Assembly: GCF_004322855.1 (NCBI RefSeq) | Contig: NZ_CP036402.1 | Coordinates: 3,410,001-3,474,000, forward strand | Length of the DNA stretch: 64,000 bases | DNA from: Egibacter rhizosphaerae | GTDB taxonomy: Bacteria > Actinomycetota > Nitriliruptoria > Euzebyales > Egibacteraceae | Direction of reading: 5' to 3' | In this document: positions 1 to 64,000 of the stretch, piece by piece | How positions within the stretch are numbered: position 1 is the first letter of the stretch | Layout: every line of letters begins with the position of its first letter | Notes under the pieces: generated by a model | The model's database searches: none | Told to the model about the DNA's origin: nothing | The model's input: the letters and a program-made list of their open reading frames with translations, nothing else | Made by a program: the position numbers and the translations under genes

Positions 1-1248
1 GGCCGCGCCGACGTCTCGGTCGATCACCCCGTGCTAGTCGACGCCGAGCCGGCCGAGGCCGGCGTCGATCCGGACGCGCTCGCCGCGATCGACGACACGC
101 TGGCCGAATACGCCGGCAGGGAGGAGGACTCGTTGTTCGCGGGCGCGGTCGCCCTCGTCGCCCACGAGGGACAGGTCGTGCACGAGAGCGCCGTGGGCGA
201 CGCCGAGGCGTTCGCTCGCGGAGAGGACGTGGTCGAGCCGATCGACGAGTCTCGCGCGATGACCACCGACACGGTGTTCGACCAGGCCTCGATCACGAAG
301 GTCGCAGCCACCACCGCGGCAGTGATGCAGCTGGTGGAGGAGGGCGTGCTCGACCTCGACGACCCGCTCTCCGCGCACCTCGACCGCTTCGACGGCGCCA
401 AGGGCGACATCACGTTGCGCCAGATGCTCACGCATCGCTCGGGGCTGCGGCCGTGGCAGCCCACGTGGATGCACGGCACGGGGGCCGACGAGGTGCTCGA
501 CTACCTCGCCGACCTCGACCCCCAGGCCGCCCCGGGCGAGAGCTACGCCTACTCCGACCTCGGGTTCATGCTGCTCGCGGCGGTGGTCGAGTCGGCGACC
601 GACATCCCGTTCGACGAGCACGTGCGCGAGCGGGTCCACGAACCGCTCGGCATGGCCGACACCCGGTACCTGCCGGCCGAGGACGGGGGCCCGTTCGCGG
701 CCACCAGCCACGGCAACCCGTACGAGCACGGCATGGTGGAACACGAATGGCCGTACGCGATCATCGGCGACGTCGACCCCGGTGATTTCGACGGGTGGCG
801 CGAGTACACGCTGGCCGGGGAGGTCAACGACGGCAACGCCTGGTACGGCTGGGAAGGCGTCGCGGGGCACGCCGGTCTGTTCGCCACCGCCCGCGACCTC
901 GCCCGGTTCGGCCAGACGATGCTGAACGAGGGCGGCTACGGCGATGCGACCCTCGCGGGGCCGGACACCGTCGAGGCGTTCCTCGACACCCCGTTCGATG
1001 CGGGGCAGGCGCACGGGTTCCAGACCGGCGAGCTGTCGGGCGGCGGTTACGGCCACGGCGGCTTCACCGGCACGGAGTTCGCGTTCGATCCCGAGCACGA
1101 CCTCGTCGTCGTGCTGCTGACCAACCGCCAGCACCGGGGCACCGAGCGCCCCTGGGACCTGCACCCGATCGACATCTACCCGGCGATCACCCCCGCTTGG
1201 AACGACGTGCAGGGGCATGCGCTCGAGGCCGTTGGCGCGGAGGGCTGA
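1..1248 (+). CDS. Serine hydrolase, beta-lactamase/PBP4* fold (5' end cut by window)
   Basis: This is a penicillin-binding-protein-like serine hydrolase (class C beta-lactamase / esterase family). The catalytic SxxK motif reads S-I-T-K in 'FDQASITKV', the second motif is Y-S-D in 'YAYSDLGF', and a late H-G-G motif in 'YGHGGFTGTEF' replaces the KTG box, as is common in this family. A GTG occurs at 31, but the frame stays open to base 1 and the residues before it (G-R-A-D-V-S-V-D-H-P) look like coding sequence. The gene therefore probably starts upstream, either as a longer hydrolase or as the C-terminal half of a fusion. There is no lipobox or signal peptide in the visible part. Substrate is unknown; cell-wall peptide or ester hydrolysis are the usual roles. 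Its stop codon lies inside a short tandem repeat. Confidence 0.82.
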   Translation, partial: GRADVSVDHPVLVDAEPAEAGVDPDALAAIDDTLAEYAGREEDSLFAGAVALVAHEGQVVHESAVGDAEAFARGEDVVEPIDESRAMTTDTVFDQASITKVAATTAAVMQLVEEGVLDLDDPLSAHLDRFDGAKGDITLRQMLTHRSGLRPWQPTWMHGTGADEVLDYLADLDPQAAPGESYAYSDLGFMLLAAVVESATDIPFDEHVRERVHEPLGMADTRYLPAEDGGPFAATSHGNPYEHGMVEHEWPYAIIGDVDPGDFDGWREYTLAGEVNDGNAWYGWEGVAGHAGLFATARDLARFGQTMLNEGGYGDATLAGPDTVEAFLDTPFDAGQAHGFQTGELSGGGYGHGGFTGTEFAFDPEHDLVVVLLTNRQHRGTERPWDLHPIDIYPAITPAWNDVQGHALEAVGAEG

Positions 1249-1310
1249 CACCGCGGGTGGGCTGAGACCGCGGGGGGCTGAGACCGCGGGTGGGCTGAGA
1301 CCGCGGAGGA
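1244..1310. repeat. GC-rich tandem repeat, unit about 17 bp, 4 copies
   Basis: Four imperfect copies of a unit close to GCTGAGACCGCGGGTGG run head to tail, the second shortened by about one base. The first copy contains the TGA stop of the serine hydrolase gene. No protein or hairpin function is evident. The array fills the spacer before the GGDEF-EAL gene. Confidence 0.8.
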
Positions 1311-1383
1311 GTGACCCCGCAGCGGCCGGGCGCGCCCAACACGCTCGCTAAGCCCTGCCCGCGCCCGGCCGACAGGTCCTGTA

Positions 1384-4041
1384 ATGACGTTTCGAGTGCT
1401 CGCCCACGCCGTCCTGATCGCGCTCGTCGCGGCGTACGCCGTGGTGCCCGGCTGGCCGTGGCTCGGCGGGGGGACGATCCTGAACCCGTACTACCTCACC
1501 GTCGCGGTGAGCATGTTCGTCCTCGTCGTCGCGGTGGCGCGGCAGCGCCCCGAGCCGCGGTGGCCGTGGGGCCTGCTGGTCGCCGTGACCGCGGCCTGGG
1601 CGCTCGGGGACATCCGCTACGACACGCTGACCACCGAGCCCGCCCTGTCGTTGGCGGACGCGCTGTACGTGCCCGGTTACTTGGCGATCGTCGGTCTAGT
1701 CGTCTACTTCCTGCGCGCGGGCGCGCGTCGCAAGGGCGCCGACAGCCTCATCGAGGCGGCCCTGGTGGGGGTCGCGGCGCTGCTCTCGGTGTGGGTGCTC
1801 GTCATCGAGCCGGCGCTCGGCGAACCCGGCGCCTCCACCCTCGAGCGGTTCACCGTGGCCCTGTACCCCGTGCTCGGGGCCGTGCTGCTGGTGCTCGTCG
1901 CCCAGCTCCTGCTCGAGCCGACGACGCGGGGTCCTGCCGCCGCCCTGCTGGGCGTGGGCATGGCCATGACGTTCGTCGCCGACATCGTCTACGCCGTGCT
2001 GCAACAGACCGCGGCGTTCGCGACAGACGCGGTGCCGGTGGTCGAGGCGGCGTGGCTGGCGCAGTACGCGCTGTTCGCGCTCGCGGCACTGCATCCGAGC
2101 ATGCGCGAGCTCGGCCGCCCGTCGCAGCCGTCGGGCGCGGCGTTCGGCGCCGGCCGCCTGGTCGTGGCCGGCGCGGCACTGGTCGCGGTGCCCGGCGTCT
2201 ACGCGTTCGCACACGAGCTCGGGCACGAACCGAACGCCTGGAGCATCGCCCTGGCGACCGCGATGGTCGTCCCGCTGGTGCTCTGGCGCTTCGCGCGTTT
2301 GCGGCGCGACCTCCAGGAGGCGCACGACGAGGTCGCGGCCCGCGAGGCCTACTACCGCTCCGTCGCGACCCACGCGAGCGACGTGTTCCTGGTCGTCGCC
2401 GCCGACGGGACGGTCCGTGACGCCTCACGTGCGCTCGAGGGTCTGGCGGGAACCGCCCCGTCAACGCTCGTCGGCGCTCCGCTGCGGTCGCTGGTCCATG
2501 AGGAGGACCACGAGCTCGCCGACATGCTGCTGGCGAGGGCTGCCCGCGCGCCCGGCGACACCGCGTGCGGCGAGCTGCGCCTGGCCTCGGGGGACGGCCC
2601 CGTGGTGTGGACCGCGGTGCGGTGCACGAACCTGCTCAGCGAGCCGGCCGTGTGCGGAATCGTCGTCAACATCCACGACGCGACGGCGCGCAAGCAGGTG
2701 GAGCAGGAACTCGCCCATCAGGCATTGCACGACCCCCTGACCGGGCTGGCGAACCGAGTGCTGCTCGAGGACCGGATCGGCCAGGCCCTCACTCGGCGCG
2801 CGCGGAACGGCCAGGGGGTCGCGGTCCTGTTCTGCGACCTCGACGGCTTCAAGGTCATCAACGACTCCCTCGGCCACGCGGCCGGCGACGAGCTTCTGGA
2901 CGCGATGGCCCGCCGGCTGGATGGTGTCGTCCGCGAGTCCGACACGGTCGCTCGTATGGGCGGCGACGAGTTCGCCGTGCTGCTGGAGGGCGAGAGTGAC
3001 CTGGAGGAGGCCGTCGCCGCCGGTCAGCGTGTCCGCGCCGTCGCCGCGGACCCGTTCCTCGTCGCCGGCCGGGAGGTCATCGTCACCGCCAGCGTCGGGG
3101 TCGTGGCGGTGGGCCCCGACGAGCAGGCCACTGCCGACGGACTGCTGCGCGACGCGGACATCGCCATGTACCGGGCGAAGGAGGCGGGTCGCGACGCCGT
3201 AATGTGCTACGAGGAGGGCATGCGCGAGACCGCGCAGCGACGCCTCGCCCTCGAGGCCGACCTCCGCTCGGTGATCGAGCGCGACGAGCTCGTAGTGCAC
3301 TACCAGCCGATCGTGCAGCTCGATGGGCATCGCGTGGTGGGTTACGAAGCGCTGGTCCGCTGGCAGCATCCCACCCGCGGGCTGCTCTACCCGAACGAGT
3401 TCATTCCCGTCGCCGAGCAGACGGGCGCGATCGTGGCGCTCGGCGCCTGGGTGCTGCGGGAGGCCTGCCGTGACGCCGCCTCGTGGGAGGCGCCCGAGGA
3501 CGGCGCTCCGCTCACGCTGAGCGTGAACCTCTCCGGACGCCAGCTCAGCGACCCCGGGCTGTCCGGGCACGTCGTCGATGCGCTGGCCGCGAGCGGGCTA
3601 CCACCCGAGCGCCTGACCCTGGAGCTCACCGAGTCGGTGCTCGTCGGTGAGCCAGCGCGGACCGCCGAACGCCTCCACGAGCTCAAGGCTCTGGGCGTCC
3701 AGCTGGCCATCGACGACTTCGGCGTCGGGTACTCGTCCCTCAGCTACCTGCGGCAGTTCCCCGCCGACATCCTGAAGATCGACCGTTCCTTCATCGACAC
3801 GATCAACGACCCAGCGAAGCTACCGGCGATGATCCGCGGTCTGCTCGAGCTCGGCGACACGCTCCACCTGCAGACCGTGGCCGAGGGCATCGAGACGCCG
3901 GAGCAACTCGCCGCGCTGTCCGGGTCTGGTTGCACGATGGGGCAGGGCTTCTTCTTCGCGAAGCCGGCGCCAGGTCCGCTGCATCCCGGCGCGTTGACAG
4001 CCGAGGGGACCGGAGCCCTCAGCGACGTGCTGCCGAGCTGA
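1384..4041 (+). CDS. Membrane GGDEF-EAL protein with PAS domain (cyclic-di-GMP turnover)
   Basis: This 885-residue protein has about eight hydrophobic segments in residues 1-300, a PAS-like domain around 316-430 ('YYRSVATHASDVFLVVAADG'), a GGDEF domain around 440-600 and an EAL domain around 615-870. The cyclase active-site motif is intact (G-G-D-E-F, about residues 526-530). The phosphodiesterase signature E-A-L-V-R-W (about 655) and the 'DDFGVGYSSL' loop are also present, so both activities are possible; which dominates cannot be told from sequence. The N-terminal membrane block resembles MASE-type sensors, but I cannot name its ligand. It is monocistronic, with ATG chosen just after a GC-rich spacer, and the next gene follows 150 bp later. 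Tandem GGDEF-EAL proteins usually have one dominant activity. Confidence 0.93.
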   Translation: MTFRVLAHAVLIALVAAYAVVPGWPWLGGGTILNPYYLTVAVSMFVLVVAVARQRPEPRWPWGLLVAVTAAWALGDIRYDTLTTEPALSLADALYVPGYLAIVGLVVYFLRAGARRKGADSLIEAALVGVAALLSVWVLVIEPALGEPGASTLERFTVALYPVLGAVLLVLVAQLLLEPTTRGPAAALLGVGMAMTFVADIVYAVLQQTAAFATDAVPVVEAAWLAQYALFALAALHPSMRELGRPSQPSGAAFGAGRLVVAGAALVAVPGVYAFAHELGHEPNAWSIALATAMVVPLVLWRFARLRRDLQEAHDEVAAREAYYRSVATHASDVFLVVAADGTVRDASRALEGLAGTAPSTLVGAPLRSLVHEEDHELADMLLARAARAPGDTACGELRLASGDGPVVWTAVRCTNLLSEPAVCGIVVNIHDATARKQVEQELAHQALHDPLTGLANRVLLEDRIGQALTRRARNGQGVAVLFCDLDGFKVINDSLGHAAGDELLDAMARRLDGVVRESDTVARMGGDEFAVLLEGESDLEEAVAAGQRVRAVAADPFLVAGREVIVTASVGVVAVGPDEQATADGLLRDADIAMYRAKEAGRDAVMCYEEGMRETAQRRLALEADLRSVIERDELVVHYQPIVQLDGHRVVGYEALVRWQHPTRGLLYPNEFIPVAEQTGAIVALGAWVLREACRDAASWEAPEDGAPLTLSVNLSGRQLSDPGLSGHVVDALAASGLPPERLTLELTESVLVGEPARTAERLHELKALGVQLAIDDFGVGYSSLSYLRQFPADILKIDRSFIDTINDPAKLPAMIRGLLELGDTLHLQTVAEGIETPEQLAALSGSGCTMGQGFFFAKPAPGPLHPGALTAEGTGALSDVLPS

Positions 4042-4194
4042 GCGCCGCTGCGTGGCACTGCCGCGCTGACCGCAGTCCCCAGGGCCCCGCGCTTGATCGC
4101 CCTCTCGCCCGTGGGCGCTGACCGGGGAATCCTCGATCGGGCCGATCGCTACCCTGAGGACGCCCCGGCCAGCCTGCCCTCGGAGCCCTCGCGC

Positions 4195-5811
4195 GTGACC
4201 GTCCTGGCGGACCGCTACGAACTCGCCGAGCTGCTGGGCTCGGGTGGGATGGCGCGCGTGCACGCCGCCTACGACCGCCGTCTCGATCGCCGTGTCGCGG
4301 TCAAGCTCGTGCACGACGAGTTGCTCGACGCGGATCCGAACAGCCGGCAGCGCCTGTTGCGCGAGGCCCGGTCGGCGGCGCGACTCGACCATCCCAACAC
4401 CGTCGCGGTGCACGACGTGGGCGAGGACGACGGGCGTCCCTTCGTCGTCATGGAGCTGGTCGAGGGCGCCACCCTCGCGGACCGGCTCCGGGCGCGTGGC
4501 CGGATCCCCGCCGACGAGGCGGTCGCGATCGGGCGGGCGGTTCTCGACGCGCTGGAGGCCGCGCACGCCCGCGGGTTGGTGCACCGCGACGTGAAGCCCT
4601 CCAACGTGCTGCTGCCCACGCGGGGCGGCGTGAAGTTGGCCGACTTCGGCATCGCGAAGGCCCTCGACACCGCCACCGGCGGGGTGACCGGCACTGGCCA
4701 GGTGGTCGGCAGCCCTCGCTACCTCGCGCCCGAGCAGGCCGCGGGGCGCGAGCCATCGGCGGCCAGCGACCTCTACTCGCTGGGGGTGGTGCTCTACGAG
4801 TGCCTGGCCGGCCACCCGCCCTTCGAGCGGTCGAACCCGGTGGCGGTGGCGCTCGCCCACCAGCAGGACCCGCTGCCACCACTGCGTGACCATGCACCGC
4901 ACGTCGCCCCGGCGCTCGTGACGACGGTGGAGCGCGCGCTGGCCAAGGACCCGGCCGACCGCTTCGTGGATGCCGCCGAGATGCGCGCCCACCTTCGAGC
5001 CGACGGCGAGACCGTCGCGGCCAGCGAGCCCACGCCGACGCCGGGGGAAACCGCGGCGCTGCGACCCGAGGATGCGCCTCCGTCCGGTCCTGCGGGATCG
5101 CGTCGCTGGCAGCTGGCCGCGTTGCTCACCGGGGGTGTGCTGGCCGTCATCGCGCTCGCGAGCCTGCTGCTGGGCGAGGATGCGCCCGACGACCCCCTCG
5201 GACCCACGGACGAGGCGGCACCCGGCGCCGAGCCCGAGGGGCCGGAGGTCGACCCCGGCACCTCCGAGCCTGACCAGGGTGCTGACGCCGAAGAGGCCGA
5301 TGAGGGAGAGGCGGACGCCCGGGACCTCGATGAGCTGATCGGCGACCTCGCGCGCGATCCGGGGGCGGCGGGCGAGCGCGGTGAGGACCTCCTCCAAGAA
5401 CTGATGAACGTCCGCGAGGAGGACGAGGGGGCCGAACGCGCCGAGGAGGCCCGCGACGCCATCGAGGAGGTCGCGGACTGGATCGCCGACGACGAGCTCG
5501 AGGCGGAGGTCGGTCGCGAGGCCGTCGAGGCGCTCGAGCCGGTCGGCCGTCCCGATGCCCCGGAGCTCGCTGAGGTCAGCGCGCTCTTCGCCGAGGTCGC
5601 GATCGATCGACGCGCCTGGGGCGAGAAGGGCGAGGACTTGTTGAGCGATCTCGAGGACCTGCTCGAGGCGGAGGAGGCCGAGGACCGCGCCGATGACGCC
5701 GGGGAGCTGATCAACGACCTCGAGGAGTGGATCGCCGACGCCGAGATCGACGACGAGCGCGGGCGCCGAGCCCAGCAGGTCCTCGAGCCGGTGGCCGATG
5801 CAGCGACCTGA
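4195..5811 (+). CDS. Ser/Thr protein kinase, one TM segment, acidic repeated ectodomain
   Basis: This is a PknB-type bacterial Hanks kinase. The cytoplasmic kinase domain has the glycine loop 'LLGSGGMARVHAAYD', ATP-binding Lys37, catalytic H-R-D (130-132) with 'KPSN', D-F-G (150-152) and an A-P-E motif; one membrane helix follows at about 305-327. The start used is GTG 4195 ('VTVLADRYEL'), about nine bases after GGAG; an in-frame TTG at 4093 would add 34 residues of unconserved sequence. The extracellular part (about 328-538) is very acidic. After an Asp/Glu/Pro linker it contains two related helical units of about 75 residues, sharing 'GERGEDLL'/'GEKGEDLL', 'DWIADDE'/'EWIADAE' and 'LEPV' endings. 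This is neither a PASTA nor another sensor I recognise. Substrates are unknown. Confidence 0.93.
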   Translation: MTVLADRYELAELLGSGGMARVHAAYDRRLDRRVAVKLVHDELLDADPNSRQRLLREARSAARLDHPNTVAVHDVGEDDGRPFVVMELVEGATLADRLRARGRIPADEAVAIGRAVLDALEAAHARGLVHRDVKPSNVLLPTRGGVKLADFGIAKALDTATGGVTGTGQVVGSPRYLAPEQAAGREPSAASDLYSLGVVLYECLAGHPPFERSNPVAVALAHQQDPLPPLRDHAPHVAPALVTTVERALAKDPADRFVDAAEMRAHLRADGETVAASEPTPTPGETAALRPEDAPPSGPAGSRRWQLAALLTGGVLAVIALASLLLGEDAPDDPLGPTDEAAPGAEPEGPEVDPGTSEPDQGADAEEADEGEADARDLDELIGDLARDPGAAGERGEDLLQELMNVREEDEGAERAEEARDAIEEVADWIADDELEAEVGREAVEALEPVGRPDAPELAEVSALFAEVAIDRRAWGEKGEDLLSDLEDLLEAEEAEDRADDAGELINDLEEWIADAEIDDERGRRAQQVLEPVADAAT

Positions 5812-5891
5812 CCTCGGCTCGCCGTGGGCACCGTGCACGTGACGGTGGCGGTGGGCGTAGTCGCGGTTGCCACTGGGGTGACGACAGGTAC

Positions 5892-7025
5892 CTAGGTTCG
5901 CAGGGCGGGATCGCCCCTCGTGGCCTTCTCGGCTCCACCCTTCATGATGGTGATGGAGTTGGTGGGGAGTCGGACCCGAACGGGATCATCCGGCTCGGCG
6001 ATGGGCTCCAGGTCCGGGTCGTACTCGTCGATGACTACTTCCGTTCCGGCCACCTTGACCCAATGGCGCCGGAGAGGCCCGAGGAACTGGCTCCCGATGA
6101 GCGATCCCTGGATCTCGGCTCCCGCAGTCGCGGAGCCGTCGACATCGACGGAGAGCGCCTCCGGTCGGATCACGAGGGCGGTTTCCTCCCCTTCGCTCAC
6201 GTCGCCGCCCGAGATGCGCGCGCCGTCGAACTCGAGTCGCTGATGGTCCGCTAGCTCGACGACGATCTGTCCCTCGGCGAACTTGCGCATCTCGCAAGGG
6301 ATGAAATTGTTCATCCCGATGAAGTCCGCAACGAAAGGGGTCTCGGGCTCGTAGTAGAGCTCGTGGGGCGTGCCGGACTGCTCGATTCGTCCGTCGAACA
6401 TCACCGCGACGGCGTCACCCATTGCCAAGGCCTCTTCTTGGTCGTGAGTGACATAGAGCGTGGTGATGCCGAGCCGCTGCTGCAACGCGCGGAGATCGGT
6501 CCGCAGCCGCGCTCTGAGCTTCGCGTCGAGGTTGGAGAGGGGCTCGTCCATGAGCAACACCTCGGGCTCGGTCACGACCGATCGTGCGAGGGCCGTGCGC
6601 TGCTGCTGTCCCCCGGACAGCTGCCGCGGATAGCGCTTGGCCAGGCCCTCCAGCCCCATGAGCTCCAGGGTCTCCCGGGTGCGCCGCTCGACCGTCTCCT
6701 TGTCGATCTTCGCGGTACGCAGGCCGTACGCCACGTTGTCCTCGACGGTCATGTGCGGGAAGAGGGCATAGTCCTGGAACACGATGGACGTTGGCCGCCG
6801 GTGCGCCGATCGTCCGATCTGTGAGACCCCGCCGATGAGGACGTCCCCGTCGTCGGGATCGACGAATCCGGCGATCATCCGCAGGGTCGTGGTCTTCCCG
6901 CACCCACTCGGGCCGAGTAGGCACGTGAAACTGCCACGCTCGATCGCCATGTCGACGTGGTCGACGGCCACATCCTCCCCGAACGTCTTCCGGAGGTTCA
7001 CCAGCTGCAAGTGTGCGTCGGCCAT
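5892..7025 (-). CDS. ABC transporter ATPase, FbpC/AfuC type (3-gene importer)
   Basis: This is the nucleotide-binding subunit (377 residues) of an importer of the FbpABC/AfuABC class. It has Walker A 'GPSGCGKTT', signature 'LSGGQQQR', Walker B 'VLLMDEP' and the switch His in 'YVTHDQEEA', followed by a C-terminal TOBE-like regulatory domain. ATG 7025 is chosen because it lies 10 bp after the permease stop with TGAGGAC upstream; the frame stays open further 5' but reads through the permease gene. It is the last gene of the operon. Databases often call this family ferric-iron or spermidine/putrescine ATPase. Here the neighbours are two phosphatases and an inositol-dehydrogenase-like enzyme, which favours an organophosphate substrate; that choice is inference. 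Confidence 0.9.
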   Translation of the reverse strand: MADAHLQLVNLRKTFGEDVAVDHVDMAIERGSFTCLLGPSGCGKTTTLRMIAGFVDPDDGDVLIGGVSQIGRSAHRRPTSIVFQDYALFPHMTVEDNVAYGLRTAKIDKETVERRTRETLELMGLEGLAKRYPRQLSGGQQQRTALARSVVTEPEVLLMDEPLSNLDAKLRARLRTDLRALQQRLGITTLYVTHDQEEALAMGDAVAVMFDGRIEQSGTPHELYYEPETPFVADFIGMNNFIPCEMRKFAEGQIVVELADHQRLEFDGARISGGDVSEGEETALVIRPEALSVDVDGSATAGAEIQGSLIGSQFLGPLRRHWVKVAGTEVVIDEYDPDLEPIAEPDDPVRVRLPTNSITIMKGGAEKATRGDPALRT

Positions 7026-7035
7026 GGGCGAGTCC

Positions 7036-8691
7036 TCACAGTTCGAAGAGGCGGACGCGACCGCGGGTCGCCACGCGGAAGACGGCGAGCGCCGCAAAGG
7101 TGATGAGCATCAGCGCCGAGGACATGGCGGCGGCCTCGCCCCAGTAACCGTGCTCCGCCAGGCCCATGATGGACACCGAAGCCAGCTGGTTGCCGGGACT
7201 GGTCAGAAAGATCACGGCGCTGAGGGTGTTGATCGACTTCACGAACGCGTAGACGAACGCGGCCGTGAACGCGCCTTTCATGAGCGGGAGCATGATCGTT
7301 CGGAACGTGCGTAAGCCGCTGGCCCCGAGGTCGGCCGCGCTCTCGTCGATCGAGGAGCCGATCTGATGCAAGGCGGACACCCCGCTGCGATAACCGACGG
7401 GAAGGTTCCTGATGATCATCGACATGATGATGATGAAGGCGGTCCCGGTGAGCACGAGGGGCTCAGTGTTGAACGTGATCACGTAGGCGATCCCCAGCAT
7501 TGTTCCGGGGAGCGCGGCGGGCAGTACGCAAAGGGCATCGAGGGCCCCGCGACCAGGTACCCATCGTCGGTGGAGGAAGAAGCCGGCCGCCGCGGCGAAG
7601 AACGCGCAGACGAACGCGGCAATCGCGGCGTACACGGCGCTGTTCTGCAGATCGCCGGTGCGGAACAGCACGTAGTCGAGGTGGTCGGCCGTCAGTGACC
7701 AGTCGATGCCCCACGTGGTGGTGATGGCGCCCGCGAAGATGCTCGCGTAGGTGATCAGCAGGAAGGCGGTCACCACGCCCATGAACACGGCGAGCCCCCA
7801 GCGCACGGCGGGGGGCGTGGGGATCGGCGACAGCGAGCTCTCCTTGCCCGTGACCGTGACGTAGGAGCGGTGACTCAGGATGCGGCGCTGGATCAGGAAG
7901 AAGAGCAGCGCCGGCAGCAGGAGCACCGCGGAGAGCACGGCCGCGACACCGAGGTCGAATCTCCCGGTGACCTGCATGAAGGCCTCAACGGCCAGCACAC
8001 GGTAGTCACCACCGACGAGCAGTGGGTTGCCGAAGTCCGCCAGCACGAACATCGCGACGAGGAGCGCGGCGCTGAGTAACCCGGGCATCGCCAGCGGCAG
8101 CGTGACCGTGCGGATGACGCCGAACCAGCTGCGGCCCAGATCCCGCGCCGCCCACTCCAGCGCCGGGCTCTGGTTGCGCAACACCGACGCGAGCGAGAGG
8201 ACGGCGACCGGGTACAGGGAGAACGTCTGCACGATCCAGATGCCGCTGAGGCCGTACGCGTCGACCTCGAGCCCGAGCAATTCGTAGGTGAGCAGGCCAC
8301 GGCGACCGAACAGCAACAGCAAGGCCAGGCCCAGCGCGAAGGGGGGCGATACCAGCGGCAGTAGCGAGATGAACCGAAAGAACCGCTTCCCGGGTATGTC
8401 GTCGCGGGTGAGTGCGAACGCGAAGAGGAAACCGGTAACCGTCGCGGTGACGGTGGAGAGCACGACCATTACCGCCGTGTTGCGAGTGATGCCCCGAAGG
8501 CGCTCGCTCGTGAGGTAGTCCAGCCAATCCCCACCGCGAGGCTCGAACAGCAGGGCCACCGTCGGCCACAGGACGAAGATCAACAGGACGATCGCCATGA
8601 CCGCCGCGACCACGTAGGACGAAGGGTCCTGCTGGACCTGTCGCAACAAGCCCGAGGTGGCGGATCTCCGCGGAGCGGTCTGCGTGGCCAT
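7036..8691 (-). CDS. ABC transporter permease, fused double-domain FbpB/AfuB type
   Basis: This 551-residue integral membrane protein contains two BPD-type permease halves, as in FbpB/AfuB, with about twelve helices. Each half carries an EAA-like cytoplasmic loop: 'EWAARDLGRSWFGVIRTVTLPLAMPG' (quoted in part) in the first and 'DESAADLGASGLRTFRTIMLP' (in part) in the second. It forms the membrane channel for the solute-binding protein encoded upstream and the ATPase encoded 10 bp downstream. A gap of 82 bp separates it from the binding-protein gene. The first 25 residues are a short basic cytoplasmic leader. The fused permease architecture is typical of iron, thiamine, putrescine, phosphonate and sugar-phosphate importers, so it does not fix the substrate by itself. 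Confidence 0.9.
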   Translation of the reverse strand: MATQTAPRRSATSGLLRQVQQDPSSYVVAAVMAIVLLIFVLWPTVALLFEPRGGDWLDYLTSERLRGITRNTAVMVVLSTVTATVTGFLFAFALTRDDIPGKRFFRFISLLPLVSPPFALGLALLLLFGRRGLLTYELLGLEVDAYGLSGIWIVQTFSLYPVAVLSLASVLRNQSPALEWAARDLGRSWFGVIRTVTLPLAMPGLLSAALLVAMFVLADFGNPLLVGGDYRVLAVEAFMQVTGRFDLGVAAVLSAVLLLPALLFFLIQRRILSHRSYVTVTGKESSLSPIPTPPAVRWGLAVFMGVVTAFLLITYASIFAGAITTTWGIDWSLTADHLDYVLFRTGDLQNSAVYAAIAAFVCAFFAAAAGFFLHRRWVPGRGALDALCVLPAALPGTMLGIAYVITFNTEPLVLTGTAFIIIMSMIIRNLPVGYRSGVSALHQIGSSIDESAADLGASGLRTFRTIMLPLMKGAFTAAFVYAFVKSINTLSAVIFLTSPGNQLASVSIMGLAEHGYWGEAAAMSSALMLITFAALAVFRVATRGRVRLFEL

Positions 8692-8773
8692 CGTCTCCTC
8701 GTGAGCGGTCGTCGGACTCGCACCAAGCGGGGCGCAACAGCTCGGAGCTCGCCGCGCCCCGCCCAGCCACTAC

Positions 8774-9889
8774 TCAACCACCGACCCGCTCCTCCCACTC
8801 GTCGAGGAGATGGTCGCGTTGTTCGCCGGCCCATTCCGCGTCGAAGCCGTCGACGAGGTCGAGCTCGTCGACGGGATCCGCGGCTCCCGGGAGCTCAACA
8901 TCATCCCGGAGCGGCACCCGCAGGCTCAGATCGGTGTGCAACTGGTTGGCCTCCGGGCCAAGCATCCAGTCGACGAACACCTCGGCGGCCTCCGGGTTCG
9001 GGCCGTCGTCGATGATCGACACGGCTCCGATCTCGAAGCCGGTATCCTCCGGGTACACCAGCTCCAGTGGGAAGCCGGCCTGGATAGGCGTCAGGATGTC
9101 GTGGCCGAAGGTGACCGCGAGCGTGAACTCGCCGGCGCCCGCCATGCGAGCTGGGGCCGCACCGCTCGACGTGTACTGGCCCACCGTCCGGTCGAACTCC
9201 TCGTACCAGTCGAACGCCTCGTCCTCACCCAGTCGGAATACCTGTGTGACGAGCATGTTGTACGACGTGCCGGACGACGCGGGTTCGGCGATGGCGAGGG
9301 CTCCCTCGTACTGCTCGTCGAGAAGGTCGTCCCACGTCTCGGGATAGGGATCGTCCCCGAACTCGTCCTCCCAGCGCTCCGTGTTGATCGCGACACCGAG
9401 CGCGCCGATGTAGAAGCCGTGCCAGTAGTGCTCTGAGTGGTAATGGTCCTCGTCATAGTCCTCGACCGCGACCGGAGACTCGTAGGCCCGAAGGAAGTCG
9501 GGGACGAGCGGCTCGTGGGTCTCGCTCGGGCCACCGAGGAACACGTCGCCGTCAGGGTTGTCCCCCTCCGCCTCGATGCGTGCGGTCATCTCGCCGGCAC
9601 TGGCTCGGATCGTCTCCGTTGGGACCCCCGTCGCATCCTCGAATGCGGAGGCGATCCGGTCGATCTCCTCCTCGTGGAGCGCGCCATAGATCACGAGTTC
9701 GGCGTCGTCAGGGACGTCAGTGAGTTCCTCCTCCTCGACTTCCTCGACATCGTCGTCCACCGCCTCCTCGTCCCCGTCGGGATCGTCCACCGGATCAGCG
9801 CCCGGGTCGGCGGTCTCTTCCGTCTCGCAGGCGGCAGCGAACAACGCGACCACCAGCAGGGACGCGAGAATCACCAAACGTCGGCTCAT
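8774..9889 (-). CDS. Solute-binding lipoprotein, AfuA/FbpA (COG1840) type
   Basis: This 371-residue substrate-binding lipoprotein has a signal peptide 'MSRRLVILASLLVVALFAAAC' (21 residues shown less one in practice: lipobox A-A-A-C), then an acidic linker rich in Asp/Glu and a family-1 binding fold starting near 'ELVIYGALHEEEIDRIASAF' (in part). Start ATG 9889 is preferred because AGGAGG lies six bases upstream; ATG 9895 is too close to it. The paired-tyrosine iron ligands typical of FbpA near the C-terminal half are not evident; the corresponding stretch reads 'QYTSSGAAPARMAG', a small-residue/Arg loop that would suit an anionic ligand. Members of this family bind Fe(III), thiamine, 2-aminoethylphosphonate or hexose phosphates. 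With the neighbouring phosphatases I infer a phosphorylated organic ligand. Confidence 0.85.
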   Translation of the reverse strand: MSRRLVILASLLVVALFAAACETEETADPGADPVDDPDGDEEAVDDDVEEVEEEELTDVPDDAELVIYGALHEEEIDRIASAFEDATGVPTETIRASAGEMTARIEAEGDNPDGDVFLGGPSETHEPLVPDFLRAYESPVAVEDYDEDHYHSEHYWHGFYIGALGVAINTERWEDEFGDDPYPETWDDLLDEQYEGALAIAEPASSGTSYNMLVTQVFRLGEDEAFDWYEEFDRTVGQYTSSGAAPARMAGAGEFTLAVTFGHDILTPIQAGFPLELVYPEDTGFEIGAVSIIDDGPNPEAAEVFVDWMLGPEANQLHTDLSLRVPLRDDVELPGAADPVDELDLVDGFDAEWAGEQRDHLLDEWEERVGG

Positions 9890-9927
9890 TTCCATCCTCC
9901 TGCGCTCGGGGCAGTAGCCCTGGGTCC

Positions 9928-10725
9928 TCAACCAGCCGTCGCACGAGCCCTCAGGCAGGTGAGGAGCTCCTCGTGGATCCGTGCGTTCGTGGCGACAGCC
10001 TCGCCGTCGGCGGGATGCCACGGCGTTCCGTCACGAGCGGTGACTCGACCGCCGGCCTCCTCAACGAGCACGGCCCCGGCGGCCCAATCCCACGGGCCGG
10101 CGCTCAGCTCCCAGTAGCCGTCTGTCGTTCCGGTCGCAACGGCAGCCATGTCCAAGCCCGCGCAGCCGAGTCGTCGCATACTTCGGACCAACGGCACCAC
10201 ACGGACGAACGGCTCGAGGTTGTTGCGCTCCGGGTCCGACATGTCCGGGGGGAAACCGGTACTCAAGCAGGCGCGCTCCAAGCTGGACGTGGACGCAACG
10301 CGGAGACGCCGGCGACCGCGCCATGCCCCCCGGCCCCGCTCCGCGGCATAGATCCGGCGTCGGGGCACGTCCGCGATGACCCCGAGGGCCACCCGGGTGC
10401 CGTCCCAGAACGCGAGGTTGACGGCGTAGGCGGGCAGTCCGCGGAAGTAGTTGGTGGTGCCGTCGATGGGATCGACCAGCCAGGCGGGCGTGGTCCAGTC
10501 GTGCTCGCTGGGACCGACGGTTTCCTCGCCGATGATGGCCTCGCCCGGAAAGGCGGTGCTGAGCTGTCGACGGATGAGTTCCTCAACGGCGCGGTCGGTC
10601 GCGGTCTGCAGGTCAGCAACGTTCCGCTTCAACCGGGGCAGGCGGGGGGTGTCCGCCCGACGGATCGCGTCGGCGGCGCTGCGCGCGATGGAGACGGCGG
10701 TGCGGGTTCGACCGAGCAGCGTCAT
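9928..10725 (-). CDS. Inositol-monophosphatase-family phosphatase
   Basis: This 265-residue cytosolic phosphatase belongs to the Mg2+-dependent IMPase/FBPase/CysQ superfamily. Visible motifs are 'GEETVG' (first metal Glu), the core signature 'WLVDPIDGTTNYFRGLP' and the late motif 'GPWDWAAGAVLVEEAGG', which together form the lithium-sensitive metal site. It should remove phosphate from inositol phosphate, a sugar phosphate or a nucleotide bisphosphate; the family does not distinguish these. ATG 10725 overlaps the HAD-phosphatase stop by 4 bp (ATGA), showing translational coupling, and it lies 38 bp before the binding-protein gene. Co-transcription with an importer suggests it acts on imported material. 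An in-frame extension to 10800 is unconserved Arg-rich sequence and was rejected. Confidence 0.9.
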   Translation of the reverse strand: MTLLGRTRTAVSIARSAADAIRRADTPRLPRLKRNVADLQTATDRAVEELIRRQLSTAFPGEAIIGEETVGPSEHDWTTPAWLVDPIDGTTNYFRGLPAYAVNLAFWDGTRVALGVIADVPRRRIYAAERGRGAWRGRRRLRVASTSSLERACLSTGFPPDMSDPERNNLEPFVRVVPLVRSMRRLGCAGLDMAAVATGTTDGYWELSAGPWDWAAGAVLVEEAGGRVTARDGTPWHPADGEAVATNARIHEELLTCLRARATAG

Positions 10726-11630
10726 GAAGCCCCCTGCTCGTGCGCGCTCGCTCGACCTCCGCGCCCCCCGGACGCGCCCCGCTCGTCGTCGAGAATCCAC
10801 GTGACGATCGTTCGGAGTGACCCGTTCGGCGGATCGGGTAAGACGGCCAAGGCGAGGTCTCGAAGACGCTCGTCTGCGCTCTGGACCGCGAGTGGCAGTC
10901 CGGCGTGCTCGAGCATGGGGCCATCGTTGGGGTTGTCACCGGCAACGGCCACGTGCGCGGGCTCGTATCCCTGCAGCTCGCAAAGGCGCAGCAGGGCCGC
11001 TCCCTTGTCGACATCAGGGGGGAGCACTTCCACATAGCCAGGTTCGGAGCGCGTGGTGGTCAATCGTGGCACTGCCTCGCTGAGGCGCGCCTCGAGGGTG
11101 GACACCTCGGAGGGGTCCGTGATCAGCAGCCACTTGATGGCCGGGCGCCCACTCGTGGCGCTCAGGTCGGGGATCAGCTCCGCGGGCGTGCCGTCGCGTT
11201 CCAGCAGTTCCCGAACCGGGCTCTCGCGCCGTCGGACGAGCACACCGTCGTCGCTGTACACGACCGGCTCGGCGGGGAGATCGCCGCTCGAGAGGAGCCT
11301 GATGAGGGCCTCGTGCTCGTCCGCAGGGAGGCGAGCTTCCCAGTGAACCTCACCGGTGGACAGATCGACCAGCCGGGCGCCGTTGTAGAGGATCGCGGGT
11401 GGGGTGGTCGGCAGTTGCGCGGCGATCCGGGCGGCGGACGTCTCGTTGCGACCGGTGGCGAGGTGGAGTGCCCGGTCACTCGCCAGGAGCTCTCCGGCGG
11501 CTGCGCGGTCGTCCACCGAGACCTCGGTCGAGGTGTCGACCAGCGTGCCGTCGATGTCGATGACAACGGCGGCCAGGTCGTGCTGGAGGCGACCCTTATC
11601 CGCGTCCACGGTCGCGGAACGCTCCGGCAT
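10722..11630 (-). CDS. Cof-type HAD-superfamily phosphatase
   Basis: This is a 302-residue haloacid-dehalogenase hydrolase of the Cof/YidA (subclass IIB) type. Motif I is 'DIDGTLVD', motif II is in 'LATGRN', motif III Lys lies in 'VDKGAALLRL' and motif IV is 'GDNPNDGPML'. Enzymes of this class dephosphorylate sugar phosphates and similar small metabolites in the cytoplasm. ATG 11630 is used; AAGGAG sits 11 bases upstream, and the GTG at 11654 precedes that site. It is the first gene of the phosphatase-transporter operon, directly downstream of a promoter-like TTGACA overlapped by a putative GntR operator (11692-11708). The C-terminal 20 residues are Gly/Arg-rich and overlap the next gene's start. 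Confidence 0.88.
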   Translation of the reverse strand: MPERSATVDADKGRLQHDLAAVVIDIDGTLVDTSTEVSVDDRAAAGELLASDRALHLATGRNETSAARIAAQLPTTPPAILYNGARLVDLSTGEVHWEARLPADEHEALIRLLSSGDLPAEPVVYSDDGVLVRRRESPVRELLERDGTPAELIPDLSATSGRPAIKWLLITDPSEVSTLEARLSEAVPRLTTTRSEPGYVEVLPPDVDKGAALLRLCELQGYEPAHVAVAGDNPNDGPMLEHAGLPLAVQSADERLRDLALAVLPDPPNGSLRTIVTWILDDERGASGGRGGRASAHEQGAS

Positions 11631-11691
11631 GCCCGACCACACTCCTTCACCCACACCTCAAGGATGGTCGGGGAGGCTAGGACGGCGGGCG

Positions 11692-11708
11692 TTCTAATGT
11701 CAATACTT
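11692..11708 (-). promoter_or_regulatory. Putative GntR operator over the -35 of the phosphatase/ABC operon
   Basis: The 19 bases 11691-11709 match the palindrome at 13594-13612 at 15 of 19 positions, with the core TAATGTCA identical. On the minus strand the site overlaps a perfect -35 TTGACA (11703-11698); a weak -10 TAGCCT follows after 18 bases. This geometry would let the adjacent UTRA-GntR protein repress the HAD-IMPase-ABC operon. It is an AT-rich island in an otherwise GC-rich spacer. Confidence 0.62.
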
Positions 11709-11775
11709 TTATTTGTAAGCACAACATAGATGCGCTCGTCCCAATCGTCGTGCGAGCGGGCTTCGGTGAGGGGAT

Positions 11776-12774
11776 TCACGCCTCCCTGTCGGCGACGAGC
11801 GCTCGAGTCCCGTCTTGCCAGGATCGCTCCGCCGCGACCGCCACCTGCAGGGCGGCCAGCGAAGCTTCGGCCGGTGTGGGCGGCGCGTCTCCTCGCGCGA
11901 GGGCGTCGAGGAACGCGTGCGTCTCGAGCTCGAACGCGGTGGCGAAGCGGTCCAAGAACCCCTCGAAGCGCGGATGCGAGTGGTGTTCGGCTCCCGGATC
12001 GAGGGGTTTGGGGGCGACCGCGGTGGCGTTGCCCGCACCCAGCGACGCGCCGGACCCGAGCGCTTCGAGCCGCACCTCGTAGCCGGCCGGGTTGTGACGC
12101 GACCCGGTAACCAGCACCGGCAATCCCGAATCGGTGGTGAGGCGGAGCGCGGTAACGTCCACGTCCCCGTGCCGGGCGTACCGCTCGTGTCCCCGCACGG
12201 TGCCCACCGCGTCGACTTCGACGACTTCCTCGCCGGTGAGCCATCGCACGAGGTCGAAGTCGTGCACGTGCATATCGCGAAACATGCTGCCGCTGCTGGC
12301 GATGTAGTGCTCGTCGCCCGGTTCCGCATCGTGGGCCGCGATTCGCAAGTGATAGAGGCGACCGAGGGTGCCCTCGGTGACGGCGCGTCGGACCGCTCGC
12401 ATACCGGGATCGAAGCGCCGTTGGAAGCCGACGTGTACCGGGATGCCGGTCTGCTCGGCCGCGGATACGAGTTCACGACTCTCTGGTAGGGACTCCGAGA
12501 TGGGCTTCTCGCACAGGATCGGCACCCCGTGGGAGATGGCTTGCCGTATCAACTCCGGATGTGCTGCGGTGGCGGTGGCGACGATCGCGACGTCGGGCGC
12601 ATTCGAGAACGCATCCTCAATATGGACGGCGCGCCCCCCGCTTCGGTTGGCGACCTGCTGAGCTCTGTCGACGTCCCGGCCGGCGATCAGCAGGTCGCTC
12701 ACGTCGGGGTGGGAGCCCCCTGTCAGCGCCCGTTGCCCTGCCATTCGACCCGTGCCCAGGACCACCAGCCGCAA
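11776..12774 (-). CDS. Gfo/Idh/MocA-family dehydrogenase, inositol-dehydrogenase-like
   Basis: This 332-residue NAD(P)-dependent oxidoreductase has an N-terminal Rossmann domain ('VVLGTGRMAGQRAL') and the family-defining E-K-P motif in 'ILCEKPISES'. The catalytic His/Asp region reads 'MFRDMHVHDFDLVRWLTG', which is the pattern seen in myo- and scyllo-inositol dehydrogenases (IolG/IolX). It should oxidise a ring or polyol hydroxyl in the cytoplasm. It starts 2 bp after the GntR regulator stop, so the two are co-transcribed and probably autoregulated together. With the neighbouring inositol-monophosphatase-family enzyme it suggests a phosphate-removal then oxidation sequence. Other sugars or amino-sugars are also possible substrates for this family. 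Confidence 0.88.
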   Translation of the reverse strand: MRLVVLGTGRMAGQRALTGGSHPDVSDLLIAGRDVDRAQQVANRSGGRAVHIEDAFSNAPDVAIVATATAAHPELIRQAISHGVPILCEKPISESLPESRELVSAAEQTGIPVHVGFQRRFDPGMRAVRRAVTEGTLGRLYHLRIAAHDAEPGDEHYIASSGSMFRDMHVHDFDLVRWLTGEEVVEVDAVGTVRGHERYARHGDVDVTALRLTTDSGLPVLVTGSRHNPAGYEVRLEALGSGASLGAGNATAVAPKPLDPGAEHHSHPRFEGFLDRFATAFELETHAFLDALARGDAPPTPAEASLAALQVAVAAERSWQDGTRALVADREA

Positions 12775-12776
12775 TG

Positions 12777-13529
12777 TCAGCGCTCCATGAGGGTCATCTC
12801 GACCGAGTAGGAATGTGCTGGATACAGCAGGTGGGCGTACTCAATCGGGGTTCCCGCCGCGTCGTAGCTCGTCCGAACGACCTGCACCAACGCCGCACCC
12901 TGCTCCACCTGCAGGTGCCGGCTCTGCTCGGGGTCGGCGCTTGTCGCGCCGATGCGCTGGTGGGCCCCGTAGAGGCGGATCCCCTGTTGGCCGAGCAGGT
13001 GGTAGAGGCTGCGGTCCTGAAGCGCTGACCGACTCAGCGTCAAGCCTTCGGCTCGGACCGTGTTGCGCATGAGCGCGATGGGCTCCTCGTCGGCGAACCG
13101 TAGCCGGCGCAGAACGTACGTCTCGCTCGTGGCAGTGAGCTGCAGGGCCCCGCGCGCTTCCTCGGGACACGGTTGGGTGCTGACCTCGAGCACTTCCGTG
13201 CGGGGTGTCCTGCCGGCCTCGATCAGGTCGTCGTGCAAGCTGGTGAGTGCCAAGGGCCTGGTGATGGGCATCGCCGCGACAACGGTGCCGTAACCGCGGC
13301 GGCGGACCAGGAGTCCTTTGTCGACGAGCACCGTGAGCGCGGCACGGATCGTTGGACGGCTGACCCCCAACCGTTCAGCGAGCTCGACCTCGCCCTCCAG
13401 CTTCTCGCCGAGTCCGATCGCCCCGCTCGCGATCATCTCCTCGATGCATGTCGCCGCTTGGTGGTACAGGGGCACGGGGCTCGCGTGGTCGAGTCTCACG
13501 TCCCGAAGTGCTTCTGTCAGGGCCGCCAC
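12777..13529 (-). CDS. GntR-family regulator with UTRA ligand domain (HutC subfamily)
   Basis: This 250-residue repressor has an N-terminal winged helix (residues about 18-85, 'ELAERLGVSRPTIRAALTVL') and a UTRA small-molecule-binding domain (about 100-245). UTRA-GntR proteins sense a pathway metabolite, often a phosphorylated sugar. A GTG start at 13529 is reported, though AGGGAG lies almost against it, so the true start may be slightly internal. A perfect 8+1+8 palindrome lies 66 bp upstream and a degenerate copy lies at the second operon's promoter. I infer that it controls both its own operon and the phosphatase-transporter operon. The gene after it (dehydrogenase) begins 2 bp past its stop. 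Confidence 0.9.
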   Translation of the reverse strand: MAALTEALRDVRLDHASPVPLYHQAATCIEEMIASGAIGLGEKLEGEVELAERLGVSRPTIRAALTVLVDKGLLVRRRGYGTVVAAMPITRPLALTSLHDDLIEAGRTPRTEVLEVSTQPCPEEARGALQLTATSETYVLRRLRFADEEPIALMRNTVRAEGLTLSRSALQDRSLYHLLGQQGIRLYGAHQRIGATSADPEQSRHLQVEQGAALVQVVRTSYDAAGTPIEYAHLLYPAHSYSVEMTLMER

Positions 13530-13594
13530 CTCCCTGTGGTGTTCGGCGCGAGGGCCAGTCTCGCGGTGCGCGCGCGAGTAACAGAACGACTATG

Positions 13595-13611
13595 ATGTAA
13601 TGTCATTACAT
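13595..13611. promoter_or_regulatory. Putative autoregulatory operator, perfect 17-bp palindrome
   Basis: ATGTAATG-T-CATTACAT is a perfect inverted repeat with a single central base, in a 30-bp AT-rich patch upstream of the minus-strand GntR gene. It has the size and symmetry of GntR/HutC operators. A degenerate copy sits at 11692-11708. Confidence 0.72.
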
Positions 13612-13886
13612 TAATCTGAAACTACCTTCGGGATCGAGTGGAAGTCAAGGGTGCGTCCCCGGACTCCCGGGTCAGCCGCCCGTCTCGGTCGGCAGCCGCG
13701 TGGAGCCTGATGATCCTCCCGGCGGGCAAGCGTAAGCCCCGACCCCTTCTCCCGAGGTCGGGGCTTCGCCTGACAGGAACCCCCCACCTCGTAGGCGGCC
13801 GGCTCTAGTGGTTCCATCGGCCCCTGAGCGGCCGGAGTAAGCACTTCGCCCGGTCCGTTCGCCGATTGCAGGCGTATCGTGTCGGC
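13612..13886. other. Intergenic spacer with one hairpin, no gene seen
   Basis: Between the GntR regulator (minus) and the HEPN gene (plus) there are about 357 bp in all. They contain the palindromic operator at 13595-13611 and the hairpin at 13734-13766. No open frame with coding character, tRNA or conserved RNA was recognised. The T-rich/AT-rich left edge is the only low-GC stretch. Confidence 0.6.
13734..13766. terminator. Strong hairpin, 11-bp perfect stem
   Basis: AAGCCCCGACC pairs perfectly with GGTCGGGGCTT around an 11-base loop. There is no clear U-tract on either side, so it may be a weak or Rho-assisted terminator, or a relic of a transcript end. It separates the divergently oriented regulator and HEPN-MNT genes. 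Confidence 0.5.
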
Positions 13887-14327
13887 ATGTTGGACGAGCA
13901 CGACCTCACACGGTGGATCGCCACGGCCCGGCACCAGCTCGCGGTCGCGGAGCACAGCTCTGGCGGGGGATTCCACGATGCCGCGGTCCTCCACGCCGAA
14001 CAGGCCGCGCAGTGCGCGCTGAAAGCCTTGCGGCACGCCGTGGGGGCGCGTTCAGACTCGCGCAGCCATGCGCTCCCACGGCTCGCCGAGGGTGCTTACG
14101 CGCGTGGGGGACTGCAGCTGGACGCCGGCCTCCGGGAGCGTCTTGGCGAGCTCGCGGCCCAATACCAACCGACCCGCTACCCCGATGCGCTGGCCGACGG
14201 CACTCCAGCGGACCACTACGGTCCCCAAGCAGCGCACCGTGCGATCGAGACGGCGCGACAGACCATCGCGGAGGTCGTCGAGCACGCGGAGCGTCTTCGG
14301 GAGGCCAGCGAGGAAGAGCCATCATGA
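13887..14327 (+). CDS. HEPN-domain protein (partner of MNT nucleotidyltransferase)
   Basis: This 146-residue all-alpha protein matches HEPN domains of the COG2250 type: 'HDAAVLHAEQAAQCALKALRH' (in part) in the first helices, then an R-x5-H stretch (R55 to H61, 'RSDSRSH') at the usual RNase motif position. In active HepT toxins the motif is RX4-6H, often followed by Tyr two residues on; here the residues after His are A-L, so the AMPylated Tyr is absent and nuclease activity is uncertain. ATG 13887 is chosen; a TTG at 13866 would add seven residues. Its stop overlaps the MNT start by 4 bp (ATGA), the classic arrangement of HEPN-MNT toxin-antitoxin pairs. Confidence 0.85.
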   Translation: MLDEHDLTRWIATARHQLAVAEHSSGGGFHDAAVLHAEQAAQCALKALRHAVGARSDSRSHALPRLAEGAYARGGLQLDAGLRERLGELAAQYQPTRYPDALADGTPADHYGPQAAHRAIETARQTIAEVVEHAERLREASEEEPS

Positions 14328-14701
14328 GCCCCAGCCCGGACGAGGTGGTCCGAGCGCGTCGGCGCTCGCAGGAAGAGCGGGTGGAGGTCGCCCGAGCGTT
14401 CGCCGCGAGGTTGCCCGCAGAACTCGACGTGCGGGGCGTCGCGGTCATCGGCTCGACAGCGCGCGGCGACTTCCACGACGAGAGCGACATCGACGTGGTC
14501 GTGCTCGCCGAGCGTTTGCCAGACGGCGCCGCCGCCCGGCAACAGGCGGTGGGCTCCCCGTCGCCCGACGGTGTCGAGGCGGTGGTCTGGACCGTCGAGG
14601 AGTGGATGGCGCGCCAGCGCACCGGCGACCTTGCCGCGACGGAGGCTCAGGACTCCGGCATCTGGGTCCGCAGAAGCCCACCGCGGGAGGCCATGGGCTG
14701 A
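14324..14701 (+). CDS. MNT-type minimal nucleotidyltransferase (HEPN partner)
   Basis: This 125-residue protein has the DNA-polymerase-beta-like nucleotidyltransferase signature G-S-x10-D-x-D (G43, S44, D55, D57) in 'VIGSTARGDFHDESDIDVVV'. In HEPN-MNT (type VII) toxin-antitoxin modules such proteins neutralise the HEPN RNase, in known cases by adding AMP to it; others act as nucleotidyl transferases with unknown targets. It overlaps the HEPN gene by 4 bp and ends 11 bp from the convergent methyltransferase gene. The third acidic residue expected on a later strand may lie in 'GVEAVVWTVEEW'. Activity is likely from the intact motif; the target is inference. Confidence 0.88.
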   Translation: MSPSPDEVVRARRRSQEERVEVARAFAARLPAELDVRGVAVIGSTARGDFHDESDIDVVVLAERLPDGAAARQQAVGSPSPDGVEAVVWTVEEWMARQRTGDLAATEAQDSGIWVRRSPPREAMG

Positions 14702-14712
14702 TCGCCCCTCTG

Positions 14713-15546
14713 TTACCGGCGGCGCGCGGTCGACCGGATGCGTCGGAGCCCGCGGCCGGCCGCGTTGGCCGCTCGCACCACCTTGCGCCCACGGAGCGCG
14801 TTGACCTCCCGCTCCAGAGCCGCGATCCGCTCGCGGAGCCGCGCGGCGCTGTCGCGTTCGCGCAGCTGCGCGGCATCCCGCTCGCGTTCGGCCTGCCGCA
14901 GCCGGCCCTCCCGCCCCACCTCCAGGGGAATCTGGTTGGGCTGCCCGTCGAAGCGCTCCTGGATCATCATCCAGGGCTTGCGTGGGCGGCGCAGGATCGC
15001 GAACTCGGCGTTCGGGAACAGGCGCAGGAAGTCCTCGTCCTCGAACCGACGCACGTGGGTCTCGGAGATCGGTTCGGGCTCGCGGTAGGGCACGGTGATG
15101 ACCAGCTGGCCACGGCAGACGCGCCGCAGCTCGGCGATGGCGGGCTCGAAGATCTCCTCGGGGACGTGCTCGAGCACCTCCATGCAGGTCACGACGTCGA
15201 AGGCGTCGTCCTCGAAGGCCATCTCGCCAACGCTCATCTCGTGGTACTGGATCGAGTCGTCGAGCTCGATGTACTTGCCGAAGCGGGTCGCATCGATCGT
15301 GGTGACCGAGGCGAACTGCTCCGACCACGCGAGACAGTTGGCGAACTGCCCCGAGCCAGCGCCCACGTCGAGGATGTCCCCCCCGCTGTCGAGGCGCTCG
15401 AAGACGCGGCTGAGTCGCTTCCACGCGTCGGCCTGGTAGTCCCACGCGTCGCCGAACCGGTCGAGGTAGACGCCTTCGACCCGGCTCATCAACGGCAGCT
15501 GCTCGGAGTCCCGGATCTCGATCTCCGGGAAGGGGGCCTCTGACAT
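14713..15546 (-). CDS. Class I SAM-dependent methyltransferase with C-terminal coiled coil
   Basis: The N-terminal domain of this 277-residue protein has the SAM-binding motif I 'ILDVGAGSGQFANCL', the acidic residue after strand two in 'TIDATRF', and motif 'FDVVTCMEVLEHVPEE', the hallmark of Methyltransf_11/UbiE-like enzymes. Residues from about 200 onward form a charged coiled coil ('RQAERERDAAQLRERDSAAR' in part) followed by an Arg-rich tail. That layout resembles methyltransferases attached to glycan or glycosyltransferase complexes, where the coil serves oligomerisation or membrane docking. ATG 15546 is used; a longer frame to 15618 is low-complexity. The gene is convergent with the MNT gene and preceded by a 600-bp spacer. 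Substrate unknown. Confidence 0.85.
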   Translation of the reverse strand: MSEAPFPEIEIRDSEQLPLMSRVEGVYLDRFGDAWDYQADAWKRLSRVFERLDSGGDILDVGAGSGQFANCLAWSEQFASVTTIDATRFGKYIELDDSIQYHEMSVGEMAFEDDAFDVVTCMEVLEHVPEEIFEPAIAELRRVCRGQLVITVPYREPEPISETHVRRFEDEDFLRLFPNAEFAILRRPRKPWMMIQERFDGQPNQIPLEVGREGRLRQAERERDAAQLRERDSAARLRERIAALEREVNALRGRKVVRAANAAGRGLRRIRSTARRR

Positions 15547-16014
15547 GCGGTCAAGCGTACGAGGTGCGGCGGACACCGAGGACGAACCGAAGGACGGTTG
15601 ACCTGGCGAAGGGGGCAAGGGCGCCTCGTGATCAACGCGGTGAGCGGCTGCACTGACCGGGCGAACAAGAGCGTTGTTCGAACGAACTCATAAGAAGAGT
15701 TCGTTCGAGCAACCCAGTGGCGTCGTGCTGGAGATGGCCACCAGCCGTCAGGACCCGGAGGTTGTCCCGGGGTCGTGGGGAGCAGTGGCACGAGTCCCTG
15801 TTGCGGAGCCACGACGGTCCACCCGTTCTCGGCCAAGTGGGCGAGGGGTCACGATCGAAGGCGAGCTGGACTGTGCCCCGCCAGGAGGCCACGGACGGGT
15901 CGTTGTGGGTTCGTGAGGGCCCTGCGGTCCTCGGTGCGCGCCGCGCCATAGCCCCTTGCGAGCGCCTGCTCGCGCGCAGATCGAGCTCGGTCGGTGCGCC
16001 CATCGATTCGGGGG
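15547..16014. other. Long spacer with a large inverted repeat, no gene accepted
   Basis: About 606 bp separate the methyltransferase (minus) from the first LIV binding protein (plus). The stretch contains the 17-bp-stem inverted repeat at 15673-15713 and, at its right end, a good promoter and tandem operators. Open frames crossing it are GC-driven and show no family features. Confidence 0.6.
15673..15713. repeat. Inverted repeat, 17-bp arms (one mismatch), 7-base loop
   Basis: Arms GTTGTTCGAACGAACTC and GAGTTCGTTCGAGCAAC pair at 16 of 17 positions around ATAAGAA. There is no adjoining T-run. It may be a factor-dependent terminator, an operator for a dimeric repressor, or a structured RNA element. 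Its arms are AT-richer than the surroundings. Confidence 0.75.
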
Positions 16015-16043
16015 TTGACAGCAGGACAACGGCGTTGTTGCAT
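16015..16043 (+). promoter_or_regulatory. Promoter of the first LIV-transporter operon
   Basis: A perfect -35 TTGACA (16015-16020) is followed after 17 bases by TTGCAT (16038-16043) as a weak -10. Two LacI-type operators lie immediately downstream, where bound repressor would block transcription. Confidence 0.6.
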
Positions 16044-16070
16044 TCAACCGTTTGCAAGACAACCGTTTGC
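16044..16070. promoter_or_regulatory. Two tandem LacI-type operators
   Basis: TCAACCGTTTGC (16044-16055) and ACAACCGTTTGC (16059-16070) are direct copies 15 bp apart. Read on the other strand they give GCAAACGGTTG, the same sequence as the site at 30497-30508. They directly follow the putative -10 of the LIV operon. Confidence 0.65.
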
Positions 16071-16152
16071 AGTCGGAGGGAAACGAGCCAACCACACAAA
16101 CCGGGGGGCGTAAGCGCGCAGGTTCGGCGTTCAGCGAGGAGGAGGAAGGCTG

Positions 16153-17529
16153 ATGCGATCGAAGTGGAAACGCGGCGCCACGGTCTGTGCGGTCCTGGCG
16201 GCGCTGGCCCTCTTGACCGCGGCATGTGAGATCGAGGACCCCGAGGAGGCAGAGGGGGAGGATGCCCCCGACGATGCGGCCGACGAGCCCGACGATGAGG
16301 CGGACGAGTCCGACGACGAGGCCGACGAGCCCGACGACGAGACGGATGAGCCCGACGACGCGGATGACGAGGACGAAGCGGTCGAGGGAGAGCCGGACGG
16401 GGACCCGATCGTGATCGGGGGAAGCCTCGGTCTCACGGGTGGGTTCGCCGAGCCCTCGGCCGGCTACCTGGCCGCGTACGAGTACTGGGAGGAGCGGATC
16501 AACGAGGAGGGCGGCCTCCTCGGACGACCGGTTGAGCTCCAGATTTACGACGACGAGAGCACACCGGACGTCGCGCAGGATCTCTACCAGCGTCTGATCA
16601 ACGAAGACGAGGTCGACCTCCTGCTGGCCCCCTACACGACTGCGGTCGGTGGGGCCGTGATCCCGATCGCCGAGCGGAACGAGATGCTGCTCTGGAACGG
16701 GGGCTTCGTGGGTGTGGAGCTGTTCCAGAGCTCCGACTGGCTCGTGGGGTCGTTCACCTATCAGGATCCCGAGTACGCGCGGGGGATCTTCGAGATGGTC
16801 GAGGCCATGCCGGAGAACGAGCGGCCCGAGCGAATCGGGATCGCGACGGAGCAGAACCCGTTCACGCTCGTGGTGCGGGACGGGTTCGAGGAGTACCCCG
16901 GTGTGCTTGAGCGGGCGGACGACCTGGGCATCGAGGTGGTCGTGGAGGAGGAGTACTCGCCGGACGCCACCGACGTGAGCGGGATCATCCAGAACGCCAT
17001 GGCCGAGGACGTGGACCTCTTCTTCGCATTGTCGCTCCCGGATGGTGCATCGCTGCTCGCGAGGACCGCGAACGAGCTCGGGTTCCAGCCGGACATCTAT
17101 TGCTCCTGCGGGTCGCAGGTCACGACGGTGCCCTACTGGAAGGACCTGGGCGACGCCGGCGAGGGTGTCATGGCCACAACCATGTCGTGGCCGCCGGCGG
17201 ACGACTTCCCCGAGCTGGACGAACTCCACGAGGTGCTGCAGGAGGAGTTCGGCTGGGAGGAGATGCCCACCTACGCGTCGGGCGCCCTGGCGATCCTGCA
17301 GACGCTCGAGCAATCGGTGGAGGAGGTCGGCTCACTAGATCAGGAGGAGCTACGCGAGCACGTGACGAACAACTCGTTCGAGACGGCCACGGGGCCGCTC
17401 GACCTGGACGAGAATCGGATGCCCGCCTACTACGCGGCGGTGGTGCAGTTCGTCGACGGTCAGAACGAGTTGGTCTGGCCCGAGGACCGGGCGACGGCCG
17501 AGCCCGAGATCCCGATGCCGACCCCGTGA
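16153..17529 (+). CDS. LIV-type ABC transporter solute-binding lipoprotein (system 1)
   Basis: This 458-residue extracellular lipoprotein feeds a branched-chain-amino-acid-type importer. It has a signal peptide with lipobox L-T-A-A-C near residue 25, then an extreme acidic linker of about 50 residues built from D-E-P-D-D-E-like repeats, then a type-I periplasmic binding fold starting at 'PIVIGGSLGLTGGFAEPSAG' and ending in an acidic tail. The 'GSLGLTGGFA' start is typical of LivK-like and amide/urea-binding proteins. Members of this family transport many amides, aromatic acids and nucleoside-like compounds, so substrate cannot be named. AGGAGGAAGG precedes ATG 16153. It heads a seven-gene operon ending at 23157 and lies behind a promoter with tandem LacI-type operators. 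Confidence 0.93.
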   Translation: MRSKWKRGATVCAVLAALALLTAACEIEDPEEAEGEDAPDDAADEPDDEADESDDEADEPDDETDEPDDADDEDEAVEGEPDGDPIVIGGSLGLTGGFAEPSAGYLAAYEYWEERINEEGGLLGRPVELQIYDDESTPDVAQDLYQRLINEDEVDLLLAPYTTAVGGAVIPIAERNEMLLWNGGFVGVELFQSSDWLVGSFTYQDPEYARGIFEMVEAMPENERPERIGIATEQNPFTLVVRDGFEEYPGVLERADDLGIEVVVEEEYSPDATDVSGIIQNAMAEDVDLFFALSLPDGASLLARTANELGFQPDIYCSCGSQVTTVPYWKDLGDAGEGVMATTMSWPPADDFPELDELHEVLQEEFGWEEMPTYASGALAILQTLEQSVEEVGSLDQEELREHVTNNSFETATGPLDLDENRMPAYYAAVVQFVDGQNELVWPEDRATAEPEIPMPTP

Positions 17530-17639
17530 CGTTCGCGGGCTGAGGCTGTTCACTCATCTGGTGGGACATACCGGTGCGAGGCCCCGGGTGTCCCACCAGT
17601 CAGCCTCACGACCTGATCCGGCTTGGAACGGGAGCGTCC

Positions 17640-18377
17640 ATGCGCAGCGCATTAGCAGCCGAAGGGATTCGGAAACGGTTCGGTGGTCTCTGGGCGGTCG
17701 ACGGCGTCACGCTGAGGCCCGAGCCGTCATCGATCGTCGGGCTCATCGGGCCGAACGGCTCCGGTAAGACCACGTTGCTGAACGTGCTGAACGGTGTGTA
17801 CAAGCCCGATGAGGGGCGGGTCCTGCTGGGTGATGTGGACGTCACCGGCCGCAGCCCACACCAGCTCGCGGCCGCAGGGGTCAGCCGCACCTTTCAGACA
17901 CCGCGCGTCTTCAAGAGCGTCACCGTCATGGAGAACATGCTGACGCCGACGCTGCATCTCCACGGTAGGCGTGCCGGCTTCGTTGATCGCGCGAACCAAC
18001 TCCTCGAACTGGTGAACCTGATCGACAAGCGGGATCAGGCGGCCAGCGAGCTCTCGGGGGGTCAGCAGAAGCTCTTGGAGTTCGCGCGGGCCCTGGTCAC
18101 CGATCCACACGTCGTCCTTATGGATGAGCCATTCGCGGGGGTGCATCCCACGATCAAAGAGGTCCTCCAAGGGCGGATCCTCGCAGCCAACGAGGAAGGC
18201 ACGGGTTTCATCATCGTCAGCCACGAAGTCCCGGACCTGATCGCCATGTCGGAGTGGCTCGTCTGCATGGACCAGGGGAGCGCGATCTCGGAGGGACTGC
18301 CCACCGACGTTCAGCAGGACGACCAGGTCGTGACGGCCTACCTCGGCCAGCCCGTCGGCGCAGGAGACGACCAGTGA
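17640..18377 (+). CDS. LIV-type ABC transporter ATPase, LivG-like (system 1)
   Basis: This 245-residue ATPase has Walker A 'GPNGSGKTT', the LivG-typical 'GVSRTFQTPRVF' Q-loop region, signature 'LSGGQQK' and Walker B 'VVLMDEPFAGVHP'. It powers the LIV importer of the same operon. ATG 17640 is used, with GGGAG six bases upstream; an earlier in-frame start at 17574 has no conserved sequence. The gap from the binding-protein gene is 110 bp, longer than elsewhere in the operon. Its stop overlaps the LivF-like start as GTGA. Confidence 0.93.
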   Translation: MRSALAAEGIRKRFGGLWAVDGVTLRPEPSSIVGLIGPNGSGKTTLLNVLNGVYKPDEGRVLLGDVDVTGRSPHQLAAAGVSRTFQTPRVFKSVTVMENMLTPTLHLHGRRAGFVDRANQLLELVNLIDKRDQAASELSGGQQKLLEFARALVTDPHVVLMDEPFAGVHPTIKEVLQGRILAANEEGTGFIIVSHEVPDLIAMSEWLVCMDQGSAISEGLPTDVQQDDQVVTAYLGQPVGAGDDQ

Positions 18378-19105
18378 GCGATTCGGCCCCGCTGTTGCAG
18401 ATGCAGGACGTCGTTGCGGGCTACTCCGACTCGGACCTCGTCCTCAACCATGTCACGTTGGAGGCGGCTCCCGGCAAGGTGACCGCGGTTCTTGGTCCCA
18501 ACGGTTCGGGCAAGTCGACCTCGCTGCGGGTGCTCTACGGCTTCCTGTCCCCACGCGAGGGCCGCATCCTGCTGGACGGCTCCGACATCACGGAGACGAG
18601 TCCCCAGGAGCGCTTGGAACTCGGCATCTCCCTACTCCCGCAAGGCCGGTCGACCTTCCCCGAGATGACGGTGGAGGAGAACCTCGAACTCGGTGGGTGG
18701 CTCTGGCGCCACGACCGCGCTCGGCTGCGGAGGGCGGTCGAGGACACCTTCGAGCGGTACCCGAAGCTCGCCGACCTGCGCAAGCGGCATGCGGGGAGCT
18801 TGAGCGGGGGACAGCAACGGATCCTCGAGATCGCCCGCACGCTCATTCTCGACCCATCGGTACTCCTGATCGACGAACCGTCCGTCGGCCTCGCGCCCGT
18901 GCTGGTGAACGAGGTGTATCAGGACCTTGAGGCGCTGAAGGACGACGGCCGAACGATCCTGTTGGTCGATCAGAACGTGCAGGCCGCGGCGCATCTCGCG
19001 GACTACATCTACACGCTGGCATACGGCAAGAACGACGTGCACGGGGACACCGAGGCCTTCGAGGGCCAACTCGGGGATGTGATCCGGTCATGGTTGCGCA
19101 TCTGA
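18374..19105 (+). CDS. LIV-type ABC transporter ATPase, LivF-like (system 1)
   Basis: This second ATPase of the importer is 243 residues long, with Walker A 'GPNGSGKST', signature 'LSGGQQR', Walker B 'VLLIDEPSVGLAP' and 'LLVDQNVQAAAHLADY', all typical of LivF. GTG 18374 overlaps the LivG-like stop by 4 bp. The C-terminus ends shortly after the conserved helix, matching family length. A 40-bp gap with GGAGG precedes the permease gene. Confidence 0.93.
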   Translation: MSDSAPLLQMQDVVAGYSDSDLVLNHVTLEAAPGKVTAVLGPNGSGKSTSLRVLYGFLSPREGRILLDGSDITETSPQERLELGISLLPQGRSTFPEMTVEENLELGGWLWRHDRARLRRAVEDTFERYPKLADLRKRHAGSLSGGQQRILEIARTLILDPSVLLIDEPSVGLAPVLVNEVYQDLEALKDDGRTILLVDQNVQAAAHLADYIYTLAYGKNDVHGDTEAFEGQLGDVIRSWLRI

Positions 19106-19145
19106 GCGGTCCGAGGGCAGTTAACGGCGTGAAGGAGGTCGCACG

Positions 19146-20024
19146 GTGGCGTTGACAGTCTTCGTGCAAACCACCATCTCCGGCATCCTCCTGGGACTCG
19201 TGTACACCGCCGTGGGCGTCGGCCTCAGCCTCACGATGGGTGTCCTGAGGATCGTCAACGTGAGCCATAGCGCCTTTCTCATCTTCGCTGCCTTTCTCAC
19301 GATCACCTTGGTAAACAACTGGGGGCTCGATCCGTTCCTCGCGGGAGCGCTGATCGTGCCGATCTTCGCGGTTGCTGGTTATCTCGTCGGTTCAACGACC
19401 ATTCGGCGGATTGCTCGGGAGCCGGCGACAACCGGCCTGTTGGCGTTGTTCGGGGTCATGGTCTTCCTCGAGAGCCTCGCGATCGTGATCTGGACGACGG
19501 ACACGCGGTCCATGGCGACTGGCTACCTGGACGCCGCCCTCCGGGGCTTCGGGGTCAGCGTGCCGTTGACGCGACTCGCGGGAGCAGCCATCGCGGCCGT
19601 GGCGGTCGTGGCGCTCTACTTGTTCCTCCAGAGAACCATGACGGGGCGGAGCATCCGGGCCATGGCGCAGAATCGCGACGCCGCGGCTCTGGTAGGAATA
19701 CGGGTAGACCGCCTCGACGCGCTCGTGTTCGCGATTGGCACCGCCTTGGCGGCGGTCGGTGGGGTGGCGCTCGCGATCGTTTTCTCCCTGACGCCCCAGA
19801 TGCACGTCGTGTGGTTGGCCTGGGCGTTCCTCGTGGTCGTCGTCGGAGGCCTGGGGAACGTGCGGAACACCGCGGCCGCAGCGCTCCTCCTCGGGCTCGT
19901 GGAATCGTTCGCCGGCGTCCTGCTGCCATTCCACTACACGTACATTCTCGTCTACGGGCTGCTGGCCGCGGCACTCCTGTTCCGAAGCGAAGGTCTCTTC
20001 GGCTCGAAAGCGAGGACGATCTGA
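19146..20024 (+). CDS. LIV-type ABC transporter permease, LivH-like (system 1)
   Basis: This is a 292-residue inner-membrane permease with about eight helices. It shows the family start 'TISGILLGLVYTAVGVGLSL' (one flavour of LivH) and the conserved cytoplasmic loop 'RAMAQNRDAAALVGIRVDRL' which contacts the ATPases. GTG 19146 follows AAGGAGG by about eight bases. Its stop is directly followed by the LivM-like start, so the two permease subunits are translated together. Confidence 0.92.
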   Translation: MALTVFVQTTISGILLGLVYTAVGVGLSLTMGVLRIVNVSHSAFLIFAAFLTITLVNNWGLDPFLAGALIVPIFAVAGYLVGSTTIRRIAREPATTGLLALFGVMVFLESLAIVIWTTDTRSMATGYLDAALRGFGVSVPLTRLAGAAIAAVAVVALYLFLQRTMTGRSIRAMAQNRDAAALVGIRVDRLDALVFAIGTALAAVGGVALAIVFSLTPQMHVVWLAWAFLVVVVGGLGNVRNTAAAALLLGLVESFAGVLLPFHYTYILVYGLLAAALLFRSEGLFGSKARTI

Positions 20025-21086
20025 GTGTCAACCAACCCGGATTCCAGCACCGTGGAGCAGGACGCGGCCCCGGCCGAACCACCGACCGAGGCCCCCGCCG
20101 GTAGCCGGAACATGCCGTGGCTACCGAGGCTCGGCTGGGCCGTTGCGATTGCCGTGATCGCGAGCCTCGTGTGGTTGGGGCTATTCGGTGAGGTCGCGAC
20201 GGTGAGTGTCGTGACCACCGCGCTGATGTATCTGCTCCTGGCGCAGGCGTGGAACCTGCTCGGAGGCTACGGCGGCTACCTGAACCTCGGGATGGCCGCC
20301 TTCTTCGGCGTGGGCGCCTACACGACCGGCATCCTGTCCGGGTCCTACGGGTTCTCCATTCTGATCGCATTGCCGGCTGCGATGGTCGTCGGCGCTCTGT
20401 TCGCGCTGATCGTGGGTGGTCCCACCCTGCGGCTTCGAGGCCCCTACTTCACGATCATCACGCTCATCCTGAGCTTTCTCGTGATGATCGTCGTGTACAA
20501 CGCGGATTTCACGCGCGGGGCCATGGGCCTGTTCCTCGACGCACCCGCTGCTGGTCCGTTATCGGTCGAGCAGTTCTTCTTCTTCCTGTTCCTGGCGGGG
20601 GCGATGATCGTCGTGCTGCTGGTGTGGTGGCTCGAACGGACCGCCTTCGTGTATGCCCTGCGCGCCATCAAGGAGGACGAGGACGCGGCCGAGGTGCTCG
20701 GCGTGGCCACGACCCGGGTGAAGATCCAGGCGCTGGTCGTGGGATCGGTCATCGCCGGGTTCGTGGGTGGGCTGAACTCCTATCGACTCGGCTACATCGA
20801 GCCAGGAGGCGTCTTCGACCTCAACATCTCGATCGACGTGGTCCTGATGGCGGTCATTGGTGGAGCGGGGTCCTGGATCGGACCCGTGATCGGCGCCCCC
20901 CTGATCGTGATGCTGTCCGAGTTCTTGCGCACCCGCGTCGTCGGCGTGGAAGTGTTCGGGGAACAGATTCCTCGGGAGTCGAGCCGCATGGTGCTGGGGC
21001 TCTTGCTCCTTCTGGCTGCGCTGTACGCAAAGCGCGGGATCGTCGGTCTCGTGCAGCGCGAGAAGGGGAGCCGGTTCGGCGTCTAG
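20025..21086 (+). CDS. LIV-type ABC transporter permease, LivM-like (system 1)
   Basis: This second permease subunit, 353 residues with about ten helices, includes the LivM signatures 'AQAWNLLGGYGGYLNLGMAA' and the coupling loop 'RAIKEDEDAAEVLGVATTRV'. GTG 20025 begins right after the preceding TGA. The N-terminal 30 residues are hydrophilic. It pairs with the LivH-like protein. A 74-bp gap precedes the zinc-dehydrogenase gene, which is probably in the same transcript. Confidence 0.92.
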   Translation: MSTNPDSSTVEQDAAPAEPPTEAPAGSRNMPWLPRLGWAVAIAVIASLVWLGLFGEVATVSVVTTALMYLLLAQAWNLLGGYGGYLNLGMAAFFGVGAYTTGILSGSYGFSILIALPAAMVVGALFALIVGGPTLRLRGPYFTIITLILSFLVMIVVYNADFTRGAMGLFLDAPAAGPLSVEQFFFFLFLAGAMIVVLLVWWLERTAFVYALRAIKEDEDAAEVLGVATTRVKIQALVVGSVIAGFVGGLNSYRLGYIEPGGVFDLNISIDVVLMAVIGGAGSWIGPVIGAPLIVMLSEFLRTRVVGVEVFGEQIPRESSRMVLGLLLLLAALYAKRGIVGLVQREKGSRFGV

Positions 21087-21160
21087 CGCGTCGGCGCCGG
21101 CAACAACTGACGGGTCACGCTGCGGTGCACAGCTGATCGAAGAGGGATTGGGGTCAGATC

Positions 21161-22297
21161 ATGGCCGAGAACGCCTCCGCCACGATGCGCGCGGCGATCT
21201 ACCACGGACCCCGCGATATCCGCATCGAGGATGTCCCGGCGCCGAGCCCCGGTTCGGGTGAGCTGCTCGTCGAGGTCGGGGTCGCCGGCATCTGCGGCAC
21301 CGATGCGCACGAGTACGCAGCCGGGCCGGTGATGTTCCCGATCGACCGCGAACACCCCGTCACCGGTCACCGTGGTCCGCTGATCCCTGGCCACGAGTTC
21401 GCTGGACGGGTCGTGGGCGTCGGAGACGGGGGCGACCCGGCCTGGATGGGGTGCGACGTCGCGGTCGGAGGCGGCTACGGATGCGAGGCTTGCCGCTATT
21501 GCCGCGAGCGACGCCCGAACCTCTGCGCGGACTACGCAGCCGTCGGGTTGCACCGCCACGGTGGATTGGCCCAGTACGCCGCGGTGCCAGGCATCGCGTG
21601 CGAAGACGCGAGCACGTTCGACCTGCCCGCCGACTTCGCCGCGCTCGGGCAGCCGGCCGCGATCGCGATGCACGCTCTGCGCCGTGGCCGGGTCGACCCG
21701 GGTGAGCACGTCGCGGTCGTGGGTGTCGGTGGCATTGGGGCGTTCCTCGTCCCCGCCCTCGTGCGGGCCGGCGCTCGGGTGAGCGTGTTCGACCGGGACC
21801 GCGAACGCCTCGCGATCGCCGATGAACTGGGCGCGCACGAGTTGCTCGAGGTCCGCGCGAACGACGACATCGGGGAGCGGATCCGTGAGCTGCCGGCCAC
21901 ACCCGACGCCGTGTTCGAGATCACCGGCGTCGGCCCCGTACTCGACGCGATCCTGCGCGCAGCCGTCCCCGGCGTTCGGATCGTCGTGGTCGGGCTGCAC
22001 GACGGACAGGCGGCCGTGGCGTTCCGTCCGATCTCCCTGCGCGAACAGGAGCTGCTCGGGACCAACGCGCTCGTGCGCGAGGTCGACCTGCCAGCTGCGC
22101 TCGACCTCCTGGCCCAGCCCGATCTCGCCTGGGACCGCGTCGCCCCGGTCGTGCTCGGACTCGACGAGCTGGTCGAGGACGGCCTCGAGCCCCTGGCCAG
22201 TGGGCGGGCGCAGCGGATCAAGACCCTCATCGATCCCTGGGCGCGTGAGCGCCGCGCGTTCGGCGCGACGCCGACGACACGAAAGGCAGCCGCATGA
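21161..22297 (+). CDS. Zinc-dependent medium-chain dehydrogenase (butanediol/threonine-DH-like)
   Basis: This 378-residue MDR-family enzyme has catalytic-zinc ligands in 'GICGTDAHEY' and 'GHEFAG', a structural-zinc Cys cluster 'GCEACRYCRERRPNLC', and the NAD(P)-binding motif 'VVGVGGIGAFLVPAL'. The first 135 residues resemble 2,3-butanediol and sorbitol/threonine dehydrogenases. It probably oxidises a secondary alcohol of the compound imported by the upstream LIV system. Its stop overlaps the cupin start by 4 bp, so the two enzymes are coupled. A second, more distant MDR enzyme is at 27405-28424. The exact substrate is unknown. Confidence 0.9.
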   Translation: MAENASATMRAAIYHGPRDIRIEDVPAPSPGSGELLVEVGVAGICGTDAHEYAAGPVMFPIDREHPVTGHRGPLIPGHEFAGRVVGVGDGGDPAWMGCDVAVGGGYGCEACRYCRERRPNLCADYAAVGLHRHGGLAQYAAVPGIACEDASTFDLPADFAALGQPAAIAMHALRRGRVDPGEHVAVVGVGGIGAFLVPALVRAGARVSVFDRDRERLAIADELGAHELLEVRANDDIGERIRELPATPDAVFEITGVGPVLDAILRAAVPGVRIVVVGLHDGQAAVAFRPISLREQELLGTNALVREVDLPAALDLLAQPDLAWDRVAPVVLGLDELVEDGLEPLASGRAQRIKTLIDPWARERRAFGATPTTRKAAA

Positions 22298-23157
22298 CGT
22301 ACGGGATCCTCCGAGAGCGCGAGCAGCGGTGGCACGACGGACCCTGGCCCGGCTACCGGGTGGCGCCGCTCATCACCGGGGCGATGGGCTCGGTTCACAT
22401 GGAGGTCGCGCTCGTGGAGCTCGCGCCGGGCGCCGCTGTCGACGCGCACCGGCACCCCTTCGAGGAGTCCTTCTTCGTTCTCGCCGGCGAAGTCGAGGTG
22501 GCGCTGGGACTCGACCGGTACCGGCTCGCGGCGCAGGACTTCGGCTTCGCGCCCGTCCCGTGTCCACACGCCTGGTTCAACCCCGGCGACCGCCCGGCGC
22601 GCTGGCTGCGCGTGCGCGCACCGCAGCCTCGCGGCGGGCCGGAGGTCACCACGCATCCCGCCGAGGAGCCCGCCCTCCCCGCCGACGGCGCGCGTCCCGA
22701 CGAGCAGGACCCGCGGTCACGGTGGGTCGGGCACTTCGACGACTCCGATCTCGGCGCACCGGGCCCCGTCTCGATGCCCGGCTACCACGGTCACAACATC
22801 ACCGACATCGCGATCCGCATGATGGTCGATGACATCCTCGGGGCCGCCCATCACACGCTGTTCGTCGTGCAGTTCGATCCGCGTCCTTCGCGCGAGCTCA
22901 GCGCGCGCGAGCACTACCACGCCTTCGAGGAGGGCTACTACCTCGTCTCGGGCGAGGCGTGGGGCCTCGTCGACGGCGAGGAGGTGCGGATCGCGGCGGG
23001 CGACGTCATCTGGACCGGCGTCGGGGCGACGCACGGGTTCGTGAGCACCGGCACCGAACCGCTGCGGTGGCTGGAGGTGCAGGCACCGATGCCCCCGCCG
23101 CGGGAGGCGTTCTTCTTCCCCGACGATTGGGCCGCGCTCCCGACACGGCAGGCGTGA
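22294..23157 (+). CDS. Bicupin protein (putative ring or amide-processing enzyme)
   Basis: This 287-residue protein has two cupin barrels. The first has the metal site 'DAHRHPFEESFFVLAGEVEV' (in part) and a later His in 'CPHAWFNPGD'; the second has 'EHYHAFEEGYYLVSGEAWGL' (in part) and 'GATHGFVSTG'. Both keep the His/Glu pattern G(X)5HXH(X)3,4E...H, so both may bind metal. Bicupins include gentisate-type dioxygenases, ureidoglycine aminohydrolase and isomerases; no subgroup fits well enough to name. It ends the first LIV operon, overlapping the dehydrogenase by 4 bp. A paralogous bicupin (25021-25911) sits in the opposite operon. The convergent LacI gene ends 15 bp away. Confidence 0.85.
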   Translation: MTYGILREREQRWHDGPWPGYRVAPLITGAMGSVHMEVALVELAPGAAVDAHRHPFEESFFVLAGEVEVALGLDRYRLAAQDFGFAPVPCPHAWFNPGDRPARWLRVRAPQPRGGPEVTTHPAEEPALPADGARPDEQDPRSRWVGHFDDSDLGAPGPVSMPGYHGHNITDIAIRMMVDDILGAAHHTLFVVQFDPRPSRELSAREHYHAFEEGYYLVSGEAWGLVDGEEVRIAAGDVIWTGVGATHGFVSTGTEPLRWLEVQAPMPPPREAFFFPDDWAALPTRQA

Positions 23158-23172
23158 CCTCCCGTCCCCCGT

Positions 23173-24258
23173 TCAGTGCGTGTTCGCGGTGGCGGGCGGC
23201 GCGGCGGTCGAGGCGCGCACCGTGAGCTCCGCGGCGATCGAGTCGGGCGAGTCGGGGGGCGGCTCGTCGTCGGGTCGCTCGATGTGCGCGATTGCGAGGT
23301 CCCCCGACCGGCGGCCGAGCTCGTACGACGGGTTGTGCACCGTCGTCAGCGCGGGATCGAGGTGTTCGGCGAAGAACTCGTCGTTGTAGCCGACGATCGA
23401 GACGTCGTTCGGGCATCGCCGCCCGCTGGCCCTGACCGCGGCCAGCACGCCGAGCGCCAGCATGTCGTTGTGCGCGAAGATCGCCGTGCAGGACGGATGC
23501 TCGCGCAGGAGCCGCTCGGCCAGTCGGCGTCCCTCGTCGATCGTGGGCGCGTACGCCGCCTCGCCGAGGTCCTCGACGCGCGCGCCGAGGGCCGTGGCCG
23601 TCTTCTCGAACCCCTGCGACCGGTCGACGAACGGCTGCACGTCGTTCGCCCCGCGGATCTGGGCCAGCACTCGGTGACCCTGCTCGACGAGGTGGCGCGC
23701 CGCCAGCGCGCCCCCGCCCTCGTCGTCGTGCAGCACCGCGGGCAACCCGCTGTCGGGCAGGGTGCGGACCGCCAGCACGACGGGCGTGCCGGTGGCGTGG
23801 CAGCGCACCAGGGAGGCCGTGTCGCTCCGTCGCGCGGCGGTCACGACGAGCGCGTCGACCCGCCGGCCGAGGAAGTGGTTCACGATGGTGGCCAGCCGCC
23901 CGCTGTCGTCCTCGGTGTCCGCCACCACGGGGATGTAGCCGCCACGGTCGAGCGAGTGCGCCACCCCGCGGACGACGGGTGCGTACACGGTGTTGCCGAG
24001 ATCGGGAACGATGACGCCCACCGACAGGCTACGGCCACGTCGCAACGCGGAGGCGATCAGGTGCGGCGTGTAGCCGAGGTTCTCGGCGGCCGCCCGGATC
24101 CTCGCGCGCGTGCCGGCGTTGACCAGCGACTCCTTGTGCGGGTCCAGCGCGCGCGAGACGGTGGACACGTCCACCCCGGCGGCCTTGGCGATGTCGCGCA
24201 GGGTGACCGACGTGCCCGGTGCGAGCGCCCCGTCCCCGTCCTCGGCCATGGATCTCAC
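23173..24258 (-). CDS. LacI-family repressor (island regulator 1)
   Basis: This 361-residue repressor has the LacI helix-turn-helix 'TLRDIAKAAGVDVSTVSRAL', a hinge region 'YTPHLIASALRRGRSLSVGV' (in part) and a periplasmic-binding-protein-like ligand domain. GTG 24258 overlaps the SDR stop; ATG 24249 is an alternative start. It is about equally long as and clearly related to the repressor at 26126-27163: both share 'DVSTVSRALDP'/'HVSTVSRALDP', 'VPDLGNTVYAPVVRG'/'VPDIANPIYAPVVRG' and 'VVADTEDD'. They look like a duplicated pair. It is the last gene of the bicupin-SDR-LacI operon and likely binds GCAAAC-GNTTGC-type sites in the island. Confidence 0.92.
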   Translation of the reverse strand: MRSMAEDGDGALAPGTSVTLRDIAKAAGVDVSTVSRALDPHKESLVNAGTRARIRAAAENLGYTPHLIASALRRGRSLSVGVIVPDLGNTVYAPVVRGVAHSLDRGGYIPVVADTEDDSGRLATIVNHFLGRRVDALVVTAARRSDTASLVRCHATGTPVVLAVRTLPDSGLPAVLHDDEGGGALAARHLVEQGHRVLAQIRGANDVQPFVDRSQGFEKTATALGARVEDLGEAAYAPTIDEGRRLAERLLREHPSCTAIFAHNDMLALGVLAAVRASGRRCPNDVSIVGYNDEFFAEHLDPALTTVHNPSYELGRRSGDLAIAHIERPDDEPPPDSPDSIAAELTVRASTAAPPATANTH

Positions 24259-24959
24259 ATGATCAGCGCGCCACCCTCGACGTGCAGGTTCGCCGCGTTC
24301 ATCGAGGGGTTCTCCAGCAGGAACTCCGCCGCGTAGACGACGTCGGCCATGGTCGCGAGCTGGCCGGTGGGGGTGCGCGAGCGGAAGCCCTCCAGCACCG
24401 ACTCCGGCTTGTCCGCCCAGAACGGGCTGTCCGCGACGATCCCCGGGTGGAGCGCGTTCACCCGGATGGGGGCGAGCTCGGTCGCCATGGCGGTCACCAT
24501 CCCGGTGACGCCACCATTGACCGTGGACACCGTGATCGACCCGGGGTAGGGACGGTCCTTCGCGAGCCCGCCGAACAGCACGATCGAGCTTTCGGTGGAC
24601 AAGCGGTCGGCCAGTGCGTGGACGACCTCGGTGTAGCCGACGAGCTTCAGGGCGGCCAGGTGTCGAGCGGCGGCGATGTTGAACTCGCGCACCGTGTTGT
24701 TGTCGCGCTCGATCCCGACCAGTGCGAGGCGCGAGACCGGGCCGATCCCGGCGGTGGCGTCCGCGATGCCCTCGGGTTCGGCCAGGTCGAAGCCGAGGCC
24801 GCTCGTGCGCCCGCCGACCTCCTTGGCGACCTGCGCCGCCCGTTCGGCGTCACGACCGGTGAGCACGACCTCGTGGCCCGCGTCGGCGTAGTGCTGCGCG
24901 AGCTCGCGTCCCAGGCCGGCGGTCCCGCCGACCACGACGATGCAGCCATCGGTTGCCAT
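24255..24959 (-). CDS. SDR-fold protein lacking the canonical Tyr-x3-Lys
   Basis: This 234-residue Rossmann protein has the cofactor motif in 'VVVGGTAGLGREL' and later SDR landmarks 'ELAPIRVNALHPGIV' and a C-terminal 'EGGALIM'. At the position where Y-x-x-x-K is expected before 'MVTAMATELAP' the sequence reads 'TVSTVNGGVTG', with neither Tyr nor Lys. It may be a divergent reductase, an epimerase-like enzyme or a binding-only paralogue. AGAGGAG precedes ATG 24959. It lies 61 bp after the bicupin gene and overlaps the LacI gene, so all three are one operon. Confidence 0.82.
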   Translation of the reverse strand: MATDGCIVVVGGTAGLGRELAQHYADAGHEVVLTGRDAERAAQVAKEVGGRTSGLGFDLAEPEGIADATAGIGPVSRLALVGIERDNNTVREFNIAAARHLAALKLVGYTEVVHALADRLSTESSIVLFGGLAKDRPYPGSITVSTVNGGVTGMVTAMATELAPIRVNALHPGIVADSPFWADKPESVLEGFRSRTPTGQLATMADVVYAAEFLLENPSMNAANLHVEGGALIM

Positions 24960-25020
24960 GGGAATCAGCTCCTCTTCTCGCGGTCGCTTCTCGTGCGCGT
25001 CGTCGCCCGTACCGGCCGAC

Positions 25021-25911
25021 TCACCCGAGGTCGCGCAGGTACTGCCAGTCGCGGGCGAAGCGGTAGGAGTCCCGACCGGGAGGCTGGGGCGCCTGCGTCT
25101 CCAGCCAGCGGACGGGACCGTCGCCGAGGTTCTTGAACGCGTGGCGGGACCCGACGCCGGCGAAGGCGATGTCCCCGGGGCCGAGCCGGTGGGTCCGCCC
25201 GTCGAGCGTCGCCTCGACCTCGCCCTCGAGGATCAGGTACGCCTCCTCGAAGGGGTGGTCGTGGGCTCCGGCGACGCCGTGCGGGACGTACTGGACCATG
25301 AACATGGTCGACAGGTCCGCGCCGAGGTCGCTGTCGACCATCATCTTGACGGTGATCCCGCTGTAGACCAGCAGCGCGGTGCGCATGCTCGCCGAGACGG
25401 CGAGTTGGTCCTGGCTCTGCTTGTCCACCTCCATGTTGCTCGGCTCGATGTGCCCGAAGGAGCGGGTCCGCGGATCGCGAACGTCGAGCCGGATCGGCTC
25501 CCCCGGGTCCCGCAACGGCGGATCCACGAGGAAGAGGTCGTCGAGCTCGGCGCGGGGCTGCGGGGCGAGCATCTCGGCCCAGCGCACGCGCGCGTCACCG
25601 GGGTTGTGCCATCGGTGCGAGCCACCGAAGGGGATGAGGCCGTAGTCCCCGGGGGTGAGGAGCACGGCGCCCGCGCTCGTCTCGCACACGACCTCGCCCT
25701 CGAGGACGTAGAAGCTCTCCTCGTAGGCGTGGACGTGCCAGGGGACGTACCCGCCGGGGTCGAGCTCGCAGACCCCGAAGCCCATGTGCACCGAGGGCCC
25801 GGCCTCGTCCACCGGCTGCCAGCGGCGGAACCCGCTGCTCCGACCGGCGAACTCCTCCGGGGTCTCGTAGACCGCCTCGTCGGCCCGCTGTACGACGTGG
25901 AGTGGGGCCAT
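25021..25911 (-). CDS. Bicupin protein, second paralogue
   Basis: This 296-residue double cupin has metal motifs 'WHVHAYEESFYVLEGEV' with 'GSHRWHNPGD', and 'AHDHPFEEAYLILEGEV' with 'GSRHAFKNLGD'. Each holds the H-x-H...E...H pattern. It shares layout with the bicupin at 22294-23157 and also ends in a 'QAPQPPGRDSYRFARDWQYL'-like tail that matches the other's 'QAPMPPPREAFFFPDDW', so the two are real paralogues. ATG 25911 is used because GAGGAG lies about eight bases upstream. A LacI-type operator lies 76 bp before the start. It begins the bicupin-SDR-LacI operon. Function is unknown; oxidative or hydrolytic processing of the island's substrate is inferred. Confidence 0.85.
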   Translation of the reverse strand: MAPLHVVQRADEAVYETPEEFAGRSSGFRRWQPVDEAGPSVHMGFGVCELDPGGYVPWHVHAYEESFYVLEGEVVCETSAGAVLLTPGDYGLIPFGGSHRWHNPGDARVRWAEMLAPQPRAELDDLFLVDPPLRDPGEPIRLDVRDPRTRSFGHIEPSNMEVDKQSQDQLAVSASMRTALLVYSGITVKMMVDSDLGADLSTMFMVQYVPHGVAGAHDHPFEEAYLILEGEVEATLDGRTHRLGPGDIAFAGVGSRHAFKNLGDGPVRWLETQAPQPPGRDSYRFARDWQYLRDLG

Positions 25912-25986
25912 AGGTTCGACTCTCCTCTCGTGACCACCCTGGCCGACCGTGCCGTCAGGCACCGTAGAGGAGCGTCGCGTGGGAAT

Positions 25987-25998
25987 GCAATGGTTTGC
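25987..25998. promoter_or_regulatory. LacI-type operator before bicupin 2
   Basis: GCAATGGTTTGC lies 76 bp upstream of the minus-strand bicupin start. It is exactly the reverse complement of the site at 39419-39430 before the second amidohydrolase gene. Confidence 0.65.
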
Positions 25999-26125
25999 GG
26001 CTCGAGGCGGTCGGGAGGAGGTTCCCGTCCGCCTGGGAGGTGGATCGCTGACGGAAGGTGGTCGTCGTGGGACGCGGGATCCGGGCCGCCCGGCGTCCTC
26101 GACGACCGCGACCGGTGGGTGGCCG

Positions 26126-27163
26126 TCAGCCGGTCGAGGCTCGCACGATGAGCTCCGGGGTCACGGACCTGCGCGGGGGAGGGGTGTGGGGGCGGTCGAT
26201 GCACGCGACGGCGGTGGCCCCGGCGTGCCGGCCCACCTCGTAGGTCGGCAGGCGCACCGTGGTGAGGGGCGGATCGGAATGGGCGGCGAACATGGCGTCG
26301 TTGTAGCCGACGATCGCGAGGTCGTCGGGACAGTTCCGGCCGAGGCGACGCAGGCTCATCAGGAGCCCGAGCGCGAGCAGGTCGTTCTGGGCGAACACCG
26401 CCGTCACGTCCGGGTGAGCGGTCAGGAGCCGATCGGCCACGTGCTCGCCGTCCTCGATCGTGGGTCGCGCGGCCTCCTCGTCGATCGTGCGCAGCTCGAA
26501 CCCGAGCCGCTCGGCCTCCTCGACGAAGCCCCGCCCGCGTGCTGAGAACGGCTCGACGTCGTGCGGTCCGCGCAGTTGGGCGACGACCCGGTGCCCCCGA
26601 TCCCAGAGGTGGCGCGCGGCCATCGCCGCGCCGGCCTCATCGTTCGAGTCCACCGACGGTAGTCCGCTGCCGGACAGGGTCCGCACCGCGAGGATGACCG
26701 GGGTCCCGCTGGCCCACAGCGACCGCAGGCGTGGTTCGTCGCGCTCGCGGGCCGCGGTGGTGATGAGCGCGTCGATCCGGCGGCTCAGCAGGTGGTTGAT
26801 CACCTGGGCGAACCGCTCGTCGTCGTCCTCGGTGTCGGCGACGACCGGCATGTAGCCCTCGTCGTCGAGCGTGTGGGCGATGCCGCGGACGACCGGGGCG
26901 TAGATGGGGTTCGCGATGTCCGGAACGACCACGCCGACCGTGAAGGTCCGGCCGCGTCGGAGTCCGGAGGCCACGAGGTGCCGCCGGTAGCCGAGCGACT
27001 CCGCGGCGGCGGCGACCCGCTCCCGCGTACGGTCGCTCACCAGCGAGGACTTGCTCGGGTCCAGGGCGCGCGAGACGGTCGACACGTGGACCTGGGCCTC
27101 GCGCGCGACGTCGTGCAGCGTGACGGGGACGTTGTCACGATGCGTCGCCTCGCTGCCGTCCAT
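26126..27163 (-). CDS. LacI-family repressor (island regulator 2)
   Basis: This 345-residue repressor has the helix-turn-helix 'TLHDVAREAQVHVSTVSRAL' and a sugar-binding-protein-like sensor domain with 'AVFAQNDLLALGLL' and 'IVGYNDAMFAAHSDPPLTTV' (in part). It closely parallels the LacI protein at 23173-24258 over its whole length. Their recognition helices are nearly the same ('VHVSTVSRAL' against 'VDVSTVSRAL'), so they may bind overlapping operator sets with different inducers. A degenerate operator, GCAAAGGTTAGC, lies 157 bp upstream, which would allow autoregulation. The gene stands alone between the bicupin operon and the hydrolase operon. Confidence 0.92.
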   Translation of the reverse strand: MDGSEATHRDNVPVTLHDVAREAQVHVSTVSRALDPSKSSLVSDRTRERVAAAAESLGYRRHLVASGLRRGRTFTVGVVVPDIANPIYAPVVRGIAHTLDDEGYMPVVADTEDDDERFAQVINHLLSRRIDALITTAARERDEPRLRSLWASGTPVILAVRTLSGSGLPSVDSNDEAGAAMAARHLWDRGHRVVAQLRGPHDVEPFSARGRGFVEEAERLGFELRTIDEEAARPTIEDGEHVADRLLTAHPDVTAVFAQNDLLALGLLMSLRRLGRNCPDDLAIVGYNDAMFAAHSDPPLTTVRLPTYEVGRHAGATAVACIDRPHTPPPRRSVTPELIVRASTG

Positions 27164-27319
27164 GCCAGCGCCTTCCGGGCTTCAAGGGTTCGTGGACCAC
27201 GATCGTCGGCCGAGTGGATCGACGATCGGGCGCAACCGGTGCCGTATCCGTGCGGGCAGCCGTTCCGCCGGCGCGTTGCGTGACGCGATGCTGCCTGCAC
27301 GTCGTGGGCGGAGCCGCCC

Positions 27320-27331
27320 GCAAAGGTTAGC
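27320..27331. promoter_or_regulatory. Degenerate LacI-type operator before LacI 2
   Basis: GCAAAGGTTAGC shares the left half-site and spacing of the island operators but has two changes in the right half. It lies in the 241-bp spacer upstream of the LacI gene on the minus strand. Confidence 0.45.
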
Positions 27332-27404
27332 AGCGTTCGTCTCGATCCCAGGGTGGTCGCCCAGCGCGCCGGGCGGGCGCGCCGTCGACCCGGTTGCCCC
27401 GACC

Positions 27405-28424
27405 TCAGGGGAGGGTGAGGACTGGCCGTCCGATGACGGTGCCCGAGCGGAGCTCCTCGAGCGCGCGGCCGACCTCGTCGAGCCCGAGCTCGCGGCCGAT
27501 CACGGGGGTGACCCGGCGCTCGGCGACGAGGCGTGTGGCGCGCTCCAGCTCGTCACGGGTCGAGCTGCGAGACCCGCGGATCGACACCTCGCCGTAGACG
27601 AGCCCCACCGTCGGTGCCGAGACCTCGGGCACGACGTAGCCGACGATCACGACCTGGCCGCCCTTGCGGCAGGCGAGCACGCCCTGCTCGACCGTGCCCT
27701 CGGCGCCGACGACGTCGAAGAACGCGTCGACGCCGAGCCCGTCGGTGAGCTCGCGGACCTGCTCGCCGACCGGCCCGTCGCGTGGATCGATCGACCAGCT
27801 CGCCCCGAGCTGTTCGGCCAGCTCGCGCCGCTCGGGGGTCCGGGCGATCGCGATCACCCGGGCCCCCGCCACACGGGCGATCTGGACCGCCGCGAGCCCG
27901 AGGCCGCCCAGACCGTAGACCGCCACGACGTCGCCCACGCGGACCCCGGCGCGCCCGACGACGGCGTGGTACGGCGACCCCACCGCGTCGGGGATCGTCG
28001 CGGCCTCGGCCAGCGTGACCCCGTCGGGCACCGCCAACAGGTTCCGCGCCGGCACCCGAACGAGGTCGGCCCAACCCCCGTCCTGCTCGAAGCCCACCCG
28101 CCGCAAGGCCTCGCAGTAGTCGAACTTGCCGATCAGGCAGTACCGGCACGACTCGCACGAGACATCGAGGCTCACGAGCACCCGCTCGCCCTCGGAGAAG
28201 CCGGTCACGTCGCGGCCGAGCTCGGCGACCTCGCCCGCGATCTCGTGGCCGGGCACCCGGGGCAGCTCGACGGTGGGCACCAGCCCGTCCACGATCTTGA
28301 CGTCGGTCTGGCAGACGCCGGCGGCGCTCGTGCGCACCAGCACGTCGGACGGCCCGCACGGCGGCTCGGCGACCTCCTCGACGACCGGCGCCGCACCGAA
28401 CTCCTTCAGCACCGCCGCTCTCAC
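27405..28424 (-). CDS. Zinc-dependent alcohol dehydrogenase (second MDR)
   Basis: This 339-residue MDR enzyme has 'GVCQTDVKIV' and 'GHEIAG' for catalytic zinc, 'CESCRYCLIGKFDYC' for structural zinc and 'VYGLGGLGLAAVQIA' for NAD(P). It belongs to the AdhP/propanol-preferring alcohol dehydrogenase group and differs from the MDR protein at 21161-22297. GTG 28424 overlaps the hydrolase stop as GTGA, so hydrolase and dehydrogenase are coupled; a hydrolysis step that releases an alcohol, then its oxidation, would suit this. It ends the minus-strand operon that starts at 30347. Confidence 0.9.
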   Translation of the reverse strand: MRAAVLKEFGAAPVVEEVAEPPCGPSDVLVRTSAAGVCQTDVKIVDGLVPTVELPRVPGHEIAGEVAELGRDVTGFSEGERVLVSLDVSCESCRYCLIGKFDYCEALRRVGFEQDGGWADLVRVPARNLLAVPDGVTLAEAATIPDAVGSPYHAVVGRAGVRVGDVVAVYGLGGLGLAAVQIARVAGARVIAIARTPERRELAEQLGASWSIDPRDGPVGEQVRELTDGLGVDAFFDVVGAEGTVEQGVLACRKGGQVVIVGYVVPEVSAPTVGLVYGEVSIRGSRSSTRDELERATRLVAERRVTPVIGRELGLDEVGRALEELRSGTVIGRPVLTLP

Positions 28425-29368
28425 GACGGCACCTCGGAACGGGGGGCGACGAGCCACTGTCGGTACCAGTCGGCCGCCTGCCGTGCGGCCACCTCGAGGT
28501 GCGAGAGGTTCGAGTACATCGTCATGTGCGTGCTGTCGCGCTGGACGAACAGCTTCTTCTTGTCCGTGGCGATGCGCTGGAAGGCGGGGATCTCGCGCTC
28601 CCACATCGTCAGATCGTCCCCGTGGGCGACGATCATGAGTGTGGGCGTGTCGAGGATCCGCGGCAGGTACGGGTTCATGTCGTACTGCCAGACGCCCTCC
28701 ACCGAGGCGATCGTGCTGTAGTGCTCGTGGCGCGGCGCGGACTCCTCCTTGATCCGCATGAAGACCGGACGCGTCTCGGGATGCGGCCAGGTGACGACCT
28801 CGGACTTGGGATCACCGGAGTGGGGGAGGGTGCGGTGCTCGCCGGTGAGGTAGCGCCGCCGCCGCTCCTCGTGCACGAGCTCGGTGAGTTCCCGGAACCC
28901 GACCGAGCCGTGCGCCCGCATCGAGTTGTACCAGCCCTCGATGACCGGGATCTGCGACACGATGCACTCGACGCGCCAGTCCAGCGCGCCCACCGCGAGC
29001 ACGTGGCCCCCGCTGTAGGAGATCCCCCAGATGCCGATGCGCTCGGGGTCCAACTCGCCGGCGAACTCGTCGAGGTAGCTGACCGCGTCGATCGCGCTGC
29101 GGTAGTCCGCGATCTGCTTCCACGGGTCGATGTGCTGGCGGGGCTCGCCATCGCTGGCCCCCATGTGGCGGTAGTCGAAGATGAGCGCGGCGCAGCCCGC
29201 ATCGAGGAAGTACTGCGCGTACTCGGGCATGATCAGCTCTTTGACGTAGCACCACCCGCCGCCCATCACCACCACCGGCCACGGGCCCTGCCCGTGATCC
29301 GGCGTGTAGAGGTCCGCGCGGATGCGCTCGTCGGGGTGCTCGCTGGGGAACTCGATCTCGCGGTGCAT
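28421..29368 (-). CDS. Alpha/beta-fold hydrolase
   Basis: This 315-residue hydrolase has an oxyanion-type 'VVVMGGGWCYVKEL' segment and the nucleophile elbow 'IGIWGISYSGGHVL'; the G-x-S-Y-x-G form resembles cocaine-esterase-like enzymes and points to Ser117. A likely acid is in 'IVAHGDDLTMWE' and the catalytic His in 'DSTHMTMY'. No signal peptide is seen, so it acts in the cytoplasm. It should cleave an ester, amide or C-C bond of a pathway intermediate. AAAGGCG precedes ATG 29368. The stop overlaps the zinc-dehydrogenase start by 4 bp. The upstream spacer contains an 18-bp tandem repeat. Confidence 0.87.
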   Translation of the reverse strand: MHREIEFPSEHPDERIRADLYTPDHGQGPWPVVVMGGGWCYVKELIMPEYAQYFLDAGCAALIFDYRHMGASDGEPRQHIDPWKQIADYRSAIDAVSYLDEFAGELDPERIGIWGISYSGGHVLAVGALDWRVECIVSQIPVIEGWYNSMRAHGSVGFRELTELVHEERRRRYLTGEHRTLPHSGDPKSEVVTWPHPETRPVFMRIKEESAPRHEHYSTIASVEGVWQYDMNPYLPRILDTPTLMIVAHGDDLTMWEREIPAFQRIATDKKKLFVQRDSTHMTMYSNLSHLEVAARQAADWYRQWLVAPRSEVPS

Positions 29369-29402
29369 GACGCGCCTTTCGCCGGATGCAACGCCCGGGG
29401 AG

Positions 29403-29460
29403 GCCGGGCGGTCGGAACGCCCGGGCCGGTCGGAACGCCCGGGCCGGTCGGGCCGGTCGG
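29403..29460. repeat. GC-rich tandem repeat, unit about 18 bp, about 3 copies
   Basis: Copies of CGGGCCGGTCGGAACGCC run head to tail, the last truncated to CGGGCCGGTCGG. They fill the spacer between the beta-hydroxyacid dehydrogenase stop (minus) and the hydrolase start. Confidence 0.78.
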
Positions 29461-29465
29461 AAACG

Positions 29466-30347
29466 TCAGGAGCCCAGCTCGCCGCGCAGGAGCCCTGCGA
29501 CCGCGCTCATGTCTTGCGAGCCGAGGCCGGCAGTGACCGCCCGCTCCGCCATCCCGCGATTGGCGGCCGCCTGCTGCATCGTGAGGTCGACGCGTTCGGC
29601 GAGCTGGAGGATGAGGTCGAGGTCCTTGTCGACGAGGTCGAGGCTGAACGCCACGCTCGCCTCCTCCGGGTGCTCGAACGCCTGTCGCTTGTACTCGACG
29701 AACGGGGCGGCGACCGCGCTCGACGCGATGACCTCGTAGGCGGCGCCCCGGTCGACCCCCGCCCGCTCGGCGAGCACCAGAGCCTCGGACAGCGCCATGT
29801 TGAGGGCGTGGACGATGCCGTTGACCGCGAGCTTCATCGTCGCGCCGGCGCCGCGGTCGCCGACGTGGACGACCTTGCGTGCGAGCGGGGCGATCGCGTC
29901 ACGGGCCCGGTCGACGGCGTCGGCCTCGCCACCGATCATGAACACGAGCTCGCCGCGCTCCACGACCGGCACGCTGCCCGAGACCGGCGCGTCGAGCAGC
30001 CGCACCCCCGCCGCGTCGGCCTCGGGGCCCAGCTCGAGGACCGTCTGCGGGTCGATCGTGCTCGTCTCCAACACCAGGGCGCCCCGCGTGGCGCCGGCGA
30101 GCACGCCCTCGGGCCCGCGGAAGGCGGCCCGAACGGCGTTGTCGTCGGAGAGGCTGGTGAGGACCACGGGGGCGCTGGCGGCGGCCTCGGCGGCGGTCCG
30201 GGCCACGGCCGCACCGGTTTGTTCCGCGACCGCCTCCGCCGTCGCGCGCGTCCGGTTGAACAGGACGACGTCGGTCCCGCTGCGCGCGAGCGTGCCGGCC
30301 ATGGCGGCGCCCATCCTGCCGGTGCCGATGAGGGCGATGTCGGCCAT
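29466..30347 (-). CDS. Beta-hydroxyacid dehydrogenase (HIBADH family), copy 1
   Basis: This 293-residue NAD(P)-dependent enzyme has the dinucleotide motif 'ALIGTGRMGAAMAG', the substrate loop 'LLDAPVSGSVPV' and the catalytic Lys in 'GATMKLAVNGIVHALNMALS' (in part). The family includes 3-hydroxyisobutyrate, tartronate-semialdehyde and sulfolactaldehyde reductases. It probably interconverts a 3-hydroxyacid or aldehyde from the island's pathway. ATG 30347 opens the minus-strand operon and faces the amidohydrolase gene across a spacer with two LacI-type operators. A related enzyme lies at 33677-34639. An open frame running a further 1.9 kb upstream is antisense to the amidohydrolase and was not used. 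Confidence 0.92.
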   Translation of the reverse strand: MADIALIGTGRMGAAMAGTLARSGTDVVLFNRTRATAEAVAEQTGAAVARTAAEAAASAPVVLTSLSDDNAVRAAFRGPEGVLAGATRGALVLETSTIDPQTVLELGPEADAAGVRLLDAPVSGSVPVVERGELVFMIGGEADAVDRARDAIAPLARKVVHVGDRGAGATMKLAVNGIVHALNMALSEALVLAERAGVDRGAAYEVIASSAVAAPFVEYKRQAFEHPEEASVAFSLDLVDKDLDLILQLAERVDLTMQQAAANRGMAERAVTAGLGSQDMSAVAGLLRGELGS

Positions 30348-30451
30348 CGGTGTCCACCTTCCGTGTCGGGGTCGTATCGGGTTCTCGGCGGCCCGGAGCG
30401 GTGCCCGCGTGGCGTCGGTCTGCGTGCACCATAGGTGCCCCGGCCCCTGCA

Positions 30452-30463
30452 GCAAAGGGTTGC
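30452..30463. promoter_or_regulatory. LacI-type operator in divergent spacer (site 1)
   Basis: GCAAAGGGTTGC lies between divergent operons, 45 bp from a second site. The central CG is replaced by GG, so affinity may be lower. Confidence 0.55.
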
Positions 30464-30496
30464 AACCCCGAAGGGGTGCCGGACGCCCTCGAGGGT

Positions 30497-30508
30497 GCAA
30501 ACGGTTGT
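30497..30508. promoter_or_regulatory. LacI-type operator in divergent spacer (site 2)
   Basis: GCAAACGGTTGT is the same sequence as the operator at 16059-16070 read on the other strand. With the site at 30452 it lies in the 267-bp spacer between the beta-hydroxyacid dehydrogenase (minus) and amidohydrolase (plus) starts; 45 bp separation is about four helical turns. Confidence 0.62.
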
Positions 30509-30614
30509 GCTCGTCGGCGACGATCCGCATGATCCCGGTCGCGGGCACCCCCGAGGCCACCGCTTCGGTGTGGATCGCGGGTACGGGCACCGCCCCGGCG
30601 AGGGAGGAGGCGTG

Positions 30615-32288
30615 ATGGAAACGGCGATGCCACCGCTGGCCGAGCGCGTCGGCGGCCGGGCGACCCGCTCGGCGGAGTTGGTTCTGACCGGCGGCGAGGT
30701 GTTCGTCGGCCTGGGGCTGGGCCGCGAGCGTGCCGTGGCCATCGCCGACGGCCGGGTGCTGGCCGTCGGCAGCGACGAGCAGTGCCGGTCGACGGCCGGT
30801 CCCGGCACCGTCGTGGTGGACCTGCAGGGCCGCACGGTGGTGCCCGGGCTGATCGACTCGCACGTTCACGTCGTGCGGGCGGGCCTCACCTGGTCGTGGG
30901 AGCTGCGCTGGGACGAGGTCCCGTCGTTGCGGGAGGGCCTCGACGTAATCGCACGCGCGGCCCGGCAGCGCCCGCGAGGGGAGTGGCTGGCGGTCGTGGG
31001 CGGGTGGCACCCGGGCCAGTTCGTCGAGCACCGCGAGCCGACGCTCGCGGAACTCGAGGAGGTCGCGCCGGACCACCCCGTCTACGTCCAGCTGCTCTAC
31101 GAGCGCGCCCTGCTCAACCGGGCGGCCATGCGGGCCTGCGGGCTCGACGCCGGGACGCCCGATCCCGCCGGTGGGCGGTTCCTGCGCGACGAGCAGGGCG
31201 CACCGACCGGCGTGGTGACCGGCGTCCCGGCGTTCAACGCGGTCCTGTCCGCCGTCCCGGCGCCCGACCGGGCAGCCGCCGTCGCCTCGACCCGGCAGCT
31301 GGCCGAGCACCTCCTCGCGTTCGGGCTCACCGGCGTCGTCGATCCCGGCGGGTTCGGCATGGACGCGGACACGTACGCGCCGCTGTTCGAGCTCTGGCGC
31401 GGCCACGCCCTGCCGCTGCGCACCCGCTTGTACGTGTGTCCGACCGCGCCCGGGCAGGAGGAGGCCGATGTCGATGGCTGGTTGCGGCACCAGGCCAGCG
31501 GGTTCGGGGACCCGTGGCTGCGCCTCACCGGCATCGGCGAGATCGCGGCCTTCGGCTGCCACGACATGGAGGGGCTCGCCCCGCACGAGGTGACGCCCGA
31601 GAGCGCCGCGGTGCTCGAGCGCGTGGGCGAGCGGATCGCCGCGCGCGGCTGGCCGCTGCACCTGCACGCGATCCGCGACGAGACGATCGATGCCGTGCTC
31701 GACGTGTGGGAGCGCATCGACGCGCACACCCCGCTGGCCGGGCTGCGCTGGTCGCTGGCCCACGCCGACGCGATCTCGTCGCGCAACCTCGGGCGGCTCG
31801 AGGCGCTCGGCGCGGGGATCGGCGTGCAGGATCGGCTGGTCTACCGGGGCGGCGACTCGGCGGCCGCCTGGGGTGCGGAGGTGGCCGCCACCGCACCGCC
31901 GTTGCGTCGGATGAGGGACGCGGGGATCCCCGTCGGCGCGGGCACCGATGCGACCCGGGTCGCGTCGCCGAATCCCTGGGTCTCGCTGTGGTGGCTGGTG
32001 ACCGGGGGCACGCTCGACGGCAGCCCCCCGCGGGATCCCGGCGAACGCTTGACGCGGGAGGAGGCGCTGCACTGCTACACGGCGGGCAGCGCGTGGTTCT
32101 CGTTCGAGGAGCACGAACGCGGCACGCTGCGACCCGGTGCTCGGGCGGACCTGGCGGTCCTCGACGACGACTACTTCACCGTGCCCGAGGCCCGCATCCG
32201 CGAGCTGCGCGCCGAGCTCACCGTCGTCGACGGCCGCGCGCTGCACGCGGAGGGCGCGTTCGCGCACCTCGCGGACCCCTCGGCGTGA
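30615..32288 (+). CDS. Amidohydrolase-superfamily protein, YtcJ-like
   Basis: This 557-residue TIM-barrel hydrolase of the amidohydrolase superfamily (COG1574, YtcJ/exoenzyme-regulatory type) has the first metal motif H-x-H in 'VVPGLIDSHVHVVRAG', further ligands in 'WPLHLHAIRD' and 'SLAHADAIS', and the final Asp in 'GAGTDATRV'. An N-terminal small beta domain carries 'LVLTGGEVFVGLG'. It should hydrolyse an amide or C-N bond. ATG 30615 follows AGGGAGGAGG. It starts a plus-strand operon, and its stop overlaps the TauE-like gene by 4 bp. A second, different amidohydrolase (39514-40887) closes the plus-strand set. Substrate unknown. Confidence 0.9.
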   Translation: METAMPPLAERVGGRATRSAELVLTGGEVFVGLGLGRERAVAIADGRVLAVGSDEQCRSTAGPGTVVVDLQGRTVVPGLIDSHVHVVRAGLTWSWELRWDEVPSLREGLDVIARAARQRPRGEWLAVVGGWHPGQFVEHREPTLAELEEVAPDHPVYVQLLYERALLNRAAMRACGLDAGTPDPAGGRFLRDEQGAPTGVVTGVPAFNAVLSAVPAPDRAAAVASTRQLAEHLLAFGLTGVVDPGGFGMDADTYAPLFELWRGHALPLRTRLYVCPTAPGQEEADVDGWLRHQASGFGDPWLRLTGIGEIAAFGCHDMEGLAPHEVTPESAAVLERVGERIAARGWPLHLHAIRDETIDAVLDVWERIDAHTPLAGLRWSLAHADAISSRNLGRLEALGAGIGVQDRLVYRGGDSAAAWGAEVAATAPPLRRMRDAGIPVGAGTDATRVASPNPWVSLWWLVTGGTLDGSPPRDPGERLTREEALHCYTAGSAWFSFEEHERGTLRPGARADLAVLDDDYFTVPEARIRELRAELTVVDGRALHAEGAFAHLADPSA

Positions 32289-33031
32289 CCGCTGCCGAGC
32301 TGCTCCTCGTCCTCGCCGCCATCGCCGTCGGCTCCGCCATCAAGGGCGCCACCGGCGTCGGGCTCCCGCTGCTGGCCACCCCGGCCCTCGCGCTGTTCGT
32401 CGGGGTCGAGGAGGCCGTGGTCGTCATCGCGCTCCCCAACCTCGCGACGAACACGTGGCTGCTGGTGCACCACTGGCGAGGCCGCGCCGAGGTGTCCGCC
32501 CTGGGCCTCCTGATCCTCGCCGGGCTGGCGGGTGTGGCGGTCGGCACCGTCGCGCTGACGACGGTGCCCGAGCGTGGCCTGTCGCTGGTCCTGGCCGCGC
32601 TCGTCATCGCGTACCTCGCGCTGCGCTGGCGGCGTCCCGACCTGCGTCTGTCGGCGGAGGCCAACCGCGTCCTGTCCCCGTTCGTCGGGGCTGGCTCGGG
32701 TCTGTTGCAGGGCGCGACCGGGATCTCGGCACCGGTGGTGGCCACGTACGCTCACTGGCTGGGGCTGTCGCGCGACGGCTACGTGTTCACCGTCGCGGTC
32801 CTGTTCCAGCTGTTCGGCGTGGCGCACGTGCTCGCGATTGCGGCCGGCGGCCTCTACACGTCCGAGCGGCTGCTCGCCGCCGGTCTCGCGCTCGTGCCGA
32901 CCCTGCTCGCGCTGCCGGTCGGGATGTGGCTCGGCGCCCGGCTCGGACACCGAGGGTTCGACCGGGCGGTGCTCGGCGTGCTCGTGCTCCTCGCGGCGAG
33001 CCTCGTGGTGCGGGCCGGATGGCCGGCGTGA
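32285..33031 (+). CDS. TauE/SafE-family membrane exporter
   Basis: This 248-residue integral membrane protein has about eight helices and the TauE/SafE pattern: 'AAIAVGSAIKGATGVGLPLL' (in part) in the first half and 'GAGSGLLQGATGISAPVVAT' (in part) in the second, the two inverted pore motifs. The family exports sulfite, sulfoacetate, sulfolactate or other small anions. GTG 32285 overlaps the amidohydrolase stop as GTGA. Tight coupling to a catabolic enzyme suggests it removes an anionic by-product or product. It is the only hint of organosulfur chemistry in the island; no sulfonate lyase is present. Confidence 0.88.
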   Translation: MTAAELLLVLAAIAVGSAIKGATGVGLPLLATPALALFVGVEEAVVVIALPNLATNTWLLVHHWRGRAEVSALGLLILAGLAGVAVGTVALTTVPERGLSLVLAALVIAYLALRWRRPDLRLSAEANRVLSPFVGAGSGLLQGATGISAPVVATYAHWLGLSRDGYVFTVAVLFQLFGVAHVLAIAAGGLYTSERLLAAGLALVPTLLALPVGMWLGARLGHRGFDRAVLGVLVLLAASLVVRAGWPA

Positions 33032-33054
33032 GCGGGCGGTTTGTCGGACGGGGA

Positions 33055-33077
33055 TTGACCTGCTAGCAATCGTTTGC
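33055..33077 (+). promoter_or_regulatory. Promoter-like -35 with LacI operator in the spacer (RidA operon)
   Basis: TTGACC (33055-33060) is followed after five bases by GCAATCGTTTGC (33066-33077). The promoter of LIV system 2 has the same arrangement (TTGACA, five bases, the identical 12-mer). The -10 is weak. It lies 113 bp before the RidA start. Confidence 0.65.
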
Positions 33078-33189
33078 GACGCTGCGGGTGGCAGCGGGCG
33101 GGCCGGCCGGAGCGCTCCCGGCAGGAGCGCCCCGGGGGGGCGACGGCAGGCAGGGTGCAGAGGCAGGAGACGGAGGAGCCGCGAACGTC

Positions 33190-33624
33190 ATGGGACCCCA
33201 TCTCGAGGCCGTCCACCACGACGGCTACGACCCCGCGATCAACTCGCTATTCCTTCCCGCGATCAAGGTGCACGGCGGGAGCCTCGTGTTCCTCTCGGGC
33301 TTCACGGCGGCGCCCACGTACCACGACCACCCCCACCGCCCCGAGGACTTCGACACCATTCCGCTCGACGCGGACGCGCAGGCCGAGCTCACCTTCCGCC
33401 ACCTCGACGAGGCGCTGCGGGCTGCGGGGTGCGGGCCCTCCAATGTGGTGTGCCTGACGCGGTTCCTCGTCGACGTCGACGGCGACCAGGACGACATCAA
33501 CCGGCGGCAGGGCGAGTACCTGGGCGACCACCTGCCGACCAGCACCACGGTCGAGGTCTCGCGCCTCGCGACCGACCCGCGGCTGCGCCTCGAGGTCCAG
33601 GCCATCGCCGTGGCACCGGACTGA
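33190..33624 (+). CDS. RidA-family (YjgF) enamine/imine deaminase-like protein
   Basis: This 144-residue protein of the RidA/YER057c family carries the pattern 'GGSLVFLSGFTAAPTY', 'FRHLDEALRAAGCGPSNVV', 'TRFLVDVDGDQDDINRR' and 'STTVEVSRLATDPRLRLEVQ' (in part). RidA enzymes hydrolyse reactive imines to keto acids and ammonia. The Arg in the usual 'C..R' active-site region falls in 'RLRLEVQAIAV'; the trimer-interface pocket is plausible but not certain. ATG 33190 follows GGAGGAG by about eleven bases. Presence in the island implies a pathway step that yields an enamine or imine, in line with two amidohydrolases. It lies behind its own LacI-type operator. Confidence 0.86.
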   Translation: MGPHLEAVHHDGYDPAINSLFLPAIKVHGGSLVFLSGFTAAPTYHDHPHRPEDFDTIPLDADAQAELTFRHLDEALRAAGCGPSNVVCLTRFLVDVDGDQDDINRRQGEYLGDHLPTSTTVEVSRLATDPRLRLEVQAIAVAPD

Positions 33625-33676
33625 GCGAGCGCACGGGGCCGCAAGGACCGACGGCGAGCGAGAGGCAGGAAACGGT

Positions 33677-34639
33677 ATGGGCGAGACCGATCGGGCGGCG
33701 CCGACGGTGGGCTGGATGGGCACCGGGCGGATGGGCGCGCTGCTGGTGGAGCGGCTGCTCGCGGCGGGCTTCGACGTCGCGGTCTGGAACCGCACCAGGG
33801 AGAAGGCCGAGCCGCTCGCCGCGCAGGGGGCGAAAGTCGTCGACCGTCCCGTGGAGCTCGCCGGCCGCGACGTGGTCTGCTCCATGTTGGCCGACTCCGC
33901 CGCGTTCGAGAGCGCGATGACCGGCGACGGGGGCTTGCTGACCGATCCCGACCGCGCGCCCGAGGTGGTCTGCGACTCGTCCACGATCGCGATCGCCGCG
34001 GCGGAACGGGTCAAGGCCGCGGTCGCCGATCGGCCGGTCGAGGTGCTGGCCGCGCCGGTGAGCGGCAGCCCCAAGGTCGTTGCCGCGGGCCGCCTCGGGG
34101 TCGTGGTGTCGGGGGACCCGTCGGCGTTCGAGCGCGCCGAACCGGTGCTCGCCGAGTACGGCCAGAGCGTGACCTACGTCGGCGACGCGGAACAGGCCCG
34201 GCTCGCCAAGATCTGCCACAACCTGCTGCTCGGGGTGATCTCGCAATCGATGGCGGAGATCACGGTGCTCGCCGAGCGCGGTGGGATGTCGCGCCACGAG
34301 TTCCTCGCGTTCATCAACTCGAGCGCGCTGGGGTCGATGTTCACCCGCTACAAGACTCCCCAGCTCGTCAACCTCGACTGGGCGCCCACCTTCACCTCGC
34401 ATCTGCTGCGCAAGGATCTGGAGCTCGGGCTCGACGCCGCCCGCGAGGCCGACGTCCCGATGCCGCTCGTGTCCGAGACCCACCAGTTGCTCCTGCGCCT
34501 GATCGGGGAGGGCCACGGCGACAGCGACTTCGCGGCGCTGCTGGAGCTGGCCGCGCGGGGGGCGGGCATGGAGCTCGAACCCGAGAACGTCGAGGTGTCC
34601 GACGGCCTACGAGACAACGATGCGGAGGGAGAGCAATGA
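33677..34639 (+). CDS. Beta-hydroxyacid dehydrogenase (HIBADH family), copy 2
   Basis: This 320-residue enzyme has the NAD(P) motif 'GWMGTGRMGALLVE', the substrate loop 'LAAPVSGSPKVV' and catalytic Lys in 'RLAKICHNLLLGVISQSMAE' (in part). It is related to, but clearly distinct from, the copy at 29466-30347. GGCAGGAAACGG precedes ATG 33677. The stop overlaps the M24 gene by 4 bp. Two enzymes of this family in one island suggest two hydroxyacid/semialdehyde intermediates, or two enantiomers. Confidence 0.9.
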   Translation: MGETDRAAPTVGWMGTGRMGALLVERLLAAGFDVAVWNRTREKAEPLAAQGAKVVDRPVELAGRDVVCSMLADSAAFESAMTGDGGLLTDPDRAPEVVCDSSTIAIAAAERVKAAVADRPVEVLAAPVSGSPKVVAAGRLGVVVSGDPSAFERAEPVLAEYGQSVTYVGDAEQARLAKICHNLLLGVISQSMAEITVLAERGGMSRHEFLAFINSSALGSMFTRYKTPQLVNLDWAPTFTSHLLRKDLELGLDAAREADVPMPLVSETHQLLLRLIGEGHGDSDFAALLELAARGAGMELEPENVEVSDGLRDNDAEGEQ

Positions 34640-35889
34640 GCGAGGACTTCCCGGTGTCCACGGTCCCGTCACCCGGGACCATGGGGGTGGACTACGAGGA
34701 GCGCATCGACTACGGGCGCCTGCGCGAGTATCGGCTGCGGCGTGCCCGCGAGGCACTGTCGACATCGGAGCTCGGGGCGGTGCTCGTCTTCGACCCCAAC
34801 AACGTGCGGTACCTCACGAGCACGATCATCGGTGAGTGGGCCCGCGACAAGATGACCCGGTTCGCCCTGTTGCCCGGCAACGCCGAGCCGGTGCTGTGGG
34901 ACTTCGGGTCCGCGGCGAAGGTCCACCGGCTCTACGCGCCGTGGATGAGCCCGGAGAACTCTCGCGCGGGCATGGTCGGCATGCGCGGCGCCGTGCCGCC
35001 CGAGGCGGGGTTGTTCACGCGCGCGGCCCGGGAGATCAAGGAGTGCCTCGTCGAGGCCGGGGTGGCCGACATGCCGGTGGGCATGGACCTCGTCGAGCTG
35101 CCGATGCTGCACGCGCTGCAGGCCGAGGGCATCGACGTGCGCGACGGCCAGCAGGTCATGCTCGACGCCCGGGAGATCAAGTCGCACGACGAGATCCTGC
35201 TGCTGTCGACCGCCGCGGCGATGGTCGACGGCACCTACCAGATGATCACCGAGCACCTGAAGCCCGGAATCCGCGAGAACGAGATCGTCGGGCACGCGAA
35301 CAAGATGCTGTACGACCTCGGCTCCGATGACGTCGAGTGCATCAACGCCGTGTCCGGTGAGCGCTGCAGCCCGCACCCGCACCACTTCGCGGACCGGCTG
35401 ATCCGCCCGGGCGACCAGGCCTTCTTCGACATCATCCACTCGTTCAACGGGTATCGGACGTGCTACTACCGCACGTTCAACGTCGGGCGGGCGACGCAGA
35501 AGCAGCGCGACGCGTACAAGAAGGCGCGGGAGTGGATCGACGCCGCCATCGAGACCGTGAAACCGGGGGTGGGCACGGACGAGATCGCGCGCCTGTGGCC
35601 GCGGGCCGACGAGTTCGGGTTCTCCAGCGAGATGGAGGCCTTCGGGTTGCAGTTCGGCCACGGTCTCGGCATGGCGCTGCACGAGCGCCCGATCATCAGC
35701 CGTCTGAACTCGCTGGACCACCCCGCGGAGATCCAGGAGGGGATGGTGTTCGCGCTCGAGACGTACTGCCCCGCCGGGGACGGTGGCTCGGCGGCGCGCA
35801 TCGAGGAGGAGGTCGTCGTGACCAGGGACGGCGCGGACGTGATCACCCTGTTCCCCGCCGAGGAGCTGTTCGTCGCCAACGAGTACTGA
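34636..35889 (+). CDS. M24 (pita-bread) fold hydrolase with an altered metal site
   Basis: This 417-residue protein of the creatinase/prolidase superfamily has an N-terminal domain with 'LVFDPNNVRYLTSTIIGEW' that resembles DMSP lyase DddP and creatinase-type relatives. The C-terminal catalytic domain keeps metal-type ligands Asp265, His342 ('FGHGLG'), Glu375 ('FALETYC') and Glu390 ('ARIEEEV'). At the second Asp position, eleven residues after Asp265, there is Cys276 ('GYRTCYYRTF'). Thus the usual dinuclear site is incomplete, which suggests a single metal, an unusual thiolate ligand, or metal-free catalysis as in creatinase. It probably cleaves a C-N or C-S bond of a small substrate rather than peptides. 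It overlaps the upstream dehydrogenase by 4 bp. Confidence 0.88.
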   Translation: MSEDFPVSTVPSPGTMGVDYEERIDYGRLREYRLRRAREALSTSELGAVLVFDPNNVRYLTSTIIGEWARDKMTRFALLPGNAEPVLWDFGSAAKVHRLYAPWMSPENSRAGMVGMRGAVPPEAGLFTRAAREIKECLVEAGVADMPVGMDLVELPMLHALQAEGIDVRDGQQVMLDAREIKSHDEILLLSTAAAMVDGTYQMITEHLKPGIRENEIVGHANKMLYDLGSDDVECINAVSGERCSPHPHHFADRLIRPGDQAFFDIIHSFNGYRTCYYRTFNVGRATQKQRDAYKKAREWIDAAIETVKPGVGTDEIARLWPRADEFGFSSEMEAFGLQFGHGLGMALHERPIISRLNSLDHPAEIQEGMVFALETYCPAGDGGSAARIEEEVVVTRDGADVITLFPAEELFVANEY

Positions 35890-35988
35890 TCCGAGTGCTA
35901 GACCGAACGTGCTGATCGAACGTGAGCGGCGCACGCCCGGCCCGGACGCGGGGCGGGCGGCGCGCTCCGGACACAGGAGAGCAAGAGC

Positions 35989-36993
35989 ATGGCGACCACC
36001 GCGGATCCGCACGCGATCGACGAGGCCACGCGCGTGGCGATGTTCCGCGACATCGCGCGTGCCCGGCTGTTCGAGCAGCGCGCGTACGACCTGTTCATGA
36101 AGGGCCTGGTCAAGGGCACCTCGCACCTGGCGACCGGCCAGGAGGCGGTCGCGGCGGGGTACGCGGCCGCGATGCGCTCCGACGACTACGTGCTCTGCAC
36201 CTACCGCGGCCACGTGCACACCCTCCTGCGGGGCGCGCCGATGGACGCGCTCATGGCCGAGCTGCTCGGCCGCGCGTCGGGCATCTGCGGCGGCAAGGGC
36301 GGGTCGATGCACCTCACGAGCGTGCGGCACGGCGCGCTCGGGTCGTACGCGATCGTCGGCGCGCACCTGCCGATCGCGGTGGGCGCGGCGTGGTCGGCGC
36401 AGGCGCGGGGCACCGGGCAGGTCGCGGTCTGCTTCTTCGGTGACGGGGCCACGAACATCGGGGCGTTCCACGAGGCGCTGAACATGGCGGCGGTCTGGGA
36501 GCTGCCCGTGGTGTTCGTCTGCGAGAACAACCTCTACATGGAGTACACCCCGATCGGGGAGGTGACCGCCACGGAGCATCCCGCCGCGGACCGAGCCGCC
36601 AGCTACGGGCTCGAGGGCCTCGTCGTCGACGGCAACGACCCCGACGCCGTGTACGAGGTCGCGACCGACACGGTCGGCCGGGCGCGCGACGGGGGCGGCC
36701 CGTCGCTCGTGGAGGCGAAGACCTACCGGCACGGGGGTCACTCGCGGGCGGACCCCGGCACGTACCGGCCGAGCGAGGAGGTCGAGGAGTGGATCTCCCG
36801 CGACCCCTACGTGCGGTATCCCGAGCGGTTGCGCGACGACGGCGTGGACCCGGCCACGCTGGAGGCGATCGTCGCCGAGGCCGAGGCCGAGGTCGATCAC
36901 GCCACCAACGCCGCCACCGACTCGCCGGTGCCCGACCCGAGCGTGATCCTGACCAACGTCTGGGCTGACGGAGGCTCCTCATGGCGGAAGTGA
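35989..36993 (+). CDS. Thiamine-diphosphate 2-oxoacid/acetoin dehydrogenase E1, alpha subunit
   Basis: This 334-residue subunit has the ThDP motif from 'CFFGDGATNIGAFHEALNMA' (in part) to 'VCENNLYMEY', and the regulatory-loop region 'AKTYRHGGHSRADPGTYR'. It resembles acetoin and branched-chain 2-oxoacid dehydrogenase E1 alpha subunits. It should decarboxylate or cleave a 2-oxo intermediate. AGGAGAGCAAGAGC precedes ATG 35989. The E1 beta gene overlaps by 13 bp. There is no E2 or E3 gene here, so the complex either borrows them from elsewhere or acts as a stand-alone ThDP lyase/decarboxylase feeding the aldehyde dehydrogenase that follows. Confidence 0.92.
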   Translation: MATTADPHAIDEATRVAMFRDIARARLFEQRAYDLFMKGLVKGTSHLATGQEAVAAGYAAAMRSDDYVLCTYRGHVHTLLRGAPMDALMAELLGRASGICGGKGGSMHLTSVRHGALGSYAIVGAHLPIAVGAAWSAQARGTGQVAVCFFGDGATNIGAFHEALNMAAVWELPVVFVCENNLYMEYTPIGEVTATEHPAADRAASYGLEGLVVDGNDPDAVYEVATDTVGRARDGGGPSLVEAKTYRHGGHSRADPGTYRPSEEVEEWISRDPYVRYPERLRDDGVDPATLEAIVAEAEAEVDHATNAATDSPVPDPSVILTNVWADGGSSWRK

Positions 36994-37955
36994 CCTACCG
37001 CGAGGCGGTCACGATGGGGATGGCGCAGGAGATGCGCCGCGACGACCGCGTCTACTTCATCGGTGAGGACGTCGCCGCCGCGGGCGGCGTGTTCAAGACC
37101 ACGCCGGGGCTGCAGGACGAGTTCGGGGACCGCAGGGTCCGCGACACGCCGATCAGCGAGGAGGCCATCACCGGCGCGGTGATGGGCGCGGCGATGACGG
37201 GACTGCGGCCCGTCGCCGAGATCATGTTCAGCGACTTCTACGCCACCTGCTGGGACATCGTCGCGAACCAGATGGCCAAGACCCGCTACATGACCGACGG
37301 TCAGACGAGCCTGCCATTGGTCCTGCGCGGGGCCAACGGTGGGGGCCTGCGCTTCGGCGCGCAGCACTCGCAGGCGGTCGAGAACTGGGCGATGGCGATC
37401 CCCGGGCTCAAGGTCGTCGCCCCCTCGACGCCGCGGGACGTCATCGGCCTGCTCGCGGCGTCGATCCGTGATCCCGACCCGGTCATCTTCCTCGAGCAGA
37501 AGTCGCTCTACCCGTCCAAGGGCGAGGTGCCCGACGGCGAGCACCTCGACGAGCTCGGCAAGGCGACCGTGGTGCGCGAGGGCTCGGACGTGACGATCGT
37601 CGCGCTCGCGGCGATGGTGCCCCGGGCGTTGACGGCCGCCGAGCAGCTCGCCGAGGAGGGCGTGTCGGCCGAGGTGGTCGACGTGCGCTCGCTCGTCCCG
37701 CTCGACGCCTCGACGATCCTGGCTTCGGTGGGTAAGACCGCGCGCCTCGTGACCGTCGAGGAGAACCCGCGCCTGTGCGGATGGGGCGCCGAGATCGTCT
37801 CGCTCGTGGCCGAGGAGGGGTTCTGGCACCTCGATGGTCCGATCGTGCGGGTCACGAGCCCGCACGTCCCCCTGCCGAGCGCGGACGAACTCGAGGACGT
37901 GACGTTGCCGACGGCGGAACGCGTCGTGGACGCGGTCAGGAGGGCGCTGGCGTGA
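36981..37955 (+). CDS. 2-oxoacid/acetoin dehydrogenase E1, beta subunit
   Basis: This 324-residue subunit has 'VYFIGEDVAAAGGVFKTTPG' (in part), 'TPISEEAITGAVMGAAMTGL' (in part) and a C-terminal 'VTSPHVPLPSADELED' segment typical of E1 beta. It completes the ThDP active site of the alpha subunit. The start overlaps the alpha gene by 13 bp and the stop overlaps the aldehyde dehydrogenase start (GTGA). Such tight coupling suggests that the product of E1 is passed to the aldehyde dehydrogenase. Confidence 0.92.
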   Translation: MAEVTYREAVTMGMAQEMRRDDRVYFIGEDVAAAGGVFKTTPGLQDEFGDRRVRDTPISEEAITGAVMGAAMTGLRPVAEIMFSDFYATCWDIVANQMAKTRYMTDGQTSLPLVLRGANGGGLRFGAQHSQAVENWAMAIPGLKVVAPSTPRDVIGLLAASIRDPDPVIFLEQKSLYPSKGEVPDGEHLDELGKATVVREGSDVTIVALAAMVPRALTAAEQLAEEGVSAEVVDVRSLVPLDASTILASVGKTARLVTVEENPRLCGWGAEIVSLVAEEGFWHLDGPIVRVTSPHVPLPSADELEDVTLPTAERVVDAVRRALA

Positions 37956-39403
37956 GCCTGCCCGAGTACCCCGATGTCCCGGCCGACCAGTGGATCGGTG
38001 GCCGCTGGCAGCCCGCCGACGGCGGGAACCGCTTCCCCGTGTTCGACCCGGCCACCGGCGACGTGCTCGTCGAGGTGGCCGACGGCGGCGAGCCCGAGGT
38101 CCAGGCTGCGGTGAGCGCGGCCCACGAGGCGCAGCCAGCGTGGGCCGCGACCGCCCCCCGTACCCGCGGGGAGGTCCTGCGCCGGGCCTACGAGCTGCTG
38201 GCCGACGAGCAGGAGCGGGTCGCGCGGCTGATCGTCATGGAGAACGGCAAGGGCCTGGCCGACGCCCGCGGGGAGGCGCGCTACGCCGCGGAGTTCTTCC
38301 GCTGGTACGCGGAGGAGGCGGTGCGGCTCGACGGCGACCTGCTGCGATCCCCCAGCGGCGGGAACTGGATCATGTCGCTGCGCCAGCCCGTCGGTGTCGC
38401 GCTGCTGGTGACCCCGTGGAACTTCCCGGCGGCGATGGGTACTCGCAAGATCGGCCCGGCACTGGCCGCGGGCTGCTCGGTGGTGCTCAAGCCGGCCTCG
38501 GCCGCGCCGCTGACGTCGCTCGCGATCGCCGACGCCCTGCACCGGGCGGGCGCGCCCGCCGGCACCGTGAACGTGGTCGTGGGCAGCCGGTCGTCGTCGC
38601 TGGTCGGGCCCGCGCTCGCCGATCCGCGGGTGCGCAAGCTGTCGTTCACCGGCTCCACCGAGGTGGGCCGGACGCTGCTCCAGCAGGCGGCCGAGCGGAT
38701 CGTGAACTGCTCGTTGGAACTCGGGGGCAACGCCCCGTTCATCGTGACCGAGGACGCGGACCTCGACGCGGCGATCGAGGGCGCGATGATCGCGAAGATG
38801 CGCAACGGCGGCGCGTCGTGCATCGCGGCGAACCGCTTCCTCGTTCAGGAGCGGGTGGCGGCGGAGTTCCGCGACCGCCTCACGTCAGCGATGGGCGGCC
38901 TCGCCATGGGCCCGGGACTCGACGAGTCGCACGATGTCGGTGCGATGGTCTCCGACGCCGAGCGCGACAAGGTGGCCGACCTCGTGGCCCGGGGCGTCGA
39001 ACAGGGTGCCGTCGTGCAGGTCGGAGGCGCGCCGCCCCAGCGGCCCGGCGCGTTCTTCCCGCCGACGGTGTTGAGCGACGTGGCACCCGACAACGTGTTG
39101 CTCCACGAGGAGGTCTTCGGGCCGGTGGCGCCGATCCGGACGTTCACGAGCGACGACGAGGCGATCAAGGCGGCCAACGACACCGAGCACGGCCTCGCGA
39201 GCTACGTGTTCACCGGTGACCTCGGCCGCGGGCTCGCGCTGTCCGAGGCCCTCGAGTCCGGGATGGTCGGGTTGAATCGGGGCTTCATCTCGGACCCGGC
39301 CGCGCCGTTCGGCGGCGTCAAGCAGAGCGGCATCGGCCGCGAGGGCGGGCACGACGGGCTGCTCGAGTTCTGCGAGACGAAGTACGTGGCCGTCGGCTGG
39401 TGA
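37952..39403 (+). CDS. Aldehyde dehydrogenase, succinate-semialdehyde-DH (GabD)-like
   Basis: This 483-residue NAD(P)+-dependent aldehyde dehydrogenase has 'VTPWNFPAAMGTRKIGPALA' (in part) for cofactor binding, Gly motif 'FTGSTEVGRTLL', general base Glu in 'SLELGGNAPFIV', catalytic Cys in 'GGASCIAANRF' and the C-terminal 'PFGGVKQSGIGREGG'. The group also includes sulfolactaldehyde and other semialdehyde dehydrogenases. GTG 37952 overlaps the E1 beta stop by 4 bp. It likely oxidises an aldehyde made by E1 or by one of the beta-hydroxyacid dehydrogenases to an acid. Confidence 0.93.
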   Translation: MSLPEYPDVPADQWIGGRWQPADGGNRFPVFDPATGDVLVEVADGGEPEVQAAVSAAHEAQPAWAATAPRTRGEVLRRAYELLADEQERVARLIVMENGKGLADARGEARYAAEFFRWYAEEAVRLDGDLLRSPSGGNWIMSLRQPVGVALLVTPWNFPAAMGTRKIGPALAAGCSVVLKPASAAPLTSLAIADALHRAGAPAGTVNVVVGSRSSSLVGPALADPRVRKLSFTGSTEVGRTLLQQAAERIVNCSLELGGNAPFIVTEDADLDAAIEGAMIAKMRNGGASCIAANRFLVQERVAAEFRDRLTSAMGGLAMGPGLDESHDVGAMVSDAERDKVADLVARGVEQGAVVQVGGAPPQRPGAFFPPTVLSDVAPDNVLLHEEVFGPVAPIRTFTSDDEAIKAANDTEHGLASYVFTGDLGRGLALSEALESGMVGLNRGFISDPAAPFGGVKQSGIGREGGHDGLLEFCETKYVAVGW

Positions 39404-39418
39404 ATCGAATCTGCGGCC

Positions 39419-39430
39419 GCAAACCATTGC
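39419..39430. promoter_or_regulatory. LacI-type operator over the promoter of amidohydrolase 2
   Basis: GCAAACCATTGC overlaps a -35-like TTGCAC (39427-39432); TACGGT (39451-39456) follows after 18 bases. The operator is the reverse complement of the site at 25987-25998. It stands 84 bp before the amidohydrolase start. Confidence 0.65.
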
Positions 39431-39513
39431 ACGTCCGTGCGCTTGTCCTCTACGGTCCGTCTTAGATCGCCTCGGGCCGAGGGTCCCGGGGTGTTGCGAG
39501 GAAAGGTGGGAAC

Positions 39514-40887
39514 ATGGCGCGTCGACGCGTGTTGCGCAATGGCTTCGTACTCACGATGGACGATCAGATCGGGGACCTGCCGCGCGCGGACGTCCTGATC
39601 GAGGACGACGCGATCAGGGAGGTGGGCCCTGACCTCGCGGTGACTGACGCCGAGGAGATCGACGCCACCGGCCGGATCGTGATTCCGGGCTTCGTGGACA
39701 CCCACCGGCACACGTGGGAGACGGCGCTGCGCGGCTGCGCTCCCAATTCGACCCTCGACGACTACTTCGTCGAGGTGCTCGACAACTTCGCTCCCGTCTA
39801 CTCGCCACAGGACGTGCGGGTGAGCAACCACGCCGGGGCCCTCGAATGCCTCAACGCGGGGATCACCACGCTGGTCGACTGGTCGCACATCAACAACACC
39901 CCCGAGCATCCCGACGCCGCGATCGACGGGCTGCGCAAGTCGGGGATCCGCGCGCAGTACGCCTACGGCAGCGCGAACACCTCGCTGAACGACTACTGGA
40001 ACCAGTCGACGATCGCGATGCCGGCCGACGACGTGCGGCGCGTGCGCGACACCTACTTCGCATCCGATGACGGGTTGCTCACCATGGCGCTGGCCACCCG
40101 TGGACCCGGGTTCTGCGTCGACGACGTGGTCGTCGCCGAGTGGGGTCTCGCGCGCGAGCTCGACCTGCCGATCACCGTGCACGTCGCGATGGGGCGCCTG
40201 GCGGGCCGCTTCGCGATGGTGCACAACCTCAACCGCCTCGGCCTCCTCGGCCCCGACACGACGTACGTGCACGCCTGCTACCTCGACGACGAGGAGTGGC
40301 AACTCGTCGCCGACACCGGCGGCAACGTGTCGATCGCCGCGCAGATCGAGGCGCAGATGGGCCACGGGTGGCCGCCGACCGGCCCGTGCAGTCGACACGG
40401 CGTGCCCGCGAGCCTGTCGATCGACGTGGTGACCACCAACCCCGGCGACATGTTCACGCAGATGCGGGCGGCGTTCGGCACCGAGCGCGTGCAGGTGAAC
40501 GCCGACTGCTGGCAGCAGGACGTCCCGTTGCCCGAGACGGCCCCGACCGCTCGGGACATGCTCCGCCTCGCGACGATCGACGGCGCCCGCGTCGCCGGGC
40601 TGAGCGACCGGACCGGCTCGATCACGCCGGGCAAGCAGGCCGACCTCGTGCTCATCGACGGGACCGGCCCGGCCACGGCCCCGATGATCGACCCGGTCGC
40701 GACCGTGGTGCTCTCCGCGGACGTCGGGACGGTCGAGTCGGTGCTGGTCGCCGGGGAGTTTCGCAAGCGGGACTTCCGGCTGGTCGACGACTTCACCCCG
40801 GTGCGCCACGAGCTCGAGGCGGCCCGGGACCGGCTGGCGAATCAGGTGCCGGAGAAGCCTTCCTGGCCGGTGCTCGCCGGGGTCTGA
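39514..40887 (+). CDS. Metal-dependent amidohydrolase/deaminase (TrzN/AtzB/SsnA-like)
   Basis: This 457-residue cyclic amidohydrolase has an N-terminal beta domain, H-x-H in 'IPGFVDTHRHTWETAL', metal His in 'LPITVHVAMG', His in 'TYVHACYLDD' and Asp in 'SLSIDVVTTN'. Those are the hallmarks of the cytosine-deaminase/atrazine-chlorohydrolase branch, which removes amino or other leaving groups from N-heterocycles or guanidines. GAGGAAAGG precedes ATG 39514. It has its own operator-bearing promoter, and a 63-bp repeat with CCGCCCGGGCGG palindromes follows the stop. It differs from the YtcJ-like enzyme at 30615-32288, so two C-N hydrolases act in the island. Confidence 0.9.
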   Translation: MARRRVLRNGFVLTMDDQIGDLPRADVLIEDDAIREVGPDLAVTDAEEIDATGRIVIPGFVDTHRHTWETALRGCAPNSTLDDYFVEVLDNFAPVYSPQDVRVSNHAGALECLNAGITTLVDWSHINNTPEHPDAAIDGLRKSGIRAQYAYGSANTSLNDYWNQSTIAMPADDVRRVRDTYFASDDGLLTMALATRGPGFCVDDVVVAEWGLARELDLPITVHVAMGRLAGRFAMVHNLNRLGLLGPDTTYVHACYLDDEEWQLVADTGGNVSIAAQIEAQMGHGWPPTGPCSRHGVPASLSIDVVTTNPGDMFTQMRAAFGTERVQVNADCWQQDVPLPETAPTARDMLRLATIDGARVAGLSDRTGSITPGKQADLVLIDGTGPATAPMIDPVATVVLSADVGTVESVLVAGEFRKRDFRLVDDFTPVRHELEAARDRLANQVPEKPSWPVLAGV

Positions 40888-40910
40888 GCCGCGTCCACCC
40901 GTCGGCTCAC

Positions 40911-41030
40911 CGCCGCCCGGGCGGGGTTTACCTCACTGGTGCACCCGTTCCCGCCCGGGCGGGTTCGCCTCGCCGCCGCCTGGGCGGGCTTTCGTTCACT
41001 GGTGCATCCGTTCCCGCCCGGGCGGGAGTT
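40911..41030. repeat. Two copies of a 63-bp unit with CCCGCCCGGGCGGG palindromes
   Basis: Two nearly identical 63-bp units (from 40911 and 40974) each start with CGCCGCC-GGGCGGG, contain TCACTGGTGCA-CCGTTC and end with the palindrome CCCGCCCGGGCGGG. They fill the space between convergent genes, so the GC-rich palindromes may terminate transcription from both sides. Confidence 0.8.
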
Positions 41031-41734
41031 CAGAGGGCGAGGTAAGCCTCGCGGACCCGGGGGCTGGCGAGCAGCTGCTCGCGCGTGCCCTCCTCGACGA
41101 TCGAGCCCTCCTCGAGCACGTAGCCGCGCTGGCTCACCTCGAGCGCCTGCGCCACGTTCTGCTCGACGAGCAGGACGCCGAGGCCCAGCTCGGCCACCTG
41201 CTGGATCAGGGCGAACATCTGCCCGACGAGCAACGGCGAGAGCCCGAGCGACGGTTCGTCCATCAACAGGAACCGGGGGCGGGCCATCAGCGCTCGGCCG
41301 ATCGCGAGCATCTGCTGCTCGCCACCGCTCAAGGTGCCGGACTGCTGCTGCGTGCGGTCCCGCAGCACCGGGAAGAGCTCGTAGACGCGAGCGAGGGTCT
41401 CATCGAGGTGTGCGCGAGCCTCTCGCGTGTAGGCGCCGACCTCGAGGTTGTCGAGCACCGTGAGCCGCGTGAACAATCGCCGCCCCTCGGGGACCACGGC
41501 GAGCCCCGCGGCGGCCACGTGGTGCAGCCTCAGCCGTGTGAGCTCGGCGTCGCCGAGGCGCACGGTGCCCGCGGTGGGCGGCAGGGTGCCCGAGGCGCTC
41601 TTCACGAGCGTGGTCTTGCCGGCGCCGTTGGGTCCGAGCAGTGCCACGATCTCGCCCTCCCCGACCGACAGGGAGATGTCGGAGAGGACGCGGGCGTCCC
41701 CGTAGGCTGCGTGCAGGCCGCTGATCTCAAGCAT
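41030..41734 (-). CDS. LIV-type ABC transporter ATPase, LivF-like (system 2)
   Basis: This 234-residue ATPase has Walker A 'GPNGAGKTT', signature 'LSGGEQQ', Walker B 'FLLMDEPSLGLSP' and 'LLVEQNVAQALEVSQ', as expected for LivF. The start overlaps the LivG-like stop by 8 bp. It ends the minus-strand operon of the second LIV transporter. It is only moderately similar to the LivF-like protein of system 1, so the two transporters do not look like a recent duplication. Confidence 0.93.
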   Translation of the reverse strand: MLEISGLHAAYGDARVLSDISLSVGEGEIVALLGPNGAGKTTLVKSASGTLPPTAGTVRLGDAELTRLRLHHVAAAGLAVVPEGRRLFTRLTVLDNLEVGAYTREARAHLDETLARVYELFPVLRDRTQQQSGTLSGGEQQMLAIGRALMARPRFLLMDEPSLGLSPLLVGQMFALIQQVAELGLGVLLVEQNVAQALEVSQRGYVLEEGSIVEEGTREQLLASPRVREAYLAL

Positions 41735-42461
41735 GTGACTTCCCCAGGTACGCGGCGATCACGTCCTCGTCCTCCAGGCATTCACGGGGCGCCCCCCGGG
41801 CGATGACCTTGCCGAAGTTGAGCACGGTGAGGTGATCGCAGAGGTCGAGGATCACCCGCATGATGTGCTCGACCACGATGATGCTGATACCGACCTCCTT
41901 GATGCGCTTCACCAGCGCGATCCCCTCGGCCAGCTCCTGCTGGTTCAGGCCGGTGAGGACCTCATCGAGGAACAGCACCCGCGGACGGGTCGCCAGGGCG
42001 CGGGTCAGCTCCAGCAGCTTGCGCTGGTGCAAGGTGAGCGCGTCCGGTGCCTCGTGCGCCAGGTCCTGCATCCCGGCGAAGGCGACCCACCGGGCGGCCT
42101 CCTCGCGGACGTCCGTGGGGCGCTGCTTGGCGTTGCCGAAGTAGGAGGCGGCCTGCACGTTCTCGATCACCGAGAGGGTCGCGAACGGGCGGGGTATCTG
42201 GTACGTGCGGGCCACGCCCAGCTCGCTGACGCGATGCGCGGGCAGCCGTTCGACCCTCGTCCCGTCCACCGTGACGCTGCCCGAGTCGAGCGACAGGAAG
42301 CCCGTGAGGACGTTGATCAGGGTCGACTTCCCGGACCCGTTCGGCCCCACGAGGCCGCGGATCTCGCCCTCGTAGAGATCGAGGTCAACCCCGTCCACCG
42401 CGGTCAGGCCCCCGAACGTCTTGGTGACGTCCCGGCAGCTAAGTATGGGTGACGCGGTCAT
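41727..42461 (-). CDS. LIV-type ABC transporter ATPase, LivG-like (system 2)
   Basis: This 244-residue ATPase has Walker A 'GPNGSGKST', 'GVARTYQIPRPF' after the first domain, 'LTLHQRKLLELTRALATRPR' (in part) as an unusual signature region lacking LSGGQ, and Walker B 'VLFLDEVLTGL' with Val in place of Pro after D-E. The altered signature and D-E-V instead of D-E-P differ from system 1. ATG 42461 overlaps the LivM-like gene by 23 bp. It should still form the heterodimer with LivF. Confidence 0.9.
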   Translation of the reverse strand: MTASPILSCRDVTKTFGGLTAVDGVDLDLYEGEIRGLVGPNGSGKSTLINVLTGFLSLDSGSVTVDGTRVERLPAHRVSELGVARTYQIPRPFATLSVIENVQAASYFGNAKQRPTDVREEAARWVAFAGMQDLAHEAPDALTLHQRKLLELTRALATRPRVLFLDEVLTGLNQQELAEGIALVKRIKEVGISIIVVEHIMRVILDLCDHLTVLNFGKVIARGAPRECLEDEDVIAAYLGKSHA

Positions 42462-43638
42462 CGTCCTCCCCTTCCACCGCCTCTTCCTCCGGTCCGCTGT
42501 CGTCCGAGCGCTCGGACGGCGTGCGGACGCCGGGGATCAGCTCGTAGACGCGCTCGGGCAGGAACAGCGTTGCCAGCGCGACCATCATGGCGACGGCGGC
42601 GTCGGTGATGATCGAGCTGTCGAGCACGACGATCTGCACCGCCAGGACGACCGCACCGGCCCCGAGCGCGAGCCACGGGCGCTCCCGCAACCGCACGATG
42701 ATCCCGCCCTTGAGGAAGACCGTCGCGAGGATCAGCACGACCGCGAGCAGCATCTGCGCGACCTCGGCGAGCCCCGCTCCCACGAGCCGGTCGTTGACCG
42801 TGTAGATGAGCACGGCACCGACCACGGGTCCCAGCCAGTGCCGACGGCCGCCGACGACGCTCATGACGATCACGAACAGGGGGATGCGGATCCCGAACGC
42901 GCTCGCCGGGCTCACGAAGTTGATCTGCACCGCGTGCAGCGCGCCGGAGATCCCCGCGATCGCCCCGTTCAGGGAGAAGATCAGGAGCTTGTAGCGGAGT
43001 GCCGGCACGCCGAGCCCGCTGGCGACCCGCTCGTCGTCCCGGATCGCGAACAACCCGAAACCGAACCTGGAGTGCTGGATCGAGAAGGCCAGGAACACCG
43101 CCCCCAGCATCAGCACGAGGGCCACGTAGTAGAGCATCTGGTTGGTGTCGCCGAGGAACTCGGGGTAGTCCACGCTGCCGAGCGTGATGCCGCGGCCCCC
43201 GTCGATGGCCCCCCAGTTGTTGGCGAGCGCCCCCAGCCCCAGGGCGATGGCGAGCGAGAAGAGGGCGAAGATCTCACCGGTGAGCCGGCGCAGCCGGAAC
43301 ACGAGCACGCCGCTGGCCAGCGCGATGAGCGCGCCGACGATGGCGCCGACCGGCAGCGACGGCAGGAGGGTGAAGTCGTGCCGGGTCACGAGGATCGCGG
43401 TGCAATAGACCCCGGCACCGTAGAACGCCCCCTGCCCGAAGCTAAAGTAGCCGGAGTACCCGCTGAAGATGTTCCAGCTCGTCGCCTGGGTGATCCAGAA
43501 GAACACCGAGTAGAGGAAGATGATGTGGTACAGCGGTGTGCCGAGGCTGTCCTGGATCGTGGGGACGGCGAACAGGACCGCGGCCACCGCCACCCACGCG
43601 AGGATCGTCCGTGGCCGGAACGGCGAGGTACCCGTCAT
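42439..43638 (-). CDS. LIV-type ABC transporter permease, LivM-like (system 2)
   Basis: This 399-residue permease is longer than usual for LivM. Its core has 'TSWNIFSGYSGYFSFGQGAF' (in part) and the coupling loop 'FAIRDDERVASGLGVPALRY' (in part). After the normal end there are about 80 further residues: one or two extra hydrophobic segments and an acidic tail ('SGPEEEAVEGEDDD'). ATG 43638 overlaps the LivH-like stop by 4 bp. The extra tail overlaps the ATPase gene. Confidence 0.9.
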   Translation of the reverse strand: MTGTSPFRPRTILAWVAVAAVLFAVPTIQDSLGTPLYHIIFLYSVFFWITQATSWNIFSGYSGYFSFGQGAFYGAGVYCTAILVTRHDFTLLPSLPVGAIVGALIALASGVLVFRLRRLTGEIFALFSLAIALGLGALANNWGAIDGGRGITLGSVDYPEFLGDTNQMLYYVALVLMLGAVFLAFSIQHSRFGFGLFAIRDDERVASGLGVPALRYKLLIFSLNGAIAGISGALHAVQINFVSPASAFGIRIPLFVIVMSVVGGRRHWLGPVVGAVLIYTVNDRLVGAGLAEVAQMLLAVVLILATVFLKGGIIVRLRERPWLALGAGAVVLAVQIVVLDSSIITDAAVAMMVALATLFLPERVYELIPGVRTPSERSDDSGPEEEAVEGEDDDRVTHT

Positions 43639-44519
43639 TCGTGCGCCCTTTCGACCACGGGCTTGAACAGGCCCTCGGGCTTGAAGATCAGCGCGATGAT
43701 GAGGACCACCAGGGCGGTGAGCCGCGCCATGGCCGGGTCGGCGAACTGGCGGGTCAGCGACTCCACGAGCCCGATGATCAGCGCGGCGCCGGCGATGCCC
43801 ACCGGATTGGCGAGACCGCCGAGCAGGACGACCGCGAAGATGACCGCCACCCACAGCTCGGCCGCGGACGGCGTCAGTACGAACAGCAGGGCGATGAGCG
43901 TGCCCGTCGCCCCGACCGTGCCACCGGCGATCGCTGCCACCAGCATCGACAGGCTCCGGTAGTTGACCCCGAACAGGCCCGCCATCTCCGGATCCTGGAC
44001 GAACGCGCGGATCCCCTTGCCCGCGTAGGTCCGGTTGAGCAGCCAATAGACCCCGCCACACGCGACCGTGGCGGCGAGGACGGCGAACAGGCCGATCGCC
44101 GGCATCACGAGCGGTCCCGCCCGGAACGCCATGGTGAAGTACGGGTTCGCCTCGAGCGGGATCCGGACGAGGTCCGCGGTCCAGATCATCGTCATGGCGG
44201 CTTCGATGATCAGGAAGAAGCCGAACGTGACGATCAGGGTCCCGAACACGTCGATCTTGGTGACCGTGACGAACACCTGCAGGGCCATGCCGAGCAGCAC
44301 GCCCAGCGGGATGGTCACCACCAACGACACGAGGGGGTCCCAGCCGATGGTGCGGGTCAGCTCGAACGTCACGTAGGCGGCCAGGAACGCGTTCGCGAAG
44401 TGCCCGAAGTTTATCGTGTGCAAGAGGCCCCATCCCAGGCTGAGGCCGAGGCCGAATATGGCGTAGAGCCCGGCCAGGAGAATGCCGGTGACGAGCGTCT
44501 GGGTGAGGATCGTCAGCAC
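43635..44519 (-). CDS. LIV-type ABC transporter permease, LivH-like (system 2)
   Basis: This 294-residue permease has about eight helices, the family start 'VTGILLAGLYAIFGLGLSL' and the coupling loop 'RAFVQDPEMAGLFGVNYRSL'. GTG 44519 is chosen with GAGGAG nine bases upstream. A 94-bp gap separates it from the binding-protein gene, often a site of partial termination or mRNA processing in LIV operons. The stop overlaps the LivM-like start. Confidence 0.92.
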   Translation of the reverse strand: MLTILTQTLVTGILLAGLYAIFGLGLSLGWGLLHTINFGHFANAFLAAYVTFELTRTIGWDPLVSLVVTIPLGVLLGMALQVFVTVTKIDVFGTLIVTFGFFLIIEAAMTMIWTADLVRIPLEANPYFTMAFRAGPLVMPAIGLFAVLAATVACGGVYWLLNRTYAGKGIRAFVQDPEMAGLFGVNYRSLSMLVAAIAGGTVGATGTLIALLFVLTPSAAELWVAVIFAVVLLGGLANPVGIAGAALIIGLVESLTRQFADPAMARLTALVVLIIALIFKPEGLFKPVVERAHE

Positions 44520-44613
44520 GTTGGCCGCTCCTCTCCTTCTCGAGGTCCCCCGGCCGGCACGACGACCGGGGGACCCTTCGTGGATCGCAGCGTCCCGGCG
44601 CTGCGCCGAGACA

Positions 44614-45957
44614 TCAGCGGAGCGGCCCCTCGAGGTCGGCGCCCTCCTCGGCCATGTCGTCGGGCCAGACGACGTTCCAGGTGCCGTCCTGGATCTGCTT
44701 GATCGTCTGGATGTCGTCGCCGTAGTTCTGGCGGTCCTCGTCGAAGGTGAGGGTGCCCTGGACGGTCTCGACCTCGTTGTTGCGGATCCACTCGCCGATC
44801 TCGTCGTGGTCGAGGCACTCGCAGCCCTCGACACCCGCGGTGAGGATCTGCCATGCCGCCCATGACGCACCGGCCTGGGTCTCGGGCGCCGTGTACCCGA
44901 GCCCCTCCTCCTCGGCCGCCTCGGTGAAGCGCTCGACGAGCACGTCGCCGCCCTCGTTATCGAGGTAGGCCTCGGCGTCCTCGAAGATCGTCACGCTCGT
45001 GGCGCCGTCACCGAGTTCCCCGGCGTCGACCATCGGGCCCGGGGACGGCCACTGGTAGAAGTGGTTGCGCGGCTGGTAGTCGATCTGCTCCATGGCCGCC
45101 AGCAGATTGGGGCCGTCCTCGCCGAGCGCGCCCACGTAGAGGAGGTCGGGGTCCGCCTCCTCGATGCGCGAGGCGATCGGCATGAAGTCCGTGGTGCCGA
45201 TGTCGAAGCTGACGTCGAGCACGACCTCGAGCCCCATCTCCTCGGCGACCTGGGCGGCCCCGCCGCCGGGCTCGATCACGGAGCCCTCGGGAATCTCGTC
45301 CTCGTCGACGCCGTAGGCGAGGAAGTCGGTACCCGGGAAGCGGTTCACGACGAAGCCGACGGTCTCGGGGGGATCATCGGTCGTCTCGTACGCCTCGAAC
45401 ACCTTCTCGGGGGTCGTGTAGTGGGTGTCGAGCCCGACGAACCAGGTGGGGAAGTGCTTGTCGTAGGTGTAGGCGTACGTGAGGCTCGCGGTGTGGTGCG
45501 GGAACACGTACCCGTGCCGCTCGGCGACCGCCATCGCGGCGGTGATGTTCGCGGTGCCGTAGGGCCCCATGACGAGATCGACGGTGTCCTCGGTGATGAG
45601 GCGCTCGTAGGCCGAGGCCGACTGCTCGGGCTCCGACTCGTCGTCGATGACGGACCACTCGACCGGCCGCCCCAGCAGGCCCCCCTGCTCCTCGTTGAGC
45701 CACTCGACGTACTCATCGGCCACGAGTTCGTGGATCACCGCCGTCGGCGCCAAGCCGCCCGTGAGCGCGAGCGACCCCCCGATCTCGATCGGATCGCCCT
45801 CGGGCTCGTCCGCATCACCCTCGGCCTCGTCCGCATCGGCCTCGGCGGCGTCCTCGCCGTCGTCCTCGCCGTTGTCCTCCCCGCACGCCGCCGCCACGAG
45901 GGCGAGCAGTGCCACGAGCACGAGGCAGCGTCTGAACCAGCCTGTGGTTGCCGTCAT
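44614..45957 (-). CDS. LIV-type ABC transporter solute-binding lipoprotein (system 2)
   Basis: This 447-residue binding protein has a signal peptide 'RRCLVLVALLALVAAAC' with lipobox A-A-A-C, then a 35-residue acidic linker (E-D-N-G-E-D-D-G...), then the binding fold from 'PIEIGGSLALTGGLAPTAVI' (in part). It is a paralogue of the system 1 protein: both share 'IGGSLALTGG'/'IGGSLGLTGG', 'EEQGGLLGRPVEW'/'NEEGGLLGRPVEL' and 'VIDDESEP'/'IYDDESTP'. ATG 45957 follows GGGAGG by seven bases. It leads the operon from a promoter that carries a LacI operator in its spacer and a second just upstream. Confidence 0.93.
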   Translation of the reverse strand: MTATTGWFRRCLVLVALLALVAAACGEDNGEDDGEDAAEADADEAEGDADEPEGDPIEIGGSLALTGGLAPTAVIHELVADEYVEWLNEEQGGLLGRPVEWSVIDDESEPEQSASAYERLITEDTVDLVMGPYGTANITAAMAVAERHGYVFPHHTASLTYAYTYDKHFPTWFVGLDTHYTTPEKVFEAYETTDDPPETVGFVVNRFPGTDFLAYGVDEDEIPEGSVIEPGGGAAQVAEEMGLEVVLDVSFDIGTTDFMPIASRIEEADPDLLYVGALGEDGPNLLAAMEQIDYQPRNHFYQWPSPGPMVDAGELGDGATSVTIFEDAEAYLDNEGGDVLVERFTEAAEEEGLGYTAPETQAGASWAAWQILTAGVEGCECLDHDEIGEWIRNNEVETVQGTLTFDEDRQNYGDDIQTIKQIQDGTWNVVWPDDMAEEGADLEGPLR

Positions 45958-46086
45958 GTCCAACCCTCCCAGAGAGCGCCGCTTCTCGATCAACGCGCTT
46001 CGTCGCGGTGTCGCCTGTCTGCACCGGGACCGAGGTACTGACCGACCCACCGTTGTCGTTGATCCGCCTCGATCCTGAGGGCGCTG

Positions 46087-46115
46087 ATCGCAGCAAACGA
46101 TTGCGACGCTGTCAA
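46087..46115 (-). promoter_or_regulatory. Promoter of LIV system 2 with operator in the spacer
   Basis: On the minus strand a perfect -35 TTGACA (46115-46110) is followed by a 17-base spacer and TGCGAT (46092-46087) as a weak -10. The last 12 bases of the spacer are GCAATCGTTTGC (46104-46093), identical to the operator at 33066-33077. Bound repressor would occlude RNA polymerase. Confidence 0.68.
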
Positions 46116-46124
46116 TGGGTTGTT

Positions 46125-46136
46125 GCAATCGTTTTT
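46125..46136. promoter_or_regulatory. Second LacI half-operator upstream of LIV system 2 promoter
   Basis: GCAATCGTTTTT keeps the left half and centre of the island operator and lies 32 bp (about three turns) from the spacer operator, upstream of the -35. It may help repressor looping or cooperative binding. Confidence 0.5.
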
Positions 46137-46395
46137 CCGGCAGTGTTGCGCCAAGGAGGTTGGGCCGAGGGCCGGGGAGTGAGGGGCGTGGGCCGTCGGG
46201 CGATCGTGGGGCTCGTGCGCGGGCTCGTGGGCGTCGCGGACCGGGCGTGGGCCGTCGGCCGATCCGGGCTCGCCGGGTGGTGGGGGTGGCGGGGGCTACG
46301 CTGGAGACGGCACAGTCCGAGGTCCGAGCGCGACACGGTGCGCAGCGGCTCACCGGCCGCGCGAGGACCACGATGCCGACCGGAGCTCCGAGCCG
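46137..46395. other. Spacer upstream of the membrane/kinase-like gene
   Basis: The spacer between divergent genes is 438 bp (45958-46395). Its left half holds the LIV system 2 promoter and operators; the right half is GC-rich, G-runs dominate the plus strand, and no promoter or gene could be supported. Confidence 0.5.
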
Positions 46396-48363
46396 ATGTC
46401 CTTGCCCGCCGTGACCCTCGAGTTGTTCCACTGGCTCGGAGGCGTTGTCCGTCAGCTCATGCGGATCGACCGGCCCGCGACCGTGGGCACGATCGTGACG
46501 AGCGTCCTGTCGCACATCGCGGGCGTCATCGCCTTCATGCTGCCGCTCAAGGTCGTGCTCCTCGTCGGCAGCGACGGCATCCCCCGCTACTTCTTCTGGA
46601 TCAGCGAGGAGACGCGCACTCCGTGGATCAGCGTGCTCGCCATCGGCACGCTCGTGCTGTACGTCCTGTCGGTGAACCTGGAGTCGTTGTCCGAGCGCGC
46701 AGCGACCCGCGGGGTGGAGCGCCTGCGCACGAGCATCGGCCAGGTCCCGCTGTCGGACAACGAGGAGAACTGGGCCGGCGGCCACTACCGTTTGGTGACC
46801 GGGAGCGTCGCCAAGCTCGGGTTCGGGTGCGTCGCGCTGCTGGGCGGCCTTGTGCTGTTCCCGGCGCTGTTCGGCTTCGCCGCCGCGGTCATGATCCTCG
46901 AGTTCCTCGCCTGCGCGGTCCTGTTGCGCCGGGGCACCGACCTCGGATCGTTGGGTCGCGCCGGGGCCTACGTGGCGGGCGAGACCAAGGCCCTGGTCAA
47001 GAAGCTGCGGGCCGTCAACTTCATGCTCGTGTTCCTGTTCCTGGTCGGGGCGTTCCTGCTCGCCGACGACCTGAACATCCTGATCGGGATCGTGTCGATC
47101 ATCCTGAGTCGCCAGATGTTCAACGGGTTCGGCGAGTTCGCCGCCGGCGCCCTCGACCTCGCCCGCAATCGCGAAGAGATCAGCGCGCTCGTCTACCACA
47201 ACGCGCAGCTGCGCCCCCGCGACAACAGCCAGGGGCCCGAGCTGCGTCAGCACTTCGCCCGCTCCCGGCGGCTCGAGCGCGTGCACGCGCTCGCCGCGCA
47301 GGGCACCGCGCCGGGGCTGGCGGCCGTCGTCGACTCCCGGTTCACCGATAGCGGCAACCGCAACCACGCCACGTTCGACTTGTACGTCGATCCCGATGCC
47401 GCCGAGGGCGAGCCCGCGTTCCGCGAGTACGTCTACACCACCAAGGGCGCGAAGGGCCTCGGGTATCAGGACTACCTGCTCGCCCGGTTCGGGCCCGACG
47501 AGCTGCGGTGCCTGCCCCGGGTGGCCGAATACGTCGAACGTGGCTTCCAGGCGCGGATCGTCGAGTGGCGCGGCGCGGCCCCGTTCGAGCGGCGCTCTGC
47601 GCAGCAGCAGGCCCGGCGGGACCTGCTGCGCCACCTGTGGGCGCTCGAGGTTCCCCACAACTTCGTGCGCGCGTACTCGCGCGCGCGGCCGTTGCTGGCC
47701 GACCGGTTCGACGAGGAGGGCCTGGCCGCGCTCGACCTCGCCACCGACGAGCCGTGGGCGGAGGCGGCGTACAACGGGTTTCGTGACGCGCTGCCGGGCT
47801 TACGGGAGCAGGCGGCGAGCCTCCCACTCGCGCTCATCAACGCGAAGATCGGCAAGAACAACATCGTCCGCGACCACGAGGGCGAGCCGCGGTTGATCGA
47901 CTGGCGCTCGTGGACTCTGGAGCCGGTCGGTGCCGGCTTCGATCTCGACGCTGACGGCCTGGCGTGGCTGTCGCGGTCCGCGGTGCGGTTGCAGCGGGTC
48001 GATCGGATCCCGGCCGAGGGAGCCCTGGGCGCGCTCGTGGCTGCCAGCACGCTGTACCAGGTCGAGACGCTGGCCCAGGCCGGCGAGCCCAAGCGGGCGC
48101 TGCGCGTGGTCGAGCAGGCCCTGCCCCTCTTCGGTCTGCGGGACGAGGACTTCCCGACCGAGGTCGAGCAGCGCGTCGACGACGGGGCCGCGGCCGGGTC
48201 CGAGGCCGACGCTGACGCCGAGGCCGACGCCGACGCCGAGGTCTGGGCCGACGCCGACGGTGGCGACGAGGCCGACGCTGACGCCGAGGACCGCGCCGCC
48301 CTCGAGGACCGTGAGCGCGTCGCGGAGGACGAGGCCCAGGGGGTCGGCCGGCCCACGATCTAG
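46396..48363 (+). CDS. ABC-exporter-like membrane domain fused to a degenerate kinase-like domain
   Basis: I do not recognise this 655-residue protein as any named family. Residues about 1-275 form five to six helices resembling a type-I ABC exporter membrane domain without its ATPase ('IDRPATVGTIVTSVLSHIAG' in part at the start; the closing helix 'QMFNGFGEFAAGALDLARNR' in part). Residues about 320-560 resemble aminoglycoside-phosphotransferase/kinase folds: 'ALINAKIGKNNIV...GEPRLIDWRSW' mirrors H-G-D-x-H-P-x-N...I-D-W. The catalytic H-G-D is N-A-K, while the later metal-type Asp of 'LIDW' is kept, so it may be a pseudokinase. The last 60 residues are an Asp/Ala/Glu repeat. The P-loop gene follows 53 bp downstream, so the pair is likely functional together. 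Confidence 0.72.
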   Translation: MSLPAVTLELFHWLGGVVRQLMRIDRPATVGTIVTSVLSHIAGVIAFMLPLKVVLLVGSDGIPRYFFWISEETRTPWISVLAIGTLVLYVLSVNLESLSERAATRGVERLRTSIGQVPLSDNEENWAGGHYRLVTGSVAKLGFGCVALLGGLVLFPALFGFAAAVMILEFLACAVLLRRGTDLGSLGRAGAYVAGETKALVKKLRAVNFMLVFLFLVGAFLLADDLNILIGIVSIILSRQMFNGFGEFAAGALDLARNREEISALVYHNAQLRPRDNSQGPELRQHFARSRRLERVHALAAQGTAPGLAAVVDSRFTDSGNRNHATFDLYVDPDAAEGEPAFREYVYTTKGAKGLGYQDYLLARFGPDELRCLPRVAEYVERGFQARIVEWRGAAPFERRSAQQQARRDLLRHLWALEVPHNFVRAYSRARPLLADRFDEEGLAALDLATDEPWAEAAYNGFRDALPGLREQAASLPLALINAKIGKNNIVRDHEGEPRLIDWRSWTLEPVGAGFDLDADGLAWLSRSAVRLQRVDRIPAEGALGALVAASTLYQVETLAQAGEPKRALRVVEQALPLFGLRDEDFPTEVEQRVDDGAAAGSEADADAEADADAEVWADADGGDEADADAEDRAALEDRERVAEDEAQGVGRPTI

Positions 48364-48416
48364 TCGCGCTGCCGGGTCCGCGAGGGCTGGACGGCGCGGT
48401 CCGAGTCGAAGGGGTG

Positions 48417-49175
48417 ATGTCGCTGCCGCTGCCACGTTACGTCGAGGTGCTCGGGGCACCCGGGGTGGGCAAGACCACGATCCTGCATGCTTGCGCCGGG
48501 GCTCGGCGGCCCGACGGCCCTTGGGCCCTCGACCCCGAGTACGCGAGCGGGGGTCCGTGGGACGGTGTCCGGGGCCTCAAGCCGCGTGGACGGTTCGTCC
48601 GTGACCATCCCGAGTTCGCCGCGTTCCTGTTCCGGGCACTCGGGCGCGCCGCGCTCGACCGTGACGAGCCGGCGGCAGCGCGGATGTTCGAGCGCACCCA
48701 GGCGTTGAACCACGTCTTCGCCAAGTTCGAGCACGCGGCCGAACGGCTACGCCCCGACCAGGTGCTCATCGTCGACGAGGCCTTCGTGAAGGCCGGCGCC
48801 CCGCCGCTGCTGAACCATCGCCACAGCGGCGAGACCCTGCGGGAGACGTTGCAGCGCCCGGAGATGGGCGCGGCCTACGTGCACGTGGACGCCGAGGCCG
48901 ACCTGATCCAGCCGCGGATCGTCGAGCGGAGCAAGCGGGCCCGCTCGCACCGCGGGCTGTCCGAGCAGCAGGTCGTGGAACGAACCCGGCGTAGCCTCGA
49001 CTCGTGGCGGCGTGCCGTCGAGCGGATCCGGCGCGCGGAGGTGCCGACGCTCGTGCTCGACGCCGCCGAGCCCGCCGAGGCCAACGCCGAGGCCCTGCGG
49101 CGCTTCGTCGAGGGGTTCGCCCCCTCGCAGGACGACACGGCGGACGCGGGATCGGGCACCGCTCCGGAGGGCTGA
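48417..49175 (+). CDS. P-loop small-molecule kinase-like ATPase
   Basis: This 252-residue P-loop protein has Walker A 'LGAPGVGKTTILHACAG' (in part), a probable Walker B 'QVLIVDEAFVKAG', an Arg-rich lid 'IVERSKRARSHRGLSEQQ' (in part) and a final strand-helix 'LVLDAAEPAEANAEALRRF', a layout like thymidylate or deoxynucleoside kinases. Substrate is unknown. ATG 48417 is used; GTG 48414 is an alternative. It follows the membrane/kinase-like gene and precedes (on the same strand) cysDN, with only a minus-strand nuclease gene between. The C-terminal 15 residues are acidic and low-complexity. Confidence 0.78.
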   Translation: MSLPLPRYVEVLGAPGVGKTTILHACAGARRPDGPWALDPEYASGGPWDGVRGLKPRGRFVRDHPEFAAFLFRALGRAALDRDEPAAARMFERTQALNHVFAKFEHAAERLRPDQVLIVDEAFVKAGAPPLLNHRHSGETLRETLQRPEMGAAYVHVDAEADLIQPRIVERSKRARSHRGLSEQQVVERTRRSLDSWRRAVERIRRAEVPTLVLDAAEPAEANAEALRRFVEGFAPSQDDTADAGSGTAPEG

Positions 49176-49264
49176 GCGGGCAACGCCCGGGAGAGCGAGC
49201 GGGCACCGCGCTCCGGGAGCGTGCGCGCCCCCACTGCGCGGGGTGTGCGAGGGGCCCGAGGTCG

Positions 49265-50055
49265 TCACTCCGACAGCTCCGCATGGGCGGCGGCGAGGAA
49301 CCGGTAGGTCCACTCCTCGGCCATCTTGCGCGAGTCGGCGAAGACGATCGGCACGGTCGGATACCGGACCTGCAGGCGCGCCAGGAGGTCGAGCACGAAG
49401 CCCGGTTGGGTGTGCTCGACCTGCTGCAGCTGCGGGTAACGGCCTCCACGACCACCGCGGCGCGGTCGAGTTCGGCAAGCTGGAACGCGAGCGAGCCGTC
49501 GACGAGCCCGCCCACGAGGTCGTCGACCGACTTGCGTTCGACGGCGGCACACGGGGCCTCGTCGACGTCGAGGACCGCGTAGTCGCCCGCCCGCAGGGTC
49601 GCGTCGCGCACGCTCGCCTTCTGGGTCGCGAACCGGTAGCCGTAGCGCTCCCGACGGTCGCGGGCGATCACCAACTCGTCGATCCCCTGCGCGCGACGGC
49701 TCGGTACGCGCTGCCCCGGTCGTGCCGCGCGAGCCGCCTTCGCCGTCTGCCAGAAGACCGCCGGACGACCGTCCTTGAGCCGGGTGAACACGAACTGGCT
49801 GCGGCTCTCCCGTCCGCGCTCCAGGATGAGGTCGACCGCGACGCCGCGACGGCGGATCGAGCGGACCGGCTGCGTGTCGACCGTCTCCACCTCCTCGGGC
49901 CACTCGTCGACCTCCAAGCAGAACACGCGGCCCGTCCGCGGCCACACGTCCTTCGCCTTGAGGGTCACGCCCCCCTCGAGCGGCAGCCACAACAGGTACG
50001 GCAGCTTGCTGCCCGGCTCGGGGTTGTGCGCGACGACGAACCGGTCCTCGTCCAT
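49265..50055 (-). pseudogene. ERCC4-type nuclease domain protein, frameshifted
   Basis: This 263-codon gene encodes an ERCC4 (XPF-like) nuclease domain in its second half, with the hallmark 'AVERKSVDDLVGGLVDGSLA' (in part; the E-R-K-x3-D motif) followed by 'QLAELDRAAVVVEA'. At about 49439-49445 the frame breaks: the upstream frame continues as unconserved Ser/Arg-rich sequence, while the conserved continuation 'RYPQLQQVEHTQPGFVLDLL' (in part) to the stop at 49265 lies in another frame. One missing base would join 'VVVEA' to 'RYPQLQ'. It could be a true pseudogene or a sequencing error; no slippery heptamer is present. The N-terminal 120 residues ('VVAHNPEPGSKLPYLLWLPL' in part) are conserved-looking but unnamed. 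Confidence 0.78.
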
Positions 50056-50208
50056 GGTCGACAGTGTCGAGGAAAGCGATCCCGATGTCCGGCATCCGGA
50101 CGATGCCCGGCGCCGGGGCTGCTTCGTCGGGGGCCGATGCCCGGCACGGGGGGCTGCGCCGTCGGGCGGCGCGGCCGGTCGGTGTCGCGACGCGATAACC
50201 TCGCCGCG

Positions 50209-51120
50209 ATGAGCCACTACGTCCTGAGTCACCTGCGCGCGCTCGAGGCCGAGGCGGTGCACATCATGCGCGAGGTGGCCGCCCAGCGCGAGCGGCCCGT
50301 GCTGCTGTTCAGCGGCGGCAAGGACTCGCTGGTGCTCCTGCGGCTGGCGGAGAAGGCGTTCCGCCCCGGGGGGTTCCCGTTCCCCGTCATGCACGTGGAC
50401 ACCGGGCACAACTTCCCCGAGACCATCGCGTTCCGCGACCACGTGATGGACGCGTTGGGGGAGCGGCTGGTGGTCGCCCACGTGCAGGACTCGCTCGACG
50501 CGGGCCGGGTGGTCGAGGAGACGGGCCCGCGCGCGAGCCGCAACCGGCTGCAGACGGTGACGCTGCTCGACGCGATCGCCGAACACGGCTTCGACGCCGC
50601 GTTCGGGGGTGCGCGCCGCGACGAGGAGCGCAGCCGCGCGAAGGAGCGGGTGGTCAGCCACCGCGACGAGTTCGGCCAGTGGGACCCGCGCCAGCAGCGG
50701 CCGGAACTGTGGAGCCTCTACAACGCGCGGGTCGGCCGCGGCGAGCACGTGCGGGTGTTCCCCCTGTCGAACTGGACCGAGCTCGACGTGTGGCAGTACC
50801 TGGCGGCCGAGGCGATGCCGGTGCCCAGCCTGTACTTCGCCCACGAGCGCGAGGTGTTCCGACGCGACGGGATGCTGTACGCCGTCGGCGAGCACATGCG
50901 GCCCTCCCTCGAGGGCGAGGAGCCGTTCCGTGCGAAGGTGCGGTTCCGCACGATCGGGGACATGAGCTGCACGGGGGCGATCGAGTCGAGTGCGCAGACC
51001 ATCGCCGACGTGATCGCCGAGACCGCGGCCACGCGGGTGACCGAGCGCGGGGCGACCCGCGCCGACGACCGGGTGAGCGAGGCCGCGATGGAGGACCGCA
51101 AGCGGGAGGGCTACTTCTAG
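50209..51120 (+). CDS. cysD: Sulfate adenylyltransferase subunit 2
   Basis: This 303-residue subunit forms APS from ATP and sulfate. The PP-loop S-G-G-K-D-S is at residues 35-40 ('LLFSGGKDSLVLLRLAEKAF' in part). Other CysD landmarks are 'VDTGHNFPET', 'GGARRDEERSRAKER' and 'FPLSNWTELDVWQYL'. Length is usual for the family. ATG 50209 is used. The next gene starts directly after its TAG, so the CysD-CysN complex is co-translated. No sulfate permease, APS reductase or APS kinase gene is nearby. Confidence 0.97.
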   Translation: MSHYVLSHLRALEAEAVHIMREVAAQRERPVLLFSGGKDSLVLLRLAEKAFRPGGFPFPVMHVDTGHNFPETIAFRDHVMDALGERLVVAHVQDSLDAGRVVEETGPRASRNRLQTVTLLDAIAEHGFDAAFGGARRDEERSRAKERVVSHRDEFGQWDPRQQRPELWSLYNARVGRGEHVRVFPLSNWTELDVWQYLAAEAMPVPSLYFAHEREVFRRDGMLYAVGEHMRPSLEGEEPFRAKVRFRTIGDMSCTGAIESSAQTIADVIAETAATRVTERGATRADDRVSEAAMEDRKREGYF

Positions 51121-52410
51121 ATGGGCGATCCCGTGACCGCGCTGCCCGACGACGTCTCGCGCACGGGCATGGACCTGCTGCGGTTCACGACCGCCGGCAG
51201 CGTCGACGACGGCAAGTCGACGCTGATCGGGCGACTGCTGTACGACTCGAAGCAGGTGTTCGCCGACCAGCTCGAGCAGGTGGAGGCCGCGAGCGCGGCG
51301 CTCGGCGACGACGGCGTGAACCTCGCGCTGCTCACCGACGGGCTGCGCGCCGAACGCGAGCAGGGCATCACCATCGACGTCGCGTACCGCTACTTCGCGA
51401 CGCCGCGGCGGAAGTTCATCATCGCCGACACGCCCGGCCACGAGCAGTACACGCGCAACATGGTGACCGGCGCGTCGACGTCGAACCTCGCGGTCGTGCT
51501 CGTCGACGCCCAGCAGGGGATGACGCAGCAGTCGCGGCGGCACGCGTCGATCGCGAGCCTGCTCGGCATCCCCCACGTCGTGGTCGCGGTGAACAAGATG
51601 GACCTCGTCGGCTACCGCGAGGACGCCTTCGAGCGGATCGTCCACGACTTCACCGCGTTCGCCGCGAAGCTCGAGACCACCGACGTCACCTTCATCCCCA
51701 TCTCGGCCCTGCACGGCGACAACGTCGTCACTCGCAGCGACGCGATGCCCTGGTACCAGGGGCCGTCCCTGCTCTACCACCTCGAGACCGTGCACATCGC
51801 CAGCGATCGCAACCTGGTCGACACGCGCTTCCCCGTGCAGCGGGTCACACGGCGTCGCAACCCCGAGTACCGCGGCTATGCGGGGACGATGGCCGCGGGG
51901 ATCCTGCGTCCGGGGGAGGACGTGGTCGTGCTGCCGAGCGGCTTCGAGAGCACGGTCGAGGCGATCGACACCCTGGAGGGCGAGGTGGACGAGGCGTTCC
52001 CACCAATGGCGGTGACGGTGCGGCTCGCCGACGATCTCGACGTCGGCCGGGGCGACATGCTCGCCCGCCCCCGCAACCGACCCGAGGTGACCCAGGAGCT
52101 CGACGCGATGGTGTGCTGGATGAGCGACCGTCCGCTCGCGGCCCGCGGCATGTACGCGTTGAAGCACACGACCCGGGATGCGCGGGCCATGATCACCGAC
52201 GTCGTCTACCGCCTCGACGTCGACACGCTGCACCGCGACCCGGAGGCCGACCGGCTCGCCGCCAACGATCTCGGCCGGGTCCGGCTGCGCACCACCACGC
52301 CGCTGTGCGTCGACCCCTACGACCGCAACCGCTCCACGGGCAGCTTCGTGCTCGTCGACGAACAGACCGACTCGACCGTCGGCGCGGGTATGATCCTCGA
52401 CCGTGGCTGA
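51121..52410 (+). CDS. cysN: Sulfate adenylyltransferase subunit 1 (GTPase), no APS-kinase domain
   Basis: This 429-residue translation-factor-like GTPase drives the CysD reaction. It has G1 'GSVDDGKST', G3 'DTPGHEQYTRNM', G4 'NKMD' and two beta-barrel domains after it. It ends at the normal CysN length, so it is not a CysNC fusion. ATG 51121 starts immediately after the cysD stop codon. The PspC gene overlaps its end by 8 bp. Confidence 0.97.
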   Translation: MGDPVTALPDDVSRTGMDLLRFTTAGSVDDGKSTLIGRLLYDSKQVFADQLEQVEAASAALGDDGVNLALLTDGLRAEREQGITIDVAYRYFATPRRKFIIADTPGHEQYTRNMVTGASTSNLAVVLVDAQQGMTQQSRRHASIASLLGIPHVVVAVNKMDLVGYREDAFERIVHDFTAFAAKLETTDVTFIPISALHGDNVVTRSDAMPWYQGPSLLYHLETVHIASDRNLVDTRFPVQRVTRRRNPEYRGYAGTMAAGILRPGEDVVVLPSGFESTVEAIDTLEGEVDEAFPPMAVTVRLADDLDVGRGDMLARPRNRPEVTQELDAMVCWMSDRPLAARGMYALKHTTRDARAMITDVVYRLDVDTLHRDPEADRLAANDLGRVRLRTTTPLCVDPYDRNRSTGSFVLVDEQTDSTVGAGMILDRG

Positions 52411-52735
52411 TCGAGCAGGGGGCACCGGCGGTACCGAGCGGCGGCTCGAGCGCCGCCCGGACGAGCGGCTGATCGGCGGCGTCGCCGCGGGGCTTGCGCG
52501 CGCCTTCGGGCTGGAGCCGATCGTCGCACGGCTCGTGTTCCTCGCGACGCTCCTGCTCGGCGGCGGGGGCTTGCTCGCCTACGTCATCCTGTGGGTCGTG
52601 CTGCCCACGCCCGACAAGCGCGCGGCCTCCCCCGGTGACGTGGCGAGAGCCAACGTCGAGGAGGTCGTGGGGGAGGGCCGGCGCGTGTTCGAGGGTGTCC
52701 GGGATGCGCTGCGCAGCCCTCGAGATGGCGAGTGA
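52403..52735 (+). CDS. PspC-domain membrane protein
   Basis: This 110-residue protein has the PspC motif 'RLIGGVAAGLARAFGLEPIV' (in part) and one or two hydrophobic helices ('LVFLATLLLGGGGLLAYVIL' in part), then a charged C-terminal tail. Actinobacterial PspC proteins join cell-envelope stress responses, but isolated domains like this have no defined role. GTG 52403 overlaps cysN by 8 bp, so expression is tied to sulfate activation, perhaps only by read-through. Confidence 0.88.
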   Translation: MADRAGGTGGTERRLERRPDERLIGGVAAGLARAFGLEPIVARLVFLATLLLGGGGLLAYVILWVVLPTPDKRAASPGDVARANVEEVVGEGRRVFEGVRDALRSPRDGE

Positions 52736-52798
52736 CCCGGGCGCGTGACGCCGATCGGACGACCGGACCGCACGGCGCGTCGTCGACAAGGAAGCCGG

Positions 52799-53053
52799 AT
52801 GTGGCCGTTCACGGGCGAGCCGACGCTGGCCTCGGTGGCCCTGTTCTTCGTGGTCGTGATGGCGGCCTCCTTCGTGGTGCGCGGCGTGCTCGACAACGTG
52901 GGACGCCTGCGGCACGCCGTGCGGGCGGGCGCGCCGGTGCGTCTCTGGATCGCTGGTCTCGTCGTGCAGCTGGTGCTGCCGGTCGCGGGCACGGTCCTCT
53001 ACCTCGGCATGCGCCCGCCCGACGACGAGCCGTCGGCCCGGCGGAGGCGCTGA
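52799..53053 (+). CDS. Small two-helix membrane protein, unknown function
   Basis: This is an 84-residue protein with two hydrophobic segments (about 11-28 and 46-65) separated by a basic loop 'RLRHAVRAGAPVRLW', and an Arg-rich C-terminus. Start ATG 52799 is supported by AAGGAAG five bases upstream, better than the GTG-type start at 52745. No family is recognised. It sits between the PspC gene and the convergent DUF418 gene, 10 bp from the latter's stop. Confidence 0.62.
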   Translation: MWPFTGEPTLASVALFFVVVMAASFVVRGVLDNVGRLRHAVRAGAPVRLWIAGLVVQLVLPVAGTVLYLGMRPPDDEPSARRRR

Positions 53054-53063
53054 CGCCGTCGGG

Positions 53064-54242
53064 TCACCTGGCGGCCGTGGCACGCGCGTAGGTGAGACGA
53101 CGCCACACCCCCTCGAGCGGGCCGTGGGCGTGGCGGCGCAACCACCAGCGCGACCCCGCGACCTGGACGGCCAGGACCGCGAACACCAGCGGATAGACCT
53201 GCCAGACCGGGACCTGGCCGAACCCGCCGCTCCAGTACACGACGTTGGCGACCAGGACACTCTGCAGGACGTAAGCCGTGAGCGCCGCGCGTCCCAGCGG
53301 GCACAGCACGCGGGCCAGTCGCCCGTCGGGTCGGCGCCGCAGCCAGCACAGCAGCCCCACCGCGTAGGTCCCGCCGAGAAGCACTCCCCCCGCGTCGCGA
53401 GCGATCATGCCGGCGAACGTGTCGGAGCCCGCCCCGACGGCGTACATCGATGCGGCGAGCCCCACGACCAGCGCCGCGGCGATCCCGACTGCCCCGGCCC
53501 ACGGCGGAACGGACGGCCACGGGCGCGCCGGGACCCCCCAACGCGCGAGCGCGAGTCCCAGCAGCATGAGCCCGAGCAGGTGCGGACCATCGGCCGCGTG
53601 GCCGAAGGCGGTGATCGCGAACTCGTCGATCCGTTGGGCGGTCATGGCCCCGAACGAGCCGCTCGTGAACGAGGCATCCGCCTCGGCGGCGAGCTGCCGT
53701 GCGGCCTCGGTCCTCCCGGCGCCTGTCCCGCCGTCGGTGAACGCCCATCGCACCGCGGGTGCGACCACGAGGGCGACCACCCCCACGCCCGCGACGAGTC
53801 GCGGCGAGCGGCCGACGAACCCCACCACCACGATGCCGAGCACCCCGTAGGCGGCCAGGATGTCGCCGCTCCACAGCAGCACGGCGTGGGCGAGGCCGAT
53901 GCCGAACAGAACGAGCAGGCGGCGGGCCAGCACCTCGCCCGGATCGATCCCGCGGGCGCGCAGCCGTGTGGCGACGAGACTGAGCCCGACCCCGAAGAGC
54001 ACCGCGAACAGCGGGAGGAACTTGTGCTCCGCCACCACGCGGACCACCGCCACCAGGGCCCGGTCGGCCTCGCCCCCCGGCAGGGGTTCGCCCGCCAGAA
54101 GGAGCCGATTCACGGGGGCGGTCATGTAGACGACGTTGACCAGCAGCATGCCCGCGACCGCGAGCCCGCGGAGCGCGTCGAGGCTCGACACCCGTTCGGT
54201 GATATCCAGGGGCGTCGGGGCGTCAGGTGGGCGCGCGGCCAC
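53064..54242 (-). CDS. DUF418-family integral membrane protein
   Basis: This 392-residue protein has about ten helices, opening with 'ERVSSLDALRGLAVAGMLLV' (in part), the family-typical 'R..LD.LRG.A..G.L..N' signature also seen in acyltransferase-3/heparan-N-acetyltransferase relatives, and a conserved C-terminal 'PLGRAALTAYVLQSVLVANV' (in part). DUF418 proteins have no known function. The start overlaps nothing; it lies 16 bp after the rtcB stop on the same strand, so the two may be co-transcribed. Confidence 0.88.
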   Translation of the reverse strand: MAARPPDAPTPLDITERVSSLDALRGLAVAGMLLVNVVYMTAPVNRLLLAGEPLPGGEADRALVAVVRVVAEHKFLPLFAVLFGVGLSLVATRLRARGIDPGEVLARRLLVLFGIGLAHAVLLWSGDILAAYGVLGIVVVGFVGRSPRLVAGVGVVALVVAPAVRWAFTDGGTGAGRTEAARQLAAEADASFTSGSFGAMTAQRIDEFAITAFGHAADGPHLLGLMLLGLALARWGVPARPWPSVPPWAGAVGIAAALVVGLAASMYAVGAGSDTFAGMIARDAGGVLLGGTYAVGLLCWLRRRPDGRLARVLCPLGRAALTAYVLQSVLVANVVYWSGGFGQVPVWQVYPLVFAVLAVQVAGSRWWLRRHAHGPLEGVWRRLTYARATAAR

Positions 54243-54258
54243 GGGGCTCGCCCGGCGC

Positions 54259-55674
54259 CTAGCCCTTGACCACGCCGAGGGGGCGCAGCCTGGCGACCCG
54301 CCGCGAGAGCCCCACCTGTTCGCAGACCCGCACGACCTCGTCCACGTCCTTGTACGCGTCGGGGGCCTCCTCGGCCAGGCCGGCGGCGCTCTTGGCCCTG
54401 ACCTCGAGACCCTGTCCGGTCAGCTGATCGCGCAGCGTGTTGCCGTGGATGCGCTTGCGGGCCTGCGCGCGGCTGCGCTGACGCCCCGCGCCGTGGCAGG
54501 TCGAGGCGAACGCACGGCCGGTGTCGCCCGCGAGCACCCACGAACTCGTCCCCATCGAGCCGGGCACGATCACCGGTTGCCCGTGCGGGCGCAGGTCGTC
54601 CGGCAACTGCGGGCTGTCGGCCGGCAGGGCGAGGGTCGCGCCCTTGCGGTGCACGCACAGCTCGCGGTCGCGCCCGTCCACCGTGTGCCGCTCACGGGCC
54701 GCCATGTTGTGGTTGACGTCGTACACGAGCCGGACGTCGCGGGTCCCCAGCACGTCCTCGAACGCGTCGCGGATCGCCTCGCCGATCAACTGGCGGTTCG
54801 CGCGCGCGAAGTTCGCCGCGGCGGCCATCCCGGCGAGGTAGTCGCGGCCCTCCGGACTGTCGACCGGGGCGCACGCGAGCTGGGGGTCGGGGACCGTGAT
54901 ACCCGCGCGATCCATGGCCGGCTGCAGCTGCTTGATCGCGTCGCTGCAGACCTGGTGGCCGAGGCCGCGGGAGCCGCAGTGCACCGTGGCCACCACCTGG
55001 TCCTCCCCCAGGCCGAACGCCGCGGCCCGCTCGGGGTCGATCACCTCGTCGACGACCTGCACCTCGAGGAAGTGGTTGCCGCCGCCGAGGCTGCCGAGCT
55101 GCGACTGGCCTCGTTCGAGCGCGCGCTTGCCGACGACGTCGGCTCGCGCTCCCTCCAGGCGCCCGCCGTCCTCGATGCGGGCCAGATCGGCCTCGGTGCC
55201 GTGGCCCTCGGCCACCGTCAGCTCCGCGCCCTCGACGAGCAGGCGCTTCAGGTCGCGCCGCTGCAGCTTCCACAGACCGCCCGGTCCCGTGCCGTGGGGC
55301 ACCAGGGCGGCCAGGGCGTCGAGCAGCCGTCCGAGCTGGTCCCCGTGCAGCTCGCCCAGAGCCACCGGTGCGGCCATCAGGCGGACGCCGCACGAGATGT
55401 CGAACCCCACCCCGCCCGGCGAAACGACCCCGCCCTCGGTGATGTCGGTCGCGGCGACCCCCCCGATGGGGAAGCCGTAACCGACGTGCGCGTCCGGCAT
55501 CGCGTACGACGCCTCGACGATCCCCGGCAACGTCGCCACCGCGCGGACTTGGTCGAAGACGTCGCCGGGCTCGTCGCCGAGCAGCTCGCGGCTGGCGAAC
55601 ACGATGCCGGATACGTGCATGCCCTCGGAGGCGGGCAGCTCGACGATGGGCTCGGTGGCGGCTGGCTGGGGCAT
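54259..55674 (-). CDS. rtcB: RNA-splicing/repair ligase
   Basis: This 471-residue RtcB joins 2',3'-cyclic phosphate or 3'-phosphate RNA ends to 5'-OH ends, using GTP and Mn2+. Motifs seen are the metal-binding D and C in 'VGFDISCGVRL', 'SLGGGNHFLEVQ', 'ATVHCGSRGLGHQ', 'CVHRKGATLALP' near the guanylylated-His region, 'IVPGSMGTSSWVL' and 'STCHGAGRQRSRAQARKRI' (in part). ATG 55674 is used with GAGGAGG eight bases upstream. Archease, its activating partner, is encoded divergently 244 bp away across a repeat-rich spacer. A role in RNA repair after stress or toxin damage is inferred from family knowledge. Confidence 0.96.
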   Translation of the reverse strand: MPQPAATEPIVELPASEGMHVSGIVFASRELLGDEPGDVFDQVRAVATLPGIVEASYAMPDAHVGYGFPIGGVAATDITEGGVVSPGGVGFDISCGVRLMAAPVALGELHGDQLGRLLDALAALVPHGTGPGGLWKLQRRDLKRLLVEGAELTVAEGHGTEADLARIEDGGRLEGARADVVGKRALERGQSQLGSLGGGNHFLEVQVVDEVIDPERAAAFGLGEDQVVATVHCGSRGLGHQVCSDAIKQLQPAMDRAGITVPDPQLACAPVDSPEGRDYLAGMAAAANFARANRQLIGEAIRDAFEDVLGTRDVRLVYDVNHNMAARERHTVDGRDRELCVHRKGATLALPADSPQLPDDLRPHGQPVIVPGSMGTSSWVLAGDTGRAFASTCHGAGRQRSRAQARKRIHGNTLRDQLTGQGLEVRAKSAAGLAEEAPDAYKDVDEVVRVCEQVGLSRRVARLRPLGVVKG

Positions 55675-55742
55675 CGCGGCCTCCTCCTCATCGTGCACTC
55701 GGCACCGGCTGCCTGCCGGCTCGGTGGCGTGACTTCGGCGGG

Positions 55743-55855
55743 TCGCGTCGGCCGGTGCGGCGGTCGACTGTTCGCGTCGGCCGGTGCGGCGGGCGACTTC
55801 GGCGCCCGCGTCGGCGTGTGCGGCGGTTGACTGTTCGCGTCGGCGGTGCGGCGGC
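55743..55855. repeat. GC-rich tandem repeat, unit about 29 bp, 4 imperfect copies
   Basis: Copies of a unit like TCGCGTCGGCCGGTGCGGCG followed by GTCGACTGT run from 55743, with indels in copies two and three. They lie in the 244-bp spacer between divergent rtcB and archease genes, where the promoters should be. Confidence 0.78.
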
Positions 55856-55918
55856 CGCGTCGGCGTTCATACCGGCAGGAGGCGTACCCGCCCGCGCATG
55901 CGGTGAGGCTTGCTCCCG

Positions 55919-56392
55919 ATGGTCGACGATAGCGGCATGGCGAGGGTGACCGGGCGGGACGGCGCCAGTGCCTGGACCGAGCCCTACGGCTCGGACCTTC
56001 GACTGCACGTGCGCGGACCTGACCTCGCCTCCTGCGCCGACGCGGTCGTCCGCGCAGTCGCGGAGCACGTTGCGGATCGGCAAGCGGCCGGGGCAGCGGA
56101 GCGTCGGCCGTTCCGACTCGTGGGGGCGGACCCGCCGGCTCTGCTCGTCGAGCTCGTCGACGAGGTCATCGCGCGGCTCGACGTCGACGGCGAGCTCGCT
56201 TGCGCCGTCGAGGCAGCGGACGGGTCGGCGGGAGCCGGTGCCCGAGACGTCGAGCTGGCGGGCACGTTCGTCGTGGTACCGCTCCACGGCCTGTCGTTGC
56301 GGGGCGCCCCGCCCAAGGCCGCGACCTGGCATGGCACGGCGCTGGAGCCTGATCGGCATGGATGGCGCGGGCAGGTGCTGCTCGACCTGTAG
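55919..56392 (+). CDS. Archease-like protein
   Basis: This 157-residue protein matches archease in its C-terminal half: 'PPALLVELVDEVIARLDVDG' (in part), then 'APPKAATWHGTALEPDRHGW' (in part) and 'GQVLLDL', corresponding to the 'KAVTYH...W.a.v..D' ending. The N-terminal 'EH.AD.gi..' motif is changed to 'EPYGSDLRLHVRG'. Archease activates RtcB by helping GTP-dependent guanylylation. Its position divergent from rtcB supports the call. Start choice is open: ATG 55919 or ATG 55937. Confidence 0.85.
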   Translation: MVDDSGMARVTGRDGASAWTEPYGSDLRLHVRGPDLASCADAVVRAVAEHVADRQAAGAAERRPFRLVGADPPALLVELVDEVIARLDVDGELACAVEAADGSAGAGARDVELAGTFVVVPLHGLSLRGAPPKAATWHGTALEPDRHGWRGQVLLDL

Positions 56393-56670
56393 CGACGGTC
56401 GGGACGGCGGTGTGGACGGTTCAGCACTCATGTGGGTGTTCAGTGTCCGCGGTGCGCACTGCTCGTCGACCGTTGTGGCCGGTGTGGACGGATCCGCCGG
56501 ATGGAGGCGCCAGTTGTGTCCACACTCGGGCGAAAGAGGCGTGCGTTCGATGCACGATTGCCACGCTGTGGTCGTTTGCGCGACCAGCGGGAACCGGTCG
56601 TGTCCGCACCGTGGGATCGAGTGTGCGTGGGACGGGCGACTTGCTCTGTGGCCGGGCTCGGCGCCCGCCG
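56393..56670. other. Spacer without a recognised gene
   Basis: Between archease and the HD hydrolase there are 476 bp. This left part has lower coding potential and no family signals; the right part is the 15-bp repeat array at 56671-56807. No hairpin or promoter stands out. Confidence 0.5.
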
Positions 56671-56807
56671 GGGTCGCCAGCCGCCGGGTCGCCAGCCGCG
56701 GGGTCGCCAGCCGCCGGGGTTGCCACCCGCCGGGTCGCCACCCGCGGGGTCGCCACCCGCGGGGTTGCCACCGGCCGGGCTCGCCAGCCGCCGGGTCCCC
56801 ACCCGCG
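56671..56807. repeat. 15-bp tandem repeat, nine copies
   Basis: Nine head-to-tail copies of a GGGTCGCCAGCCGCC-like unit (variants GGGTCGCCACCCGCG and GGGTTGCCACCGGCC; two copies are 16 bp). The array lies 61 bp before the HD-hydrolase start. Its 15-base period keeps all frames open, which creates false open frames on both strands. Confidence 0.85.
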
Positions 56808-56868
56808 GAGCCGGGAGCGTCAGCGCCTACACTGCCCGGCCAATGCTGAGCCCGATACAGGGGACCCG

Positions 56869-58305
56869 ATGACGCGTGCGCTCGACCTCGGCTACGAGCC
56901 CGACGATCTCGCTCGCCACCCCGCCTACGACGACCCCGACGACTATCGCCAGCCGTTCGCCCGCGACTACGACCGGCTGGTGCACACCACCGCGTTCCGC
57001 AAGCTGCAGGGCAAGACCCAGGTCGTCGCCCCGGGGGAGGCCGAGTTCCTGCGCACTCGCCTCACCCACACGATCGAGGTGGCCCAACTGGCCCGCCGGC
57101 TCGCCGAACGACTCGGCGCCCATCCCGACTGCTGCGAGGCGGCGGCGATCCTGCACGACTTCGGACATCCCCCCTTCGGGCACATCGGCGAGGAAGCGCT
57201 CAGCGAGGCGGTCGACGAGACCGCGCGGGCGTGGGGACTCGAGCCGGACCACGTCGGCGGCTACGAGGGCAACGCCCAGAACTTTCGCCTCGTCACCCGG
57301 GTGCTGTCCGGCAGCGGTGCGTTCCCCGGGATCAACCTCACGCGCGGCACGCTGGACGCGAGCATCAAGTATCCGTGGTACCGCGACGAGTTCGAGCGCG
57401 CGAAGTGGTGCTTCTACCCGACGGAGGCGGCCGAGGCCGACCGCGTGCGTTCGCCGGTGCCGCCGGAGCGACGGTACGCGAAGAGCTTCGAGGCCCAGGT
57501 CATGGACTGGGCCGACGACGTCGCCTACGCCGTCCACGACATCGAGGACTGGTACGTCGCCGGACTCGTCCCGCTCGAGATGCTCACCCAGTCGGCGGTG
57601 GCGCGCGAACGCTTCGCCGAGCAGCTGACCCAGCGGTTGGCCCGCCGCGGCAAGCTCGCGGACGGGAAACCGGACGAGGCGGCGTCCCCCTCCGCCCCGG
57701 TCGAGGAGGGAGCCGGCGAGGACCCGGAGGGCCGGCCGACCGCGGACGAGCTCGACCGCACCGTCCACGGTCTGTTCGGGGAGGGCGGCGGGCCGTTCGC
57801 GGCGTTCGCGACGCTCGCGGGGGAGTTCGACGGCTCGGCGGCGGGCCAGCACGCGCTGCGGGTCATGCGCAAACGGCTGTTCGAGCTGTTCACCCGCGGC
57901 GTCGCGCCCGCCGATCCCACCGCCCCGCCGCGGCGCCACCGGAACGACCTGCAGATCCCCCGTGAGCTGCGCCTGCGCAACGATGTGCTGCGCGAGATGA
58001 CGTGGATCTACGTGATCGATCATCCACGCACCGCCACCTACCAGCGGGGTCAGCGGCGCATCGTGGCCGAGCTGTTCCGGATCTACGCCGAGGCGGCCTG
58101 CGGTCCGCGGCGCGAGTTGGGGATGTTCCCGCGCGACCTCCAACGGTCGGTGCGGGAGGCGCTCGATCGTGGCGACACGCAGGGCGACGTCGAGGTGCTG
58201 CGCACGATCGCCGACCACGTCGGTGCAATGACCGACGCCCAGGCAGCGCGGCTGCACCGCCGGCTCACGGGTCAGGTCGATGCGGCGTTCTTCGACTTCG
58301 AGTGA
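56869..58305 (+). CDS. dgt: dGTP triphosphohydrolase-like HD-domain protein
   Basis: This 478-residue HD-superfamily enzyme begins 'YDRLVHTTAFRKLQGKTQVV' (in part), the classic Dgt start. It has the metal ligands H of 'LTHTIEVAQLARRL', H-D in 'AAILHDFGHPPFGH' and a late Asp in 'QVMDWADDVAYAVHD'. It hydrolyses dNTPs to deoxynucleosides and triphosphate, regulating pools or acting in phage defence. A Pro/Asp/Glu-rich insertion (about residues 265-300) lies before a C-terminal helical domain. ATG 56869 is used; sequence upstream in frame is the 15-bp repeat array. It is convergent with the MFS gene. Confidence 0.93.
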   Translation: MTRALDLGYEPDDLARHPAYDDPDDYRQPFARDYDRLVHTTAFRKLQGKTQVVAPGEAEFLRTRLTHTIEVAQLARRLAERLGAHPDCCEAAAILHDFGHPPFGHIGEEALSEAVDETARAWGLEPDHVGGYEGNAQNFRLVTRVLSGSGAFPGINLTRGTLDASIKYPWYRDEFERAKWCFYPTEAAEADRVRSPVPPERRYAKSFEAQVMDWADDVAYAVHDIEDWYVAGLVPLEMLTQSAVARERFAEQLTQRLARRGKLADGKPDEAASPSAPVEEGAGEDPEGRPTADELDRTVHGLFGEGGGPFAAFATLAGEFDGSAAGQHALRVMRKRLFELFTRGVAPADPTAPPRRHRNDLQIPRELRLRNDVLREMTWIYVIDHPRTATYQRGQRRIVAELFRIYAEAACGPRRELGMFPRDLQRSVREALDRGDTQGDVEVLRTIADHVGAMTDAQAARLHRRLTGQVDAAFFDFE

Positions 58306-59469
58306 CTACAGACGCCGACCGATCACGGCCAGCGAGGTCCCCAGGATCAGCGTGACCACCGCGCCACCGGCGAACGCCGCGGGTTCGCCGACTCCGGTGA
58401 CCACCGCGCCGCTGGCGACCGGTCCGACCGTCTGGCCCAGGCGGGCGATGCTCACGAACAGCGCGACGATCGTGCCGCGTTGCGCGGCCTCCCCCAGGGA
58501 GGTCGCCAGGTCCTGCAACAGGGGGAGCAGGATCCCCTCCCCGAGGCCGAACACGCTGATCGCGCCGATCACGCCGACCCAGGTCGGCATCAGCGGCACG
58601 CTCCCCAGGCCGATGGTGAGCAACGCGCTGCCGGCGACGAACAGGGCCCGGGGGGCGAACCGGGCTCGCAGCCGTCCCAGTGACAGCGACGTCGCCATGT
58701 TCGCGATCGCCGGGATTCCCAGGACGACGCCGCGGAGCGTCTCCCCGACCCCGAACGCACTCTCGAGGTAGAGCGGCAGCACGGTGACGAGTAGCCCGAA
58801 GATCACGGCGAACAGCACGCCCCCGCTGGCGAGGATGGTGACCAGTGGCCCCGCGGTGAGCAACGGCTTGACGCCGCGCAGCTGCCGGCCGAGGTTCGCG
58901 TCGGTCTGCGGCTGGTCAGCGGGCAGGCGCAGCCGGATGGCGGCGGCGGTCAGCAGGCCCACCGGGTAGAGCAGGAACGGCGCCTGCCACGAGAACACCT
59001 CGGCCAGTGTCCCGCCGATCAGCGGGAAGATCGAGAGGCAGACGGTGAGCACCGCGGCGTTGCGGCCGATCATCCGCGACCGGGAGGGTCCCTCCCAGTG
59101 GTCGCCGATCAGCACGATGGCGAGGTTCATGAGTCCCGCCGAGCCGATGCCCTGCAGCAGCCGCAGACCCACCAGGGTCGGGAAATCCGGTGCGAGCGCG
59201 CCCAGACCCCCGGTCACCCCGAAGATCACCAGGCACGGCACGAGGACCCGCCGGCGGCCTCGACGGTCCGCGAGCACGCCGATGATCGGGGCGAGCGCGA
59301 TGCCCGGGAGCGTCCCCGCGCCGATCAGCAGCCCCGCGGCGGAGCGCGGTGCGTCGAGCGCGGCGGTGATCTCCGGGAGCGACGGCGCGATCAGCGTGTT
59401 CGTCGAGACCGCGGTGGCGGTCACGGCGAAGATCCACACCACCGATGGGCGCGCGCTCGAGGCGGGCAT
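58306..59469 (-). CDS. Major facilitator superfamily exporter
   Basis: This 387-residue MFS protein has about twelve helices, the loop 2-3 motif 'GVLADRRGRRRVLVP' (motif A), the symmetric half 'GRLRARFAPRALFVAG', and a motif C-like 'GIGSAGLMNLAIVLIG' in the first half, which points to a drug/metabolite-proton antiporter. ATG 59469 is used with AGAGGAG four to five bases upstream. The substrate is unknown. It is divergent from the YbaK-like gene. Confidence 0.9.
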   Translation of the reverse strand: MPASSARPSVVWIFAVTATAVSTNTLIAPSLPEITAALDAPRSAAGLLIGAGTLPGIALAPIIGVLADRRGRRRVLVPCLVIFGVTGGLGALAPDFPTLVGLRLLQGIGSAGLMNLAIVLIGDHWEGPSRSRMIGRNAAVLTVCLSIFPLIGGTLAEVFSWQAPFLLYPVGLLTAAAIRLRLPADQPQTDANLGRQLRGVKPLLTAGPLVTILASGGVLFAVIFGLLVTVLPLYLESAFGVGETLRGVVLGIPAIANMATSLSLGRLRARFAPRALFVAGSALLTIGLGSVPLMPTWVGVIGAISVFGLGEGILLPLLQDLATSLGEAAQRGTIVALFVSIARLGQTVGPVASGAVVTGVGEPAAFAGGAVVTLILGTSLAVIGRRL

Positions 59470-59610
59470 GAGCTCCTCTGCGAATCCGACGGGCGCGACC
59501 GTGCCCGCCGGCACCTCGCGCGAGGCACCGGATCCTAGTCGTGTGTGCCTCGCGGGCGACTACGCTGCGGTGCCCGAGCGGCCGAGGACGACATCGCGGC
59601 GAGAGGACCG

Positions 59611-60117
59611 ATGGGCATGACCGACGAGGAGACCGAGCAGCGCGTGCGCGACCGTTTGGAGCAGCTGGGCGTGGACCACGAGCTCCTGTGGATCGATCCG
59701 ACGCATGCGGCTACGGCCGACTTCTGCCGCGAGTACGGGGAGGACCCCGACGCGGCCGGCAACTGCATCGCCGTGATCGGCAAGGCCGCGGAGCCGGTCT
59801 ACGGCGCGTGCGTCGTGCGTGCGACGCGACGCCTCGACGTCAACCGCCGCGTGAAACGGCTGCTCGGGACGCGCAAGGCCTCGTTCGCTGCGGCCGACGA
59901 CACGCGTGCGCGCACGGGGATGGCCCCCGACGGGGTGACCCCGTTTGGTCTCCCGGAGGGCTGGCCGGTCTACCTGGACGCGGGGCTGTTGGAGCACGCG
60001 CGGATCGTGGTCGGCGGCGGCAGCCGTCGACTGAAGGTCGTCGTGGGCCCCGACGGTCTGCGGGCCCTGCCGGGCGCCGAGGTCATCGACGACCTCGTGC
60101 TCCCGCTTGCCGGGTGA
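59611..60117 (+). CDS. YbaK/EbsC-type aminoacyl-tRNA deacylase-like protein
   Basis: This 168-residue protein of the YbaK/ProX family hydrolyses mischarged tRNA in characterised members (Cys- or Ala-tRNA-Pro). It shows 'NCIAVIGKAAEPVYGACVV' with Lys where YbaK places its conserved Lys, 'VNRRVKRLLGTRKASFAAAD' and 'PDGVTPFGLPEGWPVYLD', the family's 'G-G-hydrophobic' turn region ('VVGGGSRRLKVVV'). ATG 59611 is used; 59617 is possible. The stop lies inside the first unit of a 23-bp tandem repeat. Confidence 0.85.
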   Translation: MGMTDEETEQRVRDRLEQLGVDHELLWIDPTHAATADFCREYGEDPDAAGNCIAVIGKAAEPVYGACVVRATRRLDVNRRVKRLLGTRKASFAAADDTRARTGMAPDGVTPFGLPEGWPVYLDAGLLEHARIVVGGGSRRLKVVVGPDGLRALPGAEVIDDLVLPLAG

Positions 60118-60179
60118 GTGGGTGGGCCCTGCCCGGGTGAGTGGGTGGGCCCTGCCCGGGTGAGTGGGTGGGCCCTGCC
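60111..60179. repeat. 23-bp tandem repeat, three perfect copies
   Basis: Three identical head-to-tail copies start at 60111 (unit begins CGGGTGAGTGGGTGGGCCCT and ends GCC), followed by a partial copy. The first copy contains the TGA stop of the YbaK-like gene. They lie between convergent genes. Confidence 0.88.
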
Positions 60180-60235
60180 CGGGCGGGAGCGTCCGCCCGG
60201 GGGGTCGACGTCGGGCGTCGAGGGTTGCTGGCTGG

Positions 60236-60700
60236 CTACCGCTCGTACGTTCCGACCAGCCGGTTCATCTCGATCATGTGCGGCTGGATCTTGTCGAGGA
60301 GCTCGAGGCGCGTGATGCCCTCGCGCACATCCAGCTCCGCGTCGAGCGCGTAGAGGAAGAAGTAGTAGAAGTGCGTCCCGTGACCGTCCGGGGGGAACGG
60401 CCCGCCGTACTCGTTCTTGCCGAAGTCGGTCGCGCCCTGCACGTACCGGCCGCCGCCGCCCTCGGGGATGCCGCCCGCGTCCGGCGGGATGCCGGCGACC
60501 ACCCAGTGCGTGAAGCCGTGCGGTAGCGGGGCGTCGGGGTCGTGGCAGATCACGGCGAGCTGGCGCGTGCCCGAGGGAACGCCGTGGAACTGGAGCTCGG
60601 GGGAGACGTCCTCGCCTTCACCGGTGTGGCGGGTCGGGATGCGCTCGCCGAACTTGAAGGCCGGGCTCGTGATCGCGAGGTCGGCGATGTTCAGACCCAA
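60236..60700 (-). CDS. YbhB/YbcL-family phosphatidylethanolamine-binding-like protein
   Basis: This 154-residue protein of the bacterial PEBP/Raf-kinase-inhibitor-like family has 'ELQFHGVPSGTRQLAVICHD' (in part), the conserved 'DPDAPLPHGFTHWVVAGIPP' (in part), 'GKNEYGGPFPPDGHGTHFYY' (in part) and a C-terminal helix. The fold has a small anion-binding pocket; the bacterial role is unknown. A TTG start at 60700 is preferred because AAAGGAG lies five bases upstream; GTG 60706 abuts that site. No signal peptide is present. Confidence 0.88.
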   Translation of the reverse strand: MGLNIADLAITSPAFKFGERIPTRHTGEGEDVSPELQFHGVPSGTRQLAVICHDPDAPLPHGFTHWVVAGIPPDAGGIPEGGGGRYVQGATDFGKNEYGGPFPPDGHGTHFYYFFLYALDAELDVREGITRLELLDKIQPHMIEMNRLVGTYER

Positions 60701-60925
60701 GGCCACTCCTTTCGTTCCGGGGGCTGCGTTCCACAAGGGCCTACCCGACGACGGCCTGCTTGCAACTCCCTCCCCCGGCAAGCGTGGGCCACGGGCGTCG
60801 ACGGAGGGAACGGGCCGTGCCCGTCCGCGGACGTGTCCACAGGCGTGGGTCGGTGATCCGCCCGCCACCGGGTTGTGCGCGGGCACGTTCTCGTGCGCAC
60901 ACGGCACGCGGCGAGGGGAGCGGGC

Positions 60926-61546
60926 ATGCAGTGGGAGCACGTGGAGGAGTTGCTGTTGGGGGAGGCCGACGCTGACCTGCAGGAGGCGGGGGAGGTCGGG
61001 CCGGCGGTGGCTGCTTTCACCGGCGAGGAGCCGTTGTTACTGGCCTTCCTGCGACCGTTCGAGCGGGGCGCGCACCTCGACGCGGTGGTCGAGGTGGCCG
61101 CACTGGCGGTACCGCTCGGGGCGAACCGCATCGCCCTGTCGATCGGGGCGCGGGCATGGTCGCTCGACGACCCGATGCCCCCGGTCGTGCCCGGCGTCGG
61201 GGACCTGCGCCAGCGGGCGGTGACGGTGTACCGGGTGGACGCGTCCCGTGACGAGACCCATCAGCGCAGCGTGCTCTGGCCCGTCGAGGTGGGCCCGGGT
61301 TCGGTGTCGTGGGGAGAGCCGTTCGTCGAGGAGGGCCCGCCGGGACAGAGCGTCGTGGGCGACCTGCCCAACGCGCTCGTCGCTCTCGCGGAGGGCTCGG
61401 TGTCAGCATCGCCCGAGGACGTACGAGCACAAGCGGCGCGCTGCGCCACGCTCGGCCATGATCTCTACCTCGCCCCGGAGGGGGAGCGGCGACTCGGCCT
61501 GGTCGTCGACGACGAGGCGGCCGACCCCGGCGCGACTCTGAACTGA
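60926..61546 (+). CDS. Conserved-looking protein, unknown function
   Basis: This 206-residue acidic soluble protein has no recognised domain. It contains an alternation of predicted strands ('LLLAFLRPFERGAHLDAVVE' in part, 'GANRIALSIGARAWSL', 'RAVTVYRVDA') and a C-terminal strand-turn ('GLVVDDEA'). The codon use, long frame and GAGGGGAG before ATG 60926 support real coding. There are no membrane segments, signal peptide or cysteine motifs. It sits between the PEBP gene and a LacI regulator on the same strand. Confidence 0.62.
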   Translation: MQWEHVEELLLGEADADLQEAGEVGPAVAAFTGEEPLLLAFLRPFERGAHLDAVVEVAALAVPLGANRIALSIGARAWSLDDPMPPVVPGVGDLRQRAVTVYRVDASRDETHQRSVLWPVEVGPGSVSWGEPFVEEGPPGQSVVGDLPNALVALAEGSVSASPEDVRAQAARCATLGHDLYLAPEGERRLGLVVDDEAADPGATLN

Positions 61547-61715
61547 GCGCTCCCGCCGACCTGCTCGGTGGAACGCTGCCTGGGCGGGCGCGGGTGCACA
61601 GGTGCACAAGTCCCCGCCCGCGTGGCGGAGGTGGAACCGATCCAAGTCGTCGGGCGAGGCGGGCACCCTACACTCGACGGGCGGAGCCCGGACGTGATGG
61701 CAGAGGACGGTTGAG

Positions 61716-62762
61716 GTGTCGCGAGCAGAGCGGCGGGAACGGCGACGCAACGATCAGCCCACGATCGTCGATGTGGCCGAGCGGGCCGGTGTCTCGAAGT
61801 CACTCGTGTCTCTGGTGCTGCGGGACTCGCCGCACGTCAGCGAGCACCGACGCACCGCGGTGCTCGAGGCCATCGACGCGCTCGGGTACCGACCCAACGC
61901 CGTCGCGCGCAGCCTCGTCACGCGGCGCACGCGGGTGTTCGGCGTGCTCGTTTCCGACCTGCACAACCCCTTCTTCGCCGACGTGGTCGAGGGGATCCAG
62001 GAAGCGGCGCAGGAGCATGGTTACCAAGCGCTGCTCGGCTCCGGTAATCGCCGCTCGCTGCAGGAGGAGCAGGTCATCGAGGCCATGCTCGAGCTCCGCA
62101 CCGAGGCGCTGCTGCTGGTGACCCCCACCGTCGGGCCCGCCATCCTGCGGGTCGCCCGCGACACCGTTCCGGTCGTCGTCGTCGGCCGGCAGGACATCAA
62201 GGTCAGCCGCATCGACACCGTGACCAGCGACGAGGTGGCAGGCACCCACGCGGCCGTGGCCCACCTCGTCGAGCACGGGCATCGCCGGATCGGCTACATC
62301 GCCGGACGGGTGCAATCGGACGACCCCCGCGGGAAGGGATATCGGCGGGCCATGAGCGCCTTCGGCCTCGACGACCACGTGCTCATCGCGGCGGGCGCCT
62401 ACACGACCGAGGAGGGGGGCTACTCGGGCGCGGAGGAGCTGCTGAGCAACGATCCGCGACCCACGGCGATCCTCGCGGTCAACGACCCCGCGGCGATCGG
62501 TGCTCTGGCGGCCATCGAGGACCGCGGGCTGCGCGTGCCCGAGGACATCTCCCTCGTCGGCTACGACAACAGCCAGCTCGCCAGCCTTCGCCCCCTCGGC
62601 CTGACGAGCGTGCATCAGCCGCGCTTCGAGATGGGCCAGCGTGCCTTCGCCGCGCTCCTGGGGCGGATCGACGGGGGGTCCCAGCGGGCCAAGCACGAGG
62701 TGCTGCCTCCCACCCTGGTCGAGCGTTCCACCGTTGCGGCCCCGCCGCCGGAGGCGGGGTAG
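61716..62762 (+). CDS. LacI-family repressor (sugar transporter regulator)
   Basis: This 348-residue repressor has the helix-turn-helix 'TIVDVAERAGVSKSLVSLVL' and a sugar-sensing domain ('ILAVNDPAAIGALAAIEDRG' in part; 'SLVGYDNSQLASLRPLGLTS' in part). Its recognition helix (S-K-S-L-V-S) differs from that of the two island repressors (V-S-T-V-S-R), so it should bind other operators. Sites of the form TGGA-CG-TCCA flank the promoter of the next gene, 120-165 bp downstream, and are its likely targets. GTG 61716 is used. Confidence 0.92.
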   Translation: MSRAERRERRRNDQPTIVDVAERAGVSKSLVSLVLRDSPHVSEHRRTAVLEAIDALGYRPNAVARSLVTRRTRVFGVLVSDLHNPFFADVVEGIQEAAQEHGYQALLGSGNRRSLQEEQVIEAMLELRTEALLLVTPTVGPAILRVARDTVPVVVVGRQDIKVSRIDTVTSDEVAGTHAAVAHLVEHGHRRIGYIAGRVQSDDPRGKGYRRAMSAFGLDDHVLIAAGAYTTEEGGYSGAEELLSNDPRPTAILAVNDPAAIGALAAIEDRGLRVPEDISLVGYDNSQLASLRPLGLTSVHQPRFEMGQRAFAALLGRIDGGSQRAKHEVLPPTLVERSTVAAPPPEAG

Positions 62763-62882
62763 AGGGCGACACCCGTGCCGAGCAGGGCCGGAAGGGCCGG
62801 CGACACGCCCTCGGGGCAGACGCCTGGCCACGGTCTCGTGTCGCGGTTCCCGTGACGGCGCCGCGAACGGCGCATGAATCTT

Positions 62883-62927
62883 TGGAGCGTTCCATTGACC
62901 CTCTCTGACGGCGTTGTTACGTTCCAA
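62883..62927 (+). promoter_or_regulatory. Operator-flanked promoter of the sugar ABC operon
   Basis: TTGACC (62895-62900) and TACGTT (62918-62923) are separated by 17 bases, a good sigma-70-type pair. The near-palindrome TGGAGCGTTCCA (62883-62894) abuts the -35, and a second half-operator, TTACGTTCCAA (62917-62927), covers the -10. Both have the central CG and half-site of LacI-family operators, distinct from the GCAAAC sites of the 16-46 kb island. Confidence 0.68.
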
Positions 62928-62989
62928 CCGCACGCAAGATTGCGGCAACTGCCCGGGATCGGGCTGTCGCACCGGCTTGGGGGACGTCC

Positions 62990-64000
62990 ATGCTGGAACC
63001 ACGCCGCTACCCGCTCGTTCTCCTCGCCCTCATGGTGTCGTTGGGGCTGCTCGCTGCTGCCTGCGCCGAGGACGGGGACCCCGTTGACGACGTTGCCGAC
63101 GACGAGCCGGAGGACACGCCGGCTGACGAGGAGGAGCCCGACGAGGACCCTCCCGAGGACGAGGACGAGGACGAGGAGGACGACGACCCGGACGAGGCCG
63201 CGGCGGCCGAGGACGCCGCGCAGCTGACGATCATCGAGAACGCCGTCCGGGGAGGGCAGAACTCCGAGACCGCCGAGTGGCTCATCGAGGACGCGATCCC
63301 CGCGTTCGAGGAGCAGATGGCCGAGGAGGGGCGCCCGGTGCAGGTCGAGCTCGAGGAGACGGGCGTCGACGACGAGGACTACAAGACCCAACTCGCGCTG
63401 GACCTTTCGGTCGGTGAGGGCGCGGACATCATGGGCTTCGACCAGTTCTGGGTCAGCGAGTTCTACGCTGCGGAGTACCTCGAGCCCCTGGACGAGGTCG
63501 TCGGCCCCGAGGTCGACGAGTGGGAGGGCTGGGACCAGATCCCCGAGGCCGTCGCGGGCAGCCTCGAAGTCGACGACCAGCGATTCGGGGTCCCCGCCGG
63601 GACCGACGGGCGCGTGCTCTTCTACCGGCGCGACCTGTTCGACGAGGCCGGTCTGGACCCCGACTGGGAGCCGGAGAGCTGGGAGGACATCCTGGATGCG
63701 GCCCGCGAGCTCCAGGGTGACGATCCGGACATGCGCCCGCTGCAGATCAACGCCGGCACCCCGATGGGGGAGGCCACGACCATGCAGGGCTTCCTGCCGG
63801 TCCTGCTGGGCACGGGCGCGGAGCTCTACGACGGCGGCTGGCTCGGCGAAAGCGAGGAGCTGCGCGAGGCCCTCGGCTTCTACGAGACCATTTACCGCGA
63901 GGAGGAGCTCGGCGACGCCGACCTGCAGCTGGGCACCGATGCCCGCGAGGCGTCCTTCGAGGCCTTCTCCGAGGGCGAGATCGCGATACTGGGCGAGAGC
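62990..64000 (+). CDS. Sugar ABC transporter solute-binding lipoprotein (3' end cut by window)
   Basis: The visible 337 residues have a signal peptide 'PLVLLALMVSLGLLAAAC' (lipobox A-A-A-C), then an acidic linker of about 45 Asp/Glu/Pro residues, then a family-1 carbohydrate-binding fold ('LTIIENAVRGGQNSETAEWL' in part; 'GFDQFWVSEFYAAEYLEPLD' in part; 'GVPAGTDGRVLFYRRDLFDE' in part). It is an extracellular receptor for a sugar or oligosaccharide. ATG 62990 is used; the gene runs off the window. The upstream LacI gene and operator-flanked promoter suggest repression that is lifted by the sugar. Confidence 0.93.
   Translation, partial: MLEPRRYPLVLLALMVSLGLLAAACAEDGDPVDDVADDEPEDTPADEEEPDEDPPEDEDEDEEDDDPDEAAAAEDAAQLTIIENAVRGGQNSETAEWLIEDAIPAFEEQMAEEGRPVQVELEETGVDDEDYKTQLALDLSVGEGADIMGFDQFWVSEFYAAEYLEPLDEVVGPEVDEWEGWDQIPEAVAGSLEVDDQRFGVPAGTDGRVLFYRRDLFDEAGLDPDWEPESWEDILDAARELQGDDPDMRPLQINAGTPMGEATTMQGFLPVLLGTGAELYDGGWLGESEELREALGFYETIYREEELGDADLQLGTDAREASFEAFSEGEIAILGES

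Follow-up and report, generated by a model that had tools for sequence, protein, structure and literature searches.

The GntR-UTRA regulator encoded in the window, i.e., the whole 64-kb stretch of Egibacter rhizosphaerae DNA analyzed here, is proposed to act as a local repressor of the uptake of an inositol phosphate (or a similar polyol phosphate), with a probability for the scheme as a whole of about three in four. Our computational analysis identified the operators, the family to which they belong, a paralogue of the regulator together with its iol cluster, and AfuA-like residues in the pocket of a solute-binding protein. Operators of the regulator's clade are very likely present at both promoters of the cluster, and the local GntR protein probably serves as the main reader of the two. 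The class of the regulator and the operator type are already known; the target operon is unusual. The features of the cluster are listed in Table 1.

Table 1. Predicted genes, operators, and promoter of the cluster (positions in the window)
Feature	Position	Strand	Basis or remark
ABC ATPase with TOBE domain	5892..7097	-	Profile searches
Fused two-domain permease, AfuB-like	7036..8691	-	Profile searches
AfuA-type solute-binding protein	8774..9889	-	His263, Asp264, Glu286 = AfuA His205, Asp206, Glu229
Inositol monophosphatase family protein	9928..10800	-	PF00459, 4.7e-58; GEE, DPIDGT, WDWAAG
Cof-type HAD-IIB phosphatase	10722..11654	-	DIDGT, GDNPND; probable start ATG 11630
Operator 2, ATAAAAGTATTGACATTAGA	11693..11712	minus (as written)	19.6 bits, second distinct site of the window; includes TTGACA 11703-11698
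Operator 2b, TTATTTGTAAGCACAACATA	11709..11728	no strand	Weaker, 14.0 bits, third distinct place of the window
Gfo/Idh/MocA dehydrogenase, IolG-like	11776..12774	-	235.6 bits to TIGR04380, cut-off 355
GntR-UTRA regulator, inositol-repressor clade	12777..13529	-	PF00392 + PF07702
Operator 1, enclosing TAATGTCATTACATTA	13598-13613		6-bp arms TAATGT/ACATTA
Operator 1, core TGTCATTACA (TGT-N4-ACA)	13601..13610	no strand	25.7 bits, best matrix score of the window
Candidate promoter of the GntR-Gfo operon	13619..13648	-	TTGACT (13648-13643), 18-nt spacer, TAGTTT (13624-13619)

A sequence-only reading of this DNA had proposed that one palindromic operator ties two operons to the GntR-UTRA protein. 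The part that stood is that the same operator type is found at both promoters, with binding by the neighbouring GntR-UTRA protein very probable; the register was wrong, however, and two operators probably lie in tandem at the second site. As that reading had described, a perfect 17-base palindrome, ATGTAATGTCATTACAT, lies before the regulator at one of the cluster's two promoters (13595-13611), and alignment of the sites bore out that the 19-mer GTTCTAATGTCAATACTTT at 11691-11709, with TTGACA inside it (minus strand, 11703-11698), is identical to the first site in 15 of 19 places. Both sites precede minus-strand genes, with the matrix site of operator 1 ending 66 nt ahead of the GntR reading frame and the second site falling in the gap that separates the Gfo/Idh gene (ending at 11776) from the HAD phosphatase gene (starting at 11654 or 11630). 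When up to three mismatches were allowed, the 17-mer was found only once in the 4.64-Mb genome; the second site is four mismatches away, so the 17-mer alone cannot prove that the two sites belong together and a better test was needed. Dyads were counted in the upstream regions of 33 homologues, with the window left out and the upstream region of locus L055 removed beforehand as redundant. TGT-N4-ACA ranked first among 39,168 dyads, being present in 25 of the 33 upstreams (1.2 expected) and in 0 of 33 coding controls. The spacing that follows from the axis first assigned to the palindrome, TGT-N9-ACA, was detected in none of the 33 homologous upstreams, and this axis was replaced by the conserved one at 13605.5, which is 2.5 bp away. 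The palindrome is symmetric about the former axis because TAATG is repeated, and operator 1 comprises two overlapping dyads, 5 bp apart, of 25.7 and 18.0 bits.

A symmetrised 20-bp matrix, derived from GntR-homologue upstreams of other genomes with the own genome excluded, was subsequently used to scan the window. The sites at 13596-13615 (25.7 bits) and 11693-11712 (19.6 bits) ranked first and second, followed by the overlapping register 13591-13610 (18.0 bits), 11709-11728 (14.0 bits), and a next match of only 8.7 bits. Among 19.8 million simulated positions, none scored at least 18 bits and 10 scored at least 13.9; a chance palindrome is ruled out by the genome mismatch search, the ranking in the window, and the simulation. 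The left half of operator 2 departs from the motif at one base (AGT instead of TGT), and operator 2b is positioned 16 bp from it in tandem. Sites spaced 8, 11, 16, or 32 bp were found at several other loci, and AAAGTATTGACA variants resembling operator 2 occur as overlapping pairs at L042 9293 and L073 3506. The pattern WWGTNNNNACATTW was detected at three places in the whole genome (both sites of the window plus the operator of the paralogue) and at none in 40 Mb of simulated sequence; as it was picked after both window sites had been seen, the third place is the independent evidence. SCO6974 reportedly binds the consensus WTGTMNKKACAW, which operator 1 fits exactly and with which the TGT-N4-ACA result from the 33 upstreams agrees. 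The number of exact WTGTMNKKACAW matches was rejected as proof, as the seven strand hits at five genome places are no excess over the approximately 4.5 expected by simulation; three of the five places are at the two regulator clusters, another is found where a reductase gene ends, and the last is between two reading frames with no Pfam match. A model built from the sequence of the 20-bp site found only four matches in the window (E up to 10), representing the two sites on both strands, and its whole-genome result was empty and uninformative. Elsewhere in the genome (near 3100746), a pair of CTTGTCAGTACA sites is present in locus L049, at 6743 (14.7 bits) and 6942 (12.8 bits), separated by approximately 200 bp. 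The pair is situated where a disulphide-reductase gene ends and ahead of a short-chain dehydrogenase gene, and may reflect chance or another regulator.

The regulator combines a GntR winged helix with a UTRA domain, and its best solved relative is 2ra5 (2.3e-47), which we take to be SCO6256 of Streptomyces coelicolor. Based on homology and gene neighbours, the protein belongs to the myo-inositol repressor clade. Homologues were collected first from 101 relatives and subsequently from 396 genomes of the phylum. An iol-type gene was found near the regulator at 28 of 33 non-redundant loci (mostly covered for 1.5 kb on each side), a count in which three loci match themselves since the iol queries were taken from them; the earlier statement that the regulator has no described target was thus set aside. 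When 80 named loci were examined, 54 had at least one of the core genes iolB, C, D, and E within 6 kb, and 63 had an upstream site of at least 14 bits, compared with 13 of 400 random pieces of the same loci; this survey is independent of the matrix only in part, as the sets of 33 and 80 homologues partly overlap (the contigs of L088 and L005 have the same length, 79508). Eight of the 17 loci with no upstream 14-bit site have a site of at least 16 bits elsewhere in the locus. SCO6974 and SCO6256 are reportedly GntR repressors of myo-inositol catabolism in S. coelicolor (Yu et al. 2015, 2016). PMC6295645 likewise names SCO6974 as a GntR-type repressor of this pathway. The window regulator is similar to this pair in its GntR-UTRA architecture and in the TGT-N4-ACA at its own promoter, but differs in that its second target operon encodes a sugar-phosphate importer and phosphatases instead of the core iol genes.

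The residues predicted to contact DNA are consistent with this operator. In PMC4333415, Arg38 and Arg48 of NagR are described to read two guanines in each half-site, and the half-sites are separated by six bases. By alignment, the window regulator retains one of these arginines (R58 for Arg48) and has V48 at Arg38; a single guanine in each half-site and a gap of six bases would thus be expected, which is exactly TGT-N4-ACA. The likeness to NagR/DasR (GntR/HutC) extends to the protein family, the six bases between recognised guanines (PMC4333415), and, by alignment, the phosphate-coordinating Arg133, Arg135, Ser165, and Tyr167, which are kept as R142, R144, S174, and Y176. Unlike NagR/DasR, the window protein would read a single guanine per half-site, Met replaces the sugar-contacting Glu145, and His99 replaces Thr90 (by alignment). 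The regulator may start at CTG 13520 rather than GTG 13529; this CTG is 8 nt past GGAGG, has an equally placed counterpart in the paralogue (L033 8752), and aligns with a homologue's ATG (L035 8611).

The paralogue, at genome position 1728748, is 59% identical to the window regulator, with a near-identical helix (SRPTIRAAL in the window, SRPTMRAAL in the paralogue) and wing (RRRGYGTVV and RRRGVGTVV). Its neighbours include iolG-like genes, a fused IolC kinase-aldolase, a KduI/IolB protein, a TPP enzyme, and a xylose-isomerase-like barrel protein, and this iol cluster carries the same TGT-N4-ACA operator type. The window regulator is a relative, and probably a duplicate, of the genome's iol repressor. 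A second operator of the paralogue cluster (L033 15816-15835, genome 1735815-1735834; 22.7 bits, TTGTCAAGACAT) precedes alcohol-dehydrogenase-like and isomerase-like genes. With such similarity in the DNA-reading parts and the same core motif at the paralogue's promoters, the window operators could be read mainly by the paralogue, or by both proteins, in which case the main inositol regulator would have the window cluster as one more target, with only a secondary role for the local GntR protein. However, the paralogue's two sites have TTGTCAAGACAT in common whereas the window sites have AATG or ATTG at the centre, such that the preferences of the two proteins may differ, and regulator genes of this clade usually adjoin their own operator. 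We consider this alternative unlikely and favour the local protein as the main reader.

The genes downstream of the two promoters were examined for function. The dehydrogenase has the EKP and DxHxHDxD motifs and scores under the IolG (TIGR04380) cut-off, while the catalytic motifs of the HAD phosphatase and the inositol-monophosphatase-family enzyme are in place (Table 1); residues of these motifs are counted as catalytic. The window cluster itself contains none of the core iol genes, only the below-cut-off IolG-like gene; the core genes are located with the paralogue. The best match of the binding protein is 4r72 (AfuA; 5.8e-47), and it is also related to 6wce (P5PA). The three residues aligned in Table 1 are sugar determinants of AfuA according to PMC4546632 and PMC8427247, and the Ser-Gly-Thr of the AfuA phosphate site is retained as S206-G207-T208. 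HMMER alignments revealed changes at two AfuA ligand contacts (Ser37 to A98 and Gln269 to R324), which makes glucose 6-phosphate an unlikely ligand; the actual one may also be something other than an inositol phosphate. The importer thus resembles the hexose/heptose-phosphate importer AfuABC (PMC4546632) in its sugar motif and phosphate site and has a fused permease and an ATPase, but differs from it in A98 and R324 and in being clustered with phosphatases and an inositol-type regulator. Judged from these residues, it probably carries a phosphorylated sugar or polyol other than glucose 6-phosphate.

The distribution of the importer was also examined. Its identity to three other actinobacterial relatives is 33-35%, and two of these relatives, both from the class to which the window's organism belongs, lack the His-Asp and Glu motif and have no operator or regulator on their contigs. 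A search of genome contigs with one importer protein detected no relatives, and no importer was found at the 80 other regulator loci (search at 1e-10). Locus L042 has both importer and regulator, but with divergent genes between them and no operator at the importer, and was not counted as support. An inositol-monophosphatase-family gene was found near the regulator at 7 of the 80 loci, with PF00459 confirmed by Pfam in one. These loci (L105, L115, L116, L117, L134, L139, and L144) are from Nonomuraea and Thermocatellispora, and the gene is upstream of and divergent from the regulator, at approximately 0.1-0.2 kb in five and 1 kb in two. An inositol phosphate as the substrate is suggested by (i) the inositol-type regulator; (ii) the IolG-like dehydrogenase; (iii) the phosphatases; and (iv) the monophosphatase-family gene at these seven loci, and is put forward tentatively. 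Equally provisional is the reading that an AfuABC-type importer has been recruited under a duplicated inositol repressor, forming a module dedicated to the import and dephosphorylation of inositol phosphate (or cyclitol phosphate) that feeds the iol pathway. The best NCBIfam names, PhnF for the regulator (TIGR02325) and PhnS2/PhnU2/PhnT2 for the importer, would instead suggest a PhnF-like regulator and the import of 2-aminoethylphosphonate or another phosphonate rather than a polyol phosphate. All of these scores are under the curated cut-offs (118.4 versus 156.8 for the regulator; 164.3 versus 392.75, 278.8 versus 593.25, and 353.8 versus 457.7), the closest solved relatives of the binding protein are AfuA and P5PA, the regulator's clade is found beside iol genes, and the seven cluster proteins scanned include no phosphonate-cleaving enzyme. 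The phosphonate naming was dropped, and a phosphonate substrate is regarded as improbable.

The positioning of the operators relative to the promoters is consistent with repression by the GntR protein. Operator 1 would cover the start site of the candidate GntR-Gfo promoter. Of 34 upstreams, 10 (that of the window and those of 9 of the 33 homologues) have TTGAC 43-44 nt ahead of the dyad centre, and four further homologues have it 36-37 nt ahead, a distance that places the operator over or near the transcription start, as is usual for a repressor; 3 of the 33 homologue upstreams had no site. A consensus promoter scan reported no promoter at the GntR-Gfo candidate or in the transporter-operon region. 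For the phosphatase/transporter operon, we infer a promoter whose −35 element is the TTGACA (11703-11698) contained in the operator, followed by a −10 element that is weak by eye, with no good one seen. That operator 1 reflects real autoregulation while 11691-11709 is a −35 box of chance likeness is likewise regarded as improbable: its four mismatches to the 17-mer, the six bases accounted for by TTGACA, and the imperfect left half-site are set against a 19.6-bit score (none of at least 18 in the simulation), the further site 16 bp away, and the recurrence of the AAAGTATTGACA variant at two other loci.

In the proposed mechanism, the GntR-UTRA protein would bind the TGT-N4-ACA operators as a dimer. 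At operator 1, just downstream of the −10 element and over the start site, it would repress its own gene and that of the IolG-like dehydrogenase; at the tandem pair (11693-11728), over the −35 element of the second operon, it would block RNA polymerase. Binding of a pathway metabolite to the UTRA domain would open both operons. The importer would then take up a phosphorylated polyol or sugar, most likely an inositol phosphate. The phosphatases would free the substrate, the dehydrogenase would oxidise it, and the iol cluster elsewhere in the genome would complete the pathway. An anonymous palindrome is thus turned into a specific prediction of a binding protein, a register, three sites, and an importer that is probably for a phosphorylated polyol. 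Inositol phosphates are widespread in organic phosphorus. If one of these is the substrate, the cluster would provide (i) a path by which inositol phosphates enter inositol catabolism in bacteria; and (ii) a test case for transporters of a class that is often mislabelled as iron or phosphonate importers. A literature search of one open library, with the phrases used there, returned no bacterial inositol-phosphate importer. Adjoining the regulator, on the plus strand at 13866-14701, a HEPN-domain gene is followed by an MNT-like nucleotidyltransferase frame, and this pair is likely of the HEPN/MNT toxin-antitoxin type.

Follow-up and report, generated by a model that had tools for sequence, protein, structure and literature searches.

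The window analysed here is a stretch of 64,000 nucleotides from the genome of Egibacter rhizosphaerae, which consists of a single contig of 4.64 Mb. It includes a plus-strand gene, referred to as TMD-pk, whose 655-aa product joins an exporter-like transmembrane domain to a kinase-like domain, and the genes that follow it encode an orphan P-loop protein and the sulfate adenylyltransferase subunits CysD and CysN (Table 1). Both TMD-pk and the P-loop gene were found at the coordinates given by a sequence-only reading of the window, which had proposed them as a possible new two-component system. TMD-pk was accepted as a real gene, as it has a full-length homologue, 43% identical, in the Nitriliruptoria bacterium isolate T1Sed10_73 (genome G140), a member of the same family as Egibacter, and further homologues of 12-28% identity in Gammaproteobacteria, while the P-loop frame has the codon-position GC content typical for a gene. 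A long minus-strand frame (44614-47658) overlapping part of TMD-pk was not accepted as coding in that region, given that homologues of the plus-strand protein occur in two phyla. A minus-strand frame of 276 aa between the P-loop gene and cysD (49265-50095) had no Pfam match and looked ERCC4-type nuclease-like by eye.

Table 1. Features of the TMD-pk locus, with positions in the window
Feature	Position	Strand	Evidence
TMD-pk gene	46396..48363	+	ORF; homologues in Nitriliruptoria and Gammaproteobacteria
ABC type-I-exporter (type IV) transmembrane domain, six TM helices, residues 9-270	46420..47205	+	AF2 model and VIA-align
LPLK motif, residues 49-52, end of TM1	46540..46551	+	conservation count
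APH-fold (aminoglycoside/choline-kinase-like) domain, residues 288-581, in NBD position	47257..48138	+	Foldseek, VIA, hhalign
N482-A483-K484, degenerate H-G-D catalytic loop	47839..47847	+	alignment
D502 (LIDW), equivalent of metal-binding Asp	47899..47901	+	alignment; kept in 11/47 members
Disordered Asp/Ala/Glu-rich tail, residues 595-626	48178..48273	+	pLDDT <50
Orphan P-loop protein, 252 aa	48417..49175	+	ORF; weak AAA matches
Walker A GAPGVGKT	48453-48476	+	P-loop protein sequence
Walker-B-like VLIVDE	48762-48779	+	P-loop protein sequence
cysD, sulfate adenylyltransferase subunit 2	50209..51120	+	Pfam PAPS_reduct 1.7e-46
cysN, sulfate adenylyltransferase subunit 1, without fused CysC	51121..52410	+	Pfam GTP_EFTU

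Domain architecture of TMD-pk

The structure of TMD-pk was predicted with AlphaFold2 from 47 family sequences (pLDDT 87.7). The membrane domain was closest in VIA-align to the solved exporters YbtPQ (8vsi_A, Z 15.1), CydDC (14.1) and TmrAB (13.1), and because helical bundles can score Z near 13 without kinship the fold assignment relies less on the Z values than on exporters being listed consistently across the whole domain. The family profile showed no significant similarity to full ABC exporters (2%) and kinship with them therefore rests on structure. Nothing relevant was returned when the TMD-pk protein and the family profile were searched against the sequences of solved structures. There was no ATP-binding cassette within TMD-pk, where the kinase fold is found instead, and no free-standing ABC ATPase belonging to the loci of its relatives was found, those present being unrelated. 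The type-I-exporter-like membrane region without a nucleotide-binding domain (NBD), first proposed from the sequence, was borne out by the model and the structural alignment. Conservation within the family peaked in TM1 and the loop that follows it (LPLKVxxLxGSxGxPRYF), in which P50, L51 and K52 were invariant in 41/41 polysaccharide-type members.

The best VIA-align matches of residues 288-581 were an APH(2'')-type enzyme (3tdw, Z 14.0), the N-acetylhexosamine 1-kinase NahK (4wh3, 13.4) and the choline kinase LicA (4r77, 13.1). Foldseek independently ranked N-acetylhexosamine 1-kinase first (E 1.1e-5) and hhalign of the kinase half against intact APH-like proteins gave P 93.9% and E 1.6e-7. 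Catalytic residues were eroded throughout the family. The His of the HGD loop was replaced by Asn in 40 of the 47 aligned members, the catalytic Asp of this loop was retained in 17 and the metal-binding Asp in 11, and 0/47 combined the HGD Asp, the loop Asn and the IDW Asp. The sequence-only reading had placed a kinase-like domain in the position of the NBD, with H-G-D reading N-A-K and I-D-W kept, and the fold matches and the alignment agree with it on each of these points. Its suggestion that a lipid- or glycan-linked substrate is phosphorylated at the membrane fared less well and is unlikely because no family member has a complete catalytic triad.

Judged from these residues, phosphotransfer by the kinase domain of the family is unlikely. 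The beta3 Lys was retained in 35/47 members and the alphaC Glu in 46/47, and nucleotide binding may therefore survive in most relatives. The window copy has lost both residues (Y345 and Q358), being the sole member of the 47 without that Glu, and nucleotide binding by this copy is doubtful. In the G140 copy a His and an Asp persist close to the loop (HHD). Stand-alone APH-family kinases with intact HGDLHxxN and IDWD motifs were seen in two other loci (L103:8870-10204 and L105:9011-10219), adjoining SLC13-type permeases and, in L103, accompanied by cysDN; their sequences suggest that they are possibly active cousins of the pseudokinase.

Distribution of TMD-pk and its P-loop neighbour

Approximately 46 full-length relatives of TMD-pk were collected, 12-43% identical and nearly all from Gammaproteobacteria, giving 47 members with the window copy. 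When a two-sequence alignment was run against ~85,000 genomes, the Nitriliruptoria copy, Marinospirillum and two Wenzhouxiangella-type records were recovered. A five-sequence profile then detected ~33 full-length copies in a set of 296 Marinospirillum relatives, and several more in 200 genomes from the Wenzhouxiangella order. Within Actinomycetota, TMD-pk was present in two of the ~396 genomes sampled, and the identical two were recovered among 66 genomes of the class. No relatives were found in phages, plasmids or viral contigs for the queries tried. In the tree both Nitriliruptoria proteins were placed together with gammaproteobacterial sequences in a well-supported set (100/99), and this placement fits an old horizontal transfer, although the tree is rooted only at its midpoint.

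No Pfam or NCBIfam model covers TMD-pk, and the 47 members gave stray weak matches, one of them to APH at 0.046. No description of such a fusion was found in Pfam, NCBIfam or the literature searched, in keeping with the earlier remark that no described system with it is known, and TMD-pk is regarded as an undescribed family of ATPase-less membrane proteins with the ABC-exporter fold, which recurs in the surface-polysaccharide loci of many halophilic bacteria.

Relatives of 250-285 aa consisting of the membrane domain without the pseudokinase were found in six genomes, mostly in similar polysaccharide loci with sugar-1-phosphate transferase (PGT) and cytidylyltransferase-like genes. The membrane half can therefore act without the pseudokinase, and seems to be the working core of the family. 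These short genes lie at L094:9398-10216, L096:9696-10463, L097:9698-10450, L098:9577-10356, L100:9640-10497 and L101:9620-10393. A separate, well-supported subfamily has type I secretion genes on one side and a giant adhesin gene on the other, and the family is therefore not confined to polysaccharides. In loci of this kind (L085, L086, L087, L088, L099 and L102) a divergent TMD-pk lies directly upstream of the giant adhesin gene, and its operon also encodes a type I secretion ABC transporter resembling LapB, a membrane-fusion-like protein of 476 aa, a LuxR-type regulator, a protein of ~1060 aa containing a Mur-ligase domain and a protein in which an HE..H stretch looks metallopeptidase-like.

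The P-loop gene starts 50-53 bases downstream of TMD-pk on the same strand and the two are possibly in one transcript; no sigma-70-type promoter or terminator signals bearing on such an operon were found. The Walker A and Walker-B-like motifs agree with the description of the second gene as a P-loop protein. Its Pfam matches were of AAA type and all sub-threshold, no ABC ATPase profile scored above cut-off, APS kinase (CysC) profiles were not among the matches, and the protein modelled alone reached a pLDDT of 41. The gene was absent near the G140 copy, which lies on a short contig, and from all proteobacterial TMD-pk neighbourhoods. No relatives of the protein were found in the 66 genomes of the class, and none in the ~396 genomes of the phylum beyond Walker-motif stretches of 27-45 residues. 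The pair is specific to the Egibacter lineage as far as sampled. This lack of conserved co-occurrence in family neighbourhoods, class and phylum counts against a two-component system or a recruited P-loop partner as had been proposed, and leaves standing the fusion protein, which is itself conserved.

Polysaccharide loci and sulfate activation

The genomic context of the family was examined in 37 proteobacterial loci, all chosen as holding TMD-pk, with up to 25 kb fetched on each side. In this sample, where the Halomonas-like loci (so labelled by gene content) share ancestry and the counts are not independent, a PGT was nearby in 31/37 loci, a Wzy-like polymerase in 28/37 and cysN(C) within 25 kb in 16/37. 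The PGT and Wzy-like genes mostly lay at a distance of 3-7 kb from TMD-pk, and Pfam searches of representative loci confirmed PGT and Wzy_C. Six of the 37 had no PGT in the examined stretch, some of these being short contigs. A binomial estimate for cysN proximity was not used as a probability because it treats the loci as independent and many share ancestry.

The link to sulfate activation recurred in three lineages, namely the Halomonas-like loci, the Wenzhouxiangella order and the window. One locus (G568) carried TMD-pk, two sulfotransferase-like genes, a PGT and Wzy followed by cysNC and cysD, and after cysD an inositol-monophosphatase-family gene (CysQ-like) and an SLC13-type permease. 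The window CysD was 50% identical to the CysD next to a proteobacterial TMD-pk locus, and the window CysN was 52% identical to the CysN part of the L119 CysNC. There were no PGT, Wzy or polysaccharide neighbours of the window copy in the 64 kb, and only cysDN, 1-3 kb downstream, ties this copy to sulfation. The link to sulfated surface molecules suggested earlier from cysDN found support in the relatives, most of which are in polysaccharide loci.

Other neighbours were also observed repeatedly. A ParB-like gene beside the G140 homologue (L002:119-862) recurred in ~11 proteobacterial loci (E 3.6e-9), so that it is present in both phyla, and was without any Pfam match (e.g. L054:18112-19002). 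Proteins with alginate-lyase or heparinase-II/III domains were encoded in TMD-pk-type polysaccharide loci (L095:15581-17875 and L068:6516-8849) and hint at uronic-acid or glycosaminoglycan-like polymers.

Wzx flippases were searched for by running the Polysacc_synt and Polysacc_synt_3 profiles over the genomes. A match within 25 kb of TMD-pk was obtained in 2/37 loci, at ~6 kb in G499 and at ~21 kb in G489, the latter locus also holding a PglK-like full ABC transporter (L063:2055-3848). In eight genomes (G423, G494, G511, G518, G530, G532, G568 and G765) the sole flippase-profile match was a frame of ~545-575 aa that matched the later part of the profile; these frames were taken as MurJ and serve as a positive control. 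A divergent Wzx may escape the profiles, and one encoded in another part of the genome may do the flipping. Two independent published accounts agree with the scarcity of Wzx, since wzx was reported absent from Halomonas malpeensis (PMC7814019) and no Wzx was reported for Cobetia, where the authors posit "some unknown protein" as the translocase (PMC11766843).

Candidate roles and comparison with known systems

The reading that we tentatively place first is that gammaproteobacterial TMD-pk is an ATPase-less flippase for lipid-linked repeat units, in which the pseudokinase would be a cytoplasmic recognition or regulatory domain. Its substrate would be an undecaprenyl-pyrophosphate-linked repeat unit, flipped across the inner membrane for a surface polysaccharide that is often coupled to sulfate activation, in Wzy-type loci that have a PGT and a Wzy-like polymerase but are without Wzx. 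The reading draws on the fold, the loss of the ATPase and of kinase catalytic residues, the PGT- and Wzy-containing loci with few Wzx genes, the natural forms that have the membrane half only, and the ParB-like neighbour found in both phyla. A homodimer of the membrane domain would alternate access as in PglK/Wzk, driven by an ion gradient or by the pull of polymerisation instead of ATP. The conserved LPLK, PRYF and TM6 R-Q residues may contact the pyrophosphate, and the pseudokinase beneath the membrane domain could read the substrate from the cytoplasm or act as a dock or regulator. PglK/Wzk are ABC-fold flippases of Und-PP glycans that require ATP, the Wzk E525A variant being dead (PMC4990322), and SbmA is a proton-driven ABC fold without an ATPase (PMC13316013). 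These precedents, one for the fold flipping Und-PP glycans and the other for ATPase-free transport, favour the ATPase-less flippase, while the need for ATP hydrolysis in the ABC-fold flippases known so far counts against it. Also against it are the presence of both Wzx and TMD-pk in G499, the six loci without a PGT in the examined stretch, the adhesin-locus subfamily and the window copy without PGT or Wzy. A role of this kind for the window copy would follow by homology, and the neighbouring cysDN is its one local support.

The alternatives rank below flipping in the order scaffold or regulator, transporter of another substrate, membrane kinase and P-loop-driven pair. Pseudokinases commonly serve as binding switches, and TMD-pk could be a membrane scaffold or regulator that moves nothing, with the exporter-like domain anchoring and dimerising and the pseudokinase binding a nucleotide sugar, a nucleotide or a lipid-linked glycan and so recruiting or switching glycosyltransferases. 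We consider this rather unlikely. The beta3 Lys and alphaC Glu kept by most members despite lost catalysis would suit it, as would the position of the gene directly after a GT2 glycosyltransferase gene in L012, L013 and L089, and EcpK, a tyrosine pseudokinase of Myxococcus xanthus, is reported to be important for the synthesis of polysaccharide there (PMC12004946). However, relatives with the membrane domain only occur in similar loci without the presumed binding domain, and a peak of conservation in TM1 and the next loop would be unexpected for a mere anchor. It is improbable that TMD-pk instead carries another substrate, either a polysaccharide precursor or modifying group or a peptide as in SbmA, with an unrecognised protein doing the flipping. 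This would leave the absence of Wzx from most of these polysaccharide loci unexplained, although peptides are what SbmA/BacA, the known ATPase-less ABC folds, import (PMC13316013) and one subfamily adjoins a giant-adhesin type I secretion locus.

Very unlikely is an active phosphotransferase with a non-canonical site, whose substrate would be a membrane-linked glycan or lipid. In its favour are the intact APH/choline-kinase fold of the model, the HHD near the loop of the G140 copy and the D502 of the window copy, but the three catalytic residues occur together in no member and in the window copy the beta3 Lys and alphaC Glu are gone as well. The least probable reading makes the P-loop protein the missing motor or partner of TMD-pk; the shared strand, the short spacing and the Walker A and B-like motifs speak for it, and against it, the gene was found beside no other family member and in no other genome of the class, and no ABC ATPase profile matched it above cut-off.

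Returning to the flippase reading, a broader proposition that we hold more guardedly is that the family represents an ATPase-less flipping route besides Wzx and the ABC flippases, in which the motor would have been swapped for a sugar-reading pseudokinase, and which would replace Wzx in many halophiles and would have passed between Gammaproteobacteria and Actinomycetota. The Wzy-type loci of Halomonas and Cobetia have a translocation step without an assigned protein (PMC7814019, PMC11766843), for which the TMD-pk family offers a concrete and testable candidate. If the proposition is true, an ABC-exporter fold has parted from its ATPase and become linked to a pseudokinase; no description of such an architecture was found in the databases and literature searched.

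Among known systems, PglK/Wzk and MsbA-type exporters have the type-IV (type I exporter) membrane fold in common with TMD-pk, and PglK/Wzk act in polysaccharide or glycoprotein pathways, a setting like that of TMD-pk. Unlike them TMD-pk is without an NBD and has an APH-like pseudokinase in its position, and compared with full exporters its matched membrane stretch is ~50 residues shorter (model 12-270 against 8vsi_A 13-322). SbmA/BacA (SLiPT) share with TMD-pk the exporter membrane fold without an NBD, whereas TMD-pk has a trailing pseudokinase and a polysaccharide context rather than one of peptide import, and SbmA/BacA-type Pfam and NCBIfam profiles matched 0/47 members. Wzx, of the MOP/PST superfamily, resembles TMD-pk in the role proposed here and in its place in Wzy-type loci, but the folds differ and there is no sequence match, none of the TMD-pk members matching the Pfam Polysacc_synt profile. 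The APH, choline kinase and NahK superfamily (PF01636) shares with TMD-pk the fold of residues 288-581 and a distant profile similarity, and differs in that TMD-pk has lost the catalytic residues and has the domain fused to a membrane domain; in NahK and LicA this fold binds sugars, choline and nucleotides. EcpK would resemble TMD-pk, as proposed, in being a pseudokinase that serves polysaccharide synthesis, and what sets the two apart is its description as a tyrosine pseudokinase (PMC12004946).
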